Assembly (NCBI GenBank): GCA_026001245.1
Contig: BNZR01000061.1
Span: 1 to 7,968 of the forward strand
DNA length: 7,968 nucleotides
Reading direction: 5' to 3'
Origin: Clostridia bacterium
Lineage (GTDB): Bacteria; Bacillota_A; Clostridia; Oscillospirales; UBA929
Shown: positions 1-7,968 of the stretch, piece by piece
Position numbering within the stretch: position 1 is the stretch's first letter
Layout of the letters: each line of letters opens with the position of its first letter
The notes under the pieces: generated by a model
Databases searched by the model: none
What the model saw: only the letters and a program-made list of their open reading frames with translations
What the model was told of the DNA's origin: nothing
Program-made: the position numbers and the translations under genes

Positions 1-1
1 C

Positions 2-1132
2 CTCGCGCAGGAGGAGTCACGCTCCTTATCGGACAATGTCACTTGGGGGAAACGTAAATCCATGTCAGACGGGAACATCAGCCTACCGTGGTCTGCTTTC
101 CTCGGATACCGCAAGGGCGAGGACGGCTTGCCCGAAATTGTACCCGAAGAAGCTGAAATTGTCCGTCAAATCTACCGCCTATTCATGGAAGGCAAAAGCT
201 ACTCGGCGATTGCCAAAATCCTCACGACTCAAGGAACGCCGTCGCCCACCGGCAAGGACAAATGGTCGCTTGCCACAATCCGCAACATTCTCACCAACGA
301 AACCCACCGCGGCTCCAAACGCCTGCAAAAGACCTACACCACCAATTACCTCACGAAAGCCACCAAGCCGAATGATGGCGAGCTGCCAAGCTACTATATT
401 GAGGATAGTCACGCCGCAATAATACCGCCCGACGAGTGGGATGCGGTGCAAGCCGAAATTGCCAGACGGAAAGAACTCGGCCGCCCTATAAGCTGCCAGA
501 CGCCGTTCTCTACGAAAATCATCTGCGGTGACTGCGGAGCGTTTTTCGGACGGAAAGTGTGGCAAAGCAATACCAAGTGGCGACAGATTGTGTGGCGGTG
601 CAATGACCGCTACAACAAGCGCGGCAAGCGCGATTGCCATACATCGCAGGTCGATGAGAAGAATCTGATGGCGGGATTCATAAAGGCGTTTAATCAGCTG
701 ATGACCTTTCGCGACGGTCTCATAGAGGATTGCCGGACGGTTCAGGCTATGCTTTGCGATACGACTGATATTGATAATGAAATTGCCGAACTGGAGCAAG
801 AAGTCGAGGTTGTCGAGGGCTTGGCGCGGCAAGCGATACAGACCAACGCCCGTGAGGTCATCGACCAATCGGAGTGGTCAGAAAGGAATGGCAAGTACCT
901 CAACCGCCACGTCGAAGCCACCAAGCGGCTGGAGGAACTCGACAAACTGAAAACGGAGTGCCTCGGCAAGAGCAAAGTGCTTGAGGTCTTCATTCGGGAT
1001 ATCAAGAAACAAGAAACGGTTATCACCGACTGGGACGAGAACCTTTGGGCGGCTACGGTCGAGAGCGTGACGGTCGGCGTGGACGGAAAGCTGACATTCA
1101 AGTTTAAGAACGGCAGTGAAGTCACAGTGTGA
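2..1132 (+). CDS. Large serine recombinase, C-terminal part (5' end outside window)
   Basis: Site-specific DNA recombinase of the large serine (resolvase/invertase-type) family, which integrates or excises mobile elements at att sites. The frame is open from the left edge: the residues before the first in-frame ATG (position 62) read LAQEESRSLSDNVTWGKRKS, the typical end of the resolvase domain and its linker helix, so that ATG is internal and the catalytic Ser domain lies left of the window. Next comes the recombinase DNA-binding domain (LGYRKGEDGLPEIVPEEA, then a helical region to about base 370). A zinc ribbon follows, with CxxC cysteines at bases 524 and 533 and further cysteines at 599 and 635. 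A Glu/Lys-rich coiled coil (about bases 770-1010) and a short beta-rich tail end the protein at TGA 1130-1132. The visible part is uninterrupted and ends in a good terminator, so the gene may be intact. Family assignment is confident; target site and parent element cannot be told. Confidence 0.9.
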   Translation, partial: LAQEESRSLSDNVTWGKRKSMSDGNISLPWSAFLGYRKGEDGLPEIVPEEAEIVRQIYRLFMEGKSYSAIAKILTTQGTPSPTGKDKWSLATIRNILTNETHRGSKRLQKTYTTNYLTKATKPNDGELPSYYIEDSHAAIIPPDEWDAVQAEIARRKELGRPISCQTPFSTKIICGDCGAFFGRKVWQSNTKWRQIVWRCNDRYNKRGKRDCHTSQVDEKNLMAGFIKAFNQLMTFRDGLIEDCRTVQAMLCDTTDIDNEIAELEQEVEVVEGLARQAIQTNAREVIDQSEWSERNGKYLNRHVEATKRLEELDKLKTECLGKSKVLEVFIRDIKKQETVITDWDENLWAATVESVTVGVDGKLTFKFKNGSEVTV

Positions 1133-1143
1133 ATATAGATTAG

Positions 1144-1181
1144 AAACGGCTCGTGCGATGTGAAGCATGGGCTGTTTTTTT
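1144..1181 (+). terminator. Rho-independent terminator after the recombinase
   Basis: An 11 bp stem pairs 1146-1156 with 1165-1175 (including three G-U pairs) around an 8 nt loop and runs into seven T residues (1175-1181). The flanking A residues at 1144-1145 can pair with the first Ts. It lies 11 bp after the recombinase stop codon, exactly where a terminator for that gene is expected. Confidence 0.8.
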
Positions 1182-1191
1182 ATGCTCTCAG

Positions 1192-1288
1192 GTAATCGTT
1201 AAATTTCAGGTGGTTTCGGTGCATTTTTAATCCGAGCGGTGCATTTTCAAGTGTAATCGTTAAAAGACACAGCCGAGCGGTGCATTTT
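1192..1288. repeat. Short repeat cluster, possible insertion-sequence end
   Basis: CGGTGCATTTT occurs three times (1217-1227, 1237-1247, 1278-1288). The last two copies extend leftwards to CCGAGCGGTGCATTTT (1232-1247, 1273-1288). GTAATCGTTAAA occurs twice (1192-1203, 1253-1264). The first two CGGTGCATTTT copies are exactly 20 bp apart. The cluster ends where homology to a second recombinase begins. Multiple short subterminal repeats of this sort are typical of IS21-family ends, so I infer a residual IS terminus; no transposase gene remains in the window, and the assignment is tentative. Alternatives are a recombinase att region or a regulator-binding array. Confidence 0.6.
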
Positions 1289-2110
1289 ATCAATATCAAG
1301 CACCGTTTCCAAAAAAGCTACACGGTGGACTTCCTGACCAAAAAGAAAAAGATGAACGAAGGCGAGATACCGCAATATTATGTGGAAAACTCTCACGAGG
1401 GTATCATCGAGCCGCTCGTCTACGAGATGGTTCAACAGGAAATGGCTCGGCGCAAACCCGGCAAGAACCGCCACAGCGGGGTCGGGCTATTCGCAAGCCG
1501 TATTAAATGCGGCGACTGCGGCGGCTGGTACGGCTCAAAAGTCTGGCACAGCAACACCAAGTACCGACGGACAATCTGGCAATGCAATCACAAGTTCAAG
1601 AACGACGGAAAATGCAAGACGCCGAACCTCGACGAGGAATCAATCAAGTCGCTTTTCGCCTCGGCGGTCAACAAGCTGCTCGCCGACAAAAACGAGATTA
1701 TCGCCAACTTCGCCACGGTACGGGACGCGCTCTTTTCCACCGCCGATATTGAAGCCGAGGAAAAGGAACTCAAAAGCGAGTTGTCGGTGGTCGCGGAACT
1801 GATGCAGAAATACATCGAGGAGAACGCCCGCGTCGCTCTCGACCAAGCGGAGTACCAAGAACGCTACGACGGGCTGGTCACACGCTTCGACAAGGTGAAG
1901 GCTCGGTACGATGAGGTCACAGGTCTAATCTCGGAGCGGAAGGCTCGCGGCGAGATGATGGACGCCTTTATCGCCGAATTGCAAAAGCAGGACGGGTTTA
2001 TAACCGAGTTTGACGAGCGGCTCTGGTACACGCTCGTAGACTATGCCACGGTCTATAAGGAAAGCGACGTGCGGTTCACATTCAAGAACGGCGCGGAGAT
2101 ACAGGCATAA
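1289..2110 (+). pseudogene. Second large serine recombinase remnant, N-terminus lost
   Basis: Homologous to the C-terminal half of large serine recombinases but divergent from the upstream one: FQKSYTVDFLTKKKK...GEIPQYYVENSHEGII aligns with LQKTYTTNYLTKATK...GELPSYYIEDSHAAII. It contains the zinc ribbon (CGDCGGWYG, cysteine codons at 1508 and 1517; further cysteines at 1583 and 1613), a coiled coil (about bases 1750-1980) and the C-terminal tail, ending at TAA 2108-2110. The frame can be opened at a GTG at 1280, but that codon lies inside the CGGTGCATTTT repeat and has no ribosome binding site, so I do not consider it a real start. The resolvase catalytic domain and most of the recombinase domain are absent, replaced by the repeat cluster. 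It cannot recombine DNA; at most it could yield a DNA-binding fragment. The two copies are too different to be a recent duplication, so successive element insertions are more likely. Confidence 0.85.
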
Positions 2111-2124
2111 CTGGACATCACACC

Positions 2125-2150
2125 AGCTCGCCTTTTAGCGAGTTATTTTA
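2125..2150 (+). terminator. Weak hairpin terminator after the recombinase remnant
   Basis: A 7 bp stem, 2125-2131 with 2138-2144 (one G-U pair), with a 6 nt loop is followed by ATTTTA. It lies 15 bp after the remnant's stop codon, between two convergent genes. The T tract is short, so termination is probably inefficient; the other strand has no T tract. Confidence 0.45.
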
Positions 2151-2348
2151 GGTTGACCCCCACGCCGTATTGCAATGACTACAATACATTGCTTTTCTAT
2201 CACGCATTTCATGGCAATAGGGACATTCTACCAAATCATCAATATTTAGTCCCACCAGTGTTCGATGAAAGCATTTTGAACAATAAAACGTATCTCCTTC
2301 ATCCCAGAGAGTGTTGGAATCCTCGTTTCCACAATTTGCACATTCCAT
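2148..2348 (-). CDS. Small double zinc-ribbon protein (66 aa)
   Basis: Function unknown. The protein contains four CxxC knuckles at residues 3/6, 23/26, 42/45 and 56/59, which reads as two consecutive zinc ribbons separated by an acidic linker (LNIDDLVE). There is no membrane segment or signal peptide. Such small ribbons usually mediate protein-protein or nucleic-acid contacts, but nothing here decides between them. The start is supported by GGAGG eight bases upstream of ATG 2348. It lies 20 bp after the stop of the 166-aa membrane protein, so the two are probably co-transcribed. It converges on the recombinase remnant, with 37 bp between stop codons. It is intact and, given eight appropriately spaced cysteines, very likely a real protein. 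Confidence 0.8.
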   Translation of the reverse strand: MECANCGNEDSNTLWDEGDTFYCSKCFHRTLVGLNIDDLVECPYCHEMRDRKAMYCSHCNTAWGST

Positions 2349-2368
2349 AGATCATACCTCCATACATT

Positions 2369-2869
2369 TTATAGTTTTGGTTTTGGCAACTTAATATTCG
2401 TGTTGCCGCCAAGGATACTCGCACTAATACCGACAATCGCTATAACAGCCAACGCCCCAGTAGACGCAATTTTCCAGATGAACTTTTTATTCTCTGTATC
2501 TTTGCTGTCAGCTATTTTTGTAACTTCCATCATTTTATCTAAGTAATATTTCTTCTCTTCAAAAGGCAAATTTTCTTTTTCCACACAGTCTTTTAATGTA
2601 CCGAGTACCATGTTGTATACGTCGAAGCACTGCTTGCTACTTGCTGAATTGTCTTCCAGTGCCTTTTCCATAACTCCTTTATAGTCAGTCAATGCTTGTA
2701 AAGTCATTTTGGCAAAGTCAGGGAATTGCTCTAATGCTTTCTTTGCAACTTCAGGTTCCATATTCTGTAGCATAGAGGCAAAAGTCATAACCTTATCCTT
2801 TGTTATATGCCTGAAATCCGGAATATTTAGTTGGTGCAATACCTGTTGTTCGGTTAGTTGACTGTCCAT
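2369..2869 (-). CDS. C-terminally membrane-anchored helical protein (166 aa), unknown function
   Basis: I do not recognise a characterised family, although the N-terminal stretch (LNIPDFRHITKDKVMTFASM, then MEPEVAKKALEQFPDF) looks like that of conserved uncharacterised Bacillota proteins. Residues 1-125 are predicted soluble and helical with alternating Lys/Glu. A single hydrophobic segment lies at about residues 131-154 (FIWKIASTGALAVIAIVGIS), followed by a short basic Pro-Lys tail, so the topology looks tail-anchored with the bulk in the cytoplasm. There is no N-terminal signal peptide. AAGGAGGG seven bases upstream supports ATG 2869. Base composition is clearly more AT-rich than the flanking recombinases, suggesting separate origin. 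The zinc-ribbon gene follows 20 bp downstream. It begins just after the inverted-repeat structure at 2932-3021, which may hold its promoter, though I see no convincing -35/-10 pair. Confidence 0.8.
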   Translation of the reverse strand: MDSQLTEQQVLHQLNIPDFRHITKDKVMTFASMLQNMEPEVAKKALEQFPDFAKMTLQALTDYKGVMEKALEDNSASSKQCFDVYNMVLGTLKDCVEKENLPFEEKKYYLDKMMEVTKIADSKDTENKKFIWKIASTGALAVIAIVGISASILGGNTNIKLPKPKL

Positions 2870-2898
2870 GGAATATCCCTCCTTACCCTTATATGTAT

Positions 2899-3240
2899 TT
2901 AAGCCGCTATTGTGGTAGTGTTTCCAAACCTTTTGACGTTTCTAAATTCCGTTGGGTGCAAATGCACCCTTTTTATGAACCTTGCACCCTTTTGAATTTC
3001 GGGCAAAAAGGAAACGTCAAATTGTATCAAAGACGGGGTTATTATTTCGATGTATATGCACTTAATGCGCCCCTCGTAGCGCGGCAACAATGCTTTGAGA
3101 GCGTCAAGGTTGTCGCCGTGTATGAGCATATTGCCGGTGTCGCTGTCGCCGTGCGTGTACTGCGGTTCGAGTATGCGATACGGCACGTTTTGGTGGTGGT
3201 TTATGACTTTATCTTTGCCGAGCCAAGTTAATATGGGCAT
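2899..3240 (-). pseudogene. Truncated type III-like DNA methyltransferase (Mod), N-terminus only
   Basis: An adenine-specific DNA methyltransferase of the type III Mod kind, reduced to its first 64 residues. The start (MPILTWLGKDKVINHHQ) and the AdoMet-region motif NMLIHGDNLDALKALLPRYE (residues 37-56) are characteristic. The conserved continuation is IKCIYIDPPYNTG, carrying the catalytic DPPY; here it reads IKCIYI then EIITPS, so homology is lost at about base 3047, one residue before the catalytic motif. The frame continues through unrelated sequence, including the palindrome, to a stop at 2899. ATG 3240 has AAAGGAGG seven bases upstream and lies 19 bp after the ATPase stop, so it was the fourth cistron of the ABC-3C operon. 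The product cannot methylate DNA. No restriction subunit (Res) is visible. Identification from the N-terminus is confident; whether the parent system was a full type III R-M or a methyltransferase dedicated to ABC-3C is unknown. Confidence 0.82.
2932..3021. repeat. Nested ~90 bp imperfect palindrome with 20 bp direct repeats
   Basis: The outer arms TTTGACGTTTC (2932-2942) and GAAACGTCAAA (3011-3021) are a perfect 11 bp inverted repeat. Inside them AAATTC (2944-2949) faces GAATTT (2994-2999), and GGGTGCA (2954-2960) faces TGCACCC twice (2963-2969 and 2983-2989). The two TGCACCC copies extend to TGCACCCTTTT and are 20 bp apart. The structure sits immediately beyond the point where the methyltransferase homology stops (about 3047) and upstream of the 166-aa gene. 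It could be the end of a mobile element, a resolution or replication site, or an operator. I do not recognise the element. Confidence 0.7.
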
Positions 3241-3259
3241 TGGTGTGCCTCCTTTGCGG

Positions 3260-4957
3260 TTATTCTTCGTCTGCGGGGTCGTCGAGTTCAAACGACAGTT
3301 GCGGTGGAATACTGTCGAACTGCTCGCCATATAACGCGCCATTGTCTTCCGATAATTCAAGGCGTATCGTATCTTCAAGCAATTTTCTGTAATCGCCTTT
3401 TTCGTCAACAGCAATGAATATCTGCTTGCCGGACGGACAGTTGCGATACGCCTCGGTAATTGTAGCGAACGGCTTTGGTGATATGGAATCGAAAACTTGT
3501 GAATCGTGAACCAAAATGGGCAGACACCGTGTGTGGAGAACGCAAAGGTCGAATAATACAAGTCCGCGCAACGCCGTGCCTGTTCCTCTGCCTGTCGCAA
3601 ATTGATAATCACTGATGCCCTTGATTTTTAGGCGAGGGGCATTTAACGGGCTGTCGCTCATTTCAGCAAGTATGCGGGACATTTCGGTGTTTATTGCGCT
3701 TTCAATAACACCAAGTTGCTCGCTCGTGCGTTCTACAAGCCTGCTCTCTGCCGCGCGATGAACTTCACCGCTGTTTTGAGCTTTGTCGTAACCATCGTTA
3801 ATTCTGCGCAGCCGTTCCAGCTCGATACTGATTTCGCTTGTACGCCGTGCAATTCTTGCGCTGACGTTTGGGATTTCGTTTTCTTCCGCAATATGCGCAA
3901 TACGGGAGTTGAAATCGGCTATATCACGTTCCGCGCTGTTAATGGCAGACAGATAGTAGCTTCTCGCATTTGCGAATTCATCGCATAATATAGTCTGTAA
4001 TTTTCGATGAAATCCTTGTATCTCACCTATTAAGTGCAATTCTGCGTTCGGGAAAAATGTGCGCAATTCATCGAAATCATCAGTGATTGCACCGCTCTTT
4101 ATGCCGAGATATTCGTCATTTCTGGCGAGTTTGCTTTCGTAGTAAACTTTTCGTCTTTCGATTTTTTCACGTTCTGTTTCAAGTGTATCTATCATTTGAC
4201 GCGCTTCGGTTGAGCTAAATAGTTCTTCCGGGGAGAATTCACCCTTGGTCAGCCGAGCAATATCGTTTTCCAGTTGCTGTATTCTTTGTTGATTAGCGTA
4301 ATGTTCAATCGGAGTTAGCGTAAAGTCGGATGAGAATTCCGGCACACCCATTTTTTGTGCTTGTTCATAAAATTTATACATATCTCGCTTTTGGGTTTCA
4401 TCGCTTTTTAATGTTTGAACTTCTTCATATTCCTCTTGATTTCTATAAAATCCAAACAACTTTAACAACGCGCTCATAGATGTATCTTTGGTTTCGTTTG
4501 CTGATGCTTTGAGCGGATTATTGCCTATAATATTCCCTTTTGCCATTATCCGAATATACCGCCCCACAATCTTGTGAAACGGCGCGCCGAAAACGTCCAT
4601 CTTATAGTGGTCAAATAGGAATTGGCGGTAGTCATCGATGGAAATTGTGCGTTCAACCTCGGCGTATGTACCTTTGCATACGCTGACTACGCCGCTGTTC
4701 CAAAATTCGCGAGTGAATTTATGCTCGCCGTCATAAAACTTGAATGTAAAATTAATCTTATGTTGGCTGTATTTGAAACGAGCTTTGATATCCGCAAGGT
4801 TCGAGTATCTGTTCTCGCCGAACACAAAGCCAAGCACCGTTAAGAACGTGCTTTTGCCGACATCGTTTCCGGTGCCGAATATCGTGTTAAGCCCCTCGCG
4901 AAAAATAATAGGCTCGCCTTGCGTTTTGAAATCGTCAGATTGAATTTCCACCAACAT
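3260..4957 (-). CDS. ABC/SMC-like ATPase of an ABC-3C system (DUF2326 type, 565 aa)
   Basis: Predicted nucleotide-driven DNA-associated ATPase, cytoplasmic, related to Rad50/SMC/RecN-type ABC ATPases. The N-terminus has the family pattern of a GLNTIFG strand followed by the Walker A loop NDVGKST (Lys35). The middle (about residues 190-420) is long, charged and helical with several coiled-coil stretches (e.g. TLETEREKIERRKVYYESKL), the usual hairpin insertion. The C-terminal ATPase half carries the signature-like ATGRGTGTALRGL (about 454-466), then the Walker B-type strand ILVHDSQVFDSI with Asp485, and the final strand KQIFIAVDEKGDY; the HDS...FD motif is typical of DUF2326. No transmembrane segments, so not a transporter. 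GGAGGA eight bases upstream supports ATG 4957, which overlaps the end of the middle-component gene by 23 bp, implying translational coupling. All three visible ATPase motifs are present, so it is probably active. The truncated methyltransferase follows 19 bp downstream. Confidence 0.85.
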   Translation of the reverse strand: MLVEIQSDDFKTQGEPIIFREGLNTIFGTGNDVGKSTFLTVLGFVFGENRYSNLADIKARFKYSQHKINFTFKFYDGEHKFTREFWNSGVVSVCKGTYAEVERTISIDDYRQFLFDHYKMDVFGAPFHKIVGRYIRIMAKGNIIGNNPLKASANETKDTSMSALLKLFGFYRNQEEYEEVQTLKSDETQKRDMYKFYEQAQKMGVPEFSSDFTLTPIEHYANQQRIQQLENDIARLTKGEFSPEELFSSTEARQMIDTLETEREKIERRKVYYESKLARNDEYLGIKSGAITDDFDELRTFFPNAELHLIGEIQGFHRKLQTILCDEFANARSYYLSAINSAERDIADFNSRIAHIAEENEIPNVSARIARRTSEISIELERLRRINDGYDKAQNSGEVHRAAESRLVERTSEQLGVIESAINTEMSRILAEMSDSPLNAPRLKIKGISDYQFATGRGTGTALRGLVLFDLCVLHTRCLPILVHDSQVFDSISPKPFATITEAYRNCPSGKQIFIAVDEKGDYRKLLEDTIRLELSEDNGALYGEQFDSIPPQLSFELDDPADEE

Positions 4958-5177
4958 AAGTCAATTCCTCCGTATCATCTCGGAAAGCTATCTGCCGCAG
5001 AGCAAAAAGCGCGTCTAACGCCTCAACGAACAATTGCAAATCAGCACTTAGTCTGTTTCTAACCGTGGCAAATAGTTTAGTTGCGGACGTGTCGCCGTTT
5101 TTCAAGATGCCGAGTATTAGCGAAAAGTACGGCAAGATGCTCTCGTCATATGTGGTAACTTTATCGGGCATATGCAT
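4935..5177 (-). CDS. ABC-3C middle component (80 aa)
   Basis: Small adaptor-type protein that in ABC-3C systems links the ATPase to the third component; the family is small, mostly helical and probably winged-helix-like. The pattern MPDKVTTYDESILPYFSLILGIL followed by a short helical core (LQLFVEALDALFALRQI) and a C-terminal beta strand (ELTYV) resembles the MC6/MC7 group. I cannot decide the subfamily. The frame is open from a GTG at 5192, but GAGGTG (5185-5190) lies seven bases before ATG 5177 and would be inside the coding region with the GTG start, so I choose 5177; ATG 5171 is an alternative. It overlaps the preceding gene by 17 bp and the following ATPase gene by 23 bp, in different frames, the arrangement of tightly coupled subunits of one complex. 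Confidence 0.78.
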   Translation of the reverse strand: MHMPDKVTTYDESILPYFSLILGILKNGDTSATKLFATVRNRLSADLQLFVEALDALFALRQIAFRDDTEELTYVGGNSI

Positions 5178-6501
5178 CGTTGAACACCTCACAATTCTGA
5201 ACGAAGAATGACGCTACTATGCGGCAGGTTGATTTATCGTCCGTTTTCGCTTGCTCCGCTATCCAGTCTACAATTATATTGAATATGCTTTGCCGTGATT
5301 GTTTGCCGAGCATCGTATCGCAAAAGTCCTGTATTTGTTCGGCTATCATCGTAAACTTAATGCGTTTCTTGCCGAGCGGAATGGGTTCGTCCTTTAATCG
5401 CTTGAACGTTTCTTCAATAAAACAGTAATGCTCTTGAACATCGCGGCGAATGTCACGGATAAGCGAAAGGTTGTCCATATCGTTAGGAATCTTCTGCGTT
5501 ATGCGCAGCGGACTATACCGAAGTTCGGTGGTTTTCCCCATTTCAGCAAGTTTTCGCTGTGACTCGGCAATCTCCTCATCGGTCTGGCAAGAGATAACAC
5601 GCAAAACATCTTCAATACTACTGTCAATTTTTGAAGTGCGTTTTATCGTATCGATATCAGCAGAGAGTGCAAGTTGACTTTTAATTTTAGCAAGGTCAAA
5701 CACATATGTGAAACCCTTATCTGCTTTATACATTTCTGCGTGCTTTTTACAAAGCAGGATTTTATTTTTCCGCAACTTGCTCCAAGCGTCAAACGTGGAA
5801 TCGCCTATATCCGCCAACGCACATAACGCCTCGAAGTCTTCTGTCCCAACCACATCAAGTATATCTTGCGGCAGTACATCAACAATGCCTGTGTTGCGCT
5901 GTTGATTGCTGCCGCTTTCAATTATCAACTGGTCATCACACGTCTTGCCATTTTCAGGGTACATACAACGCCCGCCGACTTCCTCAAACAAACGCAACAG
6001 GTCTTCAGCGGAAACGGATAGTTCATTGGAAAATTCAGTTAAGCCGTCCGTTGGCTTACGCGACTTCCTGCCGCCGTTTTTCCCTGCCGCAATCTCATTG
6101 AGTATGTCAACAAACATTTCCGTTAGTCTGTTCGGCATATCGGTTGGTTCGACATCAATTCCGTGATTTCGCACAGTTTTGATTAATTGCTCCCGCCCTA
6201 CATCGGATATGTTCCAAATAAGATTCTCGAATTCTTCTTTGCTGTCACTGTTTATGCGCTTGATAATCATTTTTGCTTTGTCGGCGACGATGTTTCGGTC
6301 GCCTTCATAGATGTAACGTAAAAGCCGAGCATTTTCACCTATTTTATAAGGGTAGTAATGGCCTTGTGCGGCATCTTCCTTTTCAATCTTTGTGCGCGGC
6401 TTTTTCATAATGGCGTTGATTAGAGCAACAACGAATCCGTCTGTGTTTTTACCCGCACTTAAAAAGGGAGAAAGCATATTTGCAAACTCATAAAACTCCA
6501 T
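5161..6501 (-). CDS. ABC-3C third component (CTD-type protein, 446 aa), promoter-proximal
   Basis: First gene of the operon and the likely effector or target-recognition partner of the ATPase in an ABC three-component system. It is soluble, with no signal peptide or membrane segment. Residues 1-135 form a helical N-terminal region (LRYIYEGDRNIVADKAKMII), followed by a basic Gly/Lys/Arg linker (about 140-150). A central region has Cys179, Cys188, Cys251 and His254 (CMYPENGKTC ... ILLCKKHAEMY), which I read as a zinc-binding, HNH/treble-clef-like core; I cannot identify complete nuclease catalytic residues. The C-terminal 150 residues are again helical (SLIRDIRRDVQEHYCFIEE ... SIFNIIVDWIAEQA) and correspond to the ABC-3C-type C-terminal domain. 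AGGGGTGG upstream supports ATG 6501. Assignment rests partly on context with the middle component and DUF2326 ATPase; the exact CTD class is uncertain. Confidence 0.75.
   Translation of the reverse strand: MEFYEFANMLSPFLSAGKNTDGFVVALINAIMKKPRTKIEKEDAAQGHYYPYKIGENARLLRYIYEGDRNIVADKAKMIIKRINSDSKEEFENLIWNISDVGREQLIKTVRNHGIDVEPTDMPNRLTEMFVDILNEIAAGKNGGRKSRKPTDGLTEFSNELSVSAEDLLRLFEEVGGRCMYPENGKTCDDQLIIESGSNQQRNTGIVDVLPQDILDVVGTEDFEALCALADIGDSTFDAWSKLRKNKILLCKKHAEMYKADKGFTYVFDLAKIKSQLALSADIDTIKRTSKIDSSIEDVLRVISCQTDEEIAESQRKLAEMGKTTELRYSPLRITQKIPNDMDNLSLIRDIRRDVQEHYCFIEETFKRLKDEPIPLGKKRIKFTMIAEQIQDFCDTMLGKQSRQSIFNIIVDWIAEQAKTDDKSTCRIVASFFVQNCEVFNDAYAR
5185..5190 (-). promoter_or_regulatory. Ribosome binding site that decides the middle-component start
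   Basis: GAGGTG lies seven bases before ATG 5177, inside the 3' end of the upstream gene. It overlaps the alternative GTG start codon at 5192-5190, which argues for initiation at 5177 and for translation coupled to the upstream cistron. Confidence 0.65.
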
Positions 6502-6528
6502 TCGATGCCACCCCTTTCAAGTGAAGTT

Positions 6529-6553
6529 GTTCCTTACTGTTCCAAACCGTTCC
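6529..6553. repeat. Three GTTCC repeats in exact 10 bp phase
   Basis: GTTCC starts at 6529, 6539 and 6549, one every 10 bp (GGAAC on the transcribed minus strand). The cluster lies 28-52 bases before the start codon of the first ABC-3C gene and downstream of its promoter, so it is in the mRNA leader. One helical turn per unit suggests a cooperative protein-binding array, or a repeated motif in the RNA; it may also be chance. Confidence 0.5.
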
Positions 6554-6679
6554 GTAACCCTCAGCACAAGAAATCCAAATATTTTATAATTGAATCATCG
6601 AGTTGAGTGTCACATCGACATTGCGGCAGGACACTTATCAGTTAACCCGATAGCAAGTCGTGAAAATACATTCCCTTAC

Positions 6680-6708
6680 ATTATAACACACTCGTCTTAT
6701 AAAGTCAA
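6680..6708 (-). promoter_or_regulatory. Strong sigma-A promoter of the ABC-3C operon
   Basis: Read on the minus strand: -35 TTGACT (6708-6703), a 17 bp spacer, and -10 TATAAT (6685-6680). This is five of six and six of six consensus matches at ideal spacing. Transcription should begin near 6673, giving a leader of about 170 nt before ATG 6501. Nothing else in the window reads as strongly, so the operon is probably expressed unless repressed. Confidence 0.85.
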
Positions 6709-6778
6709 CGACAAAATAGCGAAAAACCCAATTTTCAGTCGAAGGGCGGACCAATAAAAATTTCTTAAAAAACTTTTT

Positions 6779-6813
6779 CAAACAGTCCAAATGGTGAACT
6801 GTTTGACTGTTAG
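6779..6813. promoter_or_regulatory. Operator-like ACTGTT half-site array
   Basis: CAAACAGT (6779-6786) and ACTGTTTG (6798-6805) form a perfect 8 bp inverted repeat with an 11 bp spacer. A further directly repeated ACTGTT follows at 6806-6811, so AACAGTC (6781-6787) can also pair with GACTGTT (6805-6811). The array lies 37-71 bp upstream of the HTH gene and about 70-100 bp from the divergent operon promoter, so autoregulation by that HTH protein is an attractive inference. No convincing plus-strand -10 was found. Confidence 0.5.
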
Positions 6814-6834
6814 ACTTTAGAAAACAAAGCGAAA

Positions 6835-6841
6835 GGGGGTG
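6835..6841 (+). promoter_or_regulatory. Ribosome binding site for the HTH gene's original GTG start
   Basis: GGGGGTG lies eight bases before GTG 6850. It marks 6850 as the ancestral start, showing that the frame beginning there was translated before it was broken by the frameshift near 6883. Confidence 0.6.
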
Positions 6842-6849
6842 AATCAACC

Positions 6850-7166
6850 GTGAGTACCGACGAACGCCGAGAGGAAATGCTACCATTTTGATGGGCGGCG
6901 AAAGAACGACAATTCCGTATCTCGCTTCCGCACTCGGAGCGTCAATCAGCACGATAAAACGCGATTTGGCGGTTCTTACGGTTGATAGAGGGTATCCGAT
7001 TATGACGGAGCAAGGCAACAAGGGCGGCGTGTATATGCAAAATTTCAGACACGCGCATCGCCATATTTTGAGCCAAGTTCAGATAAACGCCATATACACG
7101 GCGATGAACGCCGTTGACAGAGATACCGCCGCCACCCTGCAGACTTTGCTTAACGCTTACGCTTAG
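6850..7166 (+). pseudogene. Frameshifted DeoR-like HTH regulator (about 105 aa when restored)
   Basis: Small DNA-binding protein of the type often found in clostridial mobile elements. From GTG 6850 the reading is STDERREEMLP and then a stop (TGA 6889-6891). The continuation lies in another frame from about 6885: ILMGGERTTIPYLASALG, ASISTIKRDLAVL (winged HTH recognition region), RGYPIMTEQGNKGGVYM (wing). A short C-terminal helical stretch ends in TLLNAYA, a common ending in this family, at TAG 7164-7166. A single missing base near 6883 restores the whole family pattern. Initiation at TTG 6888 or ATG 6891 could still give a 92- or 91-residue protein with the HTH mostly whole, helped by a poorly spaced GAGAGGA, so residual function is not excluded. 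The helicase gene begins 13 bp after the stop, and its ribosome binding site abuts it, so the two formed an operon. Confidence 0.75.
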
Positions 7167-7179
7167 GAGGACACGCACA

Positions 7180-7635
7180 ATGAATGAAGCACAACGGAAT
7201 CCAAATGCAATGCCCATCCGCGCCGCACCTTTCGCACACCAAATCGCCACCTACAACGCCGCACTTGATGCCTTTGACGAAACCGCTCCACCCAAACTTG
7301 ACGAGAACGGCAAACCCACAAGTATAACGAGCCGTGGCTACGCGCTACTCATGGAAATGGGTCTGGGGAAAAGTATCACATCAATTGCGATTGAGGGCAA
7401 TCTCTACCTTAACAAACTCATTCGCAAAACGCTCATAGTCGCGCCGCTAAGCATCCTCGGCGTTTGGGAGGAAGAGCACCGCAAATTCGCCGATTTTGAT
7501 TACACACTTGCAATCCTTGATGGTTCTCTTGCCAAGAAAGCGGACACTTTACGCCACATGGGCGGGAAGTTGCTCCAAATTGCCACCCGCAAAGTTCCTG
7601 CGAACGCGGCACGAACGAAAATATCAACAAGATGA
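7180..7635 (+). pseudogene. SNF2-type helicase, N-terminal fragment fused to IS30 remnant
   Basis: Element-encoded SNF2-family (superfamily 2) ATPase/helicase. The first about 133 residues keep the family order: Q-motif-like HQIATYNAALDAF (20-32), SRGYALLMEMGLGKS with Walker A Lys64 (51-65), motif Ia IVAPLSILGVWEEEH (86-100), and FADFDYTLAILDGS. Homology ends around GGKLLQI (base about 7580); the expected next segment, with the DExx-type Walker B and all of the second RecA-like lobe, is missing. The last residues, to a stop at 7635, are an out-of-frame reading of an IS30 transposase remnant. ATG 7180 is preceded by AGGAGG at nine bases. Full-length members are several hundred residues, so at least two thirds is lost; the product cannot be an active helicase. 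Confidence 0.85.
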
Positions 7636-7823
7636 TTCGGCGGCATATTCCCAAAGGAACACCAATCGAAAATTACACCGTCGCCGACATCCAGCGCATT
7701 GAAGACTGGATAAATGACTATCCGCGCCAAATATTGGGTTGGAAGCACTCCGCTCAGCTGTTCAAGCAGGAATTGGAAAAGTTGAAGCTGGAGGGCGATG
7801 AATTCTTGGCCGATACTTCATAA
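7581..7823 (+). mobile_element. IS30-family transposase remnant (C-terminal end)
   Basis: In frame with 7632 the reading CHPQSSCERGTNENINKMIRR, then HIPKGTPIENYT and IEDWINDYPRQILGWK, matches the end of IS30-family DDE transposases, including the GTNEN segment bearing the catalytic Glu and the IPKGT/NYPRxILG motifs. It ends at TAA 7821-7823. The N-terminal HTH and the two catalytic Asp residues are absent because the copy starts abruptly inside the helicase frame. The sequence ACGGCAATTGAA after the stop (7827-7838) might be part of the right terminal inverted repeat, but with the left end gone this cannot be tested here. It is non-functional. Confidence 0.8.
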
Positions 7824-7837
7824 CACACGGCAATTGA

Positions 7838-7968
7838 ATAAAAGCTTTCAGCCCTTTGAAAAAAACGTCGCAGAATGGAGGGTTGACAGGCGAGGACATT
7901 GACGCAATACTGACGAAACGAACAGATACGGAGCGCGTCAATCTAGTAAAGTTCAAGGATTACTTCCC
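7838..7968 (+). CDS. Partial reading frame at right edge, unidentified (possibly ParB-like C-terminus)
   Basis: An open frame follows a stop at 7835-7837 and runs off the window. It has no start codon with a ribosome binding site and reads LKKTSQNGGLTGEDIDAI, then LTKRTDTERVNLVKFKDYFP. It therefore looks like the inside of a gene whose 5' part was lost at the IS30 junction. The pattern of a short acidic helix followed by VNLVKFKDYFP faintly resembles C-terminal segments of ParB-like proteins of clostridial elements, but this is recollection and weak. About 44 residues are visible. Confidence 0.4.
   Translation, partial: MKAFSPLKKTSQNGGLTGEDIDAILTKRTDTERVNLVKFKDYF

Follow-up and report, generated by a model that had tools for sequence, protein, structure and literature searches.

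The 7,968-nt stretch of Clostridia DNA analysed here (the window) carries an operon that can be securely assigned, on sequence grounds, to the ABC-3C systems, a known class of suspected antiviral complexes, and we put at close to an even chance the reading that it represents a phage- or prophage-borne kind of ABC-3C operon whose A protein no longer cuts DNA. The A protein of the window has an HNH fold that lacks both catalytic histidines, and a helical N-terminal domain (N-domain) stands in front of it. The original prediction had recognized the three-gene operon; the loss of the HNH histidines and the different front domain are points beyond it.

Table 1. Features of the window (positions in nt; matches given as E-value and profile positions).
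Feature	Position	Strand	Match or basis
Serine recombinase, cut by window start	2..1132	+	phrog_95 E 1e-77, 214-579/651
Serine recombinase fragment without front	1280..2110	+	phrog_95 E 1.1e-40, 322-579/651
Two small ORFs, apparently whole	2369-2869, 2148-2348		
Type III methyltransferase, first 65 codons, then broken	3046..3240	-	PDLC03644 E 1.5e-31, 1-67/542
ATPase gene, DUF2326 ABC ATPase, 565 aa	3260..4957	-	PF10088 E 1.8e-11; phrog_5467 E 2.6e-82
DUF2326 part with GTGT signature-like and HDS motifs	3347..3607	-	
Walker A GTGNDVGKST, residues 28-37	4847..4876	-	
MC gene, 80-aa middle component 7	4935..5177	-	PF20292 E 1.5e-15; phrog_6259 E 3.5e-14
A gene, 446-aa CTD11 protein (LmuA-like "effector" component)	5161..6501	-	ORF 6501-5161
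CTD11 domain with FVQNCEVF end motif	5182..5586	-	PF20277 match
HNH fold without catalytic histidines, residues 162-262	5716..6018	-	
N-domain, residues 1-142, eight helices	6076..6501	-	
Promoter-like TTGACT-17-TATAAT, extended -10, 11/12 positions	6680..6708	-	motif scan
Inverted repeat TCAAACAGT/ACTGTTTGA upstream of promoter	6778..6806	-	
SNF2-type helicase fragment, phage family, divergent from operon	7180..7635	+	phrog_62 E 1.6e-15, 687-774/1881; PF00176
Transposase C-terminal fragment	7632..7823	+	phrog_4646 E 1e-16, 292-342/344

The three-gene operon and its surroundings

We found the operon arranged as predicted, with three overlapping minus-strand genes, a ribosome binding site for each and a near-consensus promoter. 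The A and middle-component (MC) genes overlap by 17 bp (5161-5177), the MC and ATPase genes overlap by 23 bp (4935-4957), and purine-rich ribosome binding sites, read from the sequence, stand at the three starts (AAAGGGGTGG, GAGGTG, and GGAGGA). The promoter-like site lies 179 bp upstream of the first start codon, and scanning 601 bp detected two such sites, compared with a mean of 0.7 in shuffles. The inverted repeat beyond it is a possible operator or terminator. The MC frame encodes 80 aa from the ATG at 5177, or 85 aa if read from a GTG. Given that the three long, consecutive frames cover nearly the whole of their families' profiles (MC7, 1-69/69; CTD11, 9-138/138; phrog_5467, 1-549/552), they are not chance open reading frames.

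Hmmscan searches against Pfam, a check that had been proposed along with the original prediction, placed all three proteins above the family cut-offs. The A protein matched PF20277 (CTD11) at residues 306-440 with 80.1 bits (E 2.9e-22; cut-off 27.7), MC matched PF20292 (MC7) with 57.4 bits (cut-off 27), and the ATPase matched PF10088 (DUF2326) with 44.4 bits (cut-off 28.7); in NCBIfam, nothing came near the cut-offs for any of the three. The 80-aa protein is thus the ABC-3C middle component it had been proposed to be, and the DUF2326-type ATPase has the Walker A, signature-like and HDS..FD motifs (the last at residues 484-490) ascribed to it earlier.

A search of 5.8 billion proteins returned 36 proteins, the window's own among them, and no relative of the 446-aa protein exceeded 35% identity. 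Scanning genome contigs yielded 77 relative loci, with the middle gene called in 73 and the ATPase gene in 75. With the window included, MC7 matched 71 of 74 middle genes and DUF2326 matched 73 of 76 ATPases, some gene calls looking wrong or truncated (for example the middle gene at L025, L044, and L074, along with six ATPases shorter than 410 aa). The gene order and overlaps of the window operon are common to these relatives, in which the ATPase adjoins both smaller genes, whose products match ABC-3C families. The pairing of MC7 with DUF2326 in the relatives also bears out that DUF2326 ATPases are ABC-3C ATPases.

Profile matches to recombinase (an integrase family), helicase and transposase pieces support the mobile surroundings proposed for the operon. 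The statement that everything around the operon is broken was too strong: the second recombinase, the methyltransferase, the helicase and the transposase tail are partial, but the two small open reading frames appear whole, and the first recombinase is incomplete by virtue of the window edge. The operon, with a promoter of its own, persists amid decayed surroundings. The methyltransferase starts 20 bp past the ATPase stop codon and may be former operon cargo, a link that is weak in numbers: in the phage L129, an annotated methyltransferase starts 11 bp after the ATPase and precedes a large protein that has a Walker-A-like stretch, and at L055 genes for a regulator (described below), a methyltransferase and ResIII are consecutive.

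It had also been suggested that the intactness of the three genes reflects selection for function, which the comparisons could not demonstrate: the identity of relatives is at most 35% for the A protein and 32% for the ATPase, and the ATPase deviates at 8 of 54 conserved columns, compared with a median of 2 for all rows. The window copy may be relaxing, since no regulator gene was found in the window and its row is the longest end branch of the ATPase tree (2.11). That the operon is an ordinary relic, carried by a decayed element and itself dead only recently, would agree with the gene fragments around it and with the changed ATPase columns, but we consider this highly improbable, given that three full-length frames, their ribosome binding sites and the promoter are still there, that the Walker A lysine, the HD and the CTD11 end motif are retained, and that two other full-length ATPases deviate comparably (L063 at 9 columns and L058 at 7).

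HNH residues and front domains of the A proteins

We aligned the A protein of the window with those of the 77 loci and 30 proteins. Short A proteins (about 250-300 aa) have an HNH with AHIYP, N, and CxxCH, whereas in long ones (about 385-450 aa, one of 497) the first zinc cysteine follows 154-265 residues and there is no histidine pair. Nine aligned proteins (L006-L010, L012, L015, P0005, and P0007) have a front and CTD11 and no HNH, the domain being absent altogether in seven genome loci. In the window, which lacks an HNH with both catalytic histidines, the general-base histidine is replaced by Asp208 and the metal-binding histidine by Ala255, and His254 is the fourth zinc ligand. In counts that pool this alignment with a second set, include near-copies and viral contigs some of which are the DNA of a genome locus, and leave unscored fifteen further proteins with no or too little HNH region, none of the 77 long proteins with an HNH region had both histidines (68 had neither, eight only the first, and one only the second), all four zinc cysteines were kept in 69 of them, and both histidines were present in 68 of the 71 short-length proteins. 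The three short-length exceptions (L044, P0034, and P0055) have long-type residues and start just ahead of the HNH part or within it, as though front-truncated.

The second set consisted of 34 proteins (29 new ones plus P0014, P0030, P0032, P0033, and P0037) and 21 of 22 viral-contig loci, L098 being dropped for having no open reading frame. Here the histidine pair occurred in no long row and in ten short rows; P0052, P0055, P0061, and P0066 are fragments or another type, and P0059, with 135 residues in front, lacks both histidines. Searching 398 genomes with the CTD11 profile gave 12 matches over the cut-off: L108, which is L001 again; L109, a long protein that keeps the first histidine and has lost the second; and ten others, eight with long-type residues and no histidine pair, one short with an intact HNH, and one of another type. 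In the deposited chain of DNA-bound Cap5, Ala occupies the position with which the first HNH histidine aligns. Judged by its residues, the HNH of A proteins of this kind is apparently catalytically dead.

The helical N-domain is common to most of the long and HNH-less branch. No catalytic signature was found in the N-domain of the window, no enzyme was recognized in the long A protein, and comparison of the N-domain with solved folds gave no clear relative, which is weak evidence. Among 44 nonredundant sequences, drawn from the 92 of 93 long or HNH-less proteins that matched, the best N-domain columns were Leu (82%), Phe (77%), Phe (70%), and Arg (66%, the best polar one), and no conserved polar site was found. 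By comparison, 50 nonredundant short proteins show full conservation (100%) of the HNH His, Asn, and Cys columns; an AH motif served to select these proteins, which biases the first His column but not the others. HamA (DUF1837) profiles matched 3 of 45 long or HNH-less proteins (best E 2.3e-5) and the SduA profile matched one of the 45. The N-domain profile matched six of the eight fresh long-type loci from the 398 genomes; it did not match the fronts of L110 (257 residues), L111 (259 residues), and L129, and the front has only 87 residues in L105 and in L121. The front is therefore not one recognized domain throughout, and the claim of a single enzyme-free N-domain is weakened by the HamA matches together with the three unmatched fronts.

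These matches bear on a reading that we consider somewhat unlikely, in which the N-domain is a toxic effector (directed at membranes or translation, or an unrecognized nuclease) that replaced the HNH, so that the cell would still be killed. Passages of a review (PMC10586767) locate ABC-3C/Lamassu effectors at the N-terminus, the front is present and the HNH histidines are absent on one and the same branch, and the HamA matches and the seven loci without any HNH domain point the same way. The lack of a conserved polar site and, more weakly, of a clear solved-fold relative argues against it, although a domain with poorly conserved residues can be an effector nonetheless.

ATPase branching, regulator gene and phage carriage

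The ATPase served as a marker separate from the A protein, in trees that are unrooted, with no root inferred. A quick tree of 70 rows, from which eight loci were omitted (L018 and L034, which have no ATPase call, and six truncated calls), placed the short kind on one side of a branch with an SH-aLRT of 99 and nested the HNH-less set in the long kind. A careful tree of 57 rows, built without the window, L001, and L058 and with ten near-copies thinned, supported the short/long branch at 93/97, recovered it in 90% of 200 bootstrap trees, and supported the HNH-less set at 100/100. Given that the HNH residues are shared with Cap5, we infer that the loss of catalysis is the derived state.

Among 30 long or HNH-less loci, 24 (17/23 and 7/7, L044 being counted as long) have a fourth gene within 400 nt past the ATPase, encoding a small Cro/C1-type regulator (PF13443 in the four scanned), as against none of 45 testable short loci, and a wider same-strand look gave 24/30 versus 0/47; because the loci share ancestry, these are not counts of independent events. 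Seven of the eight fresh long-type loci carry it, six of them before the A gene, and it is absent from L121 and from two fresh loci that are not of long type (one short, one of another type).

Among 21 viral-contig loci with an open reading frame, 19 are long and two are short, compared with 23 long, seven HNH-less, and 47 short genome loci (Fisher p 3.7e-5, or 0.007 with L098 and the five unconfirmed viral stretches all taken as short, the viral scan having been confirmed against a long-type sequence). When 50,697 annotated phage records were searched with long-type (the window and L011) and short-type (L026 and L066) ATPases, all four queries retrieved the same five records. The A proteins of the four records fetched all match CTD11 and have neither histidine, and three match the N-domain; three of the four carry the regulator, and the record of the fourth, L128, ends 50 bp after the ATPase. 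Of 104 proteins upstream of long and HNH-less loci, 56 were scanned, at loci chosen for earlier phage genes, and they included members of phage exonuclease (seven), ssDNA-binding (seven), and DNA polymerase (six) families; prophage replication genes adjoin some long loci. If the branch is real, its 19/21 share of viral-contig loci would make it a tool of phage-phage competition.

Phage carriage also admits other uses. We consider it improbable that the complex works for the carrier phage itself together with the Cro/C1 regulator, controlling lysogeny or maintaining the genome, and has no role in defence: the linkage of the regulator gene and the divergent placement beside phage replication or antirepressor genes fit this, but the neighbours vary, including matches to type I, II, and III methyltransferases, and the regulator is missing from 6 of 30 loci as well as from the window. 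Quite improbable, too, is a counter-defence decoy, in which a phage ABC-3C copy with a dead effector poisons host ABC-3C via mixed complexes. Phage carriage, the dead HNH and the tetramer into which the Lamassu effector subunit assembles once released, according to passages of PMC12409362, are consistent with a decoy; yet it would need the A protein alone, and MC and an ATPase with Walker A are kept, and the five genomes with a long locus that were examined have one CTD11 match each.

Proposed mechanism and known systems

Passages of PMC10586767 place ABC-3C within the Lamassu superfamily and describe ABC-3C/Lamassu in terms of a sensor from which a killing enzyme is released; these and passages of PMC12409362 name the SMC-like subunit of Lamassu as the likely sensor. 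In an operon of the phage-borne kind whose A protein no longer cuts DNA, the ATPase and MC would sense invading DNA or a replication intermediate, as proposed for Lamassu, whereupon A would be released or oligomerized through CTD11. It may then act via its N-domain, binding DNA or protein without nuclease attack, while the HNH fold would persist as a zinc scaffold, and the likely gain for the carrier phage would be the exclusion of competing phages or plasmids.

A broader reading, possible though doubtful, is that of a phage-specialized, nuclease-free ABC-3C/Lamassu branch restricting invaders by binding or silencing, in a way comparable to how Smc5/6 silences extrachromosomal DNA. The helical N-domain would have been gained, and HNH catalysis lost with the zinc scaffold kept, along one branch of the ATPase tree, the Cro/C1 regulator would often have been added, and the HNH domain would have been lost in one sub-branch. 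A branch with sensor and docking parts but no recognized enzyme would show sensing naturally uncoupled from killing, and would make it possible to ask what the sensor complex does on its own.

The window shares all three families, their order and their overlaps with known ABC-3C systems (PF20277, PF20292, and PF10088), but the HNH histidine pair of the short ABC-3C relatives is missing from the window and its kind. The likeness to Cap5 of CBASS is limited to the HNH part, and the catalytic and metal histidines of the Cap5 HNH domain are absent in the window. Of 45 long or HNH-less proteins, 27 match PDLC04772, the PADLOC candidate PDC-M68A. Lamassu (LmuA, LmuB, and LmuC; DdmABC) has the same three-part layout as the window operon, the window ATPase matches PADLOC LmuB weakly (E 0.0015), Cap4 was not among the matches listed, and the PADLOC LmuA profile PDLC03857 matches 27 of the same 45 proteins and, with E 2e-16, residues 1-160 alone of the window A protein.

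Sequences flanking the operon

The three-gene operon, in which the gene for the A protein comes first, followed by those for MC7 and the DUF2326 ATPase, is flanked by an inverted repeat that could serve as an operator or a terminator and by two small ORFs that appear whole. The DNA of both ORFs is low in G+C (0.38), and searches of their products against Pfam and NCBIfam profiles returned nothing above curated cut-offs.

Features on either side of the operon
Feature	Positions	Strand
Inverted repeat with arms TCAAACAGT/ACTGTTTGA, lying 5′ of the promoter of the operon	6778-6806	
Small ORF, 166-aa protein with a hydrophobic stretch at its C-terminal end	2369-2869	minus
Small ORF, 66-aa zinc-ribbon-like protein	2148-2348	minus

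In the leader directly 5′ of the first operon gene, GGAAC occurs three times at a spacing of 10 bp (6529-6553, minus strand). Between two recombinase pieces (1215-1290), CCGAGCGGTGCATTTT is present as two exact copies 41 bp apart and a partial third; this repeat is perhaps an old recombination site.

An additional gene in HNH-less loci

Six of the seven loci whose A protein lacks the HNH fold (L006, L007, L009, L010, L012, and L015) encode related proteins of ~300 aa, ~200 bp 3′ of the ATPase gene. The L010 copy, the only one scanned against profiles, is a DUF4238 protein. This protein is possibly a separate effector.

Matches to the N-domain fold and to HamA and SduA

The fold of the N-domain, the helical front part of long-type A proteins, is predicted along the entire length of a 141-aa phage protein (BFVD A0A8S5MGA8; TM 0.68, E 8.1e-3), which may represent a stand-alone form of the domain. 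Among the 45 long or HNH-less proteins (members of set A2), three matched HamA (DUF1837) profiles and one matched SduA.
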